DNA from: Desulfonauticus sp.
GTDB taxonomy: Bacteria; Desulfobacterota; Desulfovibrionia; Desulfovibrionales; Desulfonatronovibrionaceae
Length of the DNA: 52,325 bases
Direction of reading: 5' to 3'
Assembly (NCBI GenBank): GCA_030950395.1
Contig: JAUZRP010000061.1
Coordinates: 1-52,325 of the forward strand
Below the pieces are notes generated by a model. The model saw only the letters and a program-made list of their open reading frames with translations, ran no database searches and had not been told where the DNA came from. The first letter of the stretch is position 1; every line of letters starts with the position of its first letter. The translations under genes and the position numbers were made by a program. This document shows positions 1-52,325 of the stretch, in pieces.

Positions 1-36
1 GTCTCAATCCTTTTTTCATCAAGGAAGTTTTCTGAC
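1..36 (-). CRISPR. Leader-proximal CRISPR repeat (array continues outside window)
   Basis: Read on the minus strand this 36-mer begins GTCAGAAAAC and ends GGATTGAGAC. The last eight bases, ATTGAGAC, match the form of the 8-nt crRNA 5' handle (ATTGAAAC-like) common in type III systems, and TCCTT and AAGGA can pair inside it. No second copy occurs 65-75 bp to the right, so this would be the first repeat, with the leader at 37-271 and the spacers beyond position 1. It sits just downstream of the csm operon in the same orientation. Only one copy is visible, so repetition itself is not shown. Confidence 0.62.
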
Positions 37-271
37 AGTTGCCTTTGAATTTATCGTTATTTCAGGTAGTTAGATAGCCTTTTGCGCAGACCTAGTGTTA
101 ACTTTTTTCTCTTTTTTATACAAATTAACCCCTATTTAAAATTTTATCAATGAACTCAACAAGTTATGTGTTGCGCCGACCTACCCCAAAAATCATGATT
201 TTTTTCGTTTTTTTAGGTCCGCGGAACTAAAGCCAAAAAACTTAATCTCATCTAACAAATTTCCCAACTAG
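37..271 (-). promoter_or_regulatory. Probable CRISPR leader
   Basis: This 235-bp AT-rich non-coding stretch lies between the putative first repeat and the end of the effector gene. It contains three near-identical 13-mers (82-94, 171-183, 214-226) and a TATAAA hexamer on the minus strand (115-120), but no convincing -35 box at normal spacing. Position, AT content and absence of reading frames fit a leader that drives array transcription toward position 1 and guides spacer integration. That role is inferred from context. Confidence 0.55.
82..226. repeat. Three copies of 13-mer TAGGTCNGCGSAA in the leader
   Basis: The copies are TAGGTCTGCGCAA (82-94, minus), TAGGTCGGCGCAA (171-183, minus) and TAGGTCCGCGGAA (214-226, plus). 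Eleven of 13 positions are constant. The second and third form an imperfect inverted repeat around a 30-bp AT-rich centre. They are notable for GC content well above the surrounding leader, which suggests protein-binding sites. Confidence 0.75.
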
Positions 272-1366
272 TTACAAGTGATCGTCTAACCTATCTATAA
301 CAAACACGTTTTCTTCAAAGTAACCGTAAATCCTATCTTTTTGTCCTGTCCAGGCATAAAATTCATGCGTACACGGCTCTACTTTTTTTCCTTCAATAGG
401 ATGAAAACGCAAACTATCAGGATTAAAACCAGGATTTTTTAAACATTTTATAAGTTGATCGATTCGATAATTTATCTCTTTTATTTGATGTTTTGCCAGG
501 GCATTAATTTGTTTTACAAACTTGTCAGAAAACCTGATATAATCCACAGGACACGGCCAAAGTTGCTCTGGATATAACATTTCCTTTGCCCTATTCCAAA
601 CAACTTTACCCCAAGGTGAAAAATCCACGTTATCGTCCATTATCACTACAAACATTTCAGGCAATTGACGAGCTTGATCAATATCTAATTCTTGGGCTTC
701 TAATAATCTAAATAAGGAAATATTTTTTTTTATACCTTCCTCCAAATCAATTTTTACTGGCAACCTGGGAATACGCAACAAGCTAGATCCCGACTCAAAT
801 ACATAAATTATCTCATCTGCATAAAACATAGCAATCACTTGCAAAAAACCCTGAACACTTTTAAACCCTCCTGTTAAATTAAAAACAATATAATATTTAT
901 TTTCTCTATAGCTTGGTAAAATAGTTTCAAATTGCTCTGCCAACTCTGTTAATGCCCACTGAAATGCTTCTAAATTTTCAGTTTGCAAATCTTTTTGCCT
1001 TTTTACTTCCACTACCATTTTACTATTTTGCAATCTTAACCAATCGCAAATCATAAAAGCAGTCTGCTCTCCAAGCCAGGTATCCGTACAAAGCAACAAA
1101 TGATAATCACCAGACAAAAATTTACCTTGATAAAATTTTACCAAAGCATTTAATTCAGCAGAGCATTTAGTAACCTCATCAGGTGTTTTTTGAAGCAAAT
1201 TTTCTTTTACAATATTAACTCTTTGTTGTAATAAAACTCTATGTTCATCTGGAATGTCTTCTATATCTTTGACGTTTGCATACTTCACCAAAAGAGCGCG
1301 CATTTTGTTATCTGCTCCACCAGTCAAAAGGCTTGTCCCACAAGGAGAAACAACGTAATTCGGCAT
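272..1366 (-). CDS. cami1: CARF-wHTH-RelE effector (Cami1-type mRNA interferase)
   Basis: This is a type III CRISPR ancillary effector of 364 aa. Residues 1-205 are a CARF domain of the APE2256 type, with CGTSLLTGG at 9-17 and the ligand-loop motif NLTGGFKS at 163-170. Residues about 210-270 look like a winged-helix linker. Residues about 278-364 resemble RelE/ParE toxins (SLRFHPIEG at 318-326, DRIYGYF at 344-350, VIDRLDDH at 356-363). The same architecture defines Cami1, which is activated by cyclic tetra-adenylate and cuts mRNA in the ribosomal A site. It is the last gene of the csm operon, 103 bp after csm5, with GGAG upstream of the ATG. The assignment is from architecture; the ligand is not provable from sequence. 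Confidence 0.85.
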   Translation of the reverse strand: MPNYVVSPCGTSLLTGGADNKMRALLVKYANVKDIEDIPDEHRVLLQQRVNIVKENLLQKTPDEVTKCSAELNALVKFYQGKFLSGDYHLLLCTDTWLGEQTAFMICDWLRLQNSKMVVEVKRQKDLQTENLEAFQWALTELAEQFETILPSYRENKYYIVFNLTGGFKSVQGFLQVIAMFYADEIIYVFESGSSLLRIPRLPVKIDLEEGIKKNISLFRLLEAQELDIDQARQLPEMFVVIMDDNVDFSPWGKVVWNRAKEMLYPEQLWPCPVDYIRFSDKFVKQINALAKHQIKEINYRIDQLIKCLKNPGFNPDSLRFHPIEGKKVEPCTHEFYAWTGQKDRIYGYFEENVFVIDRLDDHL

Positions 1367-1469
1367 AGTTACACTCCAAAAAAAATTTTTACTTTATAAT
1401 TACAAACAAAAACCAAATCTTACATAATAAATTTTACGCTTATTTAATATTAATAAACTCCAATTTAGT
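1367..1469. other. 103-bp spacer between csm5 and the CARF-RelE gene
   Basis: This is the only sizeable gap between csm5 and its neighbours; other gaps in the operon are 72 bp or less. It is AT-rich, with no hairpin recognised. A separate promoter for the effector could lie here, but none is clear. Confidence 0.35.
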
Positions 1470-2933
1470 CTAACCTTGAATTAACTTTTGATACCAGTTT
1501 TTATTTTTAACTTTTTTAGCCAAACCTTTTTCTTGAATAAAACTTATTACTATTTTTTTGGCCAATTCTTTAAACTCTTCGTCTTCATCGTTTAAAATTT
1601 CTTGGGTCACAATATTGGGCAGCGTCCCAACTAAGTTAGCAAAAGCTTGGGCCTCTAACCGAGATTTTAAACTCTCTAACTTTTGCTCTACTCTATCTAC
1701 TTTTGGGGTTATCTCTTTTTGCGCTGGTTCTTGCCTTTTTACTGCTTCTGGTTCTGGCTCTAAACTTATTGAACTAACACTGTCATACCTTGCATCTTCT
1801 AACACGTATCCCTTTTCAAAAGTAAGCAATACCCACCCAAACGGACATTGACCATTGGCCAGAGTTCTAGTTGTCCCATAAACGTTGCTCCCCCCAATTC
1901 TTTTTCCTTTTGGCATTCGCACCTTATCCCAAGTAACACATTCCACGTGGGAAAAATGACCCAATCTCAATAAAGCCTGATTAGAATCCATTTGCTTTAT
2001 CTTTTCTTGCACGGGCTGTAAATTTGCTGCTACATGAGACAAATGAGAACAACTATAAAATTTTTCCAATTCCTGCTCAAATTTAGGACAATAAAAATTA
2101 TTTAAATTAGATATTAACTGCTCCAAATCAAAACTGCGTATTTTACGCTGAGCAAAATCAAACTCTCTACCTTGTCTATCTTTTTCTTTAAAATCTTTAT
2201 CTATAAAATCTCCAATGGATAATCTTACTTTTATTTTAACCTGATTACCCGAACACAATCCCTTTATTACTTCCAAATATCCTTTGGCAGGAGAGGTCTT
2301 TTCTGGATTTCTGCTAACTTCCTCTGGACGCACAATCTCAGTGCTATCTTTAGACACAATTCCATCAGAAATTTTTAAATATTTAAACACATCACACTCA
2401 GGTCTGCCAAAAATAACTTTATTGTAAGAAGGAAAACACTCCTGGGTCCTTCTATCTCTATCGGAACACATCCTTTCTGCGGTTTTTGTAACTTGGTGTG
2501 CCCAAACACTCCCCACTGCAGTGCGAATAGCGCCTTTAATGCTGCTACCCGGCAAATAAGGATAATCACCTACCACATTACGCGGCAACAAGCTAATACG
2601 CAATTCGTTTTCGTTACGCCTTCCTTGCATAGCCTCTTGGTAAAGATCCACTAAGTTTGAAGTGCGAACAGGTATCCTGGCTCTTGCATACTTTTCAATA
2701 TCTCTAGCGTATCCTAATATACGCCTTAATTCTAAGTAATTATAATCCTTCAAAACATTAGCTACGTCAGGATTCTGAGCATTATCAGCAAACCACCTAC
2801 TAGCATCTATCAAAAAGACAAACGCATCCTGACCTATCTTTCTAAGAACGTAATTCAGGCTATCCAATTCTTCTCCTGTGCCAATGTGGACAGGAGTTAG
2901 GATCTCAAGAGTCATAGTATAATACGTGGTCAT
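1470..2933 (-). CDS. csm5: Type III-A RAMP protein Csm5
   Basis: Csm5 is a Cas7-like RAMP subunit capping the 3' end of crRNA in the Csm complex. The N-terminus has the RAMP strand motif LEILTPVHIGTGEE, followed by YLPGSSIKGAIRTAV near residue 130, the usual glycine-rich loop of Csm5/Csm3 proteins. At 487 aa it is longer than a typical Csm5 (about 340-400). From about residue 388 there is a charged linker and a helical tail of about 100 residues that is not part of the RAMP fold. The start codon overlaps the csm4 stop (TAATG), indicating translational coupling. Confidence 0.9.
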   Translation of the reverse strand: MTTYYTMTLEILTPVHIGTGEELDSLNYVLRKIGQDAFVFLIDASRWFADNAQNPDVANVLKDYNYLELRRILGYARDIEKYARARIPVRTSNLVDLYQEAMQGRRNENELRISLLPRNVVGDYPYLPGSSIKGAIRTAVGSVWAHQVTKTAERMCSDRDRRTQECFPSYNKVIFGRPECDVFKYLKISDGIVSKDSTEIVRPEEVSRNPEKTSPAKGYLEVIKGLCSGNQVKIKVRLSIGDFIDKDFKEKDRQGREFDFAQRKIRSFDLEQLISNLNNFYCPKFEQELEKFYSCSHLSHVAANLQPVQEKIKQMDSNQALLRLGHFSHVECVTWDKVRMPKGKRIGGSNVYGTTRTLANGQCPFGWVLLTFEKGYVLEDARYDSVSSISLEPEPEAVKRQEPAQKEITPKVDRVEQKLESLKSRLEAQAFANLVGTLPNIVTQEILNDEDEEFKELAKKIVISFIQEKGLAKKVKNKNWYQKLIQG

Positions 2934-3979
2934 TATTCACCTCCAGCAACATAAAGCGGCACACTTAACCCCAAACCATAATGCCCAATCCGCCCATCTA
3001 CGTGCACTTGTTTTAATAGTTCTCCCTTAGGTGCACTGGGACTTATAAAAACAGCTCCTGGTTCAAGCAAAATAATCGGCTTTTTAAAGGGATTAGGCTT
3101 GCCGCCATCAGGAGCACTCACGGCAAAGCTGCCTCCAAGTTTACCAAATCTCGTAAATACCGTATAATAAGTTTTGAGTTTTGGCATATTTTGAAAACCA
3201 AGCAAAGACAAATTCATCCAGGCATTATAAGTCTCCACAGCAAACAATTCTTTTGCTGCAAACTCTTTGTCTTCCTCAATAGTCAACTGCCCTGCTCCTG
3301 TGCTTTTATCCTTGCCAAAACCAGTAGGCACTATATACTCCTGCCAAACCTGATCCCACAATGCTTTATAATCTTGATTAGCAAATTTCACGTACACGTC
3401 CAGACAACTACCCTTTTCATACCACGTCTCCCGCACAAAGTATAATCCACCCGGTTCAAGCACTCTGCCACTAGTTCTACTTATACTATTATGAGCTCTT
3501 ACTCTTTCTTTTTTTCTTTGCTTAACATTAAAATCTTTATCCTCTTTTAAAAAAAATTGTTCTAATTTTAAGCGAATAAAAGTCTCCTGACTGGCAGATT
3601 TACGCAAACTCTGCCAATTTTGAAGAGAAATCCATTTAGCCTTGCGCAATTTTTTTAAATATTGACTGCCCCAAAACAATTTTTCCTTTTCAGATTTAGA
3701 TCTTAAACGCTCATCCCTATTAGCTACTTCTAAAGCCAACTCATACAAAAGAGAACGCTTCAGCGGAGCTAATACTGGCCTGGGCAAATGACCATGAGGA
3801 AAAGCACAAGATATCAACATAGGTGGTTCATTGTCTTCAAAACTTGCCAAAAAAGACTGTAAAAACTCTTCTCCCCTAAGGTAACGTATCCCCCAACAAA
3901 CGTGACCAAAAATAGTGTCAGAATAAAGAGGAGTTAACAAAGGGGAATAAAGGGTTATTTTATAACGACTATACATCAT
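2933..3979 (-). CDS. csm4: Type III-A RAMP protein Csm4
   Basis: Csm4 is a Cas5-like subunit that holds the crRNA 5' handle and contacts Cas10. The 348-aa protein shows the N-terminal pattern KITLYSPLLTPLYSDTIFGHVCWG, a GFGKDKSTGAGQL motif near residue 220, and a C-terminal glycine-rich region (GRIGHYGLGLSVPL) typical of the family. Two adjacent ATG codons follow a GGAG site; either may be the start. It lies 19 bp after csm3. Confidence 0.9.
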   Translation of the reverse strand: MMYSRYKITLYSPLLTPLYSDTIFGHVCWGIRYLRGEEFLQSFLASFEDNEPPMLISCAFPHGHLPRPVLAPLKRSLLYELALEVANRDERLRSKSEKEKLFWGSQYLKKLRKAKWISLQNWQSLRKSASQETFIRLKLEQFFLKEDKDFNVKQRKKERVRAHNSISRTSGRVLEPGGLYFVRETWYEKGSCLDVYVKFANQDYKALWDQVWQEYIVPTGFGKDKSTGAGQLTIEEDKEFAAKELFAVETYNAWMNLSLLGFQNMPKLKTYYTVFTRFGKLGGSFAVSAPDGGKPNPFKKPIILLEPGAVFISPSAPKGELLKQVHVDGRIGHYGLGLSVPLYVAGGE

Positions 3980-3998
3980 ATCACTCCATTTTAGACCT

Positions 3999-4688
3999 CT
4001 ATGCTAAATCGATAGATATATTTTTTTCCAATGCTTGTTGAAAATCTTCTTCTGTAATTTCTTGCTCATTGATATGCACGTTGCAAAACTTAATTTGGCC
4101 ACATCCCCTGGAACCACATCCACCAAGAGCATCTAACTGCAAAAGAGCCAAACCTTGCTTCACCAGGCCCAACATATCATCCTCCTTATCTCCCTCAAAT
4201 AACCGCACGCTGATGTTAAAATCAAACTCTACACCAGCAGGCACTCTTTCTAGAGGACGAGGATTTTCTGCCGTGCCTGTAATTCTGTTAATAACATTCT
4301 CGTATTTTATTTCCATAGGTAGCTCACCTCTTTGAAATTGCTGGTGCCAGTTTTCAGTCATATAGGCATCTCTTACCAAAATTCGCGTAGGACCTATTGA
4401 TTGTTTATTTTTTTCTGCTCCACTCACTCCAAATACACAGCAAATAAGGCAGGTTGAGCACTGACAGGGGTTGCCGTTTTTAGCAAATTTATTGTAGCGT
4501 AATTCCAAAAGAGAACGCAATTTTCCTTTAAGCGAAGAGCCCGGGATATAAGGTTCACCAGTAAGAGGATGTTTAATAATAGGCTGATCAAGACCACCTA
4601 TTTCCAAAGCTGCATCTCCTGCTCCAATGTGAAGACCTGTTAAAACTTTAATTTTCCCTGTTATGTTAATAATTTTTTCTAATTGCAT
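3999..4688 (-). CDS. csm3: Type III-A backbone RNase Csm3
   Basis: Csm3 forms the crRNA-binding backbone and cuts target RNA every 6 nt. The 229-aa protein has the RAMP motif GLHIGAGD at 18-25 and IGGLDQPII at 30-38. Asp34 aligns with the catalytic Asp of Csm3 (Asp32/33 in characterised proteins), so target RNA cleavage should be intact. YIPGSSLKGKLRSLL is the RNA-binding loop, and a Cys cluster (CQCSTCLICCVFG, about residues 79-91) fits the zinc site of the family. A strong ATGGAGG site lies upstream. Confidence 0.95.
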   Translation of the reverse strand: MQLEKIINITGKIKVLTGLHIGAGDAALEIGGLDQPIIKHPLTGEPYIPGSSLKGKLRSLLELRYNKFAKNGNPCQCSTCLICCVFGVSGAEKNKQSIGPTRILVRDAYMTENWHQQFQRGELPMEIKYENVINRITGTAENPRPLERVPAGVEFDFNISVRLFEGDKEDDMLGLVKQGLALLQLDALGGCGSRGCGQIKFCNVHINEQEITEEDFQQALEKNISIDLA

Positions 4689-4709
4689 TTGTTTACCTCC
4701 ATAAAAAAT

Positions 4710-5108
4710 TTAATCAATTTTTAATTTATATTCTTTAGCAAAATAGTAATAAAAGCCAACAATTGCTTCAAAAAATTTCATAAATTCAACAAAAGAATCT
4801 TGGTCTTTTATTTTTTTTACTTCACATTCAATAAAATTTTTAAAAGACGCAGGAATTTTTTTCCTTGCCCAAGCATAATTAACTTGAGCAACCTGTAAAG
4901 CTATAAGAGGTTCAACTAAACTATAATCCTGACCTGACTTTAGCCTCATCTCTAATCTTTTAAATTCATTGAAAAATTTTCTAAGCTGACTACTACTAAG
5001 GGTTTTTTGACTGGCAGAATTAACTCTTTTTTCTCTTTCGTCCCTTATATCTATAAATTTTTTCGCCTGTTGTTTAGCTTCATCAACTAATTTTTCTTTA
5101 CTTAACAT
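4710..5108 (-). CDS. csm2: Type III-A small subunit Csm2
   Basis: Csm2 is the small helical Cas11 subunit that lines the target RNA in the Csm complex. The protein is almost entirely alpha-helical and basic, about 132 aa, which matches the family. A longer reading frame extends to 5150, but AAGGAGG lies correctly spaced before the second of two adjacent ATG codons, giving the MLSKEKL start. The chosen start leaves a 16-bp gap to csm1. Confidence 0.85.
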   Translation of the reverse strand: MLSKEKLVDEAKQQAKKFIDIRDEREKRVNSASQKTLSSSQLRKFFNEFKRLEMRLKSGQDYSLVEPLIALQVAQVNYAWARKKIPASFKNFIECEVKKIKDQDSFVEFMKFFEAIVGFYYYFAKEYKLKID

Positions 5109-5124
5109 CATACACCTCCTTATA

Positions 5125-7629
5125 TCATCTTCTAATTGCACAAAGTGCATATTGAATACCTACTATATTTTTGGAAAATGCCTCTGCCCCTTTATTGGCC
5201 TGAATAAGATCGCTTAAAAACTGCACTTCTTCTTCATTTTCAATGCTACCCTCCTTTATTTTGATTATATTTCTGGCAATATCATAAAAAGCATGTGATA
5301 CGTATAGCCCACTTTCCCAATTGATAGTCTTATTTTCCCTTTCTTTTTTGCACAGATCATCTGCCTGTCTGGCGTATTTTAATAAACGATAAATAAAACC
5401 TTTTGTTACGTTACTATTGGCATCTAAAGCTAACTGCTCTAACTTTTTACCTATTTGTATTTGCCTTTCCAATTCTTCCCAGGCCAGAACTTTATCAAAA
5501 ACACACACAGCATTCTTTATGGTAAATCCTAAAACGTCTTTTCTGTCTTTGGCCTCATCCAGAGCATCTTCTGCCAGAGGAGCAGCCCTTCGCACAGGAA
5601 AACCAGGCTTTATCAAATACAAACCACAAGATAGAGACAAATCAGGATTACGAGCACAAAATTCAAAAAATTCCTTTTTTATTTCCAGAGCCAGATCTAT
5701 AGTCTGGTGCCAGGGACCTATTAAAAACAAATCGTCCCCACCAGCAAATACAACATAAGTATCAGCAAATTTGGGAGTATGTTGAATTTTTTCTACTAAA
5801 TAAGCAGCAAAAAATGCATTAAACATCCTAGACAAGGAAGCAAATCTAGAAAGAGACAGCCTTTTTGTTAATCCCAAACTAAACACCAAACCCAAATTAT
5901 CCACATCAGCTTTTAACAGACACAACAACTCCCTTCCCCTTTTCTCATCTCCCTCCCACGCACAAGCTTTTAAAGCAATAAGAGAAAAAGTCTTAGAAAG
6001 TCCTTGCAAGTCATTGGCATCCTCATCAGGATAAACATTTTTGGCCTGCTCAAAAAAATCTTTAATTTTCAAGTCTTCTGAGGTGATAGAAGGTAGGTAC
6101 CCTGCAATCCACCACCTGCCAAAATCCGTATCGGATTTAAAACCTAAAATTAACTCAGCGTCTTGTATTTCCTCCCTATTTACGGGTCCTTTGAACAAGG
6201 AAATCTTTATATCTCCAAATACACTAACTCCTTTTTGGCCAAACACCACGTATTCTGCAGTAGGAAGTTTTTTACCAATTCGCTCAATTTGTTCAAAACA
6301 CAACAAACAAAGGTTTTTATCATCTCTATTTTTTTGAGCTGGCATCTTTTCACACGCTGCACAAACACCTTTTTGAGAATATAAGTGATAATCAGCATGC
6401 AATACTGATCCACTTTCTTGGAGATAGGTTTGAAAGCGCTTATTTTTACTTTCATCCAGACAAAGATTAAATCTATCTAAAGTAGCAGCAAAATTTTCCA
6501 ACAATAAATCATTGCCGCTTACCTCTATATTGGCCAAACAAAGAGCTAATTCTCCTTTAAATTTTTCTATAAAAAATCTATCTATCTTGTTGTGTAATTG
6601 TTTCAAAGTTTCTTTAGTTTTCTGAATATTGGGTAATAGTAAAATAAATTTACCACCAGCATCCATTATCTGACAGACAAGACTTAATCCCAACTCTTTA
6701 CAACAATCCAAAATTACAGATCTCGTTAAGGCCTGCAAATAAAACGATCTCGCCCTAAACAAACGCACAGAACCTTTTATCCCACTTTCACTAACCCCAA
6801 AAATAAATTTCTGAATACCAGACAAATCTCCACCAAATAAAATAAACTTTTTGGTATCATCTACTTTATCACCTAAAACAAGGTCTTTATTTTCCTGATG
6901 ATAACACCACAAAGCCTGTGCAACTGCTGCTGTGATTAGTAAATGGTCATATAAAGATATATCTGGTAACGTATGGTAAGACGAAGAAGGCACACTCCAA
7001 AGATATTTTTCCATAATACGCAACAACCAGGGTAAATAATGTTTAAATTTAAGGTCTGAAGGCATTTTTTGCAATTCTTCTATAAACTTAGCATACAGTG
7101 TCCTGTATTCATCTACAAAAATGTCTTGATTTTCTTTAATTCTTTTTTCCTGCTCAGTTATAGTTTCAGGAAAAATAACTTCTTTTTGAGGGCTAAAAGG
7201 AAGTAGTTTCATCCGCCATTGACCCGACCCATCAAATTCATGCTTACATAAAGACACTTCCTCAAAAATACAGTTCAGTCTAGCAGAACGAAAATCCTCA
7301 GAAATACCATATTCAATCCTATCAATACCCGAAGCCAATCTATCTCCTATAGCTACGCACATCTGATCCAAGCGTTCAGGATGAGGCTTATGATGAATAG
7401 AAGCAAGCAAAGCTAATTCTTCTTTTCTTCCTTCTAATTCTTTTGGCAAAGGCAAATAATTACGCACAAAATAATCTGTATAAAGCACGTGCCAATGAGA
7501 ATATTGGCCTTGAAAACTAGGCAATAAATCATCATCTTCTGGACTTTTTTCTGCCTTTGCCCTTTGTGCCAATTTACCAATATCATGCACTAACCCGGCT
7601 AAAATCACCATTATCTGTTTTTCGTTCAT
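5125..7629 (-). CDS. csm1: Cas10/Csm1, type III-A signature subunit
   Basis: This is the large subunit of the Csm complex, with ssDNase and cyclic oligoadenylate synthetase activities. The HD motif is VHDIGK (His15-Asp16 from the chosen start). A zinc ribbon CAAC/CLLC lies mid-protein. The active palm domain has FAGGDDLF, with GGDD at about 630-633. Both catalytic sites look intact, so second-messenger signalling is expected. The start was set at MNEKQIM because AAGGAG precedes it; an upstream TTG at 7689 lacks such support. Length 834 aa is normal. Confidence 0.95.
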   Translation of the reverse strand: MNEKQIMVILAGLVHDIGKLAQRAKAEKSPEDDDLLPSFQGQYSHWHVLYTDYFVRNYLPLPKELEGRKEELALLASIHHKPHPERLDQMCVAIGDRLASGIDRIEYGISEDFRSARLNCIFEEVSLCKHEFDGSGQWRMKLLPFSPQKEVIFPETITEQEKRIKENQDIFVDEYRTLYAKFIEELQKMPSDLKFKHYLPWLLRIMEKYLWSVPSSSYHTLPDISLYDHLLITAAVAQALWCYHQENKDLVLGDKVDDTKKFILFGGDLSGIQKFIFGVSESGIKGSVRLFRARSFYLQALTRSVILDCCKELGLSLVCQIMDAGGKFILLLPNIQKTKETLKQLHNKIDRFFIEKFKGELALCLANIEVSGNDLLLENFAATLDRFNLCLDESKNKRFQTYLQESGSVLHADYHLYSQKGVCAACEKMPAQKNRDDKNLCLLCFEQIERIGKKLPTAEYVVFGQKGVSVFGDIKISLFKGPVNREEIQDAELILGFKSDTDFGRWWIAGYLPSITSEDLKIKDFFEQAKNVYPDEDANDLQGLSKTFSLIALKACAWEGDEKRGRELLCLLKADVDNLGLVFSLGLTKRLSLSRFASLSRMFNAFFAAYLVEKIQHTPKFADTYVVFAGGDDLFLIGPWHQTIDLALEIKKEFFEFCARNPDLSLSCGLYLIKPGFPVRRAAPLAEDALDEAKDRKDVLGFTIKNAVCVFDKVLAWEELERQIQIGKKLEQLALDANSNVTKGFIYRLLKYARQADDLCKKERENKTINWESGLYVSHAFYDIARNIIKIKEGSIENEEEVQFLSDLIQANKGAEAFSKNIVGIQYALCAIRR

Positions 7630-7701
7630 AACTTTCTCCTTATTAGTCATCTCCTCTTTTAATCGGTTTTTTATTCTCAAAAAAGCCAAAACAAAATTAG
7701 G

Positions 7702-8688
7702 TTATTGTCCTTGAGATAGCTCAACCCTATATCTCCCACATCCAAAACTAGTATTTTTGCCAATGTTTAAATATTGACCAAGCAATAAAAACTCCCAAAA
7801 AGGCTTTAAATTGCCCTGAAAACTTATCTTGCCCACTATTCCACTCACCGGCATTCTTTGTTTTTGTCTAGTAGAATACCTATTGACAGAAAACCAACGT
7901 AATTTTTTGTTTATCTCTCTTACTTTCTCTGCCTCTTGCATAAAATATGTAAAGTCCAGCTCTAATTCTTGGGGACTAAGTCCACAATGAAAATAAGCCA
8001 ATAAACGAATCCTGCGCAACAGGCTTCTTATAATGTCTTTAAACGTCAAGTCCGCCATAACTTTTTCTCCATTTCTTATCAAATTCAAAGGAGTTAAAAA
8101 GCGCAAACTAATTTCATTATGTTCTAAGACAAAATCTTGGAGCAAGTCAGAAACGGTAAATGGTTGTATATTTAAGGTAAGTTCCTTATCTTCTGCACTA
8201 TAAATTATTTTTTCATTGGAAAAATTAAACAAACTAATAATCACCTGCGTAAGCTCACACTTACCTTTTTCTATACCAAGACCATTTTGTCCCAACTTCT
8301 CCATCACCAACACAAAATAAGCCAAATAATCTATCGCCTTGCCTATAAGAACTATTTCTACTACTAGCTTATCTCCTTCCTTTATCTGTCTATTTCTGGT
8401 AAGAGGTGGAAATAACACAAAAGGATGAGGCACGTGTTCATACTTGCGCATTATTTCCGCATCCTTAGGACGAACACTTTCAAATATATAGGCATAAACA
8501 CAAGAAGAACGTAAAAGACATTCTTTACAATCCCTTGTAAATTTTGTGGCACAAACACTTTTTTTAAACACATAACCAAAACCACCTCTAAAGGTACTGC
8601 CTTTATAAGTTGGCAATATAAAATCTTCTTTAGCCACCAAGTGAAATTTTAACGGCAAAAATGTGACTTTTTGTAACCAATTTCCCAT
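7702..8688 (-). CDS. cas6: CRISPR pre-crRNA endoribonuclease Cas6
   Basis: Cas6 cuts the repeat to release crRNAs with an 8-nt 5' handle. The 328-aa protein has an N-terminal ferredoxin-like fold, GSTFRGGFG at 30-38, and four cysteines (46, 54, 57, 63) in the spacing seen in Cas6 proteins with a cysteine cluster. The C-terminus carries the glycine-rich RAMP loop (GKNTSFGCGRYR). It is the first gene of the operon. AGGAAG lies 4 bp before the ATG. Confidence 0.9.
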   Translation of the reverse strand: MGNWLQKVTFLPLKFHLVAKEDFILPTYKGSTFRGGFGYVFKKSVCATKFTRDCKECLLRSSCVYAYIFESVRPKDAEIMRKYEHVPHPFVLFPPLTRNRQIKEGDKLVVEIVLIGKAIDYLAYFVLVMEKLGQNGLGIEKGKCELTQVIISLFNFSNEKIIYSAEDKELTLNIQPFTVSDLLQDFVLEHNEISLRFLTPLNLIRNGEKVMADLTFKDIIRSLLRRIRLLAYFHCGLSPQELELDFTYFMQEAEKVREINKKLRWFSVNRYSTRQKQRMPVSGIVGKISFQGNLKPFWEFLLLGQYLNIGKNTSFGCGRYRVELSQGQ

Positions 8689-8990
8689 AATCTTCCTGCC
8701 TAAAATTATTTAAAAATCTCATCTCGTATTAACTTATTTTTCCAATAATAATTACAAAAATAACAACGTTACAATGACAATCTGGAAGTTACCCAATGAA
8801 ATTTACGTTAGAGGATGTATAAACAAAATTATTGCAAAAATCAAAAAAATAATATTTGCCAAACATTGTTTTACTTATAAAAACGTAACTACAAAATACC
8901 AACGTTTGTCTTTTAATTATAACTAACTTAAATTATTGGAAAAATTTTCTCATTGAATTTGTATTTACCTGCTTAAAATAATTTTTGCAG

Positions 8991-9018
8991 TTGGATCTTA
9001 TAAATATGTTGCTATACT
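8991..9018 (+). promoter_or_regulatory. Candidate sigma-70 promoter
   Basis: TTGGAT (8991-8996), a 16-bp spacer and TATACT (9013-9018) form a reasonable vegetative promoter. It would drive the decayed reading frame just downstream and possibly uvrA. Confidence 0.45.
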
Positions 9019-9078
9019 GCTCTCCTAGTTACTAAACAGGATTAAAGAGTAGAGGTTAGTGTTTTTAAGGGGCAAAAA

Positions 9079-9191
9079 ATGAAGAAACAAACGTATTCAC
9101 TGTTGATTTAAAAGGGACTCAAAAAATCAAGATTAGTAAAGCTAACTACCTAATTAACAAGCCTGGACACAAGGTGGTAATGGTAAAATAG
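9079..9191 (+). pseudogene. Decayed gene start, function not recognised
   Basis: AAGGGG precedes an ATG at 9079, but that frame ends after ten codons. From the fourth codon, the next frame reads ETNVFTVDLKGTQKIKISKA and then NYLINKPGHKVVMVK before a TAG at 9189-9191; it looks coding but has no start codon of its own. One lost base after ATGAAGAA would explain both frames. Nothing further downstream is coding. A truncated, frameshifted gene remnant is the simplest reading; no family could be named. Confidence 0.4.
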
Positions 9192-9282
9192 ATGTCTTAA
9201 GAAGCACCCGTCACAATTCCCAACCTCGCTCGCCAGCCAACAACATATTGCTTTTCCAGACAAATTATTTTAAATAATCCCA

Positions 9283-12024
9283 ATGCCAAAATACATTGAG
9301 ATTATCAATGCCCATCACCATAATCTAAAAAATATTGATCTAAAAATCCCTAAAAATCAACTGGTGGTTATTTGTGGTCCCAGTGGTTCTGGCAAATCCA
9401 CATTAGCTTTTGACATTATTTATACCGAAGGCCAAAGGCGTTATATAGAATCCTTATCCACTTATGCTCGCCAGTTTTTGCCCAAATTAGACAAACCTAA
9501 AGTAAAAAAAATTCAAGGATTATCCCCAGCTATTGCCATTGAACAACAAAAAATAGCCAAAAATCCTCGCTCCACCATAGGTACTGTTACAGAAATTTAT
9601 GATTTTTTACGCGTACTTTTTGCCAGAGTTGGCCAAACACACTGCCCTAAATGCACTTCTCTTATCAAATCACAAACCAGTGATCAAATTATTGATCAAA
9701 TCTTAAAACTACCTCAAGGAACAAAATTTTTATTACTTGCTCCCTTAAAAGAACGTCAAAAAGGAAGTTTCAAAGACTTATTTGCTCGTTTGCAACGCCA
9801 GGGATTTCTCAGAGTCAGGGTAGATAAAAAAATTTATCTCTTAGAAGACATGCCAATTTTGGACAAAAACAAAACGCACACTATAGAGCTGGTCGTAGAT
9901 CGCCTTGTTTTAAAAGAAAACATCAAAAAAAGATTGGCCGATTCTGTGGAGCTAGCCCTAAAAATGGGAAGTGGTTCTTTGAAAATTGTTTTAATGGGCA
10001 CTGAGCAAGAAATATTCTTTTCTACGCTAGCTGTTTGCCCCAAGTGCAAAATATCTCTACCCACCCCAACTCCGCAATTATTTTCTTTTAACAGTCCTCA
10101 AGGTGCCTGTAGCCATTGTGCTGGACTGGGTAAAATACTTTACTTTAGTCCTGAATTTATTGCCCCTGATCCCAATTTATCTTTGCAAGATAAAGCTATT
10201 TTGCCTTGGAAAAACACAAAATTACTTAATCAATATAAAAATACTTTACAAAAATTAGGAGAAAAATACAATTTCACGCTAGCTACTCCTTTAAAAAATT
10301 ACTCTAACCAAGCCAAAACAGCTCTTTTTTGGGGAGATAAGCAAATAAAATGGCCAGGTATTATACCTATTTTAGAATTACTTAGAAAAAAAGACCTTTT
10401 TTGGGCAAGAGAATTAAATACCTATCTCACGGTAAAAGACTGTCCCCAATGTAAAGGAGCCAGACTAAAATCAGAAAGTTTAAGTGTATTTATTGAACAG
10501 CGAAATATCTTTGAATTAACCCAACTATCAATTACTGCTTTAAAAAATTTTATTCGGGGATTGTCCTTTTCAGGTTCAGAACAAAAAATTGCTACTCCCC
10601 TACAAGAAGAAATAATAAACAGACTGGATTTTTTAATTAACGTAGGTCTTGGATATTTAAGTTTAAACAGAGAAATTTCCAGTCTGTCTGGAGGAGAAAG
10701 CCAGCGCATAAGACTGGCCTCCCAATTGGGGACAGGACTTAGTGGAGTTATTTATGTGCTGGACGAACCCACTATAGGTCTTCATCCCCAAGACAATGAA
10801 AAATTAATTACCACTTTGCTCAACCTACGCAACAAGGGAAATACTGTTCTTGTAGTAGAGCACGACCAAAACACTATAAAAACCGCAGATTGGCTCGTAG
10901 AACTAGGCCCAGGTTCAGGAGAAAAAGGGGGAAAAGTAGTTTTTACAGGCACTGTCCAGCAACTAAAACAAGCCAACACCCTCACAGGTAAATACTTGAG
11001 AGGAGAATTACAAATAGAAAAACCAAAAACACGCCGAAAACCCACAAAATTTATAACCATAACTGGCGTTACCACAAACAACCTAAAAAACATCACCTGT
11101 TCCTTTCCTCTCGAAGTGTTGACAGTAGTTACAGGAGTGTCTGGTTCTGGCAAAAGCTCATTGGTCATAGATACTCTCTACAAACATCTGGCCTTGAAAA
11201 AAGGCTTAAAAGTTCAATCTCCAGGTAAATTAACAAAAATAACAGGGCATGAACTTATCAATAAAGTCCTAATTATAGACCAAAGCCCTATAGGCAAAAC
11301 CCCTCGCTCCAATCCTGCCACTTATACAAAAATCTTTGATGATGTCCGACAAATTTTTGCCAATACCCTGGAAGCCAAAAAAAGAGGCTACAAACCTGCT
11401 CGGTTTAGCTTTAACCTAAAAGGCGGACGATGCGAAGCTTGTAGTGGAGATGGACAAATAAAAATTGAAATGCACTTTTTACCAGACGTGTATATTCAAT
11501 GCGACGTATGTAAAGGAAAACGCTACAATAGAGAAACTTTAGACATATATTACAAAGGTTTAAATATAGCCGATGTTTTAAACCTAACTGTTAGTGAAGC
11601 TAAAGAATTTTTTAGCTCTCATAGTTCATTAGTCAATAAATTAGAATTTTTAGAACAAGTAGGACTTGGTTACATAAGATTGGGCCAACCAGCACCAACT
11701 CTAAGTGGAGGCGAGGCCCAAAGAATAAAATTGGCTCGAGAACTATATAAAAAAAATATTGCCAACACGTTATACATCTTAGACGAACCTACTACAGGCT
11801 TACATATGTATGAAATAAAAAAATTGCTGACAGTCTTAAATCAATTACGAGAAAAAGGAGCTTCTATAATTTTGATAGAGCACAACCCAGAAGTGATAAA
11901 AGCAGCTGATTTTATCATAGACCTAGGACCTGGTGGGGGAGAATATGGAGGGCAAATTTTGGCCACAGGCACTCCTGAAGAAATAAAAAACAATCCCCAA
12001 TCTGTTACTGGAAGATTTCTATAA
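9283..12024 (+). CDS. uvrA: Excinuclease ABC subunit A
   Basis: UvrA is the damage-sensing ATPase of nucleotide excision repair. The 913-aa protein has two ABC modules: Walker A GPSGSGKST at 32-40 and GVSGSGKSS near residue 620, with signatures LSGGESQRIRLA and LSGGEAQRIKLA. Zinc-binding CxxC pairs are visible, including CSHC and CEAC/CDVC. YIESLSTYARQFL near residue 55 is highly characteristic. Length is typical. No clear Shine-Dalgarno precedes the ATG. Confidence 0.98.
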   Translation: MPKYIEIINAHHHNLKNIDLKIPKNQLVVICGPSGSGKSTLAFDIIYTEGQRRYIESLSTYARQFLPKLDKPKVKKIQGLSPAIAIEQQKIAKNPRSTIGTVTEIYDFLRVLFARVGQTHCPKCTSLIKSQTSDQIIDQILKLPQGTKFLLLAPLKERQKGSFKDLFARLQRQGFLRVRVDKKIYLLEDMPILDKNKTHTIELVVDRLVLKENIKKRLADSVELALKMGSGSLKIVLMGTEQEIFFSTLAVCPKCKISLPTPTPQLFSFNSPQGACSHCAGLGKILYFSPEFIAPDPNLSLQDKAILPWKNTKLLNQYKNTLQKLGEKYNFTLATPLKNYSNQAKTALFWGDKQIKWPGIIPILELLRKKDLFWARELNTYLTVKDCPQCKGARLKSESLSVFIEQRNIFELTQLSITALKNFIRGLSFSGSEQKIATPLQEEIINRLDFLINVGLGYLSLNREISSLSGGESQRIRLASQLGTGLSGVIYVLDEPTIGLHPQDNEKLITTLLNLRNKGNTVLVVEHDQNTIKTADWLVELGPGSGEKGGKVVFTGTVQQLKQANTLTGKYLRGELQIEKPKTRRKPTKFITITGVTTNNLKNITCSFPLEVLTVVTGVSGSGKSSLVIDTLYKHLALKKGLKVQSPGKLTKITGHELINKVLIIDQSPIGKTPRSNPATYTKIFDDVRQIFANTLEAKKRGYKPARFSFNLKGGRCEACSGDGQIKIEMHFLPDVYIQCDVCKGKRYNRETLDIYYKGLNIADVLNLTVSEAKEFFSSHSSLVNKLEFLEQVGLGYIRLGQPAPTLSGGEAQRIKLARELYKKNIANTLYILDEPTTGLHMYEIKKLLTVLNQLREKGASIILIEHNPEVIKAADFIIDLGPGGGEYGGQILATGTPEEIKNNPQSVTGRFL

Positions 12025-12080
12025 AAGTCCAGATGATTCTCTATATCCCCCTTAACCCATAAAAATTATTTAAGAAATAT

Positions 12081-12099
12081 GCCCTAAAAGATTTAGGGC
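12081..12099. terminator. Stem-loop after uvrA
   Basis: GCCCTAAA, a 3-nt loop and TTTAGGGC form a perfect 8-bp stem between the convergent uvrA and small membrane-protein genes. It lacks a T-run, so termination is only likely from position. Confidence 0.4.
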
Positions 12100-12175
12100 C
12101 TAATTAGTTCTAAATCTTAAATAAAAGTAACATTGCAACTTACTAACCACCTATTTTACTCTAATAGCCCAGCCA

Positions 12176-12367
12176 TTATTTTTTAGAGGGTTTATCGACC
12201 TGTTTATCTTTTTTTCTCTTCTCAATTACTACCCTGGTAAGTCCGGCTGCAAGACCACTGATAACTCCCAAAGCCAAAGACCTAGCAGGATTAAAACCAA
12301 ACCAGCTAGCTATAAGTCCAATAGATGCTCCTAAAACAATGGCTCTAAACAAAATTTCACTTTTCAT
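12176..12367 (-). CDS. Small membrane protein, unknown function
   Basis: This is a 63-aa protein with two hydrophobic segments (FRAIVLGASIGLIASWFG and ALGVISGLAAGLTRVVI) and a lysine-rich tail (EKRKKDKQVDKPSKK) that would face the cytoplasm. The start at MKSEIL is preferred over an upstream ATG at 12415 because AAGG lies 7 bp before it and the longer form would overlap the divergent gene. No family was recognised. Confidence 0.6.
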   Translation of the reverse strand: MKSEILFRAIVLGASIGLIASWFGFNPARSLALGVISGLAAGLTRVVIEKRKKDKQVDKPSKK

Positions 12368-12409
12368 TTTAACCTTGCCTCTAAAAAAAATAAAGTTTAA
12401 AATGTAGTT

Positions 12410-12985
12410 ATGCAAGGGGGCAAAAAAAAATTAAGAACGCTTTTATTGCAAAGACGACTATCTCTTACTCTAAAAGAAGTTGCTGCAAAAAGCAAGATTA
12501 TCCAGCAAAAAATAAAAGACAATATTTCTCTTCAGGCTCAAGACAAAATTTTTATTTATTTTCCCATTAAAAACGAAGTTGATACTTTAGAGTTAATTCG
12601 TTTTTTTTGGTCCCAAAATATCCAAGTTTTTCTTCCCAATTGCTCTATTTTGGAGCAAAAAATGCTTTTTTTTAAAGTTAAAAACTTTTCCCAGCTAAAA
12701 ACTGGTAAATACAACATACCAGAACCAGATCCAAAATCCTGTCCATCTTTTCAGGGTACGCCACCTAAAATTATTTTTATGCCAGCAGTAGGTTTTGATA
12801 AACGTCTGTACCGCTTAGGCTATGGAGGAGGATATTACGATAGGCTACTTGCAGATCCTATTTTTTCTAACATCCAAACTATTGGTCTGGCCTATGAATT
12901 TCAGATAATAGCTCGATTACCTATTGACAGATGGGACATTCCTTTACATAAAATTTTCACAGAAAAAAATATTTACACAAGATAA
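12410..12985 (+). CDS. 5-formyltetrahydrofolate cyclo-ligase
   Basis: The enzyme converts 5-formyl-THF to 5,10-methenyl-THF using ATP. The 191-aa protein carries the basic N-terminal pattern KKKLRTLLLQRR, FIYFPIKNEVDT, and the family signature FDKRLYRLGYGGGYYDRLL (about 124-142). It opens a plus-strand run with pgeF 10 bp downstream. Confidence 0.93.
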   Translation: MQGGKKKLRTLLLQRRLSLTLKEVAAKSKIIQQKIKDNISLQAQDKIFIYFPIKNEVDTLELIRFFWSQNIQVFLPNCSILEQKMLFFKVKNFSQLKTGKYNIPEPDPKSCPSFQGTPPKIIFMPAVGFDKRLYRLGYGGGYYDRLLADPIFSNIQTIGLAYEFQIIARLPIDRWDIPLHKIFTEKNIYTR

Positions 12986-12995
12986 TTCAGCAAAA

Positions 12996-13808
12996 ATGAA
13001 TCCTTATTCAAGACATTTAAATTCTTGTTTTTTGCCAGTAGAAAACACAATTGAGCCTATTTTTATATCCTTTACTTTTCCAACAGTAAAACAAGTAAAA
13101 ATTGTTTTTGGCACAAGGCTTGGCGGAGTCAGTCATAACCAGTTTAACAGTTTAAACGTTTCCCTAGAAGTAGGTGACGACTTAACCCAGGTGCTTCAAA
13201 ACCGCAGCCTGATCAAAAAGAAACTTAAATTTGAGCTATGGAACGAACTAATTCAGGTACACGGCACTACTATCTATTCTAATTTAGATATAGATTGCTT
13301 TAGCCAGCCAGTTTTAAAAGGAGATGGTTTATTTACATCGCACACTAACACTGGTCTAATTATAAAAACTGCAGACTGTCAGGCAATTTTTTTCACAGAT
13401 CTAGAAGGTAAATATCTTGGCGCAATACATTGTGGATGGAGAGGAAACATTGCCGAATTTCCTCTGATAGCAGCTAAAGCATTTGCTAAACAATTTAACA
13501 TACCACCTGAAAACATTTTTGCAGTCAGAGGACCAAGTCTAGGCCCTTGTTGCTCTACGTTTACCAATTATCCTACAGAAATACCTAAAAAATACTGGTC
13601 TTTTATTAGCAAATCCAGTAAAAAATTAAACTTATGGGAACTAACCAAATACCAACTTCTACAAGCAGGTCTTTTACCCCAGAATATATTTGAGTTAGAT
13701 ATCTGCACTCGATGTAACCCTCATTTATTTTTCTCTTATCGCTATAATAGAATATGTGGTAGAAATATAAATTTAATTTATACAATGTCTCAACAAAATG
13801 AATTATAA
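12996..13808 (+). CDS. pgeF: Peptidoglycan editing factor / YfiH-type multicopper oxidase fold
   Basis: This belongs to the YfiH/DUF152 family, known in E. coli as PgeF, which removes misincorporated L-Ser from muropeptide precursors. Visible motifs are FGTRLGGVS near the N-terminus, the TADCQAIFF metal-ligand segment, HCGWRG, and RGPSLGPCC. The frame is open from 12924, but the ATG at 12996 follows the upstream stop and gives a normal length of 270 aa. It overlaps the next gene by 11 bp. Confidence 0.9.
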   Translation: MNPYSRHLNSCFLPVENTIEPIFISFTFPTVKQVKIVFGTRLGGVSHNQFNSLNVSLEVGDDLTQVLQNRSLIKKKLKFELWNELIQVHGTTIYSNLDIDCFSQPVLKGDGLFTSHTNTGLIIKTADCQAIFFTDLEGKYLGAIHCGWRGNIAEFPLIAAKAFAKQFNIPPENIFAVRGPSLGPCCSTFTNYPTEIPKKYWSFISKSSKKLNLWELTKYQLLQAGLLPQNIFELDICTRCNPHLFFSYRYNRICGRNINLIYTMSQQNEL

Positions 13809-15267
13809 AGAATTACTACTTCCTTTTTTGAACTCAGAATATAAATCTTTAGGTATTTTTATATTTTTTTTAATCTCTATTAACCTTCTCATCAATACTG
13901 TTTTACAAATTTTTATTAAAAATAAAAATCTTATAGATAATATAAAAATTTTTAAATGGATCTTTTTAATTGTTTTAGCTAACTATATTAATGAAATTGG
14001 TATTCTAGATTTTAACATAAAAGATACTTATTTATTTACTATCAATCTGGTCTTGACTTGGCTGTTATTTTTGTCTTTTTTAAATGGATTTTACGTCAAT
14101 ATATATCTAAAAAAAATAAAAAAAGAAAAGATAAACCATATATTTATTGATTTAACTAAAATAGCAGTCTTTATTATTTTATTTATTATCTTTTTAAAAA
14201 AGGCTCTAAACCTTGACCCGAGCTCTATTCTAACTTCTTCGGCTATCTTAACCGGTATCATTGGTCTATCTATGCAAGATACCATAGGTAGCCTCATCTC
14301 AGGATTACTTATTAAACTTGAAAAACCTTTTGATCTGGGAGATTGGATCAAAGTCAAAGACCTTGAAGGAAGAGTCGTAGAAATAAGCTGGAGATATACA
14401 AAAATTCAAACTCTAGGTTTAGATTACATCTTAATTCCTAACAATAGTATATCTAAAGACACTCTAATCAACTACAGTCAACCTGTACCTAAAGTTTTTA
14501 AATCTGTAGAAATTGGCGTAGATCTTAACGTCCCTCCCGTAAAAGTAAAAAATACGATCAAAGAAGTATTGCAAAATATTCCAGACATAGCTCAAAACCT
14601 TAGACAACGTGTTTTTTTAATACGATATGAAGATTTTAGGGCCATTTATAAAATAGGTTATTATGTTAATAATATCGAACAATATAGAGTCGTTCAAGAT
14701 CAAGTTTTGTCTTCTATTTGGTATCAATTTAAGAAAAAAAATATAGAAATATCTTTACCCAAATACGTACTTTTTCGAGGTGAAAAAGATAAAAAAGACT
14801 ATTCAAAAATAGAACACTTAATCTCTCAATCTAAACTGTTTAAAAATTTAACCAAAGAAGAAATTCACATTTTAATCTCTTGCTCTTATATTAAAAATTA
14901 TTTAAAAGGAGATTTTATTGTTAAAAAAGGAGAAAAAGACACAGAGATGTATTTTATCTTACAGGGATCTGTGGAAATAAAAGATAATGATAAAATTTCA
15001 TTAACTCTTTATGCAGGAAATTTTTTTGGAGAAATGTCTCTTTTAACCAATCAACCACGTTCTGCTGATGTTATAGCTAAAGAAAATGTGCAATGTATGG
15101 TAATAGATAGAGAAGGTTTTAAAGTTATTTTATCTCAAAATAAAGCCTTATTGGCTAATATCGAAACTATCTTTAAGGAAAGACAAAAATATTTTTTAAG
15201 CAAATACCCTTCAAAACAAATTGAATCCAATTTATGGTTAAAATTTAAACAAATTTTTCACATTTAA
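13798..15267 (+). CDS. MscS-family channel with C-terminal cyclic-nucleotide-binding domain
   Basis: This is a predicted inner-membrane mechanosensitive or ligand-gated channel of 489 aa. Four hydrophobic segments lie in residues 1-145, followed by the pore helix region TSSAILTGIIGLSMQDTIGS and LEKPFDLGDWI, hallmarks of MscS. The beta domain runs to about 310. Residues about 345-460 form a cNMP-binding domain with the phosphate cassette FFGEMSLLTNQPRSADV. MscS-cNMP fusions are known as bCNG-type channels. The ATG overlaps the end of pgeF. Confidence 0.9.
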   Translation: MNYKELLLPFLNSEYKSLGIFIFFLISINLLINTVLQIFIKNKNLIDNIKIFKWIFLIVLANYINEIGILDFNIKDTYLFTINLVLTWLLFLSFLNGFYVNIYLKKIKKEKINHIFIDLTKIAVFIILFIIFLKKALNLDPSSILTSSAILTGIIGLSMQDTIGSLISGLLIKLEKPFDLGDWIKVKDLEGRVVEISWRYTKIQTLGLDYILIPNNSISKDTLINYSQPVPKVFKSVEIGVDLNVPPVKVKNTIKEVLQNIPDIAQNLRQRVFLIRYEDFRAIYKIGYYVNNIEQYRVVQDQVLSSIWYQFKKKNIEISLPKYVLFRGEKDKKDYSKIEHLISQSKLFKNLTKEEIHILISCSYIKNYLKGDFIVKKGEKDTEMYFILQGSVEIKDNDKISLTLYAGNFFGEMSLLTNQPRSADVIAKENVQCMVIDREGFKVILSQNKALLANIETIFKERQKYFLSKYPSKQIESNLWLKFKQIFHI

Positions 15268-15341
15268 AACCTGATTATAGTGATATTAATTTTTCAAAAC
15301 ATTTAAGTAAAGTTAAACGTTAACTAAATAAAGGACAAAAT

Positions 15342-17249
15342 ATGAAACGTCTAAAATGTATTTTTTTAATTCTCTTTATGTTAATTTTTTCTAACACAAT
15401 TCTCCAAGCCAAAGAAAAAAACTTTAGTTCCTGGCTATATAATCTTGGAGCTTATGAAATTTTTTTACAACAACATCCAGAGCCAACCACTTTTGCAGAG
15501 GTACTGCCTTTTTTAACTGCCTGTTACAATTTAAAACGTTTCCAAGCCATTGAAAAATTTTTCCAAACCAAATCCAGCTACCTAGATCAATTACCAGTTG
15601 AACAAAAAATTCAAGCTTACTTAATATTAGCTAGAAGTTTTAGAACAGAGCAAAAATACTTTTTGGCCATAAAAAGTTATAGTCAATTGGCTTCTTTTTT
15701 ACCTCTAAAAAGAGTTCAGAATATACTAAAACAAGAAAAAAATATACATCTTTTATTCAAATGTGCTTGTCTAAATCAATACTGGTCGAAATTACAATTT
15801 GATAAACAAACCTGGAAAAATATTTTAAATCTTTGCCTTACGTTATATCCTAAAGATAACCTATTTACATTTTTAAAACAAAATATTCTTAGTGCTAAAA
15901 ATATCTTTACTAAACAAAATAACTTCTTATTTTTAAAAATTTGTTTGGCCCAGTATTTACAACTAAATAACTTAAGCAAACAATTTTATCTACAACTGGA
16001 AGACAAAAAAATCAAAAAAATAATTTATGACTTATTTTTCAATACAAAAAACAATAAACACAAATCAACAATTTTTTACGCCCTGTTTAATCAAGATATA
16101 CAAAAATTTAACAAAGATAAATTTCAAACCAATAATCTTAAATTGATAGATTTTTTAAAGAGATTAAATAATTACAGACCAAACAAAGGACTTTTGCTCA
16201 TTAAAAATCAACTAAATTCTATCTTTATCGACCAATCTACTCTGGCCGATTTAAACAAAATCTATTTTTGTTTTCTTATTTTTAATGATCAATACGAACA
16301 AGCAAAAGAGATATTATCTCACCTGGAGATTAACAGTTCAAAATTATTTTTAGCAAAAATATTTTTAGAAAAAAACATACCTAATTTAGATAAAGAAAAA
16401 GTAACGTATTCCAAACGTTTCTTTAAATACATTTTACATTTAGCTGGCATATTTATATCCGGCAATTTTTCACCTCTAGACCAACAAAAATTCTCTCCTA
16501 TAGGTTTTTATAAAAAACTCATTTCTGATTATAAAAAAGATCCCAATTCTTTTGTTTCCAATTATAAGTTATCTTTTTTATTTCCTAAAACATCCTTTTC
16601 CCAACAAGCTCATCTATTTTTAGCCCAACAAGCTTACAGTAAAGGACATAAAAAATTGGCCTGGGCTTATCTTCAAAGGGTGCAACCAGATCTTCTCAAC
16701 CTAAAACAAAAAATAAATTTTTTAAAAGCCAGGGCCGGGATTTTAATGGACTTAAACCAACCAGAACAGGCCTTACAAACATATCTGGAACTACTCTCCC
16801 TAAACATTACTCCAGATCAACTGGGACTATCTCCAGTAAAAATAGTTAAGCTGGGGCTCCTGGCACAACGTTTGGGAAAATTTGCTTTAGCTGAAAATAT
16901 TTTTACTAATTTATTAAATTTTAAACAACAAAATCTTACCAACGCTTTAAAAGCAGAAGCCATGTTCTGGTTGGCAGAGACTTACCAATTCGAAGGTAAA
17001 GATAAACAAGCCATAGAAAAATATCTGGAAATTACTTATTACTATCCCGAAGAACATATCTGGGCCATAACCGCCTGTTATAGAGCGGCCCAACTTAGTG
17101 AAAAACACGGACATCTGGATATGGCCAAAAAACTTTACACCCTTGTGCTAAAAAATGCTGACCGCAAATCTCAAAAACAAGCAGCCAAACAACGCTTACA
17201 GGCTATTGAAGCAACTAGACAACAAAGTGATATTTACTGGTTATATTAG
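15342..17249 (+). CDS. Exported tetratricopeptide-repeat protein
   Basis: This 635-aa protein has a signal peptide (KR near the start, hydrophobic stretch, cleavage likely after ILQA near residue 23). The rest is helical. TPR-like repeats are clearest in the last 250 residues (for example around AEAMFWLAETYQFEGKDKQAIEKY and LYTLVLKNADRKSQK). It is probably periplasmic and acts in assembly or scaffolding. It is rich in Lys, Asn, Phe and Leu, in keeping with the AT bias. AAAGGAC precedes the ATG. Confidence 0.8.
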   Translation: MKRLKCIFLILFMLIFSNTILQAKEKNFSSWLYNLGAYEIFLQQHPEPTTFAEVLPFLTACYNLKRFQAIEKFFQTKSSYLDQLPVEQKIQAYLILARSFRTEQKYFLAIKSYSQLASFLPLKRVQNILKQEKNIHLLFKCACLNQYWSKLQFDKQTWKNILNLCLTLYPKDNLFTFLKQNILSAKNIFTKQNNFLFLKICLAQYLQLNNLSKQFYLQLEDKKIKKIIYDLFFNTKNNKHKSTIFYALFNQDIQKFNKDKFQTNNLKLIDFLKRLNNYRPNKGLLLIKNQLNSIFIDQSTLADLNKIYFCFLIFNDQYEQAKEILSHLEINSSKLFLAKIFLEKNIPNLDKEKVTYSKRFFKYILHLAGIFISGNFSPLDQQKFSPIGFYKKLISDYKKDPNSFVSNYKLSFLFPKTSFSQQAHLFLAQQAYSKGHKKLAWAYLQRVQPDLLNLKQKINFLKARAGILMDLNQPEQALQTYLELLSLNITPDQLGLSPVKIVKLGLLAQRLGKFALAENIFTNLLNFKQQNLTNALKAEAMFWLAETYQFEGKDKQAIEKYLEITYYYPEEHIWAITACYRAAQLSEKHGHLDMAKKLYTLVLKNADRKSQKQAAKQRLQAIEATRQQSDIYWLY

Positions 17250-17290
17250 CTCAACAGGAAAGGAGTTGTTAGTTGAATTGTAATTGCAAT

Positions 17291-19855
17291 TTAATGGGCC
17301 TGTCCCCAGTTTCTGCCCACACCCAAATCTACTTTTAAAGGTATTTTTAATTTATACACATTTTCCATAATATTTTTTACTTCTTTTGCGGCCAAAGAGC
17401 TGTTTTGCTCTGGGACCTCCAACAAAATCTCGTCGTGAATTTGTAAAATTTGTCTAGCTCCACATGTTTTTAAAACCTCACTATTTTCTACTAAAAGCAT
17501 AGCTTTTTTTATGATGTCAGCAGCAGATCCCTGCACCACAGTATTAATAGCCATTCTTTTAGCCTGAGCCACCAAATGGGCATTTCGAGAATGAATTTGG
17601 GGCAATAATCTTCTCCTGCCAAACACAGTAGTAACAAACCCATTTTGCAAGGCAATTTCTTCTATTTTTTGATAAAAATTTTTAATTTGTGAAAATTTTT
17701 CAAAATACAGTTGAATAAATTCTTTGGCCTGATTTAAAGTTATACCCAATTCTCTGGCCAATTTTTGAGGACCCATACCGTACAACAAGCCAAAATTAAT
17801 AGTTTTGGCAATACGCCTATCTTCAACATTTACCTCTTCTTTGTGCTTACCAAAGATCAAACACGCCGTTGCAGTATGAACGTCTTCATCTTGCTCAAAA
17901 GCTTTTAATAAAACAGGATCTTCAGAAAAATGGGCTAAAATCCTTAATTCTATTTGAGAATAATCAGCAGAAATAAGCAAACAATCAGAAGGAGCAATAA
18001 AACATTCTCTAACCCTCGGACCATATTCTCCTCTCACGGGAATGTTTTGCAAGTTGGGATTGCTGCTAGAAAGTCTTCCTGTAGCAGTGGCCAATTGATT
18101 AAAAGTGGTATGCAACCGTCCTGAGGCATCAACTTTTTCGGGTAAAGGAGCCAAATAAGTGGAGCGTAATTTTTCTAATGTTCTATATTTTAAAATCAAC
18201 TCAATTATAGGATGTTCCCCTTTTAGAGACTCTAGGGCACTTTCTGAAGTCGAAAAAAAACCTGTAGCTGTTTTTTTCGTCCCTTTTAATTTCAAATCTT
18301 CAAATAAAACTTTACTTAACTGTTGACTGGAACGAATGTTAAATTCTTTCCCTGCCAATTTATAAATTTGAGATGTAAGTTTACTCAACTCTTGTTGAAC
18401 AAAATTCAAAAAATCTAAAAATTTTTTCTTATCTATTAACACTCCCCTTTTTTCCATCTGGACCAACACAACACTCAAAGGTTGCTCTAAATCCAACAAT
18501 AAACTCTCTAAGTTTGCTGCTTGCAATTGAGCTAAAAATTGCTTTCCTACTGCTAAAACTGCTTTTGCTTTACCCTCAAAAACAATCCCTTGTTCGTGCT
18601 CCAATCCGGTCTTTAATCTTGAAAAAGAATAATCTCTTTGTTCAGGATCTAATAAATAAGCGCCAAGCGCAAGATCATACCACTTGAAATTTATAGTTTT
18701 CAATGCTGGATATAGAGTTAACAATCGTTTAAAATCTGAACAAAAAACATTTTTTTGTTGAAAAAAGGGAATAACCTTCCTAAAATCACAAGTTAAACAA
18801 TAATCTTTTTTCCCGTCACTGAGATAAATATTATTCTCCTCCAATAACACCCCTATTTCAAACACATCCTTTAAAAACTCTAACTCTTTTACTTTAACGA
18901 TCTCAATCACTTGACTATTATCTAACCTTGCTGCAGGCTTTAAATCATCCTCCAGAGGTAGATTCTTAGAATGAGTTTTATCAAATCCCAATTCAGACAG
19001 CAAAGAATGAAATTCGAATTCCCGACAAAAAGAAATCAAGGCTCCTTGGTTTATAGGTTTCACTTTTAAGTCATTTAAAGTAATTTCCTGACAAACGTCC
19101 TTTTTTAAAGTAGTTAACTGTCTGTAAAGATAAACCTTGTCCAAGTCTTTAGCTATTTTAGTTTGCTCTTTTTTGGGGATTAGATGGAGATTTTTTTCTA
19201 ATTCTTCTAAAGAATGAAATTTTTGAATCAAATTTTTAGCAGTTTTTGGCCCTATGCCGGCAATGCCTGGGATATTATCACTACTGTCTCCCACCAACGC
19301 CTGAAAATCTGGCCAATAAACAGGAGAAAATCCCCATTGTTTTTGAAAGTCTTCCACAGTAACTATTTTATGATGCTTACCAGAAGGATCCCAAAGGACA
19401 ATGTTTGGCTTTAATAGTTGGAACAAATCCTTATCACTACCTACGATCACCACAGGATACTTAGAGGACAACCGGGAGCTCAAACTAGCCAGGCAATCAT
19501 CTGCTTCTACTTCGTTTAAAATCCAAGAAGAAACTCCTAAAAAAGATAATCCTTGCAAAAGTGGTGCTATTTGCATAGCCAGAGGTTCTGGCATTTTTAA
19601 CCTATTTAATTTGTAGGACTCAAAAAGATGATGTCGAAAGGTAGGAGCCTTTCCATCTACAAAAAAACCAAGATATGTTGGTTGTTCTTGTTTTAAAATT
19701 TTTAAAATCAAACGCAAAACTATAAAAATAACGTTGGTAGGAAAACCATCAGATCTAGTCAAATTGCGATAAGCATAAAAAGCTCGATAAAGATAAGAAC
19801 TGCCATCTACTAAAAAAATAGTATTATGATCTAAACCCAATTTTTTTTTTAACAT
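17291..19855 (-). CDS. polA: DNA polymerase I
   Basis: PolA removes RNA primers and fills repair gaps. Residues 1-290 are the 5'-3' nuclease (VGSDKDLFQLL, GDSSDNIPGIAGIGPKTA). Residues about 310-460 occupy the 3'-5' exonuclease position but lack the DxE metal motif (VFEIGVLLEENNIYLS at the expected place), so proofreading is probably lost. The polymerase motifs are complete: A DYSQIELRIL, B RRIAKTINFGLLYG, C QIHDEILLEVPE. Length 854 aa is normal. It is downstream of the DHH gene by 5 bp, in one operon. Confidence 0.97.
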   Translation of the reverse strand: MLKKKLGLDHNTIFLVDGSSYLYRAFYAYRNLTRSDGFPTNVIFIVLRLILKILKQEQPTYLGFFVDGKAPTFRHHLFESYKLNRLKMPEPLAMQIAPLLQGLSFLGVSSWILNEVEADDCLASLSSRLSSKYPVVIVGSDKDLFQLLKPNIVLWDPSGKHHKIVTVEDFQKQWGFSPVYWPDFQALVGDSSDNIPGIAGIGPKTAKNLIQKFHSLEELEKNLHLIPKKEQTKIAKDLDKVYLYRQLTTLKKDVCQEITLNDLKVKPINQGALISFCREFEFHSLLSELGFDKTHSKNLPLEDDLKPAARLDNSQVIEIVKVKELEFLKDVFEIGVLLEENNIYLSDGKKDYCLTCDFRKVIPFFQQKNVFCSDFKRLLTLYPALKTINFKWYDLALGAYLLDPEQRDYSFSRLKTGLEHEQGIVFEGKAKAVLAVGKQFLAQLQAANLESLLLDLEQPLSVVLVQMEKRGVLIDKKKFLDFLNFVQQELSKLTSQIYKLAGKEFNIRSSQQLSKVLFEDLKLKGTKKTATGFFSTSESALESLKGEHPIIELILKYRTLEKLRSTYLAPLPEKVDASGRLHTTFNQLATATGRLSSSNPNLQNIPVRGEYGPRVRECFIAPSDCLLISADYSQIELRILAHFSEDPVLLKAFEQDEDVHTATACLIFGKHKEEVNVEDRRIAKTINFGLLYGMGPQKLARELGITLNQAKEFIQLYFEKFSQIKNFYQKIEEIALQNGFVTTVFGRRRLLPQIHSRNAHLVAQAKRMAINTVVQGSAADIIKKAMLLVENSEVLKTCGARQILQIHDEILLEVPEQNSSLAAKEVKNIMENVYKLKIPLKVDLGVGRNWGQAH

Positions 19856-19860
19856 AAAAC

Positions 19861-20886
19861 TTATTCCTTACAACAGGCAAGAGAGGATTCCTTTCTTTTA
19901 ATAGATTTTTTGGACCTTACGCAATAGAATCTATGCCACATGAATTGTTGCGGATGCATGTTGTTTAAATTTTCTAAAAGAATTTCAGCCCTAGCCATAG
20001 CTTTATGCCCACCTGCAGGCCCATAATTAGCAAACATTTTAGCTGCTAACTTCCCAATATCTCTTCTCAAACCATCTCCCCGAAAGATAACTATGAGTTT
20101 ATTATCATAAACTCCACCTACCATATCCCAAGAAATATTGTGAATTTGAAGAAAAAAATCAGCCAAAATAACGAGAATGTCAGGAGATTCTACGTTACCC
20201 AGACACACTCCAAGCCCATTGCCTAAAAACTTCACCTTTTTAAAGGCCTGGCAAAAGTACTTTAACCAGTCTTTATGCAACTCAGACCTAATAATTTTTT
20301 GAAGCAAAGAAGAATTATAAAATTTGGTCAAATATTTAAAAGCTTTTATGTCTGTATCAGCAAAAGGTCGTTCAAAACTTTGAGTATCTGTTTTTATGCC
20401 ATAAACCAAAGCTGTGGCCAATAATTTACCAGGCCTTATTTTTAAATTATAAAGATACTCTGTTAAAATAGTAGAATTTGCTCCATATCCAGGTCTTATG
20501 TCTTGAAACTCTGCACTTACAGGATGATCCTGAGAAACAGGATGATGATCGATAACTAAAGAAAACTTTATTTCTTGAAACATTGGATGGTGATGAGGTT
20601 GAGAGTCAACCAGGGCAAAACGATCATACTGGACAATTAAGTTGGAAGTGACCTTTTGCAGGGGGATTCTCAGCAATCTCACCATGGCCAAATTATCAGG
20701 CCTCATAATCTCGTTAACATTGCCAATCCCTACATCCATAACCCTTCTGACCATAATTCTCTTTAGAGCCAAAGCAGAAGCTAAAGCATCTGGATCTGCA
20801 TTGACCAAAATCAACCAGCGTTCGTCTTTGTCTAACAAACTTAAAAGCTGGGGAATTTTATCTGTAAGATTTTTAAAATAAGCCAT
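19861..20886 (-). CDS. DHH-family phosphoesterase (NrnA-like)
   Basis: DHH phosphoesterases degrade short oligonucleotides or hydrolyse pAp or cyclic dinucleotides. The 341-aa protein has NADPDALASALA near residue 30 (the usual first motif in a variant form), VDSQPHHH, the eponymous VIDHHPV, and GYGANSTILTEYL. A DHHA1-type glycine-rich motif (GPAGGHKAMARAEI) lies near residue 295. The substrate cannot be told from sequence. AGGATAAG precedes the ATG. Confidence 0.87.
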   Translation of the reverse strand: MAYFKNLTDKIPQLLSLLDKDERWLILVNADPDALASALALKRIMVRRVMDVGIGNVNEIMRPDNLAMVRLLRIPLQKVTSNLIVQYDRFALVDSQPHHHPMFQEIKFSLVIDHHPVSQDHPVSAEFQDIRPGYGANSTILTEYLYNLKIRPGKLLATALVYGIKTDTQSFERPFADTDIKAFKYLTKFYNSSLLQKIIRSELHKDWLKYFCQAFKKVKFLGNGLGVCLGNVESPDILVILADFFLQIHNISWDMVGGVYDNKLIVIFRGDGLRRDIGKLAAKMFANYGPAGGHKAMARAEILLENLNNMHPQQFMWHRFYCVRSKKSIKRKESSLACCKE

Positions 20887-20902
20887 TTTCTTATCCTATT
20901 AT

Positions 20903-20939
20903 CTGATTGGAACGATTTTTAACCAATAGTTCCAATCAG
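20903..20939 (-). other. 11-bp stem-loop at the cobU/DHH junction
   Basis: CTGATTGGAAC (20903-20913) and GTTCCAATCAG (20929-20939) pair perfectly around a 15-nt loop and cover the cobU stop codon. No T-run follows on the minus strand, so RNA stability or attenuation is more likely than termination. Confidence 0.5.
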
Positions 20940-21427
20940 GATTTTACCAACACAGGACAACCAGATATCAAAAAATAAACCTTTTGACAAATCTTAGCTA
21001 ACTGCTGATTAAATTCTGCCAACCCCTGACTTTGATCTAGTGGTCTATTTGTTCCTACTCCTCCCAGAGTTACTTCACTACTTACAAAAATCAAATGTCT
21101 TTGTTCCTGCTTTACCTGGTCCCAAAAAGAATTTAACAATTCCTGTTTATAGGACAAACCCTGAATAGAAAAATACCAAAAATCCAATCCCTCTACAACA
21201 ATTTCAGGTAAATTTTGAGGACAATGTTTTAAAGCCATCCCCAAATCTTCTCCTGCTTCTATTACTAATAAATTGTCTCTTTTTTTTCTATGTTCTAAAA
21301 TTTTTTTCCTAAAAGAAAAGTCCAAAGCTTTGCCCGTAACAACCAGACACGCCTTTTCCCCTTTTAAAAGACTAAGGGCAAAATCAGATTTACCGCTACT
21401 AAAACCGCCTAAAACCAATTCAAACAA
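20936..21427 (-). CDS. cobU: Adenosylcobinamide kinase / adenosylcobinamide-phosphate guanylyltransferase
   Basis: CobU phosphorylates adenosylcobinamide and transfers GMP to it for nucleotide-loop assembly of cobamides. The 163-aa protein has the P-loop GGFSSGKSDFA near the N-terminus, an RKKILEHRKKRD segment matching the family MxxRIxxHxxxR region, VSSEVTLGGVGTN for the NEVG motif, and the FNQQLAKICQKVYFLISGCP tail (L-NQ-A-D-V-G-P in CobU). Divergence at several motifs lowers confidence slightly. It overlaps cbiR by 8 bp. Confidence 0.85.
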   Translation of the reverse strand: MFELVLGGFSSGKSDFALSLLKGEKACLVVTGKALDFSFRKKILEHRKKRDNLLVIEAGEDLGMALKHCPQNLPEIVVEGLDFWYFSIQGLSYKQELLNSFWDQVKQEQRHLIFVSSEVTLGGVGTNRPLDQSQGLAEFNQQLAKICQKVYFLISGCPVLVKS

Positions 21428-22145
21428 AACTTACTCCCCAATCTAATGACCTATTTTTTAAAAATTCGTACGAAGACAAAAAACTTTTCCTGTCAAATAA
21501 TTCTAAAACCACCTCTACAGACTCAGTCTTAGACAAAGCATTTTTTAAAATCTTCCACCCTCTATCACCCAAGAACTCAAGACCATAATGTTTATTATCC
21601 TTTTCCAAACCATAAACGTGCAACATTTTAACCCTATTCCAAAAACCAGGCAAAAATAATATATCTTCCTGATCGTAAGCCAACAAATGTCCAATATCAA
21701 GACAGACGTTTAGCCCTGTTTTTTGCACTAGTGGCCAAAAAACACGTAAATTACGATCTTTTATATTTTCCAATAAAATTTCATCTGCTTTTCTGCCCAA
21801 CTTTACCCACGTCTGGATAAAAATTTCTAAAGCCTCTAAAGTAGCAGGAGGATGCAACACCCCACACCAAGGCGACAATAAAGCCGCCTTATTCCACAAT
21901 TCAACACAAATTTTGGCTTCTTGTTCTGGATTTTCCCAAGACAAATCCAAAGGAAAGTGGATATGATAGCGCAGACCTAAATCCTTCAAACACAAAGGCA
22001 GGTCTTGCTTAGAATAATTTAAACAGGCCATAGTTTGAAAAAACGCCAGATACACACCAGATACATAATCTTTTAAAAACAAACAATTTTGCAAAATATC
22101 TCCCCCCAACACATAAGAAGGGGCAGCAAGCCGACAGACTTTCAT
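21420..22145 (-). CDS. cbiR: Cobamide-remodelling phosphodiesterase CbiR
   Basis: CbiR is a TIM-barrel enzyme of the AP-endonuclease/sugar isomerase superfamily that cleaves the nucleotide loop of imported cobamides so the lower ligand can be replaced. The 241-aa protein matches that form: RLAAPSYVLGGDILQNC, LRYHIHFPLDLSWEN, GVLHPPATLEAL, ILLENIKDRNL and CLDIGHLLAY show the His/Glu/Asp metal ligands of the barrel. Overlap with cobU supports the role. The ATG at 22145 is chosen because AGGTGA lies 8 bp upstream; a GTG at 22157 is less likely. Confidence 0.8.
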   Translation of the reverse strand: MKVCRLAAPSYVLGGDILQNCLFLKDYVSGVYLAFFQTMACLNYSKQDLPLCLKDLGLRYHIHFPLDLSWENPEQEAKICVELWNKAALLSPWCGVLHPPATLEALEIFIQTWVKLGRKADEILLENIKDRNLRVFWPLVQKTGLNVCLDIGHLLAYDQEDILFLPGFWNRVKMLHVYGLEKDNKHYGLEFLGDRGWKILKNALSKTESVEVVLELFDRKSFLSSYEFLKNRSLDWGVSFV

Positions 22146-22365
22146 CTTTAAAATCACCTACGTATAGCAAACACCCAAAATACGTTATATTCGAATCAAG
22201 TGTTGCGAATGGAAAAAAATTTGTCCACCATGTCAGGAGTTGGCCTTGCAATACGCATAATTAATTTTGGAAATAAAGTTTTTTGTGTTTGTGCTTAGGA
22301 AAACTCTTTTATCTTGTAGTAAAATATTTAAGCGTTAAGCAATAAAAAATTTTACGCAAGCCTCT
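22146..22365. other. 220-bp region upstream of cbiR
   Basis: No gene is supported. A cobalamin riboswitch was looked for because of the cobamide genes, but no B12-box-like segment was seen. Confidence 0.4.
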
Positions 22366-23343
22366 CTAATGGGTTGAATTATAAATCTTATCTGGGATTT
22401 GAGTAATCTGTTCTACCATCTGGAATATATCCCCTAGTCGCTCTCTAAATTCCCTTAAATCTTTAAAAGATTTTACCTGTAAAACCAGTTCTCTTAAATT
22501 AAAATTAGAATAATTTTCAACAAATTTACTCAAAAATCGTATGCCTTCTTCAGGAAGTTCGTTATTTTTATAAAAATCACTTTGTCTAAACTTGTCGGAC
22601 AGATTAAAGTCTGAGGCCATATCTCGTAAAAACATACTTAGATTATAATCAAAAAAATTATATCCATATTCTTTTGAAAAATAAATCAAAGGAAAAATTT
22701 CATATAGTTCGGGAAAATATTTGTTGGGATATAATTTTATATTTAAATATTTTTCAGCAACTTTAGCAAAAATTTCATAATTTCTAAAATTTTTATAGTT
22801 CACGCTTCTAATGTGCTTAACTACAATTTTTTCTTTTTTTACGTCAAAAGTGTCATTGGCTACGTCTATGTATAAAGAACCAAGTTGCATAGCATTTTGA
22901 AAATATTTATCATCTAATATAACATATATCTGCTTAAAAACAATCTCATCTGTTTTGAAAACTTTAGAAAACATACTTTCTAAACCAACTTTTTGAACAG
23001 ATTTAAACACAGAATCAGTAATTAAATGACAAAAGCCAATAGGATATTCGTTTATGCTAGTAGAATAAGGATGTTTTTTGGTAACATTATCGCTCTTCTG
23101 CTGTTGAAGTTTTTTTATTTCTTCGTCATATAATTCTCTAAAATAAGAAAAAAACTTTTTAATGCTATCCAAATAGGGCATTAAATATTTTCGAGTTAAT
23201 CTATCTTGTTTTATAGACAAGACGACATCTTTTCTTCTGGTGTATTGACGTAAAAAATCAAAAAACATCTTGGGAGTTATACCCTGAATCCTACTAAACA
23301 AAAGGTCTAAATCCTGCTTAAATTCTAAGAAATTAAATTCCAT
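22366..23343 (-). CDS. Unrecognised 325-aa protein
   Basis: I do not recognise the family. The protein is soluble, with no signal peptide or membrane span, very rich in Phe, Tyr, Asp, Glu and Lys, and mostly helical with a strand-rich centre (QIYVILDDKYFQNAMQLGSL, IYFSKEYGYNFFDY). No catalytic motif stands out. It lies alone between cbiR and the tRNA-Glu/Gln pair, 62 bp from the tRNA-Glu 3' end. Codon use is as AT-rich as its neighbours. Confidence 0.75.
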   Translation of the reverse strand: MEFNFLEFKQDLDLLFSRIQGITPKMFFDFLRQYTRRKDVVLSIKQDRLTRKYLMPYLDSIKKFFSYFRELYDEEIKKLQQQKSDNVTKKHPYSTSINEYPIGFCHLITDSVFKSVQKVGLESMFSKVFKTDEIVFKQIYVILDDKYFQNAMQLGSLYIDVANDTFDVKKEKIVVKHIRSVNYKNFRNYEIFAKVAEKYLNIKLYPNKYFPELYEIFPLIYFSKEYGYNFFDYNLSMFLRDMASDFNLSDKFRQSDFYKNNELPEEGIRFLSKFVENYSNFNLRELVLQVKSFKDLREFRERLGDIFQMVEQITQIPDKIYNSTH

Positions 23344-23405
23344 ATCTTTTACCTTTTAAAAATGAGGATTTATTAAAAGAAGTGGAAACTCTTGGAGGGA
23401 AATAT

Positions 23406-23483
23406 TGGCGTCCCCAAGGGGATTTGAACCCCTGTTACCGGCGTGAAAGGCCGATGTCCTGGACCTGGCTAGACGATGGGGAC
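23406..23483 (-). tRNA. tRNA-Glu (TTC)
   Basis: The minus strand begins GTCCCCA and ends TTGGGGAC-G-CCA with an encoded CCA. The anticodon arm CGGC-CTTTCAC-GCCG gives anticodon TTC. The T-arm GGGGTTCAAATCCCC is intact. It is 13 bp downstream of tRNA-Gln and co-transcribed with it. Confidence 0.96.
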
Positions 23484-23496
23484 GCATACAAATATC

Positions 23497-23570
23497 TGGC
23501 TGGGGGACAAGGATTCGAACCTTGACTAACGGGGCCAGAACCCGTCGTCCTGCCATTAGACGATCCCCCA
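23497..23570 (-). tRNA. tRNA-Gln (CTG)
   Basis: The minus strand begins TGGGGGA and ends TCCCCCA-G-CCA with encoded CCA. The anticodon arm ACGGG-TTCTGGC-CCCGT gives CTG. D- and T-arms are intact (AAGGTTCGAATCCTT). Confidence 0.96.
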
Positions 23571-23590
23571 ACGAACTAAGAAGAAAATTT

Positions 23591-23617
23591 TCTATAGGCA
23601 GGACGTTGTTTTGTCAA
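23591..23617 (-). promoter_or_regulatory. Proximal tRNA promoter candidate
   Basis: On the minus strand TTGACA (23612-23617) and TATAGA (23591-23596) are separated by 15 bp, just upstream of tRNA-Gln. The spacing is short, so this is less certain than the distal promoter. Confidence 0.45.
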
Positions 23618-23665
23618 GATTTTTTTCAAAAAACTTTTAACCTTCTTCCTAATTAAGGAGAGGCA

Positions 23666-23695
23666 TTTATAGACAAAAAATTTTTATTGTGTCAA
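23666..23695 (-). promoter_or_regulatory. Distal tRNA promoter
   Basis: On the minus strand a perfect TTGACA (23690-23695), an 18-bp spacer and TATAAA (23666-23671) form a strong vegetative promoter reading toward tRNA-Gln and tRNA-Glu, about 95 bp upstream. Confidence 0.65.
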
Positions 23696-23728
23696 GAATT
23701 ATTTTTCCCTAAACAGCCTTTTATGTTG

Positions 23729-23758
23729 TTGACAAATATCGCTAATTGTCGCTAGCTA
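23729..23758 (+). promoter_or_regulatory. Candidate promoter for the glycosyltransferase gene
   Basis: TTGACA at 23729-23734 is followed 18 bp later by a weak TAGCTA. GACAA and TTGTC form an inverted repeat inside it, which may instead be an operator. Evidence is slight. Confidence 0.3.
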
Positions 23759-23821
23759 CCAAAAAAAGAGATATAAAAAATTTTTGCAGAGATTTTTAGA
23801 ATAAAAAATTAAAGATTTTAA

Positions 23822-24943
23822 ATGCAAAATTCAGGTTTTCAACATTCCCACAACTGCTCAAAATCCATAGCTCTATATCTACCCAGGTTTAGCATATATG
23901 GAGGAGTGGAGCGATTTGCCTACAACTTTGCCCAATTCTTAATAAAAAAAAATCATAAAGTTTTTTTTATCTGTGCCAGACAAGAGGTAAAAGCTCCACC
24001 AGGCCTAAAACTCATCTGCACGGGCAGACCACCTCTGACCAGAAGCCTAAAATTGATGTGGTATATACTTTGGGCTGAAAAAATAAAAAAACAAATCCAA
24101 GCAGATATCCACTTTAGCCTGGGAAAAACTCTCTCTCAAGACATATTACGAATTGGGGGAGGACCTTTAAAAATCTTCTGGGAATTAAGTCAAAAAGCCT
24201 ATCCTGGTCTAGAAGGTAAAATAAAAATCACAAGACGAAAACTAGCTCTAGTAAATTGGTTAACGTTTTGGATAGAGAAAAAACAACTGCTCCAGGCTAA
24301 AAAAATTATTTGCGTCTCCGATTTAGTAAAAAACTGGCTCCTCCAAGCCTATCCTTTTGTACCTGAAAAAAAAATAGAAGTTATCTATAATTTGCCAGAT
24401 TTAACAAAATTTTCCTGCAAACAAACGGATAAAAACTCTATCCGTCAAAAATTCAACTTACCCCAAGATAAAACTCTGATTTTAACCGTTGCTACCAACT
24501 TTAAATTAAAAGGAGTTCATTATCTCATCCAATCTTTAAAACATCTGCCTGAAGATCACCTGCTAATAGTGGCTGGTGGGAGAAATCCTGCTACTTATTT
24601 AAAACTTGCTCACAGACTACACCTAGATAAGAGAATTATTTTCCTAGGACAGGTAAAAAATATAGAACGAGTATATAATGCCTGTGATATTTTTATTTTA
24701 AATTCCTTTTACGATGCCTGTTCTAATGCACTTTTAGAAGCTTTAGCCTCTGGACTAACTTGTCTTTCTTCACAATACAATGGAAGCTGCATCTTTTTAC
24801 CTCAAAATAATATTATAAAAGACCCATCTTCTCCAATAGAGATAGCTCAAAAAATACTTCAAGCTCAACCAACTACTTTTAAAATACCACCTTCAATCAA
24901 AAGTGGATTTGAACACTATTACAATATTATTAAAGAAATATAA
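23822..24943 (+). CDS. GT4-family glycosyltransferase
   Basis: This is a predicted retaining GT-B glycosyltransferase for surface polysaccharide or lipopolysaccharide. The 373-aa protein starts LYLPRFSIYGGVERFAYNFA, the N-terminal GG loop of WaaG/PimB-like enzymes. The C-terminal half has ILTVATNFKLKGVHYLIQSL and the donor-site motif YDACSNALLEALASGL, in which the first acidic residue of the usual E-x7-E is Asp. The acceptor is unknown. It is transcribed away from the tRNAs. Confidence 0.85.
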   Translation: MQNSGFQHSHNCSKSIALYLPRFSIYGGVERFAYNFAQFLIKKNHKVFFICARQEVKAPPGLKLICTGRPPLTRSLKLMWYILWAEKIKKQIQADIHFSLGKTLSQDILRIGGGPLKIFWELSQKAYPGLEGKIKITRRKLALVNWLTFWIEKKQLLQAKKIICVSDLVKNWLLQAYPFVPEKKIEVIYNLPDLTKFSCKQTDKNSIRQKFNLPQDKTLILTVATNFKLKGVHYLIQSLKHLPEDHLLIVAGGRNPATYLKLAHRLHLDKRIIFLGQVKNIERVYNACDIFILNSFYDACSNALLEALASGLTCLSSQYNGSCIFLPQNNIIKDPSSPIEIAQKILQAQPTTFKIPPSIKSGFEHYYNIIKEI

Positions 24944-24998
24944 ATATAGATGATAGATGCAATAATTTTCAATTTTCTTTTATTAAATAAACTTGATT

Positions 24999-25736
24999 AT
25001 GAAACCTTATTTATCTCCATTTAGAACCTATAGAAAATTTGTTCTCCATAAAGATGAAGTTCAATTTCAGGTAGTTGTTGAAGAAACGGATCTCTTTATT
25101 ATTGCCGAAACAAATCTAAAACAAGAAATAATAAACTATACCAACTACTTAAGATCTCAAATAAAAAGTTATATAGAAATACATCCTAATTTTTTAACAT
25201 CCTTAAAACCTTTGCCCTTTGATCCAAAAGCGCCTCCCATTGTCCAGGAAATGCTGTTGGCCAGTAGTTTGTTTGAAGTAGGACCTATGGCTGCAGTGGC
25301 AGGAAGCATAGCTGAAGCCATAGCCAAAAAATTTTCTTCCATGTCCAAAAATCTTATTATTGAAAATGGTGGAGATATTTACATTTACTCTACCCAACCA
25401 CGAATAATTGGGCTTTTATCCAACCCTAAAGAAAACATAACTCTGGGTCTAAAACTCACTCCAAAACAATTTCCCTGTGCTGTTTGCACCTCTTCTGGCA
25501 AAATAGGACACTCTCTTAGCTTTGGAAAAGGAGATCTTGCTGTAGTAGTGTCCCAATCAGGTGCCAAAGCAGACGCAGCCGCCACATTTTTTAGTAATTT
25601 ACTAATCAGTAAAAAAGACCTAACTCCTGTTTTAAAACAAGCTCAAAAATTAAAATCCAAAGGAATAGATGGCATTTTTTTGCAATTTAATGAATTAATA
25701 GGAGCGTGGGGAGAAATTGAAATTGTAAGTGTGTAA
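24999..25736 (+). CDS. UPF0280 family protein
   Basis: This is an uncharacterised conserved protein of about 245 aa, related in fold to ApbE/thiamine-biosynthesis lipoprotein domains but without a signal peptide. Characteristic segments are RTYRKFV near the N-terminus, GPMAAVAGSIAEAIA, IIENGGDIYIYS and CTSSGKIGHSLSFGKGDLAVVV. A TTG two codons upstream could also start it; ATG is preferred. It follows the glycosyltransferase by 55 bp. Confidence 0.85.
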   Translation: MKPYLSPFRTYRKFVLHKDEVQFQVVVEETDLFIIAETNLKQEIINYTNYLRSQIKSYIEIHPNFLTSLKPLPFDPKAPPIVQEMLLASSLFEVGPMAAVAGSIAEAIAKKFSSMSKNLIIENGGDIYIYSTQPRIIGLLSNPKENITLGLKLTPKQFPCAVCTSSGKIGHSLSFGKGDLAVVVSQSGAKADAAATFFSNLLISKKDLTPVLKQAQKLKSKGIDGIFLQFNELIGAWGEIEIVSV

Positions 25737-25828
25737 AAAATTAGTGATACCTAATGAAGTAAAAATTGGGCTTAGATAACTAAACAACTTAGCAAGGGCG
25801 AACCCAGGTCCGCCCCAAAATAATCTCA

Positions 25829-27175
25829 TCAATTAGACAAAGCTATCTTATCTAGAGCTTGTTTAATTTGTCTGCCAAGGGGTGTTTGCTTATTTAATTC
25901 CTGCTCTACCTTAGCTATCCCTTTTAAGACTGTAGAATGTCTTCGATTAAAATTCCGTCCTATTTCTTCTAAACTCAGATCTGTGTATTTTCTGGCCAAA
26001 TAATAAGCAGTATTCCTGGCCCAAACATAATGTTTTTTTCTACTTTTGGATAATAAAGCCTCTACAGGGACATCGTACAACTGGGCCACTTTTCTTAAAA
26101 TACAATCCAAATCCAAGACATTATCTGGCTCTGTAATGTAGTGTTTTAACACGTCTTCTGCTAATTCAAGATTGATTTTTTGTTTTAATAACCTGGCCTT
26201 TAAAACCAAATTGTTAATGCAACTCTCTAGCTGCCTGATATCAGAAGACATTTTATTAGCAATAAACTCCCCAACTTCTTCAGGAATACTAACCTGAAGT
26301 TTTCGAGCCTTAGAATCAATTATCTTTAATAAAGTATCTAAGTCTGGCTTATTGATAACAGCAATAAACCCCTGTCCCAACCTGGAAATCAATTGGATAT
26401 CTATGCCTTCTAATTCTTTGGGTAAAAAAGTGCTAGAAAACACAACTTTTTTACCCTGAGAGGTTAAAGAATTTATAGTGCATAAAAATTCGTTTTGTAA
26501 TTTTTCTTTGTTTTGGAAAAAATGAATATCTTCTATCAACAAGATGTCTATTTGCTCTCTAAACTTTGCCTTAAAATTTTCTACTTGCTTTGCTTTTATA
26601 GCCAAAACTAGCTGAGAACAAAATTCTTCTGCAGTAAGATAAGCTATATTTACTTTGCTTTTATTAGAATTTTTTAATAACTCCAACCCCATAGACTGGA
26701 CCAAATGAGTTTTGCCCAGACCAGGAGAAGAACATAAAAACAATTGGTCTGCAGAAGTATAAGATTGACAAAAAGTTCTAGACGCCAAAAAAGCAAGCTC
26801 ATTACAGGGACCTACCACAAAATCCTGGAAAGAATAACGAAAAATGCAATCTTTACTAATATCAGGCAAAATAGGTAAAACCCCAGAACCATCTTGAGAT
26901 GTTCCCAATTCATCTAAAAAAGGAGCTTTAGTGGGCTTTCTTTTGGCCACTTTTATTTCCAAAATAGGAGCTTCCCCAAGCACCTCAAAAGCTGCTTCCT
27001 GAATTACAGCAAACAACTTTTCCTTAATCCAAGAAGCCATAAAATCATTTCTAGCCACTAAAACCACTCTATTGCCGTTAATTTCTGCTTTAAGTGGCTT
27101 TATCCAGACCTTAAAAATCCCTTCCTGCAAACATTTTTGCAAAATATTTTGAATTCGCTGCCATGTGCTCATCAT
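25829..27175 (-). CDS. dnaA: Chromosomal replication initiator DnaA
   Basis: DnaA is the AAA+ initiator that opens oriC. The 448-aa protein has the N-terminal interaction domain (WQRIQNILQKCL), Walker A SSPGLGKTHL near residue 155, Walker B ILLIEDIHFF near 215, and the domain IV DNA-binding signature NRRHSTVLKGIAKV near 415. dnaN is not next to it. No good Shine-Dalgarno precedes the tandem ATG codons; either could be the start. Confidence 0.97.
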   Translation of the reverse strand: MMSTWQRIQNILQKCLQEGIFKVWIKPLKAEINGNRVVLVARNDFMASWIKEKLFAVIQEAAFEVLGEAPILEIKVAKRKPTKAPFLDELGTSQDGSGVLPILPDISKDCIFRYSFQDFVVGPCNELAFLASRTFCQSYTSADQLFLCSSPGLGKTHLVQSMGLELLKNSNKSKVNIAYLTAEEFCSQLVLAIKAKQVENFKAKFREQIDILLIEDIHFFQNKEKLQNEFLCTINSLTSQGKKVVFSSTFLPKELEGIDIQLISRLGQGFIAVINKPDLDTLLKIIDSKARKLQVSIPEEVGEFIANKMSSDIRQLESCINNLVLKARLLKQKINLELAEDVLKHYITEPDNVLDLDCILRKVAQLYDVPVEALLSKSRKKHYVWARNTAYYLARKYTDLSLEEIGRNFNRRHSTVLKGIAKVEQELNKQTPLGRQIKQALDKIALSN

Positions 27176-27726
27176 AGCTAAGAGGTTTAAAGGAAACCCT
27201 AAAGAAACTCAACAGCAAATATGAGGGAAAATAGCTCATCATCAAGATTCATTTTTTTTAAGATAACTATTTGAAATAACAAAGATTTTTTACTAACACC
27301 ATCCTGCTCGTATATCTAATTATTTTTTAACTCATTTACTCTAACCTGTTATAAAACTTAACCTGTTACTTAAATTAAAATCAGTAACACTTAGACAAAC
27401 TAAATTTTTCTTAAATTTCTTTCAAAAATCTAAATATTTAACTTAAGCACAGAAAACCTTAGAGATATCTACATTTTTAGGAACATCTTCTTAAATTAAA
27501 TTTTTTTTGAGAACAGAGTTAAAGATAATTTTTTTTTAATAATATAAGCAGTTAAAAATAAATCTAACGAATTGAAATCAAGGTTTATCCATCAGTATTT
27601 GAGGCTAAAATCCCTTCAAAATTTTTGGCCAAAATTTATTTTTAGCAGCACTATAAGGCAGGATTATAAATAGATTAAGTTTCACAAATTTAGATAGTAC
27701 GTAAATAAAAGACAAGAGCTAAAAGA
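27176..27726. other. 551-bp AT-rich region upstream of dnaA
   Basis: No gene is seen. It contains two direct copies of TAACCTGTTA (27342-27351 and 27359-27368, 17 bp apart), a GTTACT/AGTAAC inverted pair (27365-27388), and only one weak DnaA-box-like TTATCCATC near 27583. It may carry the dnaA promoter and regulatory sites. There are too few DnaA boxes to call an origin. Confidence 0.5.
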
Positions 27727-28614
27727 TTATTTTTGAACAACTTTTTTATAAACTATGCTATCTTCATAGCGAATGGGTTTAAACAAACTACACCCTTTGG
27801 GTAATAATTCAGAATGGCCTAGCAATAAGTACCCATTATCCACTAATTTATCGTAAAAAAAGCCAAGAACTCTTTTTTGGGTGTCTTCTCCAAAATAAAC
27901 AAGAACATTTCTGCAGAAAATCACCTGAAAGATAGGCATACGTTTCATCTTAAAAGGATCAGTTAAATTTAAATGAACAAATTTAACCAACTTGCCTAAC
28001 TTAGGGATGATTTGATACTTGCCACTTCCTATTCTTTTAAAATACTTCTTTATAAGATGAATAGGAGTATGCCTTAAAGAATAAGGAGAATATATACCTC
28101 TTTGGGCAAATTTCAGAGAACACCTAGACAGATCATTGGCTATAATTTTAACATCCCAGTTATCTATTTCGTCTCCAAACATTTCACATAAAATAATAGC
28201 AATAGTATAAGCTTCATCTCCAGTAGAGCATCCAGCAGACCAAATCCTCAACTGTGTCTTATTTTGTTTAAGCTGATTTTTTACTATTTCCTTTAAAATA
28301 ACCTCTTGAAATATATTTAACAGAACAATATCTCTAAAAAAACTGGTTTCTTTAGTTATAATAAGATCAAAAAGCCTAGTTATTTCTTCTTCTCTGCCTG
28401 GATCATAACGCAAAAAAGAGTAATAATCTTTAAAACTAGTCAAATTTAAATCCAATAATCTACTTATTAACCTATTTTCCAAAAGATATCTTCTATTGTC
28501 CTGCAAATAAATACCAGTCCTGGTATAAATAAATTCTCGTAAATTAGAAAAATCTTCATCACTCATTCTAATATCTTTATTCAAATTAATAGTGGCAGCA
28601 ACCATTCCAGCCAT
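27727..28614 (-). CDS. cheR: Chemoreceptor methyltransferase CheR
   Basis: CheR methylates chemoreceptor glutamates using S-adenosylmethionine. The 295-aa protein has the N-terminal helical domain (FSNLREFIYTRTGIYL), the SAM-binding motif IWSAGCSTGDEAYTIA, and IFCRNVLVYFG in the C-terminal part. GGAGAG lies 6 bp before the ATG. It follows the HD-GYP regulator by 47 bp. Confidence 0.95.
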   Translation of the reverse strand: MAGMVAATINLNKDIRMSDEDFSNLREFIYTRTGIYLQDNRRYLLENRLISRLLDLNLTSFKDYYSFLRYDPGREEEITRLFDLIITKETSFFRDIVLLNIFQEVILKEIVKNQLKQNKTQLRIWSAGCSTGDEAYTIAIILCEMFGDEIDNWDVKIIANDLSRCSLKFAQRGIYSPYSLRHTPIHLIKKYFKRIGSGKYQIIPKLGKLVKFVHLNLTDPFKMKRMPIFQVIFCRNVLVYFGEDTQKRVLGFFYDKLVDNGYLLLGHSELLPKGCSLFKPIRYEDSIVYKKVVQK

Positions 28615-28661
28615 TAACTCTCTCCACTTATTTAGTTCAGCAAAAAATTTATAAATAAAAC

Positions 28662-30152
28662 TTAGGTAAGCATATTAAATATGCCTTTAAACTCAACCCG
28701 CTGCAATTCTTCCTTGCTTCTCGTTTTAATAAGAAAAAGCCATTTTTGCACCAAATCAAAATCCCATTGGGTCCCTGCGCCTTGTTCAAAAATTTTTTCC
28801 ACCTTTTCTAAAGGCATTCCCCTTCTATAAGACCTATCAGAAGTCATTGCATCAAACCCATCCGCTATGGAAATAATTTTTACTAAAAAAGGAATTCTAT
28901 CCCCTATAAGTCCCTCTGGATATCCCTGACCATCAATCCTTTCATGATGATAATGGACTAAAGGAATAACCTCTTCAAAAAATTCTATGTGTTCTAAAAT
29001 TTCTTTTCCAATAACTGGATGTTTTTTTATAACACCATATTCTTCGTCAGTTAATTTATCTGGTTTATTTAAGATATTATCAGGAATTCCTATTTTTCCT
29101 ATGTCGTGAAGAACTCCACCTATATAAAGAAGTTCCAATTCTTTTTGGCTCAAACCTATAAATTGGCCAAAATTAAAAGCATATTTAGCAACGTTTTCTG
29201 AATGTCCTTTAGTATAATAATCCTTTACCTCCACTGCCTTAGAATAAGAACTAAGAATTTTTAGGTTTAAAGTCTTTAACTGCTCAACAAAACGGGCATT
29301 TTGCAAGCTATTAGCTGCATGCATACAAAAAATCTGAAGCAAATGCCTGTCTCGAATAAAACAAGCAGGCTCTCCATTGTTTTTTTTGATTAAAGCTATA
29401 ACTCCAATTTTTTCTCTCTGAACCCTAAGAGGAATTATAATTATAGCAAAATCTCCTTTTACCCCAGAAAACCTATGCTTAGAAACAAAAAACAATTTAT
29501 TCTTTTCTAAAAAATCTGTCATTTTGATAGATAAATCAAACATAATGTCATAATGTTGATACAAAAAATTACCTTTAACCACTTTTTGTTCTAACTTATT
29601 TGTAATATTATTATAAAGAGATAACATCAAGCTATCTGGATTAAAATTATTTTGCAAATGAAATACAAATTCTTCAATAATATCGTCTAAAGTTTGAAGT
29701 TTATTCAAAGAATTACCTAAATTTAGAATTCTAACTATATTACTTAATCGCTTTTTTTCTCTTTGTTTTTGCCTTTTTTCTAAAACTTTTTTAATTTTTA
29801 TCAAAAGATGAGTAATATTAAAAGGCTTAGGGATATAATCAGATGCGCCCAATTTTATACATTCTACAGCCACTTCTATAGTGCCAAAACCTGTCATTAC
29901 TAAAAATTCTACATCTATATTCTCTTCTTTTATTTTCTTTAACAATTCTATGCCATTTAAACGAGGCATTTTCAAATCACTAACAACAAGGTCTATATCT
30001 TTATCCTGTTTTAAAATTCCTAAAGCTTCTTGTCCGTCTTTAGCTGTAACTACTTCATACCCTTCATCTGTTAAAGCATCTTCAAAAATAAGGCGTAAAC
30101 TTTCTTCATCATCTACAACAAGAATTTTTTCTTTTCTTTTCGCATCTACCAT
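28662..30152 (-). CDS. Response regulator with GAF-like and HD-GYP domains
   Basis: This is a predicted two-component cyclic-di-GMP phosphodiesterase of 496 aa. Residues 8-125 are a receiver domain (ILVVDDEESLRL, phospho-acceptor in VVSDLKMPRLNG, KPF near 110). Residues about 150-295 resemble a GAF sensor. Residues about 310-480 are HD-GYP, with HDIGKIGIPDNIL, HH and the DGQGYPEGL form of the GYP motif. It probably controls motility or surface attachment, in line with cheR downstream. Confidence 0.93.
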   Translation of the reverse strand: MVDAKRKEKILVVDDEESLRLIFEDALTDEGYEVVTAKDGQEALGILKQDKDIDLVVSDLKMPRLNGIELLKKIKEENIDVEFLVMTGFGTIEVAVECIKLGASDYIPKPFNITHLLIKIKKVLEKRQKQREKKRLSNIVRILNLGNSLNKLQTLDDIIEEFVFHLQNNFNPDSLMLSLYNNITNKLEQKVVKGNFLYQHYDIMFDLSIKMTDFLEKNKLFFVSKHRFSGVKGDFAIIIIPLRVQREKIGVIALIKKNNGEPACFIRDRHLLQIFCMHAANSLQNARFVEQLKTLNLKILSSYSKAVEVKDYYTKGHSENVAKYAFNFGQFIGLSQKELELLYIGGVLHDIGKIGIPDNILNKPDKLTDEEYGVIKKHPVIGKEILEHIEFFEEVIPLVHYHHERIDGQGYPEGLIGDRIPFLVKIISIADGFDAMTSDRSYRRGMPLEKVEKIFEQGAGTQWDFDLVQKWLFLIKTRSKEELQRVEFKGIFNMLT

Positions 30153-30163
30153 ATTTTTGCCTC

Positions 30164-30192
30164 TTGTCTGTTGGTTAAAATTAGGCTAATAT
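30164..30192 (+). promoter_or_regulatory. tRNA-Pro promoter
   Basis: TTGTCT (30164-30169), a 17-bp spacer and TAATAT (30187-30192) lie 9 bp before the tRNA-Pro 5' end. Confidence 0.6.
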
Positions 30193-30201
30193 TACAATTT
30201 A

Positions 30202-30279
30202 CGGGATGTGGCTCAGTCTGGCTAGAGCGCAGCGTTCGGGACGCTGAGGTCCGGGGTTCGAATCCCCGCATCCCGACCA
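30202..30279 (+). tRNA. tRNA-Pro (CGG)
   Basis: It begins CGGGATG and ends CATCCCG-A-CCA with encoded CCA. The anticodon stem CAGCG/CGCTG encloses TTCGGGA, giving anticodon CGG. The T-arm CGGGGTTCGAATCCCCG is intact. The 5' C is normal for bacterial tRNA-Pro. Confidence 0.96.
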
Positions 30280-30284
30280 ATCTA

Positions 30285-31634
30285 TTACTCCCCTTTTAAT
30301 TGCACAGGCCTTCTACCAATGCTAAAATAGGCAAATCCCATCTGTCCTAATAAACTAGGATTGTATAAATTTCTACCATCAAAAATTAAAGGAGCTGTTA
30401 ATTTTTCTTTAATTAGGGAAAAATCTGGATTTCTAAACTGATTCCATTCTGTTACTATGGCCAAAGCATCTGCTCCTTCTAAGGCAGCATATTGATCTGC
30501 TACTATTTCTACAAAATGATTATCTTTTAATAAATCTCTAGCGTTATCTCCAGCCACAGGGTCAAAAGCCCTTACTTTCATGCCTAAAGCAGTTAATCTT
30601 TCTATTAGGACCAGAGAAGGGGCTTCTCTCAGGTCGTCTGTATTGGGCTTAAAAGCAAGCCCCCATAACGCTAGAGTTTTGTCTTTTACTCCATTTTGGG
30701 GTTCAAAATAATTAATAATTTTTAAAGCCAAAATTTCTTTTTGCAAATTATTAACTTTATCCACAGCCTGTAAAAGCAATGGATCATAACCAGAATTTAA
30801 GGCCGTGGCTATCAGAGCCTTTACGTCTTTGGGAAAACAAGATCCGCCATACCCTACTCCTGGATAAATAAAATGATATCCTATTCTATGATCAGAACCA
30901 ATGCCCAAACGCACATCCCCAACATCTGCGCCTACTCGCTCGCAAATATTAGCAATTTCATTGATAAAAGAAATCTTGGTAGCCAACATACAATTAGCAG
31001 CATACTTGGTCATCTCAGCGCTTCTAATAGACATAACAATTAATTTATCTCTACTCCTGGCAAAAGGAGCATACAAGGTTTTTAAAAGCTCAGCAGTCCT
31101 TACGTTGTCCGTACCCACAATCACTCGATCTGGCTTCATAAAATCATTAACAGCATCTCCTTCTTTTAAAAATTCAGGATTAGACACTACGTCAAATTCT
31201 ATGTTTACTCCTCTTTTTTTCTGCTCTTCTTTAATTAAACTCCGCACTTTATCTGCAGTACCAACAGGCACAGTAGATTTATCCACTACAATTTTATAAT
31301 CTTGCATTAACCTGCCCACATCCCGAGCTACTTGATAAACATAAGATAAATCAGCACTTCCATCCTCTCTGGGAGGAGTTCCAACACAAATAAAAACAAA
31401 CAAACTATCTCTTAATCCCTCCTCCAAATTAGTAGTAAAAAATAATCTGCCATCTTTATAATTTCTTTGAACCAACTCATCTAAACCAGGCTCATAAATA
31501 TGCACCTCTCCCTGTTTTAAACGCTTTATTACCTCTGGATTTATATCCACACACACTACCTTATTGCCCATTTCAGCAAAACAGGCAGCACTAACTAAAC
31601 CAACATAACCCGTACCTACTATACAAACATTCAT
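30285..31634 (-). CDS. UDP-glucose 6-dehydrogenase
   Basis: The enzyme oxidises UDP-glucose to UDP-glucuronate for surface polysaccharide. The 449-aa protein starts [20 protein letters not shown], a Rossmann fold, with [26 protein letters not shown], and the catalytic motif [12 protein letters not shown]. The C-terminal domain has [24 protein letters not shown] precedes the ATG at 31634, so the upstream in-frame start is not used. It converges with tRNA-Pro. Confidence 0.97.
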
Positions 31635-31851
31635 TTCCCAATCTCCTTTTAACAAAAAAATTATTACTTAATATACATTTAACAAAGTCTATCCTAAAAG
31701 GTCAACCTAAACAAGCTCTTGATTTTTATAACTCTATATGCAATCTAAAAATTTCTTAAAATCACAGGCGTTCAAAGTTCAAAACCAAAGGTTAAAATTA
31801 AACATTAAAAAAATAAAAAATCTAATTTTTCACGGCTACGTCAGTCAATAA

Positions 31852-34023
31852 ATGGACAAAAAAGAACTAAAATCCTTTTTTTTATTTTCACTGCCAATTT
31901 TAGTGGTCTTAAGTTTATTATTTTTTCTAGGACCTGAAAATAATTATCTATTTTTTAAAAAATTCAGTACCAGCCATCCCAACCTGACCTTGTTTTTTAA
32001 ATTTATCTCTAACTATGGAAATCCTCTCTTCTATTTGGTTTATCTTTACTTTTTAGTAACAGGCGTAAAACAGCATAAAAAAGAATTAATATACCTGAGT
32101 TTATTTTATCTGGTAGTTCAATTAAGTATTTCTTTTTTAGGGGTAAGGATTTTAAAAATTGTTTTCGCCAGAGAAAGGCCAGAACTAGGCTCTGCCTTTA
32201 CATTTTTTTCCTTTGCAGCAGTTAAAAATTCCTTTCCATCTGGCCACACCACAGAAATTTATGGAGCTACTTTACCCCTTGTGCTTATAAAAAAAACTCC
32301 TTATATCTCTTTAGGACTTGGCCTATTAGCGGCCACATTAGGGTTTTCAAGGATTTATTTAGGGCAACATCATCCTTCTGACGTGCTGGCCGGGTATATA
32401 CTGGGCAGTATGGCGGGTTACACAATTTTTTACTTATGGAGTAAAACAGTGCGAAAAAAAAGACCAATTTTCAAACTAAACACTTTTATAGAATTTATTA
32501 CTTCCTATCCCTTGTTAACACTAACTATTATCTATTGGAGTAATTTTATTTTTAGCCTTAATACCCGAGCTTTATGGTTCTCTGACGAAGTAAGATATGC
32601 CAATGTGTTTGAAAACGTTTTAAAAGCTAAAAAATGGCTCGTCCTGTATTTAAACGGACAACCCTATCCTGATAAACCACCGCTCTATTTTTGGTTTTTA
32701 AGTGTCTTATCTTATTTTACTCATCTAAACGATAAAACAATTTTATTTCTGGGCACTGCAATAAGCGGTTTTATTTATATTTGTCTTACCTATTTTTTAG
32801 GAAAATACATTTTAAAGGATAAAAAGAGAGCCTTTCTAGCTACCTGTTTGTTATTAAGTAATTTTTACTTTTTAGCTCTTATTCACTACATAAGAATGGA
32901 CTTACTATTTGCCTCTTTTATTTTAGCTTCCCATCTTATGCTCTATTTTTACTTTGAAACCAAACAAACAAAATATATTTATCTTACGTTTTTTCTGTCT
33001 TTTTTAGCCCTTCTCACCAAAGGTCCTTTGGGAGTTGTATTTCCTCTTTTAACTTTTATAACTTTTGCCTGCCTACAAAAAGAATTTAAATTACTTATAA
33101 ATAAGCAAGTAGGCCTTGCTTTAGGATGTTTATTGCTGGGAATATTTATCTGGCTTAGCGCTATCTATTGGGTAGAAGGGAAAGAATTTATCTACAATTT
33201 ATTATACAAACAAACTTATAAAAGAGCTGTTCACACCTGGCATCATCCTCATCCTTTTTACTATTATTTTTTGATTTTTCCTTTAGTCATATTACCCTGG
33301 TCATTAGCTATCACAAAGATTAAATTGTCATCTAATTTTAGCAAAGATGAAAAGTTTCTACTCTGTTTTTTTGGGTCAGGCTTTATTGGTTTATCGCTAG
33401 TAAGTATAAAAATAGCAATATATCTTCTACCTTTATTTGCTCCTTTTTTCTTACTTTTTAGCAGAACTTTCAATAGCGAATCCCCTATGCTGGCCAAAAT
33501 TTTAGGCTACTTTTTTCTAGCCATAGGTATTATTTTGCCTGTCTTAAACTTTTTTCCTCAAGTACCCTGTAAAGCAATAAATTATATCTGGATATTTGGC
33601 ATTATGTTAATTGCTCTTGGTACGTTACTGCTCAAAACCACCCCTCCTAAAAAACATCTACCTATTGTTTTAAGCTTGTTGTGCCCCTTAATCTTTATTT
33701 ATACGGCAAGGTATCTGGCCCCTCACCTGGACCCAATTATGAGTCCCAAGGAACAGGCTCAAATTATAAAGCAATACATAAAAAAGGGTTATAAACCTCT
33801 AGCCTATAAAGTATACTCTGGTATCTATACCTATTATGCTGGTTCAAATATCGAAGAAACCAATGACTTTAATCAGGTTCAAAAAAAATTAGAACAAAAT
33901 TATCCCATCCTCTTGATTATACCTGAAAAATACTTTAATAGATTTAAAAAACAATTGTCTAACCTCAAAGTGGTGGATAAACATAAAATTGTGGAAAAGA
34001 ATTACTATCTTTTATTAAAATAA
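31852..34023 (+). CDS. PAP2 phosphatase fused to ArnT-like glycosyltransferase
   Basis: This is a polytopic membrane protein of 723 aa combining two enzymes. Residues 1-200 are a PAP2 lipid phosphatase with all three motifs: KIVFARERP (102-110), PSGHTT (129-134) and SRIYLGQHHPSD (166-177). Residues 210-723 are a GT83/GT39-like transferase of the ArnT type, with SDEVRYANV (244-252, catalytic Asp) and NGQPYPDKPPLYFW. Such transferases use polyprenyl-phosphate sugars. The fusion could couple sugar transfer to dephosphorylation of the lipid carrier; this coupling is inferred. The next gene follows by 12 bp. Confidence 0.88.
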   Translation: MDKKELKSFFLFSLPILVVLSLLFFLGPENNYLFFKKFSTSHPNLTLFFKFISNYGNPLFYLVYLYFLVTGVKQHKKELIYLSLFYLVVQLSISFLGVRILKIVFARERPELGSAFTFFSFAAVKNSFPSGHTTEIYGATLPLVLIKKTPYISLGLGLLAATLGFSRIYLGQHHPSDVLAGYILGSMAGYTIFYLWSKTVRKKRPIFKLNTFIEFITSYPLLTLTIIYWSNFIFSLNTRALWFSDEVRYANVFENVLKAKKWLVLYLNGQPYPDKPPLYFWFLSVLSYFTHLNDKTILFLGTAISGFIYICLTYFLGKYILKDKKRAFLATCLLLSNFYFLALIHYIRMDLLFASFILASHLMLYFYFETKQTKYIYLTFFLSFLALLTKGPLGVVFPLLTFITFACLQKEFKLLINKQVGLALGCLLLGIFIWLSAIYWVEGKEFIYNLLYKQTYKRAVHTWHHPHPFYYYFLIFPLVILPWSLAITKIKLSSNFSKDEKFLLCFFGSGFIGLSLVSIKIAIYLLPLFAPFFLLFSRTFNSESPMLAKILGYFFLAIGIILPVLNFFPQVPCKAINYIWIFGIMLIALGTLLLKTTPPKKHLPIVLSLLCPLIFIYTARYLAPHLDPIMSPKEQAQIIKQYIKKGYKPLAYKVYSGIYTYYAGSNIEETNDFNQVQKKLEQNYPILLIIPEKYFNRFKKQLSNLKVVDKHKIVEKNYYLLLK

Positions 34024-34035
34024 GGAGCAGCCACA

Positions 34036-34422
34036 ATGGAGGTATTTTCTATTTCCACATCAGCTTTAAAAAGTTCTAGCCTTGCTGAAGAAGTAAGTGC
34101 CAATAATATAGCCAATATTAATACTCCAGAATTTAAAGCCAGCAGAGTAGATCTGGAAACTGGTCAAGACGGTAAAGGGGTGGTTGTATCCCAGATAAGT
34201 CAAGATCAAAACCCTGGAGCCATATCAGAACAAATCGAATTACAACCTAATGCCCAAACAGGTCAAATAGAACAACAAATAGTATCCAAAGAAACAAGCA
34301 ACACTGACCTTGCTCAAGAAATGGTAAATCAAATCCTAAATGAAAGGTTTTTTGAAGCTAATACCAGACCCATCTCCACTTACGATTCTATGCTAGGTAA
34401 TTTTATCAACATCTTTGCCTAA
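34036..34422 (+). CDS. FlgC-like flagellar rod-family protein
   Basis: This 128-aa protein starts with the flagellar rod/hook N-terminal pattern (STSALKSSSLAEEVSANNIANINTPEFKA) and ends with the C-terminal helical motif (NTDLAQEMVNQILNERFFEANTR). The size resembles FlgC or FlgB. No other flagellar genes are nearby, so it may be an orphan paralog. TAAGGAG precedes the ATG. Confidence 0.8.
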   Translation: MEVFSISTSALKSSSLAEEVSANNIANINTPEFKASRVDLETGQDGKGVVVSQISQDQNPGAISEQIELQPNAQTGQIEQQIVSKETSNTDLAQEMVNQILNERFFEANTRPISTYDSMLGNFINIFA

Positions 34423-34659
34423 TCCCTTCACTCAACCTACCAAAAAACTAAACTTATAAAGCGTGAGGGAACAGGGGTTGTAATTTATCTTCAACTCTGT
34501 TGTCTTGCAGCAAAAACTTCCCTATCTGAAATCCCTACCTACGAGCTATAAAACCAAAAATTTTAGCTCTTTAAACCTTAATTTTTTACTAAAAAACCTT
34601 GACTATTTTTTTTTTGTTTTTATTTATAAAAATGAAAATTAATTACAGGAGGTGAAAAA
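34423..34659. other. 237-bp region between the rod-protein gene and Hsp20 cluster
   Basis: No reading frame is supported. AGGGAA and TTCCCT segments (about 34465 and 34528) could pair over a 60-nt stretch, but no known RNA family is recognised. The promoter at 34599-34630 lies at its right end. Confidence 0.4.
34599..34630 (+). promoter_or_regulatory. Promoter candidate for the Hsp20 cluster
   Basis: TTGACT (34599-34604) and overlapping -10 candidates in TATTTATAAA (34621-34630) give 16-20 bp spacing. There is no sigma-32-type CCCAT box and no CIRCE repeat. AGGAGGTG follows just before the first Hsp20 ATG. Confidence 0.5.
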
Positions 34660-35070
34660 ATGGTTATAGATTTGGCAACATTTTATGATTTACCAAAGCA
34701 ATTTGATCGTATTTTTGACGAATTTTTACGTCCAAGTGTTATAAGTCAAAAAAGAATAGCTTATCCTGCTATTAATATTTATGAAGATGAAGACAATTTA
34801 TACGTTTATAGTGAGCTTCCTGGTCTTGATATAAACGATGTAGAATTAACACTCACGGACGGAAGTCTAATTTTAAAAGGAGAAAGAAAATCAGAGCAAG
34901 GTAATTATTATAGGCAAGAACGTCCAACTGGAATTTTCCAAAGAATTATCAATTTAAATATTCCTATTGATGCAGATAAAATTAAAGCAAAGATGAAAAA
35001 TGGACTGTTAGAAGTAATTCTTCCTAAACTAGATATAAACAAACCTAAGAAAATACAAATAGAAAGCTAA
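34660..35070 (+). CDS. Small heat-shock protein (Hsp20), first of three
   Basis: This is an ATP-independent holdase chaperone of 136 aa. The alpha-crystallin domain runs from about residue 38 (AINIYEDEDNLYVYSELPG) to KMKNGLLEVILPK. The conserved A/G-x-L motif is GLLEVILPK. The C-terminal extension is short. It is preceded by AGGAGGTG. Confidence 0.92.
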   Translation: MVIDLATFYDLPKQFDRIFDEFLRPSVISQKRIAYPAINIYEDEDNLYVYSELPGLDINDVELTLTDGSLILKGERKSEQGNYYRQERPTGIFQRIINLNIPIDADKIKAKMKNGLLEVILPKLDINKPKKIQIES

Positions 35071-35087
35071 ATAAAAGGAGGCCAGCT

Positions 35088-35456
35088 ATGACAAAAGAAA
35101 TAAAAAAGCAAGAAACTCCAAAAGAAATTATATTTTCTCCTTACACAGATATTATAGAAAAAGAAGATGGTTTCTATATTGTAATGGATTTACCTGGAGT
35201 GGACAAAGATAATTTAGATATAGATTTAAAAGAAAATGAATTAGAAATTAGAGCAAAAATAAATTGGACCAAACCAGAAAAAGCAAAAGATATCCACGTA
35301 GAGTTTGTGCCCGGAGAGTTTAGAAGGCAGTTTACCATTTCTGACGTGGTAGATAAAGAAAAGATTAAAGCAAATCTAAAAAATGGCGTGTTAAACTTAT
35401 TCCTACCTAAAGCAGAAAAAGCCAAACCTCGCAAGATTAAAATCGTTGCCGAATAA
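35088..35456 (+). CDS. Small heat-shock protein (Hsp20), second of three
   Basis: This 122-aa member has a charged N-terminus (TKEIKKQETPKE) much shorter than usual and an alpha-crystallin domain with FYIVMDLPGVDKDNLDIDL and NGVLNLFLPK. The short N-terminal arm may alter oligomer assembly with its neighbours. The gap from the first gene is 17 bp, with AAAGGAGG, so they share a transcript. Confidence 0.92.
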   Translation: MTKEIKKQETPKEIIFSPYTDIIEKEDGFYIVMDLPGVDKDNLDIDLKENELEIRAKINWTKPEKAKDIHVEFVPGEFRRQFTISDVVDKEKIKANLKNGVLNLFLPKAEKAKPRKIKIVAE

Positions 35457-35461
35457 AAACA

Positions 35462-35487
35462 GCACCTGCAAAATTTTTTGCAGGTGC
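35462..35487 (+). terminator. Strong hairpin between second and third Hsp20 genes
   Basis: GCACCTGCAAAA and TTTTGCAGGTGC pair over 12 bp with almost no loop; the effective stem is GCACCTGCA/TGCAGGTGC. No long T-run follows, so it may be a partial terminator or an RNA-processing or stabilising structure that sets different expression for the third gene. Confidence 0.55.
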
Positions 35488-35552
35488 TTCCAATAATTGC
35501 CTTAACCATATAAAATCGTAGAGCTTAGCAAATAAGCCAAGGAGGTGAAGAT

Positions 35553-36008
35553 ATGTTAGAAAAATTTGTTCCAAGTTTAAGACAAGCAGAAAATCATCTC
35601 ACTCCTACCAAGAGTATATTTGATCTATTTGAACAAATGGATAGAATGTTAAGGGAAGCCTGGCATGGGGATATGGAAATTTCTTTTGCTCCAGCAATAG
35701 AAGTAAGGGAAAACGACGAAGAAATTATCGTAAAAGCTGAATTACCAGGGTTAGATAAAAAAGACATAGACGTTCGTCTGGAGAATAACTATCTTATCTT
35801 GCAGGGAGAAAAGAAAAAAGAAGAAAAGAGCGAAAAAGACAATATCGTTCGTATGGAAGTAAGTTATGGCACTTTTTACCGGGCTATTCCTCTGCCTGCT
35901 GAAGTAGATGAAAGCAAAATAGAAGCCAAGTATAAAAAAGGCGTTCTAACCATTAAATTGCCAAAAACAGAAAAATCCAAGTCTAAAAAAATAGCTATTG
36001 AAAGTTAA
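35553..36008 (+). CDS. Small heat-shock protein (Hsp20), third of three
   Basis: This is a 151-aa classical class A Hsp20. The N-terminal arm has IFDLFEQMDRMLREAW, the alpha-crystallin domain starts at FAPAIEVRENDEEIIVKAELPG, and YKKGVLTIKLPK is the A-x-L motif. The length and the FDLFEQMDRM motif are closest to the standard bacterial form. It has its own AGGAGGTG site. Confidence 0.94.
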   Translation: MLEKFVPSLRQAENHLTPTKSIFDLFEQMDRMLREAWHGDMEISFAPAIEVRENDEEIIVKAELPGLDKKDIDVRLENNYLILQGEKKKEEKSEKDNIVRMEVSYGTFYRAIPLPAEVDESKIEAKYKKGVLTIKLPKTEKSKSKKIAIES

Positions 36009-36036
36009 TTTAGATCCCCGAAATATCTGTTTGTCA

Positions 36037-36065
36037 AAGCCCCTTCACCAGAAGGGGCTTTTTTA
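36037..36065 (+). terminator. Intrinsic terminator of the Hsp20 cluster
   Basis: AAGCCCCTTC, an ACCA loop and GAAGGGGCTT form a 10-11 bp stem followed directly by a T-run. Confidence 0.9.
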
Positions 36066-36369
36066 CACCAAACTATTATCTAAGCCAGTTTTTACTTCCC
36101 TATCACTCTCCCTAAAAAACTTTTTATAATTTTTTCTAAGATGCAAAAAAGTATGAATTATTCAGTTATTAACCACATTAATTGATAAGTTAAAAACGTA
36201 CCAATAACCAATTACAAATTCCCAATTACTAAGTTAATTTTTTCTCGACTTTTTATCAAAAAATCATTAGGTTATTCTGTTCTTATTTAGCGTTAAGACC
36301 TTAACCCGTTAACGCTGATCTTGTAAAAGCCCTAATTATATCAGAAATATTAACAAGCGGAGTTAATAT
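36066..36369. other. 304-bp non-coding region before fabD
   Basis: No gene is seen. An inverted repeat AGCGTTAA (36289-36296) / TTAACGCT (36309-36316) with a 12-nt spacer lies about 55 bp before fabD and may be an operator or 5' UTR stem. The rest is AT-rich without a clear promoter. Confidence 0.5.
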
Positions 36370-37311
36370 ATGACTAACTTTGAAGGAGCTTTATTATTCC
36401 CTGGACAAGGTTCTCAAGAAAAAGGTATGGGTAGAGATTTGGCCGAATATTGGCCAGAGGCTATGGAGCTCTGGAAATTAGGAGAAAAAATTTCTGGTTT
36501 ACCTCTTCGAGAGATATATTGGGATGGGGGGGCAGAAGATCAAGCCCAAACCCGTTACTTACAACCAGCTATGACTGTATGTAATCTTTGTTTTTGGGGA
36601 TATTTAAAAAATCAGCTCAAACCACAGGCAGTTGCAGGTCATAGTTTGGGAGAATATTCGGCCCTAGTAGCAGCCAAGGTCATCAGTCTTGCTGATGCCT
36701 TAAAGCTAGTTTCCATCAGAGGAGAGTTAATGCAAGAAGCCGGGAATTTTGCCCCTGGAGCAATGGTAGCTGTTTTAAAAATATCTTATAAAGATTTAGA
36801 AAAAATCGTCTCAGATTTAGCTCAGCAAGGTATTATTTTAATTGCCAATTACAACACTCCGCTTCAATATGTAGTAAGTGGAGAAAATCATTTGATAGAC
36901 GCTCTTTTAACAAAAATTAAAGAAATTAAAAAAGCTAGAGCCATAAAACTTCCTGTAAGTGGAGCTTTTCACTCTCCTCTAATGAAAGAAGCTGCTTTAG
37001 AATTGGCCAAAGAAATAGAAAAAATAGATTTTTCTTCACCTGAAATTCCTATTTATTTAAATACAACTGGCAATAAAGAATTAAATGGAGATACGATAAA
37101 AGAAATTCTAAAAAAACAAATGACTTCATCAGTGAAATGGATTCAACTAATAGAGTCAATGTATGATCACGACATTAAAAATTATTTAGAAATAGGTCCT
37201 AAAAACGTATTGAGCAAAATGACTGCTCAAATTTTACACGACAAAGAGGAAGTAACTATTTATAAATGTTCTAATTTAAAAGAAACCAAACAATTTGTGC
37301 AGGTAAAGTAA
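36370..37311 (+). CDS. fabD: Malonyl-CoA:ACP transacylase
   Basis: FabD loads malonate onto acyl carrier protein for fatty-acid synthesis. The 313-aa protein has FPGQGSQEKGMG at the N-terminus, the nucleophile motif GHSLGEYSALV (Ser near 93), and SGAFHSPLM with the catalytic His near 200. It abuts argS directly (TAA then ATG). Other fab genes are not adjacent. Confidence 0.96.
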   Translation: MTNFEGALLFPGQGSQEKGMGRDLAEYWPEAMELWKLGEKISGLPLREIYWDGGAEDQAQTRYLQPAMTVCNLCFWGYLKNQLKPQAVAGHSLGEYSALVAAKVISLADALKLVSIRGELMQEAGNFAPGAMVAVLKISYKDLEKIVSDLAQQGIILIANYNTPLQYVVSGENHLIDALLTKIKEIKKARAIKLPVSGAFHSPLMKEAALELAKEIEKIDFSSPEIPIYLNTTGNKELNGDTIKEILKKQMTSSVKWIQLIESMYDHDIKNYLEIGPKNVLSKMTAQILHDKEEVTIYKCSNLKETKQFVQVK

Positions 37312-38967
37312 ATGAAACTTCAAAATATTCTCAAAAACCATCTTAACCAAGTATTAAAAAAATACAATTTAACCTGGCCCCAAAAAGCTACTATCACCTA
37401 CCCCAAGGAAGACAAATTTGGAGATTTAAGCACTAATCTGGCCCTGCTCACCTCCAAAAATGTAGGTAAAAATCCTCGCACCTGGGCAGAAGACCTTAGA
37501 AAGGAACTACAGCAGTTAGATCTAATGGAGAAAATAGAAGTAGCTGGCCCTGGTTTTTTAAACTTTTACTTTAAGCCAAAGGTTTGGCAAGACATTCTTC
37601 TGGACATACTCAGTCAAAAAACAACCTTTGGCGCCAATCAATTTGGTCAAAACAAAAAAGTTCAAATAGAATTTGTCTCTGCCAATCCCACAGGACCATT
37701 ACACATAGGACATGGACGAGGGGCAGCTCTAGGAGATAGTCTGGCTAGAATTATGAAATTTTCAGGTTATAACATTGAAACAGAATATTACATTAACGAT
37801 GCCGGAAGGCAGATAAAACTGCTTGGACTATCTGTATGGGCAAGATATAAAGAACTATTAAATCAACCTGCATCTTTTCCTGAAGATGGTTATAGAGGAG
37901 AATATATTTTTAATCTAGCCCAAGCACTTATTGACATACATAACAACCAACTTCTGGAGCTACCCGAAAATGAAGCTGTAAAAATTTGCACTGAATATGC
38001 TAAAGATAAAATTCTTAAAGATATCCAAGATGATCTGAAAAATTTTAGAGTAAATCACGATGTCTGGTTTTCAGAAAAAACTTTACTGGACAGTGGCCAG
38101 GTAGAAAGGGTTTTAAATTACTTACAAGAAAAAGATTTACTTTATACCAAAGATGGTGCTCTATGGTTTAAAAGCTCTCAATTTGGCGACGACAAAGATA
38201 GAGTCTTACAAAAATCTGATGGATCTCTCACCTATTTTGCCTCTGACATTGCTTATCACTTTAACAAGTATCAACGAGGATTTGAATTGGTCATAAATAT
38301 CTGGGGAGCAGACCATCACGGTTACATTCCCAGAATGAAAGCAGCTGTTCAGGCGCTTGGCAAAAACAAGGATCAACTAGAAGTAATTTTGGTCCAACTG
38401 GTAAATTTACTGAGAGAAGGCAATCAAATAGCTATGTCCACCAGAGCAGGTAAATTTGTAACTTTAAGAGAAGTTTATAATGAAGTGGGAGTTGATGCTG
38501 CTAGATTTATATTTTTAAGCAGAAAGAGTGATAGCCATCTAGATTTTGATTTGGAATTAGTAAAAAAACAATCTATGGACAATCCTGTTTATTACGTCCA
38601 ATATGCCCATGCCAGGATTTGCTCAATTTTTAGAAAATCTATAGAAAAAAATATTACGTTTTCCCTGAAAAATCCACAACAATACGTTCACATTTTAAAT
38701 CACAAAGATGATTTATATCTATTAAAACATTTATCTAAATTTGAAGATACTATTATATTATGTTGTCAACAATTATCTCCTCACCATTTGAGTTTTTATC
38801 TTTACGAATTAGCAGCATTATTACATAGATATTATAACGAACATCCAATTTTAAATACAGAAAATAAAAATTTAATTCACGCAAGATTGTTGTTATTAAA
38901 AGCTATACAATATGTTCTAGCGAATGGATTAGACTTACTTGGGGTCACTGCTCCAGAAAAAATGTAA
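37312..38967 (+). CDS. argS: Arginyl-tRNA synthetase
   Basis: This charges tRNA-Arg. The 551-aa class I synthetase has the ANPTGPLHIGHGRGAALGD signature near residue 125, an AxST form of the KMSK loop (AMSTRAGKF), and the DALR anticodon-binding C-terminus (YYVQYAHARICSIF). Length is typical. Confidence 0.97.
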   Translation: MKLQNILKNHLNQVLKKYNLTWPQKATITYPKEDKFGDLSTNLALLTSKNVGKNPRTWAEDLRKELQQLDLMEKIEVAGPGFLNFYFKPKVWQDILLDILSQKTTFGANQFGQNKKVQIEFVSANPTGPLHIGHGRGAALGDSLARIMKFSGYNIETEYYINDAGRQIKLLGLSVWARYKELLNQPASFPEDGYRGEYIFNLAQALIDIHNNQLLELPENEAVKICTEYAKDKILKDIQDDLKNFRVNHDVWFSEKTLLDSGQVERVLNYLQEKDLLYTKDGALWFKSSQFGDDKDRVLQKSDGSLTYFASDIAYHFNKYQRGFELVINIWGADHHGYIPRMKAAVQALGKNKDQLEVILVQLVNLLREGNQIAMSTRAGKFVTLREVYNEVGVDAARFIFLSRKSDSHLDFDLELVKKQSMDNPVYYVQYAHARICSIFRKSIEKNITFSLKNPQQYVHILNHKDDLYLLKHLSKFEDTIILCCQQLSPHHLSFYLYELAALLHRYYNEHPILNTENKNLIHARLLLLKAIQYVLANGLDLLGVTAPEKM

Positions 38968-39061
38968 ATATATAGCCTAGTGCCTAGTCTTGCTCGTTTC
39001 ATTCTGGCCTGGAGCTAATTTACTGAAATAAGGCAAAATTTAACTAATTGGATTACCGAAC

Positions 39062-39727
39062 ATGGCCAACACAAAGAAAAAAAAATCAACCTTTAAGTTA
39101 GAATTAAACAGCACGCGCCTTATCTATCTTGTGCTTATTTTTTTCATAGGCATGTGCTGGGCTTTTATCCTGGGATTAATTGTGGGAAGAGGATATAACC
39201 TGAATAAAATTATACCACAAAATAATACCCCTAAAATTACATCTAAAAAACAAGAAAAAATTATTCCTCCTGAAAAGTTAGTCTTTATGGACAAACTTCA
39301 AGAGACATCAAAACAGAAAAAAGAACAAACTGAAACCCAACAAGCAAAACAAATATCTAACCAAAACAAAACTCCCACTAAAAAGGACCTCAAAAAAAAT
39401 AACAAACAGACAAATAAAAAAATTAAAAAAGAAACAAAGAAAAATAAACCAAAATCAGTCCAAAAAACAAAAACGTATAAATACGTCTATCAATTTGCAG
39501 CTTACAAAAAACAACACCTGGCTCAGGCCTATTTAAAAACTGTACGCAAACAACTAAAAAACTTTTGTCAAAAAGAAAATTGCTCTTTTACCCTAGAAAA
39601 GGCTAAAATAAAAAATACAACCTGGTATAGAGTGCTTTTGATTGTAAAAACTTCTAAAAATACGTCTCAAATAAGTGGGATTATAAAAAAATCAGGCCTA
39701 AAGAAATTTATTTTAAGACAAAAATAA
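39062..39727 (+). CDS. SPOR-domain membrane protein
   Basis: This 221-aa protein has a single membrane span (about 20-42, LIYLVLIFFIGMCWAFILG), a long lysine/glutamine-rich linker, and a C-terminal SPOR domain (about 140-221, KYVYQFAAYKKQHLAQAYLK). SPOR domains bind denuded peptidoglycan at division sites. A FtsN-like role is possible but unproven. It follows argS by 94 bp. Confidence 0.85.
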   Translation: MANTKKKKSTFKLELNSTRLIYLVLIFFIGMCWAFILGLIVGRGYNLNKIIPQNNTPKITSKKQEKIIPPEKLVFMDKLQETSKQKKEQTETQQAKQISNQNKTPTKKDLKKNNKQTNKKIKKETKKNKPKSVQKTKTYKYVYQFAAYKKQHLAQAYLKTVRKQLKNFCQKENCSFTLEKAKIKNTTWYRVLLIVKTSKNTSQISGIIKKSGLKKFILRQK

Positions 39728-39911
39728 TCTTATTTAAATGATCCCACTGCAAAAACTAATTTAATTAGTTAAACAGAAATTTGACAATAATTTTTTTAAT
39801 AATTTAAAATAGTTACAGATCGAAAAAATTTAATCAAAAACGCCAATTTTGGGCTTGTGCAGTTACGTCTTAAATAATGCGTTAAAAAAATTTTAACTGG
39901 AGGAAAGTTAA

Positions 39912-40454
39912 ATGTTCGTACCCAAAAAAGCCTTTTTAACTACAGGAATTGGTCGGCATAAAAACAAATTGCAATCTTTTGAATTGGCCCTAAGAGATGC
40001 CAGAATAGAAAAACAAAATTTAGTTTACGTTTCCAGCATCTTGCCACCTAAATGTCAGTTTGTAGATAGAGAAGAAGGCATTAAGCTCTTGCACCCGGGC
40101 CAAATAACCTTTTGCGTTATGGCCAAAAATGCCACTAATGAAAAAGGTAGATTGGTTGGCTCTGCTGTAGGTGTTGCTTTCCCTGCTGATACCAATCAAT
40201 ATGGTTATATTTCAGAACACACAACCTTTGGAGCAGACGAAAAAGAAATAGGCGATTTTGCAGAAGACCTGGCCTCAACCATGTTGGCCACTACATTAGG
40301 CATAGAATTTGATGCCAATACAGATTATGATGAAAGAAGAGAAATTTATCTTATGAGCGGAAAAATCGTTAAATCTTGCTCTGCACCTTGTGTAACCGCT
40401 GGAGTGGGAGGAATGTGGACAACCACCATCTCGGCTGTTGTTTTTATCCCTTAA
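39912..40454 (+). CDS. pdaD: Pyruvoyl-dependent arginine decarboxylase
   Basis: The enzyme decarboxylates arginine to agmatine. The 180-aa proenzyme self-cleaves at a Ser-Ser bond to make the pyruvoyl group; VYVSSILPP places this at Ser41-Ser42. GHxSEH-like (ISEHTTFGA) and [10 protein letters not shown] motifs are present. It has CTGGAGGAA upstream. Agmatinase follows 67 bp downstream, completing a route to putrescine. Confidence 0.94.
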
Positions 40455-40521
40455 AACTGGACACACAAATACTAGATATCAATCCTAAATTACTTAGCAG
40501 CAACGGGTAATTTTATAAAAA

Positions 40522-41409
40522 ATGGACTGTTTATTTGATTATCCTCTATCTCTCAAAAACAACAAAAAACAGATCTGGGTATTACCTTGTCCATTTGAAG
40601 GCAGTGTTAGTTATGGGACTGGCACTCAATTTGGACCAAAAGCTATTTTTGAGGCCAGTAAACAAATAGAAACCTTTGATCCTGAACTAAACATTGCCTT
40701 AGAAGATTATTTAGACTTCCCCATTTTAAACGCTCCTCCTAGAAATATAAACAGTATCTTAGATTATCTGACGACTATAGAACGCATTTTAACCAATTAC
40801 TCTCCTCAGCAAGACTTTTTTTTAACCCTAGGAGGTGAACATTCCATAACTTTACCCCTAATAAAATTTTATCACAAAGCCTATAAAGACCTGGTAGTGC
40901 TACAAATAGACGCGCACGCAGACCTCAGGGAAAGCTATGAAGGGAGTAATTTTTCCCACGCCTGTGTTATGGCCAGATGTTTAGAATTAAACGTAACTCT
41001 AATTCAAATTGGTATAAGAAGTGTCTGTAAAGAAGAATGGCAAACCATAAAAAATAATAAAAATATTCACTCTTTTTTTAGTTGGCAATTAAAGTCAGCC
41101 CACGAAACTGCTCTGGAGTGTAGAAAAATCATTCAAAACCGACCTCTTTATTTTACTTTTGACGCTGATGGACTAGATCCTTCTATCATGCCTGGCGTAG
41201 GCACTCCAGAACCACAAGGGATTAGTTTTGAATGGTTTAAAAATTTTATTTTTTACCTAAAACCTATTAACCTGATCGGAATGGACTTTTGCGAACTTGC
41301 CCCTATGCCACACAGCGTGCTTTCCCAATCCATTGCTGCCAAATGTATTTTTAAAACTTTTACCACCTATGTCTATTACAATTTTAATTTACTCCCAAAC
41401 AAGAACTAA
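40522..41409 (+). CDS. speB: Agmatinase
   Basis: Agmatinase hydrolyses agmatine to putrescine and urea. The 295-aa ureohydrolase has all manganese-ligand motifs: GGEHSITLP, QIDAHADLRESYEGSNFSHACVM (shown in part as DAHADLRE and FSHAC) and TFDADGLDPSIMPGVGTPEP. The neighbouring pdaD supports agmatine, rather than arginine, as substrate. Confidence 0.95.
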   Translation: MDCLFDYPLSLKNNKKQIWVLPCPFEGSVSYGTGTQFGPKAIFEASKQIETFDPELNIALEDYLDFPILNAPPRNINSILDYLTTIERILTNYSPQQDFFLTLGGEHSITLPLIKFYHKAYKDLVVLQIDAHADLRESYEGSNFSHACVMARCLELNVTLIQIGIRSVCKEEWQTIKNNKNIHSFFSWQLKSAHETALECRKIIQNRPLYFTFDADGLDPSIMPGVGTPEPQGISFEWFKNFIFYLKPINLIGMDFCELAPMPHSVLSQSIAAKCIFKTFTTYVYYNFNLLPNKN

Positions 41410-41460
41410 ATATATTCTCACCACTATTTATCTGTTAATTTTTGACAACATGGCCAAAAT

Positions 41461-43806
41461 CTACTTAACACAAACCCTTCGTACCTCTTTTATATCTGTT
41501 AATCCTTGAAAACACTTCAACATGCCATCCTGTTTTAAAGTGGTCATTTTTAATTCATCCAAAGCAACTTGCCTTATCTTTTCTGTAGACGCGCCTGTTT
41601 TAATCAATTCTTGAACACGTTCGTTACTAATTAATAACTCGTGAATACCTGTTCTACCCTTATATCCTGTATTGTTACATTCTTCACACCCCCTGGGGCG
41701 ATATAAAATCAGATTTTCATCATAAACCAGTCCCAATTCTTCAAATTTTTCTCTCCCATACTCCTCTACTAAGCTTTCAAATTCTTTTTGACTAGGATGA
41801 TAACCTTCTTTACAATTAGGACACAAAGTCCTCAACAACCTTTGAGCTAAAATCCCCAATAAAGAATCTGCAAAATTATGCGGATCCAAGCCTATTTCTA
41901 AAAGACGAGTAATAGTTTCTGGAGCGCTATTAGTATGTAAAGTAGAAAATACCAAATGGCCAGTGAGAGAAGCTTCTATAGCGGTAGATGCTGTTTCCTG
42001 ATCTCTCATCTCTCCTATCATAATGATATCAGGATCAGCACGTAAAAAAGCTCTTAAAACTCTAGCAAAGGTTAAACCTATTTTAGGCTTAACTTCCACT
42101 TGCCTTAAACCTTCCTGAGTAATCTCTACAGGATCTTCTGCTGTCCAGATTTTTCTTTCCGGAGTATTCACATAACTTAAAGCAGAATGCAAAGTAGTAG
42201 TCTTACCAGAACCTGTAGGTCCCACTACCAAAATTAAACCATAAGGTTGAGATATAATAGATTTAAATTGTTCCAAATTTTTTTCTGTCATGCCCAGTTG
42301 GGTCAACTCCAAAGGCTTACCTGTATGCAATAATCTTAAGACCACATCTTCATAACCACCTATTGTAGGTAAAGTAGCAACACGCAACTCCAATAAAACT
42401 TGACCTTGATGTTTAAATTTTATTTTACCATCTTGAGGCAAACGTTTTTCGGCAATATCCAAATTAGACATTATCTTAATCCTAGAGACAATAGCTTTAG
42501 CAAAAGGATTAGGAATGTTGATATAATTTTGACATATTCCATCAATTCTAAACCTTATAGTAGTTGATTTATTAGCAACAGAAGGCTCTATATGGATATC
42601 AGAAGCTTTTTTAGTATGAGCGTCTAAAATCATTTTATTTACGAATTTAACAACTTTACTATCACTCTCAGAAATAGCAATATCATCTTCAGTATCATCA
42701 ACTTCAGCTTCAACATCATCAATTAAATCTTCTATATTTTCAAAATCATCTAAATTAATTGTAGAAAATTCTTTATCATTCTTATTCTGAAAATAATAAT
42801 TAATTATTTCTATTATATCTTCCTTTATACCTACAGCAAATTCTATTGTTAAAGTGTTATCATAACTTGTTAAAATGGTTTTAATAGTATCTGTTCTTGA
42901 AAAATCGTCAGGTTCATCAATTATTACAGTAATTTTATTATCATTTTTATCTATAGGCATCCAAATATTATTTAAAAGATATTCTTTTTTCAAATTATGA
43001 ACTATTTCCAGAGGAGGTCTATATTTTTTTGAAAAAGGAATAAATTTACAATTATAAAAAAAAGAAAGAGACTTACCAACTTCTTCTTTAGGAATTTTAA
43101 AATGCTTAATTAAAACATATTCGACACTCTTATTTTCTTCATTAGCTATTTTTATTGCTTCTTCTAACTGCTCCTTAGTTATGTATTTATCTAATAAATA
43201 ACTATATTTCAGATCTCCTTTCAAATTAGAAGAAATATATTCTAAATTATTATTAATTTTTTCTGCCAATTGTTTGTTTTTTATACTTTTATAATATTTA
43301 AATGCTTTTGTATATATACCCAACGATTCCATTAATTTGCCTATTTCTAACCTAATCAAATCTTTATGAATATCTGAAACCTCTGCATTGTTAAACACAT
43401 CCTCAAAATATTCACATATTTTAACTTCTTTATTCATTTTTTTAAAACATTGGATAACTTTTTGTAAAATTTCACTAACTTTATAATTTTCTAAAATAAG
43501 ATTCTTAAAAACAGTTAAAGCTTCTTCATATAAACCCAAGTTCATCAAAAACAAAGCTTGTTCGTAACGCTCACTTAAACTTAATTTTCTATCTATATCA
43601 ACAACAATTTTTTGCGAAGAATCTATGGTTTTGATTTTATCTAATAATTCATCAACTTTATGAGATAATTCCTGCTTAGTTTCTACATTACTAGTCTTAA
43701 TATGCTCTTGAATAAAAGTTAATATTTCTTTAGCTTCATCTAAGAAGCCTTGTTTTATATAGTCTTTAGCTTCTTTTATTTTTATTTCTATCTGTTTAAT
43801 GTCCAT
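41461..43806 (-). CDS. GspE/PilB-type secretion ATPase with N-terminal TPR-like region
   Basis: This is a hexameric ATPase for type II secretion or type IV pili. The 781-aa protein has an N-terminal helical region of about 190 residues with TPR-like repeats (YEQALFLMNLGLYEEALTVF), then the MshEN/GspE N-domain, then the ATPase: Walker A GPTGSGKTTTL, Asp box and Walker B IIMIGEMRD, and the zinc tetracysteine CPNC/CEEC. An acidic linker rich in Asp and Glu lies at about 355-385. No other secretion genes are in the window. Confidence 0.93.
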   Translation of the reverse strand: MDIKQIEIKIKEAKDYIKQGFLDEAKEILTFIQEHIKTSNVETKQELSHKVDELLDKIKTIDSSQKIVVDIDRKLSLSERYEQALFLMNLGLYEEALTVFKNLILENYKVSEILQKVIQCFKKMNKEVKICEYFEDVFNNAEVSDIHKDLIRLEIGKLMESLGIYTKAFKYYKSIKNKQLAEKINNNLEYISSNLKGDLKYSYLLDKYITKEQLEEAIKIANEENKSVEYVLIKHFKIPKEEVGKSLSFFYNCKFIPFSKKYRPPLEIVHNLKKEYLLNNIWMPIDKNDNKITVIIDEPDDFSRTDTIKTILTSYDNTLTIEFAVGIKEDIIEIINYYFQNKNDKEFSTINLDDFENIEDLIDDVEAEVDDTEDDIAISESDSKVVKFVNKMILDAHTKKASDIHIEPSVANKSTTIRFRIDGICQNYINIPNPFAKAIVSRIKIMSNLDIAEKRLPQDGKIKFKHQGQVLLELRVATLPTIGGYEDVVLRLLHTGKPLELTQLGMTEKNLEQFKSIISQPYGLILVVGPTGSGKTTTLHSALSYVNTPERKIWTAEDPVEITQEGLRQVEVKPKIGLTFARVLRAFLRADPDIIMIGEMRDQETASTAIEASLTGHLVFSTLHTNSAPETITRLLEIGLDPHNFADSLLGILAQRLLRTLCPNCKEGYHPSQKEFESLVEEYGREKFEELGLVYDENLILYRPRGCEECNNTGYKGRTGIHELLISNERVQELIKTGASTEKIRQVALDELKMTTLKQDGMLKCFQGLTDIKEVRRVCVK

Positions 43807-43831
43807 CTCTAATACCTTTTTTACGACTAGA

Positions 43832-44425
43832 TCATTTTAAGCCTAGTAATAATTTGATATCTTCCTGCTCTCTATCCAAAAAAAACATTTTACATTTGGC
43901 ATTATTTTTTAATTTATTCTGATAAACATCATAATAGGTTAAATCAGAACGAAATTCCCAATTTAAATTTAATTTACATGCAATTTCAAATAAATTTTCC
44001 CCTTCTAATTCTACAAAGTAACCAAAAGGCAAAATGTCAAGGCATACCAAGACATTATAAAAAATATAAACTTTTCTAAATTTATGATAAATTAAAAAAC
44101 TTTTAAAACCAAGATAATTTAATATTTCTTGCATCAAATCAAAATTATCTACTTTTACGTTGTATTCTTTTTTTTCTTTAATTTTAAGCTCATCCTTAGA
44201 ATCAAAAGGGACTTTTAGAGTAAAAGTAATCTCTTGGTCTTGTCTTAAACGCAAGACCATATTTTTATTTTTTAATTCTTGTTTCTCATTATCAAAAATT
44301 ATATTTTTCTCAAAAGTCCAATCCTGAACTAACTCTTCTCCAGCTAGCTTCTTATCTAAACCCAACAAATCTTCTAACCTACCCAACTCAAACTTAACTT
44401 CTCTTTCTAAGCAAACGTTTCCCAT
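43832..44425 (-). CDS. CYTH-domain protein (class IV adenylate cyclase-like)
   Basis: CYTH proteins act on triphosphate substrates as adenylate cyclases or thiamine/inorganic triphosphatases. The 197-aa protein starts with the ExExK motif EREVKF at 7-12, with basic LRLRQD and TLKVPFDS strands and a C-terminal YYDVYQ motif as in AC2-type enzymes. Activity cannot be decided. It is 25 bp upstream of the GspE-like gene. Confidence 0.82.
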   Translation of the reverse strand: MGNVCLEREVKFELGRLEDLLGLDKKLAGEELVQDWTFEKNIIFDNEKQELKNKNMVLRLRQDQEITFTLKVPFDSKDELKIKEKKEYNVKVDNFDLMQEILNYLGFKSFLIYHKFRKVYIFYNVLVCLDILPFGYFVELEGENLFEIACKLNLNWEFRSDLTYYDVYQNKLKNNAKCKMFFLDREQEDIKLLLGLK

Positions 44426-44480
44426 AATTTAAACAAGACTATACTTTATTAAATTAAACATCAAAACACTTAACACTTTA

Positions 44481-45755
44481 TTATCTTAGCATTTTTACTG
44501 CACAAAATTCTCCACACATGGCACATTCTTTTTTATCTTCAAAATCTTTTCTTCTCAAACACAACACTTCTTTATCCAAAGCAAATTTTTTAATCGCATC
44601 CCAATTAAGCTCTTTTCTAGCCAGAGAAATATTTTTATTCCTCTCTAAAACCTGTTTTCTGCCCAACGCCAGATCTGCACTCTGGGCAGCTATAAGAGAA
44701 GCAATGACTCCAACTTTTACATCTTTGGCATCAGGTAAGGTTAAATGCTCTGCTGGAGTTAAATAACACAAAAAATCAGCACCATTAAACGCAGCTATTG
44801 CCCCTCCAATAGCGCCTGCTATATGATCATAACCAGGAGCAATGTCTATAGGCAAAGGACCAAGTACATATAATGGAGCATAATGACATAACCTTTTTAT
44901 TATTTTAATTTGGTCGGCAATGTAATTGAGTGGCACATGACCAGGACCTTCTATCATTACTTGAACACCAGAATCCCATGCTTTTAAAGTGAGTTCAGAC
45001 AAAACTATCACTTCCTCCCATTGAGCAGCATCTCCAGCATCTGGTCCTGCTCCAGGCCGCATGCCATCTCCCAAACTCAAAGTAAGATTGTACTTTAAAG
45101 CAATTTTTAAAATTTTATCATATTCGGTCAATAACGGATTTTCTTTATTATTCTCTTTAATCCATTTAGCTAAAATAGACCCCCCTCTACTAACTATGCC
45201 TAATAAACGATTTTGCTTTTCTTCTAACTTAACTGCTCTTTCTGTAACTCCACAATGTAAAGTCATAAAACTAACACCTTGTTCAGCCTGCTTTTCTATC
45301 TCTTCCAGCAACTCATTTATACTAAATTTGGCAGGTGACTCTCGCCTTTCAATATATTTTTGGGCCACAGAATAAATAGGCACAGTACCTACAGGCATAC
45401 TACTGCGATCCAAAATAATTTTTCTAATTTCATCTAAATCTCCAGCAGTAGAAAGATCCATAATAGTATGTACTCCATAATGAGAAGCCACTTTTATTTT
45501 TTGTAATTCCAAATCTAAATCATTAATAAAAGGAGATGTTCCTATATTCGCATTCACTTTAATAGATGCAGGTTGGCCAATCAAAACAGGATCAATATTT
45601 TGATGTTGTTTATTATATAAAAACACCATTCGACCACTATCAACACCAAAGGTAATATCTTTTTTATCCAAACTTTCTTTATCTATTAACCTATCCATAT
45701 ATTGATTCAAATAACCAGACAACTCTTTATTTTTACTCAAAATATTTGCCACCAT
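44481..45755 (-). CDS. thiC: Phosphomethylpyrimidine synthase
   Basis: ThiC is a radical SAM enzyme that makes the thiamine pyrimidine from AIR. The 424-aa protein has VNANIGTSP, GDGMRPGAGPDAGDAAQW, EGPGHVPLN and the C-terminal [4Fe-4S] motif CAMCGEFCAVK (CxxCx4C). It follows dxs by 22 bp; DXP is the precursor of the thiazole moiety, giving a functional link. No TPP riboswitch is seen upstream. Confidence 0.97.
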   Translation of the reverse strand: MVANILSKNKELSGYLNQYMDRLIDKESLDKKDITFGVDSGRMVFLYNKQHQNIDPVLIGQPASIKVNANIGTSPFINDLDLELQKIKVASHYGVHTIMDLSTAGDLDEIRKIILDRSSMPVGTVPIYSVAQKYIERRESPAKFSINELLEEIEKQAEQGVSFMTLHCGVTERAVKLEEKQNRLLGIVSRGGSILAKWIKENNKENPLLTEYDKILKIALKYNLTLSLGDGMRPGAGPDAGDAAQWEEVIVLSELTLKAWDSGVQVMIEGPGHVPLNYIADQIKIIKRLCHYAPLYVLGPLPIDIAPGYDHIAGAIGGAIAAFNGADFLCYLTPAEHLTLPDAKDVKVGVIASLIAAQSADLALGRKQVLERNKNISLARKELNWDAIKKFALDKEVLCLRRKDFEDKKECAMCGEFCAVKMLR

Positions 45756-45777
45756 CTCCTCCTTTAATCTATATAGG

Positions 45778-47646
45778 CTACTTTAAAAATTTTAATATCT
45801 GTTCTTTTAATCCCTCTTTATCCAATAAATATTTTTGTCTTAACTCTGCCTGAGAACCGTGTTCTATAAATTTATCTGGCAAACCTATTCTATAAATTCG
45901 AAATTTATCCAATAAATTTAAATTTCTCAAATGATCTAGAATAACACTTCCTGCACCTCCTATTAAAACATTTTCTTCTGCAATAATAAGAATTTTATAT
46001 TGTTGTATTAACTCAAAAAACTCCTCTCTTACTGGTTTAATAAATCTTAAATTATATAATCCTATATCATAATCGCCTATATCTTGTATAGCCTGTAAAG
46101 CGGGATAAACCATACTACCCACAGCAATTAATAAAATATCTTGACCGGTTCTAAGCAACTCTCCAGAGCCAATAGGAATAGTTGAAAATTCTGTATATAA
46201 ATCTACCCCTACTCCTTTTCCTCTTGGATAACGAATAGAAAAAGGTTGATTTTGCTTTAAAGCAGTATACAGCAATAATTGTAATTCTGCCTCATCCTTT
46301 GGGGCACTGACAATCATATTGGGAATATGCGATAAATAGGATAAATCAAACACCCCGTGGTGAGTAGGACCATCTTCTCCCACCAAACCTGCTCTATCCA
46401 AACAAAAAACAACAGGCAAATTTTGCAAACAAACGTCGTGCACAATTTGATCATAAGCTCTTTGCAAAAAAGTAGAATAAATGGCAACTACAGGTTTAAA
46501 CCCTTCTTTAGCTAACCCAGCAGCAAAAGTTACTGCGTGTTGTTCACAAATGCCAACATCAAAGAAACGTTCTGAAAATTGCTTGGCAAACTTATGTAAA
46601 CCAGTACCTTCTGGCATTGCTGCTGTAATTGCAACTATTTTAGGATCATTTTTAGCCAATTTACATAAAGTAGCTCCAAAAACTTCCGTATAAGAAAGAG
46701 TATTCTCAGACGTAATTTTTTTGATTTGACAATTTTCTGGTTTAAAACCACTAACTCCATGAAAATAAACAGGATTTTTTTCTGCTGGAGCATAGCCTTT
46801 GCCTTTTTTAGTTAACACATGAACCAGCACAGGAACATCTAATTTTTTTACCTCGCTTAAAACATCCACCAGCCCTTCTATATCGTGACCATCCACGGGA
46901 CCGATGTAATTAAACTTAAAGGCTTCAAACAAAATGCCTGGTGTAAAAAAATTTTTAAAAGATCCTTCTCCTTTTTTGGCATAGACAATTAAATCTTCAC
47001 CTATTTTAGGTATTTGTCTTAAAAAATTTTCTATTTCTTTTTTTATTTTTATCATCCACTGGGAAGAAAGCTGTCTGCTTAAAAAAGAAGAAAGAGCACC
47101 TACATTTTTGGAAATAGACATTTCGTTGTCGTTTAGTATTACAATCAAGTCCTTGCCCAGATCTCCAGCTTGATTTAATCCTTCATAGGCTAGGCCAGCA
47201 GTCATAGAACCATCCCCAATAATCGCCACTACTTTATGAGTTTGTTTAGCCAAATCTCTAGCCACAATCATACCCAAAGCAGCAGAAATAGACGTGCTAG
47301 AATGCCCCACTCCAAAACAATCAAAAGGACTTTCTTCTGGTTTAATAAAACCACTAATACCTCCCAACTTTCTTAGCGTAGCAAACCTATCTTTCCTATC
47401 TGTAAGGATTTTATAGGGATAAGACTGATGTCCTACATCCCAAACCAGCTTATCTTGAGCAGGATCAAAAACTTTTAACAAAGCCAAGGTCAACTCCACC
47501 ACGCCAAGAGACGGAGCCAAGTGTCCCCCATTTTTAGACACCACTGTTATAATTAATTCTCGCACTTCCTGAGCTAGAGTTACTAATTCTTCATAACTTA
47601 ATCTTTTTAAGTCTTCAGGTAGTTTAATTTCCTCTAACAGTCCCAT
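45778..47646 (-). CDS. dxs: 1-deoxy-D-xylulose-5-phosphate synthase
   Basis: Dxs condenses pyruvate and glyceraldehyde 3-phosphate to DXP for isoprenoids, thiamine and pyridoxal. The protein has VELTLALLKVFD, the ThDP motif GDGSMTAGLAYEGLN and VDGHDIEGL, and GICEQHAVTFAAGLA in the pyrimidine domain. The start MGLLEEIK is chosen because GAGG lies just upstream; this gives 622 aa, normal for Dxs. The frame is open further to 47700. Confidence 0.96.
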   Translation of the reverse strand: MGLLEEIKLPEDLKRLSYEELVTLAQEVRELIITVVSKNGGHLAPSLGVVELTLALLKVFDPAQDKLVWDVGHQSYPYKILTDRKDRFATLRKLGGISGFIKPEESPFDCFGVGHSSTSISAALGMIVARDLAKQTHKVVAIIGDGSMTAGLAYEGLNQAGDLGKDLIVILNDNEMSISKNVGALSSFLSRQLSSQWMIKIKKEIENFLRQIPKIGEDLIVYAKKGEGSFKNFFTPGILFEAFKFNYIGPVDGHDIEGLVDVLSEVKKLDVPVLVHVLTKKGKGYAPAEKNPVYFHGVSGFKPENCQIKKITSENTLSYTEVFGATLCKLAKNDPKIVAITAAMPEGTGLHKFAKQFSERFFDVGICEQHAVTFAAGLAKEGFKPVVAIYSTFLQRAYDQIVHDVCLQNLPVVFCLDRAGLVGEDGPTHHGVFDLSYLSHIPNMIVSAPKDEAELQLLLYTALKQNQPFSIRYPRGKGVGVDLYTEFSTIPIGSGELLRTGQDILLIAVGSMVYPALQAIQDIGDYDIGLYNLRFIKPVREEFFELIQQYKILIIAEENVLIGGAGSVILDHLRNLNLLDKFRIYRIGLPDKFIEHGSQAELRQKYLLDKEGLKEQILKFLK

Positions 47647-47700
47647 TTTAACCTCATCTAAAAAATATTTTTTAGTGCCAACTAGCCTAAACCCAAACAA

Positions 47701-47960
47701 TATTTGGCCAAAAAATCAAGCTACAAAAATAAAAAAAATTTACCTTCCTCACCTTTTGCAACAAAAAACAAAAAATTTTAATAAGTTAAACTAATCTTCT
47801 CAAAAATCGTTAATGCCCACAATTATCCAAGCGTACAATTCCTTTCATACAAAAAACACATTTCCCTCCCTAGCCAAGCCTTTAATTAGTCTATTTTTAT
47901 GTGTAAACCTGGCCTTATTAGATATAATGCTCAAAAAAAATATCCGTTCCTGAACCAGCT
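47701..47960. other. Non-coding region upstream of dxs
   Basis: No gene is supported. The minus strand contains very short frames with a GGGAGGG site but all end within about a dozen codons. It probably carries the dxs-thiC promoter. Confidence 0.4.
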
Positions 47961-47962
47961 AA

Positions 47963-47998
47963 AAAAAACTAAAAAAGGGACAGTGTAAACTGTCCCTT
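47963..47998 (-). terminator. Intrinsic terminator after the ferredoxin oxidoreductase gamma gene
   Basis: On the minus strand AAGGGACAGT, loop TTAC and ACTGTCCCTT form a 10-bp stem followed by T-rich sequence (TTTTTAGTTTTTTTT). It ends the ilvE-dnaX-ybaB-recR-gamma-subunit run. Confidence 0.85.
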
Positions 47999-48073
47999 CT
48001 CTGATAGATATTATTAATGAAATAGCTGAGTTATCGTGGCAAGAAATTGCTTTCACCAATTATACGTTTAAAA

Positions 48074-48619
48074 TTAAGCCACACTAACATGATGATAAGC
48101 TTCTTGCAGGGCCTTAAAATTTTTAGGCCCAAGTTTTGGGCCAAATCTTTCTAACAAAACTCCTTCCATGTCTTCTGGCTTTAAAAACTCTATTGCTTTA
48201 AGCAAAGCTCCCAACATAGTAGTATTGGTAATAGGCACACCTAGACATTCCAAAGCAATTTTTAAAGCATCTACCTGAACCACCTTAGGAAAATTATACT
48301 GTTTTTTTATAGTTTCTGCTGACACTGGAGCGTTGAGGACCACCACTCCGTCTTTATGTAAACCTTTATCCACTTCTACTACGCCAAGCAAAGTAGGATC
48401 TAACACCATTACAACATTGGGTTCGTAAATTTTTTCTCTTATCCTAATCCTTTCATCTGAAATACGCACAAAAGCCTCTACAGGAGCTCCCCTTCTCTCA
48501 GGACCAAAACTAGGAAAGGCCTGAGCAAATTTACCATGCTCTATAACGGCCTTGGCCAATAATTCTGCTGAAGTAACTCCTCCTTGACCACCTCTTCCAT
48601 GTAATCTTATTTCTAACAT
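48074..48619 (-). CDS. 2-oxoacid:ferredoxin oxidoreductase, gamma subunit
   Basis: This gamma domain belongs to enzymes that convert pyruvate or related 2-oxoacids to acyl-CoA with ferredoxin. The 181-aa protein begins HGRGGQGGVTSAELLAKA and has FGPERRGAPVEAFVR and the C-terminal LKPEDMEGVLLERFG, characteristic of PorC/VorC/KorC. The alpha, beta and delta subunits are not next to it, so the 2-oxoacid cannot be assigned. It follows recR by 48 bp. Confidence 0.93.
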   Translation of the reverse strand: MLEIRLHGRGGQGGVTSAELLAKAVIEHGKFAQAFPSFGPERRGAPVEAFVRISDERIRIREKIYEPNVVMVLDPTLLGVVEVDKGLHKDGVVVLNAPVSAETIKKQYNFPKVVQVDALKIALECLGVPITNTTMLGALLKAIEFLKPEDMEGVLLERFGPKLGPKNFKALQEAYHHVSVA

Positions 48620-48667
48620 ATTTCACCTCTCTTAGTTTTTGTTAAAAGATTTTACCCTATCTATCTA

Positions 48668-49276
48668 CTAAAATTTCTGCCTAAAGGTTAAAGATTGACG
48701 TAACGTTTCCCTGTCCATATATTTTACTTCAGCTCCCAGGGGAATCCCTTGAGCCAATCTAGTAACATTTAAAAAAGGAAATTCTTTTTTAACCAAATTT
48801 TTTAGGTAAGAGGCAGTATTTTCCGCTTCAACGGTACTTCCCAAGGCAAGAATAACTTCTTGGAGTTGTTTTTGGGCAAGTCTTTTGCGAAAAGTATCCA
48901 AATTTAAGGTGTCAAACTCTTTTCCCTCCAGGGGAGAAAGTAAACCACCAAGAATAAAATACTTCCCCTTATAAAAACCCGGTTCTTCTAAAACAAACAT
49001 AGAATCCAAATCCACTACCACACAAAGCAAGCTATCGTCTCTAGCAGGATCGCTACAGATAGGACAAGGATCTCTTTCTGTAAGAGCCTGACAAAAAGAA
49101 CAAGGACTTAAACGAGAACGAAAATTCACAATTTCTTGTCCCAGACTAACGACCTTTTCTTCAGGCCAGTTTAAAAGCTCCATTACTATGCGTAAAGCAC
49201 TTTTAGGACCAATGCCTGGAAACTCAGAAAATCTCTGGGTTAAAATTTTTATAGGTTCTGGAACACGTTCTAACAT
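48668..49276 (-). CDS. recR: Recombination protein RecR
   Basis: RecR acts with RecF/RecO to load RecA at gaps. The 202-aa protein has the helix-hairpin-helix FPGIGPKSALRI, the zinc finger CSFC/CPIC, a Toprim domain (LCVVVDLDSMFVLEE) and the C-terminal GIPLGAEVKYMDRETL motif. It begins directly after the ybaB stop codon. Confidence 0.97.
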   Translation of the reverse strand: MLERVPEPIKILTQRFSEFPGIGPKSALRIVMELLNWPEEKVVSLGQEIVNFRSRLSPCSFCQALTERDPCPICSDPARDDSLLCVVVDLDSMFVLEEPGFYKGKYFILGGLLSPLEGKEFDTLNLDTFRKRLAQKQLQEVILALGSTVEAENTASYLKNLVKKEFPFLNVTRLAQGIPLGAEVKYMDRETLRQSLTFRQKF

Positions 49277-49579
49277 TTAAAACAAGCCTGGAATATTTAG
49301 ACCACCTGTTAATTTTGCCATTTCACTTTTAACCATATCTTGAGCCTTTTTCAAGGCTTCATTTACAGCAGCTAAAACCAAATCTTCCAACATCTGAACG
49401 TCGTCAGGATTGACCACGGCAGGATCAATTTTGATCTCCACCACTTCCTGCCCCCCAGTAGCCCTAACCGTGACCATACCTCCACCAGCAGAAGCTTCTA
49501 CCACTTTTGTCTTTAACTCTTCCTGCATGGCCTGCATCTTTTTTTGTAGCATCTGAGCCTGTTTAATCAACTCCTGCAT
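49277..49579 (-). CDS. ybaB: YbaB/EbfC nucleoid-associated protein
   Basis: This is a 100-aa DNA-binding protein of the YbaB/EbfC family. It has the N-terminal coiled coil (LIKQAQMLQKKMQAMQEELK), the GGGMVTVRATGGQEVVEIKI sheet, and a C-terminal helix. The dnaX-ybaB-recR order is conserved in many bacteria. Confidence 0.95.
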   Translation of the reverse strand: MQELIKQAQMLQKKMQAMQEELKTKVVEASAGGGMVTVRATGGQEVVEIKIDPAVVNPDDVQMLEDLVLAAVNEALKKAQDMVKSEMAKLTGGLNIPGLF

Positions 49580-49638
49580 TTACATTCCTCCCTATTTTTT
49601 AGTTTCTAAAAAAACGCACCTCTTTCATCCCTATTTAG

Positions 49639-50964
49639 CTATTTTTGCTTTACGTGCAAAAGCATAGCTCCAAATTCATCCATAAGACCTTTAATTAAAG
49701 GTTGTTTTTTTAACTCATCTTTAAAGTTTTTTATTTTACTTTTTTCTTTCTCAAACTTTTGAATTATTGGCTGAGAAAAAACATTTTTTTTTTCTCCAGA
49801 CGCAATTGTTACTGGCTCACTCTGTTTTTTTTTTGAAGGTGTAATAGAATTAATATCATCTTCTACATTCACCAATTCAGCAAGACAGGCCAAATTAAAC
49901 AACAATAATTCTAAAGATAAAACGGGGTCTATGTTTTTTAAAATACTTCTTTGTCCCTCCAATACTATTTGCCAACTAGCATGAATCCGAGCTAAACTAA
50001 ATTGCTGGACCATATTAAGCCAAATTTTAAGCCTTGTTTCGTCCCAATTTAAAATTTTATTAGCTTCCCCCCTAAGTTTGGCCAATAAAAACAGATTACG
50101 CCAATACAAAGCAAATTCTCTTAAAAAAAATCCAAGATCAAGCCCCTGCTCTCTTAAATACTCTACAGTCTTATGAATCTCCACTAAGTCTTGTTTGGCT
50201 ATAAGCTCGAACAATTTTTGAAACAGTTCATCTCCCACAAGACCCAAAATCTGACGCACCTCAACTTCTAACAATTCCCCATCAGAAAGAGCCAGGACCT
50301 GAGCCAACAAAGACATGGCATCCCGTACCGATCCATCAGCTCTTCTCGCAATAAGTTGCACCGCTTGAGACTCAAACTTTATCCCCTCTTGATTTAAAAC
50401 ATATTCTAAATGCTGCTGGATTTGATATTGGCTTAAAGAATTAAAAACATAGTGTTGAGATCTACTGACAATAGTAATGGGAAATCTTTCTGGCTCTGTA
50501 GTGGCAAAAATAAAAATACAATGCTTTGGTGGTTCTTCTAAGGTTTTTAATAGAGCATTAAAAGCAGCCTTAGAAAGCATATGTGCTTCATCAATAATGA
50601 TTACTTTGTAACGTCCAGAAATAGGGGGCAAAAAGACATCTTCTCTCAACTTTCTAACATTATCCACGCCAGTATGAGAAGCTCCATCTATTTCTATAAC
50701 ATCAGGAAAATTTCCTTTAGTAATTGATTTACAATGAGTGCAATTATTGCACGGCTCTGACACAGGAGCATCTTCACAGTTAACTGCTTTGGCCAAAATT
50801 CTGGCCACAGTGGTTTTACCCACTCCCCTGGTTCCACTAAAAAGATACACGTGAGCTACCCTATCCTCTTGAGCTGCTCGAGAGAGGATTTTTTTTATAT
50901 ACTCCTGCCCTATTACCTCAGAAAATTTTTGAGGACGATATTTAGCGGTTAGTTGAGTAGTCAT
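49639..50964 (-). CDS. dnaX: DNA polymerase III gamma/tau subunit
   Basis: DnaX is the clamp-loader ATPase. The 441-aa protein has Walker A SGTRGVGKTTVA near 44, a zinc module (CNNCTHCKS), the DEAH box IDEAHMLSKAAF near 126, and the sensor SRC-like region. It is short for a tau. Two A10 tracts lie after domain III, at 49825-49834 (codons 377-380) and 49784-49793 (codons 391-394). One added A at the first gives Lys-Thr-Glu-stop, a 382-aa gamma-like product. The ATG overlaps the ilvE stop (TAATG). Confidence 0.96.
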   Translation of the reverse strand: MTTQLTAKYRPQKFSEVIGQEYIKKILSRAAQEDRVAHVYLFSGTRGVGKTTVARILAKAVNCEDAPVSEPCNNCTHCKSITKGNFPDVIEIDGASHTGVDNVRKLREDVFLPPISGRYKVIIIDEAHMLSKAAFNALLKTLEEPPKHCIFIFATTEPERFPITIVSRSQHYVFNSLSQYQIQQHLEYVLNQEGIKFESQAVQLIARRADGSVRDAMSLLAQVLALSDGELLEVEVRQILGLVGDELFQKLFELIAKQDLVEIHKTVEYLREQGLDLGFFLREFALYWRNLFLLAKLRGEANKILNWDETRLKIWLNMVQQFSLARIHASWQIVLEGQRSILKNIDPVLSLELLLFNLACLAELVNVEDDINSITPSKKKQSEPVTIASGEKKNVFSQPIIQKFEKEKSKIKNFKDELKKQPLIKGLMDEFGAMLLHVKQK

Positions 50965-51884
50965 TAGATCTCAAATTTAGTAAGCCACCCGGCATATTTT
51001 AGGTTATCCCCTTTTACAATTTTAAAGTACTCATTTTGCAATAGCAAAGCAATAGGACCAGCCTGTCCACTGCCAATAACCCTTCTGTCCACTTCCCTGA
51101 TAGGTGTTACCTCTGCAGCTGTGCCACAAAAAAAAGCTTCATCAGCGCTATACAACTCATCTCTTGTAAATCTTTGTTCCACCACCTCATATCCCATATC
51201 TCTAGCCAAAGTAATAAGAGAATCTCTAGTAATACCGGGTAAAATTGAATCCAGAGGAGGAGTTTTAATAACACTATTTCGCACAATAAAAATATTTTCT
51301 CCAGTGGCTTCAGCAACGTATCCTTCGGGATCCAACATCAACGCCTCGTCATAACCATCAGCCACTGCTTCTCTTTTGGCCAAAACAGAATTAACATAAT
51401 TACCACATACTTTGGCTTTAGTCATCATTATGTTCACATGATGTCTGGTAAAAGACGAAGTTTTTACCCTGATACCTTTTTTTAAAGCCTCTTCTCCAAG
51501 ATAAGCTCCCCAGGGCCAGACTGCAATAATAAGATGCACGGGATTATCTCCCGGATGCACACCCATAGACCCTGAGCCAATAAAAGCCAAAGGACGAATG
51601 TATCCTTCTGCTAACTTATTTTCCTTCAAAGTTTCAATAATGGCATTTTCTATCTCTTCTTGAGAAAAATTTAACTCCATTTCCACTACTTTTGCAGAAT
51701 GAAATAGTCTTTGTACGTGTTCTTTTAATCTAAACACTGCAGAGCTTCCATCCATACACTTATAACAACGTATGCCTTCAAACACTCCAACGCCATAATG
51801 CAAAGAATGAGTTAAAACATGCACATTGGCATCTTCCCAAGGGATCAATTTGCCATCAAACCAAATCTTTTCTGTCTTTAACAT
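50964..51884 (-). CDS. ilvE: Branched-chain amino-acid aminotransferase
   Basis: This PLP enzyme transfers amino groups for Val, Leu and Ile. The 306-aa fold-type IV protein has [12 protein letters not shown], the PLP-lysine region [36 protein letters not shown] and [12 protein letters not shown]. Length and motifs match IlvE. GGAGG lies upstream of the ATG. The neighbouring dnaX gene is translationally coupled to it. Confidence 0.95.
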
Positions 51885-51973
51885 AAAACCTCCATTAACA
51901 TAAAAAGATTAAAAATTTTTTTTACCAAATTAAAGCTGAGCCCCACTAAATTTCTAATTTTTAACGTTTCACC

Positions 51974-52325
51974 TTAATTCAAATAAAGCTCAGCTCCCTT
52001 TTTCATTATCTGAGAATTAAAAATAATTTCCCCTGTCTCAGCCCTCACAAATAAAATATCTTTATCTATTACTACATTTAACACTTCTGTCTGCAATTTA
52101 TTTTTGGAATTTCTAAGGGCAAAACCGTTTTCTATTATGGTCTTCATTAATTCTATAAAATAATCCTGTCTTTCTTCTGTATCCAAATCTATCATAGTAA
52201 AATCAATTTTACTTCGCATCAGCATGGCTTCTCTATGTAAGTAAGACTTTAATTCAAAATTGGGCAAAGAATTTTTACTCAATAACAAACTCTGAATATC
52301 AAAAGGACAACCGCCAAAATATTCC
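51974..52325 (-). CDS. Partial gene, unknown function (5' end outside window)
   Basis: The frame stays open to the window edge, reading EYFGGCPFDIQS just before a possible TTG at 52288, so the true start is probably beyond 52325. The visible 117 residues are soluble, with a helical centre (RQDYFIELMKTIIENGFAL) and a C-terminal strand region (IDKDILFVRAETGEIIFNS). No family was recognised. It lies upstream of ilvE by 89 bp on the same strand. Confidence 0.6.
   Translation of the reverse strand, partial: EYFGGCPFDIQSLLLSKNSLPNFELKSYLHREAMLMRSKIDFTMIDLDTEERQDYFIELMKTIIENGFALRNSKNKLQTEVLNVVIDKDILFVRAETGEIIFNSQIMKKGAELYLN

Follow-up and report, generated by a model that had tools for sequence, protein, structure and literature searches.

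Passages of PMC8306577 describe an arnT-lpxE-eptA cluster in Xanthomonas and report that ArnC-like and LAB_N-like genes are linked to arnT in other species. In rhizobia and their relatives, lpxE/lpxF are treated together with rgtD/F/E in part of PMC7663294, and excerpts of that paper and of PMC6581854 indicate that the LpxE/LpxF and RgtD/RgtF/RgtE enzymes replace a lipid A phosphate with galacturonic acid. The excerpts of PMC6581854 also mention galacturonic acid instead of phosphate in Aquifex pyrophilus and state that LpxE enzymes cleave lipid A phosphate and also undecaprenyl pyrophosphate (C55-PP). Both enzymes and their side-by-side genes are already known, and a single chain holding the two represents this known pair in fused form; no description of a single-chain PAP2-ArnT fusion was found in open-licence full text.

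We analyzed a 52,325-bp stretch of Desulfonauticus sp. DNA (the window), taken from a draft assembly of 172 contigs, in which one open reading frame carries a PAP2 phosphatase followed by an ArnT-like glycosyltransferase. The Xanthomonas cluster, as far as the passages cited describe it, likewise has an ArnT-like gene adjacent to a PAP2-type gene, but its genes are separate, lie in the reverse order and include eptA, and the comparison is one of gene content. The rhizobial LpxE/LpxF and Rgt enzymes, in the excerpts named above, are separate proteins and are likened to the window's protein by reaction. We give an even chance to the reading that the open reading frame is a conserved module of an LpxE/UppP-like PAP2 protein and an ArnT-like protein, brought into one chain by a gene overlap one base longer, and that it likely remodels lipid A or a related envelope lipid.

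The fused frame starts with an ATG at 31852 and runs uninterrupted on the plus strand for 723 aa (31852..34023). Its PAP2 half (residues 1-202; 31852..32457, +) was recognized by PF01569, fold and profile, and the Pfam PAP2 domain at residues 84-198 scored 63.9 bits (E 1.6e-17) against a cut-off of 27.2. The three catalytic motifs of the PAP2 superfamily were complete at residues 102-110 (K102-x6-R109-P110), 129-132 (PSGH) and 166-177 (S166-R167-x5-H173-x3-D177). The glycosyltransferase half (32449..34023, +), of the GT-C fold, was recognized by PF13231/PF02366 and by structure, with PMT_2 at residues 274-440 (E 1.4e-8, 35.5 bits, cut-off 26.1) and PMT at residues 221-433 (E 2.6e-6, 27.6 bits, cut-off 22.7). 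Its motifs were also complete (DEVRYA at 245-250, DKPP at 274-277 and RMD at 348-350), and its C-terminal part (about residues 633-723) was mixed helix-strand. A chance open reading frame was ruled out by homology across both halves. The initial annotation had claimed that both halves keep their full catalytic motifs in one polypeptide, and the motif scan, the Pfam matches and the single frame bore this out. A promoter scan of 31600-34700 found 8 candidates compared to 12.5 expected.

An AlphaFold2 model of the 723-aa product, built from a 27-row alignment, reached a pLDDT of 86.5 and a pTM of 0.78, with a less confident block (63) at residues 201-210, which bear the joint. Residues 211-723 matched Cupriavidus ArnT (5f15) with a Z of 33.7 over 493 aligned residues (rmsd 3.8, target 541), so that an ArnT-like GT-C fold with its C-terminal domain was present; the best structure other than ArnT was ALG12 (Z 22.4). 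Residues 1-202 matched PgpB (8bm3, Z 16.8), Aquifex LpxE (6ebu, Z 16.1) and YodM (Z 15.8). No match with E <=0.001 was found for the predicted model in a viral fold library. From the helices of the model and the positions of the motifs, the N-terminus would lie inside, followed by six helices, with the K102/R109, PSGH and SR..H..D loops outside and the chain back on the cytoplasmic side near residue 202. The basic character of the joint, KTVRKKRP (198-205), suits a position on that side. The helix after the joint is predicted to lead outward to the DEVRYA/DKPP loop; in this topology both active sites would face the periplasm and the fusion point would be topologically sound.

The two congeners of the window's organism (G012 and G027), which complete the genus of three searched genomes, carry separate overlapping genes, so the fused form was found in one of the three. 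In both, the transferase gene lies in a shifted frame and starts with an ATG after a GGAG; this ATG precedes the end of the stop codon of the PAP2 gene by 30 bases. A simple in-frame loss of a stop codon was ruled out for this genus, as the two genes of the congeners occupy different frames. When aligned with G012, the junction stretch of the window was one base longer, and this extra base puts the two halves into one frame. The GGAG (32438-32441) and a GTG (32449-32451, residue V200) at the position of the congeners' ATG are both retained in the fused frame (32438..32451, +), so the transferase may also be started internally at V200 (GTG 32449). The old PAP2 frame of the window stops after eleven residues (KQCEKKDQFSN); the corresponding tails of G012 (KKCKKHNMLTS) and G027 (KKCQQLAPSKK) are of equal length, with a Cys at the same place. 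That the old frame stops at the distance seen in the congeners suggests that the change is either very recent or an error.

It is a serious possibility, short of an even chance, that the extra base is a sequencing or assembly artefact and that the organism has two overlapping genes like its congeners. The split genes of both congeners, the retained stop distance and Cys position beyond the length change and the draft state of the assembly all speak for an error, and scanning for odd fusions enriches such errors. However, indels appear to be infrequent in this assembly. Among the window genes with a match in the G012 stretches, which are the genes this check covers, 20 others were compared and each aligned over at least 95% of its length, nearly end to end, arguing against an indel-rich assembly. 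Furthermore, in the alignment as read by eye, the length difference lies just before an A-rich stretch and not in the A8 run, which fits poorly with a simple homopolymer miscall; by the same inspection, a miscalled A8 length was unlikely to be the only cause, since the GGAG and the start codon would leave the transferase frame. The initial annotation had named an error joining two genes as what would refute it; the 20 end-to-end genes weakened this concern, while the split congeners and the one-base difference sustained it. On balance we consider the fusion somewhat more probably present in the cell than absent, in which case the length change would be a real mutation.

The gene pair itself is widespread in the order. 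Matches were found in 87 of 199 order genomes, and in at least 67 of the 199, besides the window, a PAP2 half lay beside a transferase half on one contig and strand (counted by hand): in 54 as two matches, separated by up to about 1.1 kb, and in 13 as a single match interrupted by one or more stops. Five more order genomes (G186, G089, G116, G192 and G187) had a PAP2 half alone or on another contig. Among the order matches listed, the window alone had a single open frame across both halves. At the level of the phylum, 90 of 395 genomes matched, and six besides the window (G314, G251, G411, G508, G543 and G432) had one open frame over both halves.

A set of named loci was made of the best 80 of at least 383 relatives; as these were chosen by similarity to the query, the following counts are not prevalence figures. 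The profile scan placed both domains in one open reading frame in 15 loci, PAP2-first in 20, GT-first in 12, both present but apart in 6, PAP2 only in 21 and GT only in 6, and the two domains were fused or adjacent in 47 of the 80. The PAP2-first loci comprised 13 from Bacteroidota, 4 from Desulfovibrionaceae, 2 from Deferribacterota and 1 from Sulfuricurvum. Ten of the 12 GT-first loci belonged to Pseudomonadota, and an ArnC-like GT2 gene was present in these same ten; the transferase match of one of them, L124, is weak (24 bits). Both domains were present in all ten fusions scanned with Pfam (nine of the 15, plus L067).

The deltaproteobacterial fusions (L064-L069, L090-L098, L100-L103, L106 and L110) likewise carry PAP2 ahead of the transferase within a single open reading frame, whose length is mostly about 710-770 aa. 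Two changes between the split and fused states were required by a tree of 61 transferase domains (based on 528 of 742 columns, a quick method with SH-aLRT support only; copies L090, L091, L092 and L098 and the contig-end fragment L097 left out). The window paired with the split gene of G012 (97) and then with G027 (100), within an 18-row group of the order and Deferribacterota (100), whereas the 16 fused rows formed one clade (100) on the far side of the tree from the window. By this sequence comparison, the deltaproteobacterial PAP2-GT fusion arose independently of the window's, and it is conserved within its clade, in contrast to the fused form in the genus. Several of these "Deltaproteobacteria" records are placed in Myxococcota in one scheme, while G314 and its kin fall in the window's phylum in the genome search. 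The model of one such fusion (L067) had a pLDDT of 83.5 and a pTM of 0.85. In four f63 genomes the fusion was flanked by genes which in L067 encode an aldehyde dehydrogenase, a rubrerythrin-type protein, an aminotransferase and a proline dehydrogenase. The database search proposed in the initial annotation thus recovered the same architecture, as a clade-conserved fusion (15 of the best 80 loci, and the tree). Of the two, the deltaproteobacterial form is the more useful to study; the fusion in the window must be very young, unless it is an artefact.

To place the PAP2 half among known enzymes, a profile of the window's PAP2 half and nine relatives was compared with solved structures, and the best matches were Aquifex LpxE (6ebu, E 8e-12) and B. 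subtilis YodM (E 2.9e-11). Against three E. coli references, the same profile scored 51.0 bits for YbjG, 24.2 for PgpB and 13.6 for LpxT. Together these scores tend to favor a phosphatase over an LpxT-type phosphotransferase, and in sequence the PAP2 half appears nearer to LpxE/YodM/YbjG than to LpxT. The three-part PAP2 motif, the fold and the profile match are common to the window's half and to the LpxE and YodM/YbjG-type phosphatases; unlike them, it is joined to a transferase. The best NCBIfam models on the PAP2 side were both undecaprenyl-diphosphatases, SepP (E 5.6e-14, 52.5 bits, cut-off 250) and PRK11837 (E 4.7e-12, 46.2 bits, cut-off 229), with scores far under the cut-offs.

These matches would also suit an undecaprenyl pyrophosphate phosphatase that feeds undecaprenyl phosphate to nearby sugar-charging enzymes, a role we regard as rather unlikely. 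YbjG was the top scorer of the three E. coli PAP2 proteins, the leading NCBIfam models were diphosphatases, albeit far under cut-off, and C55-PP is cleaved by LpxE enzymes too, according to the excerpts of PMC6581854. However, the genome also holds a separate BacA/UppP and a second PAP2 gene. Moreover, ArnT-type enzymes release a monophosphate carrier, not a pyrophosphate, and the polyprenyl carrier is charged with sugar in the cytoplasm, whereas both active sites of the fused protein would be periplasmic. The monophosphate product and the presence of BacA make recycling of the carrier the less likely role. The idea in the initial annotation that the fusion channels the carrier is chemically weak on the same grounds (the monophosphate released, and the separate BacA/UppP and second PAP2 gene).

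We judge it improbable that the PAP2 half is an LpxT-like phosphotransferase acting on the very lipid A phosphates used by the transferase, either as its competitor or to control it, a relation reported for LpxT and ArnT of Pseudomonas aeruginosa. Passages of PMC13142001 state that the PAP2 enzyme LpxT co-purifies with ArnT there, but E. coli LpxT received only 13.6 bits from the family profile, compared to 51.0 for YbjG and 24.2 for PgpB.

We return to the preferred reading, a phosphatase coupled to a sugar transferase. The substrate of the PAP2 half would be lipid A or a related lipid, from which it takes off a phosphate; with polyprenyl phosphate as the sugar carrier, the GT half would then supply the sugar. 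The two reactions would take place outside the inner membrane, on its periplasmic side. The acceptor, the donor and the order of the two reactions are those we infer, and the best reading, by analogy, takes as its model for the swap the separate LpxE/LpxF and Rgt enzymes of rhizobia, along with the galacturonic acid that replaces phosphate in Aquifex pyrophilus. Gene fusions point to jointly working proteins, and the two independent fusions and the conserved pair suggest coupled lipid dephosphorylation and sugar transfer at the outer face of the inner membrane, in agreement with the LpxT-ArnT contact in Pseudomonas aeruginosa described in those passages of PMC13142001. The deltaproteobacterial single-chain proteins would open this coupling to in vitro tests. 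A broader proposal, which we put forward as doubtful, is that PAP2 and transferase work as a unit, exchanging a phosphate of lipid A for a sugar, that this unit is kept across several phyla and was fused at least twice, once in an ancestor of the deltaproteobacterial clade and once very recently in the window, and that a single slip separates the two forms in the genus, where cells may produce both.

The transferase half resembles ArnT in residues as well as in fold. Functional residues of ArnT were taken from passages of PMC8306577 and PMC5377068 and mapped by eye. In the alignment with E. coli ArnT, D245-EVRYA, K275, D350, K390, R458 and Y524 were common to both, so that the acidic/RYA motif and the Lys, Asp, Lys, Arg and Tyr positions of an ArnT-like protein were all present. 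The full-length fold is that of the ArnT structures (5ezm/5f15). The window's protein differs from ArnT in its N-terminal PAP2 half, in an Asp before K275 (DKP instead of the EKP of ArnT), in its score with the ArnT model NF009784 (E 6.5e-27; 94.3 bits, under the 567-bit cut-off, so that it does not score as an ArnT equivalog) and in a genome that lacks ArnD. A search for ArnD found none in the three genus genomes, with a positive E. coli control, and the two parts of ArnA matched separate genes, with products of 333, 320 and 363 aa; a fourth match was weak. The aminoarabinose (L-Ara4N) route is therefore unsupported; the initial annotation had proposed modification of a phosphate and then a sugar on lipid A, of which the two-step reading remains sensible.

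A divergent gene of the UDP-glucose/GDP-mannose dehydrogenase family (30285..31655, -; PF03721/PF00984/PF03720), a possible source of UDP-glucuronate, neighbors the fusion and would fit a uronic acid as the sugar. It also adjoins the pair in both congeners, G012 and G027, in the latter at the end of a contig. Among the mapped loci outside the genus, only L067 has a related piece, which sits at its edge, some 8 kb away from the fusion.

On contig 10 of the window's genome, an ArnC-like GT2 gene (242 aa) lies beside a 96-aa gene for LAB_N, the N-terminal domain of lipid A biosynthesis proteins (L173:7187-8283, -). This GT2 could supply the polyprenyl-phosphate sugar. LAB_N and the ArnC-like GT2 occur in a single row with both genes of the pair in L084 and L088, which are Deferribacterota loci; in the second of these, from Calditerrivibrio, the row contains GT, PAP2 and GT besides them. 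LAB_N was matched in 30 of the 199 order genomes (27 above cut-off) and was present in the window's genome, G012, G027 and G007 and absent from G063. Only 4 of 63 pair-bearing genomes of family f5 had a match, one of them above cut-off, so LAB_N is not a fixed partner. The view of LAB_N and the ArnC-like GT2 as fixed partners was dropped, given the absence of LAB_N from most pair-bearing genomes of the order.

At the gene overlap of both congeners is the sequence GGAG-A7-TG (L003:1530-1542, +; L004:3061-3073, -), at which a -1 slip would join the two proteins. That ribosomes or polymerases do slip on this A7 tract to give both separate and joined proteins, with the window merely fixing the joined form, is highly improbable: the PAP2 frame of G012 and G027 reads AGA AAA AAA TG (A_AAA_AAA) with the transferase in the -1 frame, but the tract also encodes Lys residues common to both congeners and overlaps the transferase start, the GGAG is nearer to it than the stimulatory spacing of 6-17 bases given in passages of PMC4066793, no stable RNA fold was found at the window's junction (z +1.81), and of the 35 loci of the order listed, only 5 had seven or more consecutive A within the final 60 bases of the PAP2 gene.

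Several other features were observed in the window. A flagellar basal-body rod-type protein of 128 aa (Flg_bb_rod, Flg_bbr_C; 34036-34422, +) begins 12 bases past the fused frame and occupies the same place in G012. It is followed by three consecutive HSP20 small heat-shock genes (34660-36008, +), each with its own best match in G012 and in the same order. The tRNA genes include tRNA-Pro (30202-30279, +) and a tRNA-Glu and tRNA-Gln pair (23406-23570, -), the latter two underlying a stretch that is about 90% alike at several sites in the congeners.
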